Shown here: piece by piece, positions 1-10,298 of the stretch
How the letters are laid out: each line of letters starts with the position of its first letter
How positions within the stretch are numbered: the stretch's first letter is position 1
Assembly (NCBI RefSeq): GCF_003477605.1
Contig: NZ_QUDR01000037.1
Location: 1-10,298 of the forward strand
Source of the DNA: Clostridium sp. AF37-5
GTDB lineage: Bacteria; Bacillota; Clostridia; Lachnospirales; Lachnospiraceae
Direction of reading: 5' to 3'
Length of the DNA stretch: 10,298 nucleotides
The notes under the pieces: model-generated
The model's input: only the letters and a program-made list of their open reading frames with translations
The model's database searches: none
Told to the model about the DNA's origin: nothing
Made by a program: the position numbers and the translations under genes

Positions 1-51
1 GGAAAGGTCGGTACGGGAAAGCATGAGCCGCCCGCTTGCCGTGTCGACACC
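1..51 (-). pseudogene. Start of a third RHS copy (N-terminal motif), joined out of frame to copy B
   Basis: Read from position 51 downwards in the frame starting at 51, this stretch encodes GVDTASGRLMLSRTDLS. That matches 15 of 17 residues of GVDTATGHLMLSRTDLS in copy B (residues 68-84, positions 1925-1875). The DNA is about 76% identical (39/51), so this is a divergent paralogue and not a copy of the same sequence. The motif belongs near the N-terminus of RHS proteins, just after the signal peptide, but here it follows the middle of copy B in a different frame. A TAA lies just upstream in the motif's own frame and there is no start codon or signal peptide. It is therefore the edge of a third rhs gene that lost its 5' end at the junction; the rest lies beyond the window. 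Confidence 0.75.
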
Positions 52-2126
52 GTGCTTACCAGTTTATTTTTTGTACCTGCACCAGAATAGGATTCCTCCG
101 TCACCAGAGGGCATACAAAAGCAGCGTCCCCTGCCAGATATCCTTGAGCTGTTTGATACGTGTATGTCGTCGTATACAGGTGTTCCTTCCCTTTATTTTT
201 TGCCAGATATGCTTTGGGGGATTTCTTGGTTAAGACATTCCGGTACTTATCATAAGTATGCCCCTGTTTGGTCGTGACAGCCTTATCTCCCTTCTTTCCG
301 AAGGACTTGTCGGTTTCCGTAAGTACGAGGGAACCCTGTTCATTTTTATCATAACTGTACAGGGTTTCCTCCTTTTCTTTCCCATAATTTATCTCATCCG
401 TAAGAAGTTTATTTTCATTATATACATACAGACTGACATTTTTCTTGGTATCCTTTTTAAGCCTTAAGGTATCCGGGTTGATTTTGGATTTCTTATAGGT
501 ATAATCATAATACTTTCCGTTTGTTTTATATTTGTTCGGATTAAAGCTGCTGACAACCGTTACCGTGCGGAGTCCTTCATTTCCGTACTGCCAGACTTCA
601 TAAGCGGTTTTCCAGTTGCCTTTATCGTCTTTTTCCCGCTCCCTGAAATCATCATAGGAACGGAGTCCGTCGGTTCCTTTTTTCTGGAAATAATCGTATT
701 TGACGCCATTTGATTTTTTGCCCGTCTTCGTATCTTTTTCATATTCCCTGGTTACATAAAACTGCTCCGTCACCACATCCCTTTTCTGCCCGGCACCGGC
801 ATCTTTTGTGCCATGCAGGGAACCGGCACGGTACTCATAGTGGGTTTCGTTTCCGTCTGCCGTGATTTTGTTCAGAAGGTAACTCTGGTTCGTAGAAACA
901 CGCTGGGATGCCACCCCGGCACCGGAGGTGTTGACCAGCCGCTCCACCGTCTTATAACTATACTTTTCTTTGCTGCCGTCTACGGTCGCACTGGTCAGGA
1001 TCACACCATGCAGCCTGTCCCCATGATGAGGTGTATAGGATTTTTCTTCCGTTTCGTAAGAGATTGTCTTCTTGGACACGCCTCCCCCGGCAGCTTTGCC
1101 CTGAACGGTTACTGATGAAAGGGTCTTTTCCCCATCGTCGTTGTTATAATGGAACGCAATCTCCCGTCCGACGGAATCCGTGATTTTACTGAAATAAATG
1201 CCGTCTGTATAAGTATAGGTAATCTTGTTATCATGGGCATCCTTCTGCAGCACAATTACTCCGTCCTCGTTAAAGTAGGTACGGAGTCCGGTTTTATCTC
1301 TCAGAAGGTATTTACAGGCGATACCGTCTACGCTTTTGTCCCAGTCTTCCAGTTTAATGTCATCATAATCATAGCCTTCCAGTCCCTTGATATGATAACA
1401 TTTATTATCGTCATCTGCCTCTGTTTCGATATTTGCCACACCGGCACTGCCGTAATGCAGGTAGGTAGGATTCTTCCCCCATCCTTCCTCTTCTGTCAAC
1501 GTAACTGTTTCGATCCACGGGAAATCATACCGCCAGCCACTCGCCAAACCATATACGTTATGTCCCTCGTTACTGACAATCTTCGTTCTCTGGGTGTCTT
1601 CCTCATAATGCTTTTTTCCATTAAGCGACACCCCTTTCCATCCAGCGCCCTTTTCATATTTTACCAACAGGTTTTTCAACGCATTTTTATGGTTTTTCAA
1701 AACGGCGGCGTTCACGACAATGCGTCTTTGAGAGCCGTCTGAGGCTGTGTAGTAAACCCAGAGGGTATCCACCTCCAGATCCTCTATATATTCCACCGTG
1801 GCATGTCCAAGATTTGCTTCATTGCTGTCATAATAGCGGTTCAGTTCAAAGTCCATGCCGCCTGTTCCTTCGAGGGAAAGATCTGTCCGGGAAAGCATCA
1901 GATGACCGGTGGCGGTATCAACACCATCTGCTGCTTCGGCTTCCAACGGGGAACCGGCAAGGCGGTTTTCATACACACTCCGGAAGGTGTCGCCATACGC
2001 TGCTTCCATCGCTGTGTCATAGGTTTCCCCTGCCGCCTGACAGGTGGTGCCGGTAGCAAAAAGTACTGCTCCGCAAAGCAAGGCTGTGGCTGCTGCTTTT
2101 GTGATTCCCTTTTTGATCTTTCCCAT
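1..2126 (-). CDS. RHS/YD-repeat polymorphic toxin, N-terminal part (copy B; runs off the window, probably broken)
   Basis: This is the 5' part of a secreted RHS-family protein. The ATG at 2126 has an AGGAG ribosome site (2136-2140) nine bases upstream. Residues 1-32 form a signal peptide: basic MGKIKKGITK, a hydrophobic core, and likely signal peptidase I cleavage near CQAAG. The canonical N-terminal RHS motif follows at residues 68-84 (DGVDTATGHLMLSRTDLS), then FELNRYYDSNEAN, as in DUF6531-type domains. YD-like strands follow, for example ITYTYTDGIYFSKITDSVGR. From residue 571 the protein aligns with copy A (ENKLLTDEINYGKEKEE, KSPKAYLAKNKG) up to about residue 690 (TKNKLVSTV). The frame stays open to position 3, but from about position 51 the DNA encodes the N-terminal RHS motif of another copy in a different frame. 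The last 17 or so residues in frame are thus nonsense and no core end or toxin is present here. I infer a recombined, probably non-functional gene. Confidence 0.88.
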   Translation of the reverse strand, partial: MGKIKKGITKAAATALLCGAVLFATGTTCQAAGETYDTAMEAAYGDTFRSVYENRLAGSPLEAEAADGVDTATGHLMLSRTDLSLEGTGGMDFELNRYYDSNEANLGHATVEYIEDLEVDTLWVYYTASDGSQRRIVVNAAVLKNHKNALKNLLVKYEKGAGWKGVSLNGKKHYEEDTQRTKIVSNEGHNVYGLASGWRYDFPWIETVTLTEEEGWGKNPTYLHYGSAGVANIETEADDDNKCYHIKGLEGYDYDDIKLEDWDKSVDGIACKYLLRDKTGLRTYFNEDGVIVLQKDAHDNKITYTYTDGIYFSKITDSVGREIAFHYNNDDGEKTLSSVTVQGKAAGGGVSKKTISYETEEKSYTPHHGDRLHGVILTSATVDGSKEKYSYKTVERLVNTSGAGVASQRVSTNQSYLLNKITADGNETHYEYRAGSLHGTKDAGAGQKRDVVTEQFYVTREYEKDTKTGKKSNGVKYDYFQKKGTDGLRSYDDFREREKDDKGNWKTAYEVWQYGNEGLRTVTVVSSFNPNKYKTNGKYYDYTYKKSKINPDTLRLKKDTKKNVSLYVYNENKLLTDEINYGKEKEETLYSYDKNEQGSLVLTETDKSFGKKGDKAVTTKQGHTYDKYRNVLTKKSPKAYLAKNKGKEHLYTTTYTYQTAQGYLAGDAAFVCPLVTEESYSGAGTKNKLVSTVSTRQAGGSCFPVPTF
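365..417. repeat. 53-bp perfect direct repeat, copy B member
   Basis: This stretch is identical to 10246-10298. It encodes KLLTDEINYGKEKEE in copy B. Identity drops abruptly below position 365, where copies A and B become clearly different at the DNA level. Confidence 0.95.
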
Positions 2127-2212
2127 AAATATTCACTCCTATCTGTTTCATTCCGATTCATCGCACATCATAGTAATAAAATGAACCGCTCCCCATCTGT
2201 TCCATTCATATG

Positions 2213-2404
2213 TTATTCTGATTTCTCTTTCATCAGGTCTTCTACCGTTTTTCCGGCATCCAGCTGTTCCAGCACTTTTTCAAAAGTACAGGTCTCATTC
2301 AAAATCAGAAGCGCCACGTTGGTCCGCTCCTCTTTGCTGAGGGATCTATCCTTTAACCGCCGGTTCTGCGCTTTTGTGAGGCCTAACTGCTCCTCCGTGG
2401 AAAA
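2213..2404 (-). pseudogene. Short unrecognised protein fragment upstream of rhs copy B
   Basis: An open frame of about 63 codons reads FSTEEQLGLTKAQNRRL, continues through SKEERTNVALLILNE, and ends LMKEKSE before TAA at 2215-2213. It is strongly charged and looks helical. It has no ATG near its start and no ribosome site, and it begins exactly where the IS110-like remnant stops making sense, in a different frame. This suggests the 3' tail of a gene whose beginning was lost at a recombination point. The composition looks like real coding sequence, but I do not recognise the family. It ends 86 bases before the start codon of copy B, so it may be a leftover of whatever normally precedes rhs in this array. 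Confidence 0.4.
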
Positions 2405-2573
2405 TTTCCCTATGCAGTTGGTTCAGATTTCGAATTCAATCCTCCGTAAGCTGGTCTCGGAACATGAAGTATCTCCTTAATTCCGCATACAACCCCTCCG
2501 GAAGATACGGCATATCATAGTTTCCATCCTTTACAAGATTTGCTATCAATTTTGGATCTTTACTGTCATCATC
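2404..2573 (-). pseudogene. Decayed IS110-family transposase fragment
   Basis: The minus strand reads DDDSKDPKLIANLVKDG, then NYDMPYLPEGLYAELRRY, FMFRDQLTED, a TGA stop, and IRNLNQLHREIF. This matches the region of IS110-family DEDD transposases that typically reads KNDxKDAxxIAxLVKDGRY...P.GxYAELR...R..LTEDL...xNxxHR. The fragment has a TAG immediately upstream, an internal TGA where the family has a Leu codon, and lacks both the start and the C-terminal Ser domain. It cannot make an active transposase. It shows that a second IS type once visited the gap between toxin cassette and rhs gene. The family call rests on motif recall only. Confidence 0.6.
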
Positions 2574-2607
2574 AATCTACTCTTCTCTTTCCGTCTATCC
2601 CTAAAAA

Positions 2608-3078
2608 TTACCATTCACACTCAAAATAAAGAACCCTGTGCGATTTATCTAAATAAAAATCTCCTACCCACGAGTCCGATATATATTTTCCATCGCTAGA
2701 AAAATCATAACTATACAAAAAATTATATTCTAGATTACTTTTCTGTACGAGTATTTTCTTTGGTATTATTTTTTTGGCCTTTTTAGTCTCTTTCCAGTCA
2801 TATTCTTGTGTTATTTTGCAACAAAAATTTTCTCCAATCTTTATAAAACCATCAAATTCTATATTTGAAAGTCCTATCTCTCTTTCATTGCTTTTTACAT
2901 CATAATAATATTTCACTTCCTCTATTTCTTCAATGCATGGAAATTGTTTTTGGACAAATTCTATATCAGTACCAACCTTCGCCTCGTTTCTATTCAAACA
3001 AAAAAACAACAATAATACAAATAACAAGACACAGGCAAATATCAGTATTCCAACCATACATTTATGCAATTTCAACAT
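2608..3078 (-). CDS. Membrane-anchored small protein, candidate immunity protein for the orphan toxin
   Basis: This is a 156-residue protein of no family I recognise. Residues 1-7 are short and basic, residues 8-28 form one strong transmembrane segment (MVGILIFACVLLFVLLLFFC), and the rest is a charged soluble domain with many Lys, Glu and aromatic residues, ending SHRVLYFECEW. The ATG at 3078 has a strong AAAGGAGG site (3088-3095) nine bases upstream. The gene sits 150 bases downstream of a truncated toxin-like tip (3471-3229) on the same strand, the usual place for an immunity gene. Like the toxin pieces, it is much more AT-rich than the rhs cores. Immunity is inferred from position and size. 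A small lipoprotein-like or regulatory membrane protein is the alternative. Confidence 0.7.
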   Translation of the reverse strand: MLKLHKCMVGILIFACVLLFVLLLFFCLNRNEAKVGTDIEFVQKQFPCIEEIEEVKYYYDVKSNEREIGLSNIEFDGFIKIGENFCCKITQEYDWKETKKAKKIIPKKILVQKSNLEYNFLYSYDFSSDGKYISDSWVGDFYLDKSHRVLYFECEW

Positions 3079-3228
3079 AAGGCAAATCCTCCTTTGTCAT
3101 CTCTCATATCCCAATAATCATTTCTATGACTTTAAATCTGTGCGTTGCACAACAATATTAAATGCAACTAAATAGCAATTTTCTTATTTTGTTTTATAAA
3201 AATTGCCGATACAGTGTTTTTAGTTCCA

Positions 3229-3471
3229 TCAATTGCTACTTCCTTTATATACTTTTATCTTGATTTTTGCAGTCCTATTTTTCCATGTAACATCCATGTG
3301 AACATAGCCATATGTTTCAAATGAACGCGCCCATCCAAGTTCCTCAAATCTACCATTCTCTCTATCCTTTGCTCGTGAACCAATATCCTGACTTCCATTA
3401 TTAAAGTTACTAAAACTTCCCATACCTGAAACGGGATTCGTACCTTGAAAATTCAATATTTCAGCTAACAA
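3229..3471 (-). pseudogene. Orphan C-terminal toxin tip, truncated by the IS element
   Basis: The open frame reads through the IS inverted end (LAEILNFQG) into SGMGSFSNFNNGSQDIGSRA, then ENGRFEELGWARSFETYGYV, HMDVTWKNRTAKIKIKVYKG and a TGA at 3231-3229. It begins right after the transposase stop in the same frame. The only available start is a TTG inside the IS end with no ribosome site, so it is the 3' remnant of a longer gene and not a native small gene. It ends in alternating beta-like strands and is followed by a candidate immunity gene, so I infer a displaced RHS or other polymorphic toxin tip. I cannot name the toxin family. A partial look-alike of its first 16 residues lies on the other side of the IS on the opposite strand. 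Confidence 0.55.
3404..3426. repeat. Outer inverted repeat, left arm
   Basis: This arm contains ACTAAAACTTCCCA and matches the reverse complement of 4979-5001 at 21 of 23 positions. It lies outside the 32-bp IS end and inside the orphan toxin fragment (codons for GMGSFSN). It is either a shared coding motif of two toxin remnants facing away from each other or part of a longer IS end. Confidence 0.7.
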
Positions 3472-3473
3472 AA
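3442..3473. repeat. IS terminal inverted repeat, transposase 3' side
   Basis: The sequence begins ACCTTGAAAATTCAATATTT and matches the reverse complement of 4932-4963 at 29 of 32 positions; the three differences are transitions. It starts 8 bases beyond the transposase stop codon. Confidence 0.8.
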
Positions 3474-3480
3474 TAGTGAT

Positions 3481-4860
3481 TTATGCCATTGCAATCTCTG
3501 GATGGAGTGCATTGCACAAATATTCAGGTAATCTTGCTTCAAAATCAGAAGTAAAAGCAGTCAGTTGCTCGTCACTGAGCTTTAAGATTTCCTGAAGGCT
3601 TGCCATTAAGGCAGCCATCAGAATAGCAAGTGATCTGCTGAAAGTAATGTCTGCCATTTCATCGACAAGAAAGAAGAACAACTCACCAAGAGTTCTCTGA
3701 TCTTCATTTTGGCGTTGTTCCATTGCAAGTAACATATACCTGGTAAACACAATGGCCACATGGGCTGTCAGTGCATCATAAGATAAGCTATGGCATTCTC
3801 CAATCAGGTTCAGCATGGATTTGCAGGTTTTAAAGAAAACCTCGATCTGCCATCGTTTTCCATAAATACGGATGATCTCTTCTTCGGAAAGAGTCGTATC
3901 TGTGCAGATAAAAGCAAGCCAGTCCTTGCGATTCACTTTGTTCCTTACACAAACGATCTTTGCTGGAATCGGATTCTCTTTTCCGACCATAATGTCAACG
4001 GAAAGCAGATATTTTGATCTGCCACGACGCTTCTTATTCTGGGAATAGATCTCTCTGATATTCAGCTGTTCACCACAGTACGAATATTTGATCCGGCTGC
4101 TTTTCTTGATCATGGCAATCACATTCATACCTTTTGAATGAATGTCTATGACCTGTGCCGGGTTGGAAAACCAGGAATCAAACAGGACATAATCCGCTTT
4201 CAGTCCTGCACTGAGCGCAGTGTCCAACAGAGTCATCATTGCTTCCGGTGCTTTTGTCTGAGCAAGCTTGCGTCTTTTGCCAGCAAGGGTTCTGTTATCA
4301 AAGTTCTTTACCGGACCAATGATATTTGTATCTTTTGCAGATGCCAGCAGACAGCTGTTTACGGGAATCAATGTATTTCCATCACTCCAGCTTAAAGTAA
4401 GCATTCGGAATCCTATTTTGAAACGCATATCCGTGTGGTCAAAAACTTTTGATCCCAGTTCTGTTTTCTTGCAACTGGTGCGGTTGAAAAGACTGTCATC
4501 AATGATGAAAACATTTTTCCTGCTATCATTCGTCAGATTTTTGATGTCATGATCTACGATATCCGCTGCAAGAAGAGAAGTGAAACGAAGCCAGTTTGTT
4601 TTTGTAGAATTAAGGAAACGGTAGAATGTGTCCTTGGAAAAATCTTCCTTAAAAGAGCTGGTCCGTTGCTGCATATACATGCTTCTTCCGACAAAAATGT
4701 TGCTGAGTTTGTACCGAAGCAGAGAAACAGGAGAAACACCTTTTTCTTTCGTTCCATTGCATCTGGCAAGAAGCTTGCCAACATGGTGTTTAGAAAAAAA
4801 TCTCTGAACACAGTCAACTAAGGCTTTTTCATCGGAATGGTTTTGTGGTATACTGGACAT
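3481..4860 (-). CDS. IS4-family DDE transposase
   Basis: This 459-residue transposase is predicted to cut and rejoin the element's ends using an RNase H-like DDE core. Catalytic candidates are Asp121/122 in FIIDDSLFNR, Asp228 in YVLFDSWFSNP, and Glu340 in RIYGKRWQIEVFFKTCK. The last contains the IS4-family YREK signature with exact spacing: Tyr333-x2-Arg336-x3-Glu340-x6-Lys347. An insertion-rich stretch (about 255-325) lies between the second Asp and the Glu, as in many IS4 proteins. Length and all motifs are intact with no frameshift, so it could be active. The ATG at 4860 has an AAAGGAG site nine bases upstream and a clear extended -10 promoter inside the element. I cannot assign a named IS. 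Confidence 0.93.
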   Translation of the reverse strand: MSSIPQNHSDEKALVDCVQRFFSKHHVGKLLARCNGTKEKGVSPVSLLRYKLSNIFVGRSMYMQQRTSSFKEDFSKDTFYRFLNSTKTNWLRFTSLLAADIVDHDIKNLTNDSRKNVFIIDDSLFNRTSCKKTELGSKVFDHTDMRFKIGFRMLTLSWSDGNTLIPVNSCLLASAKDTNIIGPVKNFDNRTLAGKRRKLAQTKAPEAMMTLLDTALSAGLKADYVLFDSWFSNPAQVIDIHSKGMNVIAMIKKSSRIKYSYCGEQLNIREIYSQNKKRRGRSKYLLSVDIMVGKENPIPAKIVCVRNKVNRKDWLAFICTDTTLSEEEIIRIYGKRWQIEVFFKTCKSMLNLIGECHSLSYDALTAHVAIVFTRYMLLAMEQRQNEDQRTLGELFFFLVDEMADITFSRSLAILMAALMASLQEILKLSDEQLTAFTSDFEARLPEYLCNALHPEIAMA

Positions 4861-4901
4861 GGCATAAATCTCCTTTGTAAAGATGGTTTTTCGACAACTC
4901 C

Positions 4902-4910
4902 ATTATACCA
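4902..4910 (-). promoter_or_regulatory. Extended -10 promoter of the transposase gene
   Basis: The minus strand reads TGGTATAAT, a perfect TATAAT with an upstream TGn extension, about 42 bases before the transposase ATG. No good -35 hexamer is present at 17 bases (GGGCAT), which is common for extended -10 promoters. Confidence 0.6.
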
Positions 4911-4931
4911 AACGGAACAGGTTTATGCCCT

Positions 4932-4963
4932 TTTTATTGGCTAAAATATTGAATTTTCAAGGT
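4932..4963. repeat. IS terminal inverted repeat, transposase 5' side
   Basis: The reverse complement begins ACCTTGAAAATTCAATATTT and pairs with 3442-3473 at 29 of 32 positions. It lies upstream of the transposase promoter. Confidence 0.8.
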
Positions 4964-5053
4964 TCAACACACCATATCGGTGTGGGAAGTTTTAGTTACT
5001 TAAACAACGAGGATATATCATCAAAAAGGATGCTGTTCCTGTTACCTGATTAG
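4964..5053 (+). pseudogene. Inverted toxin-like fragment next to the IS
   Basis: On the plus strand, in frame with the IS-end peptide LAKILNFQG, the sequence continues STHHIGVGSFSYLNN, then EDISSKR, and stops at TAG (5051-5053). Reading out of the IS, it aligns without gaps to the orphan toxin fragment on the other side (PVSGMGSFSNFNN). The shared parts are GxGSFS and the double Asn, whose codons differ only at third positions (AAC versus AAT). Similarity fades after about 5012. It therefore looks like a short remnant of a paralogous toxin gene lying in the opposite orientation. It is too short to be functional. Confidence 0.4.
4979..5001. repeat. Outer inverted repeat, right arm
   Basis: This arm contains TGGGAAGTTTTAGT and matches the reverse complement of 3404-3426 at 21 of 23 positions. 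Both arms lie at closely similar distances outside the 32-bp IS ends, so the spacing is conserved as well as the sequence. Confidence 0.7.
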
Positions 5054-5129
5054 GTGTTGTGTCTATATTTATTTTTTCAGCCACCGAAAAATGGTTTGTT
5101 TGCTATGCCCTTTATTCTTTGGGTGCCTT

Positions 5130-5726
5130 TTACTTATTTGTTTCAACCTTCTTCTTCCATACTTTATACATCTCGTATAAAGTAAATCTTTTTTCACAAT
5201 CTATATAATGAAGGGTACAATGATATACCGTCCTTCTTGGATTCAAACAATCATTTCCTATAAAACCTAATAAAACCGGCTCATTAACCGAATACTGTTT
5301 TTTCGGTTTTGTAAAAAACCCCCATGAAATATCATTTTCATTTTGTCTCCGAAAAACTTCAGCAAAATAGATGGCCACATCACTACAAATTGCCAGTGTC
5401 TCATAACTCAATTTTATATCGTCTGATATGATTTCTTCGCGAATCCATTGCGGATATTCTTTTGCTATTTCTTCTAATTCACTCCGTGTATATCGTTCTA
5501 TTTTTATTTGTTTTACATACCAATCCCAAATTTCAATTATTGAATTAACAGAAAAGTCCAGCTCTATAGATTGACCTTGTGAATGAACATATTCACACAA
5601 ATATTCTATCCTTTCATCAATATGTTCTATATACCAATTAAAATAGATTTCCGCTTCTCTCTTGGTGAAACTTAAAAAATCCCCTTTTTCTATAGGTGAC
5701 TCTGCTTCCGCAGCAATATACTCCAT
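5130..5726 (-). CDS. Candidate immunity protein for the copy A nuclease toxin
   Basis: This 198-residue acidic protein is predicted to be cytoplasmic, with no signal peptide or membrane segment. It probably neutralises the nuclease domain encoded just upstream. The N-terminal half is helical and rich in aromatic residues (FTKREAEIYFNWYIEHIDER, IIEIWDWYVKQ), and the second half contains YETLAICSDVAIYFAEVFRR and SWGFFTKPKK. I do not recognise a named immunity family. A longer frame from an ATG at 5744 overlaps the RHS stop by one base (TAATG) but lacks a ribosome site. The ATG at 5726 has AGGAGGG six bases upstream, so I prefer it. The gene begins 17 bases after the RHS stop, which indicates coupled expression. 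Like the toxin, it is AT-rich compared with the rhs core. The immunity role is inferred from position. Confidence 0.82.
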   Translation of the reverse strand: MEYIAAEAESPIEKGDFLSFTKREAEIYFNWYIEHIDERIEYLCEYVHSQGQSIELDFSVNSIIEIWDWYVKQIKIERYTRSELEEIAKEYPQWIREEIISDDIKLSYETLAICSDVAIYFAEVFRRQNENDISWGFFTKPKKQYSVNEPVLLGFIGNDCLNPRRTVYHCTLHYIDCEKRFTLYEMYKVWKKKVETNK

Positions 5727-5732
5727 TACAGT

Positions 5733-5739
5733 CCCTCCT
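5733..5739 (-). promoter_or_regulatory. Ribosome binding site deciding the immunity gene start
   Basis: AGGAGGG lies six bases before the ATG at 5726. The alternative ATG at 5744 has only AT-rich toxin-end sequence upstream, so this site selects the shorter product. Confidence 0.75.
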
Positions 5740-5743
5740 AGCA

Positions 5744-8700
5744 TTAATAATGTATTGTGACTTTAATATTGCAGTCATCTAGTAGTTTTAACAACGGCCT
5801 TGAGGCTCCTATTTTCCCCGTTGTGGGGCTTCTATAAAAATGCCAATGTGCTGCCTTTATTTTTCCCGTTTGAACTAGTTCTACATCTTTTTCTATCTGC
5901 TTTTGTATAAATTGGGTTTTTGAAACATATCCAACTTTACTTTCATGTGCAATTCCATTTGCAAACACATCCACTACACGTTTTCCCCCAGATGTATTAA
6001 ATGTTTTATGACCTCCGCCATATGCTTTTTTCAATGCTATTTCCCCAGATTCCCCTCTTTTATAAATTGGGATATCTGACTTTTTTGTTGGTTTTTTTAC
6101 AGGTTTCTTACCCGGTTTTTTCCAACTTTTTTTAGCCTTATTTAAAGCATTTTTAGTTCGTCTAGTTAGATTTTTCCCTTTTAAATTTACCCGTTTTTTT
6201 AAAGCCTTAGAAGATTTTTTTACAACTCGCTTTCCAACAGTTTTTGCACTAGATACAGCAGTTTTGACAGCAGTTTTAGCCTTCCTCGCATATTTTGTAC
6301 CTTTTTGCACTGCTTTTGAACTCTTTACTACTTTGGAAATAGCTTTACCAGCTTTTCCAACATAAGAACCAGGTACGCCGGGAACAATAGTCGCTCCAAC
6401 ATCCCATGCCAGGTTTGCCACATTTTCCCAAGATGGTTCAGTGACCAGCGTATAAATACTATGTCCAATACTCGCAATATCCAGTATCGTCTCAAAAATA
6501 TTCCCACTTGGGTCTGCCTTATTTACTCCATCATTCCCACAGTAAGTATACAGATGCAGGCTTAACGGGTCATCTTCTTCCCCGGTATAGGTATCCCTCG
6601 TCAGGAATCTTCCCAGATACGGCTGGTAATACCTTGCCCGGAGATAGATAGTCTCCGTCTCTCTGTCGTAGTATTCCCCACAGTAGCGGAAGGGATTCTC
6701 ATCCTTTTTATCCGGGTTCACTTCATTCCCGAAGGAATCATACTCATAGTCCTTAATGACTTTGCCGCTGTCATCTGTTAGCTGAACGACATCGCCATGG
6801 GGATTCTTGATATAATACTGCTGCTCTGTTCCGTCTCCCTGATCCGCATACACAAGGTCGTTTCCACGGATATACCGCTTCCGCACCTTGCCGCTGCCGG
6901 ACAGTTCCATGACAACCTCGTCGCCATCCCAGACAAAGACTGTCTTCTCTCTATTCACAGTCTTACTGGTTCGCAGCCCCTCGGCATCATAAGTAAAGCT
7001 TACTTTGCTGTCTCTGGTAAGCGTTTTTGTCAGCTGGTTCAGTGCATTATAGTGGTTGACAACATTCTCGTTCAGTCGGTTGTCTCCCAGTGTCACGTCT
7101 ATGTCAATGTAGGTTCGGTCTTTTTTGTCGCTTGGAATCTCATAGCGGTTAACCGTGGCAAGCTGGTTTCCGTTTTTATCGTTCTTGTAGATAACAACGG
7201 AGTCCTCCTCCGTATCTGTATTTAAAGTGTCTGTACGGAGCAGCTCGTCATTTTTATTGTAGCGGTAAGCAGTGGTCTTATTGCCTGCCTTCATTTCCTT
7301 ACGGTTGTTGTTACTGTCGTAGGAATAGATGATGTCGTCGCTTCCGGTTCTTGTCTCTTTCCGGATATGGCCAAGCAGGTCATAGGTGTAAGTGGCGGTA
7401 CTGCTCCGCTTCTTCCCATCTTTGCCAAGAACCGCAGAAACCTCTTTGGATTTCTGACCGTTTTCTAAGTATTCTGAGCTGTACTTAGAAACCACCCCGG
7501 CACTGCCTGTCTGGTTCTTCATCCTTGTCAGTCGGTTCTGGTAATCATAGGCATAAGTGGTGGTCAGGTTATTTCCCGGCACTTTCCTCTCTGACAGGTT
7601 TCCGTCCTTGTCATAGGTGTATCCCACTACCTTGCGGCCTTTCTCATCGGTAACGGATGCCAGTTTGGATTCCCCGTCATAGGCATAGCGGAGGGAAAGC
7701 TTCTTTTCCCCGCCCACGGCCACAGTAAAGGCGGACCTATTGCCGGCACTGTCGTAAGTATAATGCTTAACCACGTCCTTGTTCTTGGTCAGTTTGGTGG
7801 TCTCGCTGGTAACCTGCCCGGATACATCCCCATAGGTAAATCTGGTGCCGTCCTGGGTTTCCACGTCCCCATAGGCATTGTAAGTATAGGAATGGGTGGT
7901 CTCTTTCCCTGTCTTCTTTTCTTTTGCCACCATCTCCGTCAGGCGGTTCTGGTAGTCATAGGTGTTTTTCAGGGTGTTGCCATTCTTATCTACCGTTTTG
8001 GTGAGGTTGCTGTTTTCATCATAAGAATAGCTCTCCCTTCTTCCCTCCGGGTCGATGAGTGCCACTAATTCATTTTTTTCATTATATTCATACTTTGTCT
8101 CGGCAATGGTATCGGTCTTTTTCTTCCCGCTGACGGTAAGGCGGTAGGTCTTTCCTGCATAAGAGAAGGTATCCGCTTCCTCTCCCTTTTCTCCGGCTTC
8201 ACTTTCCGTCGCCGCATTTCCAGCTTCTGCCCCCTCGCCAGAAGACTCCCCATTTTCACCGGGAACCTCGGATACTACTATCGTGAGCGGGCTGGTCATG
8301 CCCGTAAACTGGCGCACCTTGTTTCCCATAATGTCATAGACATACTGGACGTACTGCGCTTTTCCATCTTCCATGCAGTTTTTAACCATGACAAGGCTGC
8401 CCCGCTTATCATAAGTATACTCCGTTCTTGTCGTCCTGTCAGCATCTATTTTTTCATTCTGTGCTATGACATTTCCCGTGGTATCATACTCTGTCGTGGT
8501 GGTCTGATAATGGATGCTTCCATCTTCCTTTTCCAACGGATACTCTGCCCGTATCATCTGACCGAGAATGTCATAGGTATATTGGGTGGAAACGCCTTCT
8601 CCCACACCCTTCGGAGTGTATTCCTTTATAATATTTCCCTGGTCGTCATAATCCGCCTTCGTTATCCGGGACTGCCAGTCCGTATCCCCCTCTTTCCGGC

Positions 8701-10298
8701 TCTTTGTCTCGGTCTGGCTGACATTTCCATTTTCATCGTATACCAGAAGAACTTCTTCCTCATAAGACGGAAGCCACTTCCCATCCTGGTATTTTTTAGT
8801 AACTGTGTTTTCCTTGACATTTCTTCCAAAATCGTCTGTCTCATATGTGGCAATCACTTCGGAACGATTTTTCCCCCGGATGGTGGTACTTGTCTTGGAC
8901 AGGATATTTCCCTCTGCGTCCGACACAGTTTCGGTAATGTTCTCACTCAGCACGGCATCATTAAACTGGTCGTAATAATTATCTGTATCCACCTCCGATT
9001 GATATACCAATGGATTCAGTTCCTTGCTGTAACTGATGGTAATCGTCTGTGCCACATCATCCTCGCCGATGACTTCTGTTTCTTCCTTGGTAAAATTCCA
9101 AGAGGTGCAGTGGGCGGCATCCAGTTCCCCGTTGCTGAAGCTGGCACTGCCGATCTCTTCGCCTGCATCGTCATAGAAATATTTGCTGCCGCTTAATACT
9201 TTGTTTCCCCTGCCCGTAATGTAGAAGTTGGGAACCGTTTTCCCATCCTCATTGACGATGAATTTCTTTTCGTCGGGCTTGAAAGCATATGTCCGTTTCT
9301 CCAGCAGACGGTCATTTTCTTCCTGCTCTAAATCCGGGTCATCCTCCTCTTCCCCGGTCTCTGCTCCGTATTCATAAACATTTTCTGTCCATGTGCCGGA
9401 TGCTTCGTCCTTGCTGATGATGGTATTGTCAAAAGCATCCTGTATGTCGATAGCTGCCCGTCCATACTCGTCCAGTGTCATGGTTTTTAGGGCATCTGTG
9501 GATACATATTCCCTGTCTTTGGATTCATACTCTGTCCCTGCCGCCTCTATGGTCTCTTTTTCCTCCCCAGTTTCCGGGTCATAGGAGGTTTTTGTGACAA
9601 GACCATTCTCATCTGTAGTGGACAGGCAGTTTCCAAAGGAATCATAAGTGATTTCTTCTTCCGTGTAGGTGCGGTTTGATGACGGGTTTTTTGCAGAATC
9701 CAGCGTGACATCTTTCTTGGTCTGCTGTCCCAACGCATTGTATGTATAATCATTCTGGATGATTTCCTTTTCCCCATCACTGCCATAGGTTGGAAAAACT
9801 TTTCCCTGGGTTTCATTTCCCTGGGCATCATATTTGAAATCTGTTTTGGATACTGTTTTATAGGCAGCACCACCTACACTCCTCTGCTCCGAGATACTGC
9901 TGTAATCAATGCCATTAGAGGCAATTTTGCTTTCCAGTTTGATTTTTGTCTTTGCTGAATCGTATAATTCCTGTTTTGTCAATATACACAAACAGAATGG
10001 CCTGTCATCGGCAGGATAACCGGCATCCGTATTATGGTAAGCATATGTTACTGTATACAGATGCTCTTTCCCCTTGTTTTTTGCAAGGTAAGCTTTGGGG
10101 GATTTCTCTGTCAGGACATTTCGATAATTGTCGTAGGTGTACCCCTGCTTTGAAGTGACTGCTCCGCTCCCCTTTTTACCCCAAAACCTACTGGTCTCTA
10201 ACGTCACCAGAGAACCGTTCTCGTCCTTGTCATATTTGTAACTATTTTCCTCCTTTTCTTTCCCATAATTTATCTCATCCGTAAGAAGTTTATTTTCA
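5744..10298 (-). CDS. RHS/YD-repeat polymorphic toxin with C-terminal PD-(D/E)xK nuclease domain (copy A, 5' end outside the window)
   Basis: This is a large secreted-type RHS protein that delivers a C-terminal toxin. The frame is open to the window edge (1517 codons). An apparent GTG start at 10207 is internal, since 30 further codons (ENKLLTDEINYGKEKEE...) match copy B. By alignment to copy B about 570 N-terminal residues are missing, so the full protein may approach 2,090 residues. Numbered from 10207: YD-type repeats throughout (for example YTYDKDGNLSER), an acidic Gly/Glu-rich insert near 644-680, the RHS core end RYYQPYLGRFLTRDTY at 1192 and DPSG at 1232-1235, a hydrophobic pre-toxin segment to 1284, a Lys-rich linker 1285-1384, then the toxin 1385-1487. 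The toxin has Glu1386/Glu1389, Asp1413 in RVVDVF and Glu1422-x-Lys1424 in HESKVGY. The tip is clearly more AT-rich than the core. Confidence 0.93.
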   Translation of the reverse strand, partial: ENKLLTDEINYGKEKEENSYKYDKDENGSLVTLETSRFWGKKGSGAVTSKQGYTYDNYRNVLTEKSPKAYLAKNKGKEHLYTVTYAYHNTDAGYPADDRPFCLCILTKQELYDSAKTKIKLESKIASNGIDYSSISEQRSVGGAAYKTVSKTDFKYDAQGNETQGKVFPTYGSDGEKEIIQNDYTYNALGQQTKKDVTLDSAKNPSSNRTYTEEEITYDSFGNCLSTTDENGLVTKTSYDPETGEEKETIEAAGTEYESKDREYVSTDALKTMTLDEYGRAAIDIQDAFDNTIISKDEASGTWTENVYEYGAETGEEEDDPDLEQEENDRLLEKRTYAFKPDEKKFIVNEDGKTVPNFYITGRGNKVLSGSKYFYDDAGEEIGSASFSNGELDAAHCTSWNFTKEETEVIGEDDVAQTITISYSKELNPLVYQSEVDTDNYYDQFNDAVLSENITETVSDAEGNILSKTSTTIRGKNRSEVIATYETDDFGRNVKENTVTKKYQDGKWLPSYEEEVLLVYDENGNVSQTETKSRKEGDTDWQSRITKADYDDQGNIIKEYTPKGVGEGVSTQYTYDILGQMIRAEYPLEKEDGSIHYQTTTTEYDTTGNVIAQNEKIDADRTTRTEYTYDKRGSLVMVKNCMEDGKAQYVQYVYDIMGNKVRQFTGMTSPLTIVVSEVPGENGESSGEGAEAGNAATESEAGEKGEEADTFSYAGKTYRLTVSGKKKTDTIAETKYEYNEKNELVALIDPEGRRESYSYDENSNLTKTVDKNGNTLKNTYDYQNRLTEMVAKEKKTGKETTHSYTYNAYGDVETQDGTRFTYGDVSGQVTSETTKLTKNKDVVKHYTYDSAGNRSAFTVAVGGEKKLSLRYAYDGESKLASVTDEKGRKVVGYTYDKDGNLSERKVPGNNLTTTYAYDYQNRLTRMKNQTGSAGVVSKYSSEYLENGQKSKEVSAVLGKDGKKRSSTATYTYDLLGHIRKETRTGSDDIIYSYDSNNNRKEMKAGNKTTAYRYNKNDELLRTDTLNTDTEEDSVVIYKNDKNGNQLATVNRYEIPSDKKDRTYIDIDVTLGDNRLNENVVNHYNALNQLTKTLTRDSKVSFTYDAEGLRTSKTVNREKTVFVWDGDEVVMELSGSGKVRKRYIRGNDLVYADQGDGTEQQYYIKNPHGDVVQLTDDSGKVIKDYEYDSFGNEVNPDKKDENPFRYCGEYYDRETETIYLRARYYQPYLGRFLTRDTYTGEEDDPLSLHLYTYCGNDGVNKADPSGNIFETILDIASIGHSIYTLVTEPSWENVANLAWDVGATIVPGVPGSYVGKAGKAISKVVKSSKAVQKGTKYARKAKTAVKTAVSSAKTVGKRVVKKSSKALKKRVNLKGKNLTRRTKNALNKAKKSWKKPGKKPVKKPTKKSDIPIYKRGESGEIALKKAYGGGHKTFNTSGGKRVVDVFANGIAHESKVGYVSKTQFIQKQIEKDVELVQTGKIKAAHWHFYRSPTTGKIGASRPLLKLLDDCNIKVTIHY
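5747..6055 (-). other. Restriction-endonuclease-fold toxin domain of copy A
   Basis: These 103 C-terminal residues carry the PD-(D/E)xK layout: Glu in GESGEIALKK, Asp in KRVVDVF about 24 residues later, and ExK in AHESKVGYVSK, followed by a helix with Gln (QFIQKQIEKDVEL) and a terminal HWHFYRSPTTGKIGAS strand region. This is typical of Tox-REase-type tips in polymorphic toxins, which cut nucleic acid in the target cell. DNA as the substrate is an inference. The catalytic residues appear intact. Confidence 0.75.
10246..10298. repeat. 53-bp perfect direct repeat, copy A member (cut by the window edge)
   Basis: This stretch is identical to 365-417 and still matching at the last base of the window, so the repeat is probably longer. 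It marks the shared 5' part of the two rhs genes. Confidence 0.95.

Follow-up and report, generated by a model that had tools for sequence, protein, structure and literature searches.

An rhs gene at the edge of a Lachnospiraceae sequence jumps out of frame, across six shared bases, to the N-terminal motif of an L005-type module: probably a real rearrangement in a repetitive gene family

The rhs genes are a family used in fights between bacteria, and a DUF6531-type N-terminal domain typifies the polymorphic toxin genes with RHS/YD repeats. A stretch of 10,298 nt from a contig of Clostridium sp. AF37-5, called the window, carries two rhs genes in one orientation, copy A and copy B, and copy B raises a question: close to the left end of the window it leaves its reading frame and continues with a motif that belongs near the N-terminus of an rhs protein. 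Where does this second N-terminal motif come from, and is the fusion a real rearrangement or an artefact of library or assembly? The features of the window are collected in Table 1.

Table 1 Features of the 10,298-nt window that bear on the copy B junction, with neighbouring genes.
Feature	Position	Strand	Basis
N-terminal rhs motif of the L005-type module, at the window end, in a frame other than copy B's	1..53	-	53/53 identity to L005 1949-2001
Copy B ORF, 708 aa; open at the window end, last 15 residues out of frame	3..2126	-	ORF list, translations
Junction microhomology ACGGTG, in both parents (L005 3823-3828 and 1949-1954)	48..53	-	sequence comparison; chance 0.0029
L005-type middle of copy B	48..692	-	638/645 vs L005
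Exact 53-nt repeat of the window's right end, within copy B	365..417	-	sequence comparison
Copy B's own 5' part: start codon, putative signal peptide (by eye), DUF6531 domain	693..2126	-	Pfam DUF6531 1.2e-6
156-aa ORF beside the rhs genes	2608-3078	-	ORF list
IS4-family transposase between copies A and B	3481..4860	-	NCBIfam NF049925 5.3e-178
204-aa ORF, starting at copy A's stop	5130-5744	-	ORF list
Copy A, rhs gene, 5' part outside the window; RHS repeats and associated core	5744..10297	-	RHS_repeat 1.3e-36, Rhs_assc_core 1.4e-18
Window's right end, where copy A is cut off; exact 53-nt repeat	10246..10298	-	sequence comparison

Read on the minus strand, copy B keeps the rhs reading frame to window ~48, as far as GAGTKNKLVSTV, and window 53-1 (-) encodes an N-terminal rhs motif (GVDTASGRLMLSRTDLS) in a frame that differs from copy B's; translated across the junction, the rhs frame gives ...GAGTKNKLVSTVSTRQAGGSCFPVPTF and the other frame ...YKK*TGKHGVDTASGRLMLSRTDLS. 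The earlier note had described copy B as in frame down to about position 53 and the motif as lying in another frame past the switch, and the translation of both frames bears this out. Its comparison of the tail with copy B's own motif (15/17 residues, ~76% in DNA) was reproduced when we recounted from the alignment and the translations (15/17 residues and 39/51 nt, or 76%), and its view of the adjoining sequence as the RHS N-terminal domain motif of another gene type holds for the 53 nt present. The switch, which it called sharp within a few bases, is confined to the hexamer ACGGTG at window 53-48, common to both parents, and the breakpoint may lie anywhere within those 6 bases. Because only 0.29% of random site pairs in the gene L005, described below, share at least 6 bases at the junction, the short homology probably guided the event. 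Laboratory-made chimeric molecules likewise favour short homology. A 10-bp palindrome at the junction (GTGTCGACAC) was considered as a site-specific recombination site and taken as chance, since by eye it is absent from the same codons in copy B and L001. A junction made by an insertion sequence is not favoured either, the sole transposase seen in the window lying at 3481-4860.

Both parents of the junction are found in one gene. Scanning genome contigs with the copy B protein gave 8 loci, among them L005, an intact rhs gene of 2049 aa in a metagenome-assembled genome of an uncultured Lachnospiraceae, whose source animal is presumably a rabbit, going by the isolate name Lapin-023. Window 1-53 is identical to L005 1949-2001 (53/53, no mismatch), and at ≤3 mismatches this stretch occurs in 1/397 family genomes, L005's own, which together rule out a chance similarity. 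On the other side of the junction, window 48-692 agrees with L005 3184-3828 at 638 of 645 positions, with 7 differences. Window position 48 thus corresponds both to L005 3828 and to L005 1954, and therefore the junction is a backward jump of 1,874 bp inside one gene type; as this length is 2 modulo 3, the frame is not kept. The earlier note had named a third, diverged gene as the source, and this part has to be given up: the donor is of the L005 type, the same type that supplies copy B's window 48-692, and a foreign donor is ruled out by the fact that copy B itself turns L005-type at window 692/693.

Two sources are combined in copy B: a 5' end of its own gives way at window 692/693 to L005-type sequence, which makes the gene a mosaic. 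Compared in steps of 90 nt, the part upstream of window ~687-693 is 47-81% identical to L005 and 67-88% to L001, and window 48-692 is 96-100% identical to L005 and 53-87% to eight other aligned copies. The switch is sharp, with 7 differences to L005 in window 706-687, the last of them at 693, and 0 in window 686-667. The DUF6531 domain (PF20148) was matched at 1.2e-6 with 29.2 bits against a cut-off of 24.1, the NCBIfam search with copy B gave no match, and copy B ends short of the RHS-associated core. The mosaic is present in a second assembly, because the ENA protein P0025 is identical to copy B up to residue 497, beyond the switch; it then continues with an out-of-frame tail that corresponds to copy B's other frame up to a stop. 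Another ENA protein, P0073, follows copy B to residue 368 and then changes frame. The copy B allele thus appears interrupted in other assemblies at two more sites, unless these are sequencing errors; such frame changes may reflect decay, relaxed selection or sequencing error just as well as switching.

The same out-of-frame fusion was found in one other protein. When copy B residues 665-708 were used as a query for the tail, 11/28 candidates reached E 0.001, and of those 11 only P0007 aligns over the full query (44 residues, 100%), coverage being 68-70% in the others. P0007 differs from copy B at 3 positions over residues 470-708, and its 5' part is not that of copy B but L005-type (98.6% over 694 aa). 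A random chimera is less likely because the same out-of-frame tail (44/44) stands here behind a different 5' part. P0007 ends with one extra residue, P, and in L005 the frame of copy B's tail likewise runs for one more residue (P) and then reaches a stop; the extra P also fits a contig that ends 55 nt into the module. The longest contig for P0007 is 12,956 bp, and its cluster holds 219 member sequences, which is the cluster total and not a count of tail carriers.

We also examined proteins that start inside the module. In the module frame a stop lies at window 66-64, and codon 76 is the first start after the junction, followed by codon 90. Three ENA proteins begin at these codons, P0045 and P0046 at codon 76 and P0052 at codon 90; they amount to 3 of the 27 L005-type proteins (26 recognized by one marker, and P0031). 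Each of the three extends to residue 567, with R560 and I567, two residues absent from 21/21 L005-type proteins that have a full 5' part and cover those sites; this pattern would fit a separate locus whose module has lost its N-terminal part. The starts at codons 76 and 90 may themselves be an effect of gene calling at contig starts, and the three proteins were downgraded as proof of the junction, since all 81 retrieved proteins begin with M. A further search for module starts (47 of 88 candidates) yielded 10 new proteins, every one with an ordinary N-terminus. The ends CLLYTS... and DRKSVV of P0009, P0016, P0042 and P0044 are what we take to be translated sequencing adapters at contig ends.

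Next we analyzed how widely the L005-type module is used. Copy A matches PF05593 (1.3e-36), TIGR03696 (1.4e-18) and TIGR01643 (6.4e-22), and the RHS/YD repeats and the Rhs-associated core are thus present; its last 258 residues gave weak Pfam matches, all below cut-off. In a comparison of 28 of the 71 retrieved proteins with copy A, copy B, L005 and L001, an L005-type 5' part was followed by copy A at 99.4-100% in 11/28 (P0015, P0018-P0021, P0023, P0024, P0026-P0028, P0034) and by a different gene body, 71-80% like copy A, in 9/28 (P0016, P0017, P0022, P0029-P0033, P0035). At least three gene types, those of L005, copy A and P0016, have this 5' module in common. Judging from these protein comparisons, with their 11 joins to copy A and 9 to the other body, the missing 5' half of copy A is most likely the same L005-type module that is entered at the window's left end. 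In P0024 and P0034 the copy-A sequence is followed by a short tail, EMVKHFCNIHTEKNH, at two sites (near residues 864 and 1197), the pattern expected if one element had been inserted twice.

The region between the two rhs genes holds further features. The IS4-family transposase is flanked by an inverted repeat of 76 nt (78%) at window 3398-3473 / 4932-5007, in which, by eye, the ends of the element and portions of its flanks can be recognized; the flanks resemble one small fragment present twice in inverted orientation. The 156-aa and 204-aa ORFs, which gave no match in Pfam or NCBIfam, are candidate immunity genes by their position.

The junction was then searched for in other DNA. The junction pattern gave 0 matches in viral contigs, in 0/40 rhs loci and, at ≤3 mismatches, in 0/397 family genomes; the last figure says little because the donor motif allele is present in just 1/397. 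In L005's genus the N-terminal domain was matched 20 times in 11/39 genomes, and none of the 16 motif-matched loci among these 20 has the junction, 15 showing a normal N-terminus and 1 being out of frame upstream. The remaining 4/20 (L028, L029, L037, L040) were not matched by the motif pattern and stand outside this count, and L027, L035 and L038 resemble one another and may be one gene counted thrice. The out-of-frame locus is L024, the same gene as L007, from a Roseburia-labelled genome, whose rhs frame is broken shortly before the N-terminal motif. Window 1-420 found no match in plasmids, and the viral contigs held no relative of P0007 and none of copy A (7 stretches matched the pattern, 0 encode a relative). 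The idea that the window is part of a phage or plasmid is therefore unsupported by these searches, which do not place the window.

How, then, is the junction to be explained? We infer that it exists in living cells, and to its being a real microhomology-mediated rearrangement, by tandem duplication or by fusion of one copy to its neighbour, we assign a probability of about 0.6. The main competitor is a chimera of library or assembly, in which templates switched between rhs copies and the assembler followed the few hybrids as far as the repeated L005-type 5' module, where the contig ended. Such an origin is suggested by the position of the junction, which lies ≤53 nt (47-53) from the window end: exactly 53 nt of L005-type module stand between that end and the junction, and the repeat at the right end is equally 53 nt long. 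Equal repeats of this kind are to be expected if the two window ends are contig ends at branching nodes of an assembly graph, in which case the reads would have carried the junction and the contig would have stopped only at the merge with the repeated module. The microhomology is just 6 bp, a length that laboratory chimeras also use, an intact L005 exists, other assemblies too have rhs genes at contig ends or close to them (for example L004, L006, L007 and L008), and the junction was found in no searched DNA outside the window. On the other hand, P0007 has the same fusion behind a different 5' half. If the hybrid molecules were rare, moreover, one would expect the assembly to follow the genuine sequence beyond the L005-type middle, whereas the window runs through the junction unbroken. 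Because the junction lies 47-53 nt from a graph-like end, an assembly error keeps some probability, and we consider it possible but rather unlikely. The earlier note had set a real deletion between tandem rhs genes against an assembly error; the recurrence in P0007 favours the real rearrangement, whereas the deletion loses its special place, since a tandem duplication explains the junction equally well. A silent donor cassette, which the note thought such a deletion might leave, would be a hypothetical role.

Two further explanations accept the junction as real and give it a different meaning. In one, the gene is switched off by the tandem duplication and comes back through homologous recombination of one 1.87-kb direct copy with the other, so that on and off forms would coexist in a population. 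The intact form (L005) and the fused form (P0007) of the same gene type do exist, in different records, and the part of Koskiniemi 2014 (PMC3967940) cited here proposes for Salmonella a locus duplication, rhs recombination and reversal by recombination. However, the two forms were seen together in no sample, the plain frame changes of the copy B allele in P0025 and P0073 fit decay as well, and the second adjoining copy is visible for 53 nt only, the two copies never being read in one piece; we regard such a reversible switch as very unlikely here. Its generalization, that out-of-frame internal tandem duplications of the 5' module serve gut Lachnospiraceae as reversible off-switches of rhs genes, with collapse between the 1.87-kb copies restoring the gene and the spare module acting as a donor for 5' swaps, is a speculation that we would offer with little confidence. 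In the other, the window would be one turn of a repeated or circular unit, the copy B tail entering an L005-type module that leads back into copy A. The left end does enter such a module, which precedes copy A in 11 proteins, but closure of a circle is not inferable because at least three gene types have the module, and this explanation appears extremely improbable.

A real rearrangement might have proceeded as follows. In a member of the Lachnospiraceae, probably of an animal gut, several rhs genes with near-identical 5' modules would recombine, giving rise to the copy B mosaic with its own 5' end and L005-type sequence from window 692, and a short-homology event at ACGGTG would then lead from codon 691-692, in the L005-type middle, back to codon 66 in a 5' module of the L005 type. 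The gene may have duplicated 1,874 bp of itself in tandem, or it may have been fused to the next rhs copy after a deletion, and the local sequence fits both. If the L005 sequence continues beyond the window, copy B would gain one residue and stop, without an RHS core and toxin tip, and the downstream module, lacking a start and a signal peptide, would open only at the ATG of codon 76.

Parts of this picture are familiar. For enterobacteria, the passages cited here describe rhs gene exchange, orphan fragments that lack a start, and recombination subsequent to duplication (PMC2935791, PMC3967940), and for a bee gut symbiont orphaned toxin fragments and core recombination (PMC5727410). As in the orphan rhs and C-terminal displacement set out in the relevant part of Jackson 2009 (PMC2935791), tandem rhs genes and fragments stand in one locus and shared cores exchange parts; the dissociated fragments described there are, however, C-terminal tips, whereas here the N-terminal module comes first, with 53 nt visible. 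The main and orphan rhs genes of Salmonella, as that section of Koskiniemi 2014 (PMC3967940) presents them, resemble our case in their recombination within the locus, proposed to follow duplication, and in their mixed forms. The orphan fragment there lacks a translation start and export signals, as the downstream module here, judged from 53 nt, would lack a start before codon 76; in Salmonella, though, 522 bp of 95% identity led to a working fusion, whereas here 6 bp are shared and the frame is broken. The same source notes a high rate of loss for gene duplications. Polymorphic toxin loci with recombining cassettes (PMC3482391) likewise have modular toxin genes varied by recombination, but the variation in the cited description lies in the 3' toxin cassette, in contrast to the switches in the 5' and middle parts found here. 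Among the titles and abstract openings listed by the literature searches, we found no description of an out-of-frame rhs self-fusion.

Recombination of rhs genes is thus already well known, and the copy B junction probably reflects a genuine rearrangement, of an ordinary sort, in a repetitive family. What our analysis adds is an rhs gene of Lachnospiraceae type that is a mosaic in its 5' and middle parts and that jumps back, out of frame, to the N-terminal motif. Ends of contigs in rhs arrays call for long reads before gene fusions there are believed. If the junction is real, recombination in this Gram-positive family reaches the 5' and middle parts of rhs genes, besides the toxin tip, and jumps guided by short homology can break rhs genes.
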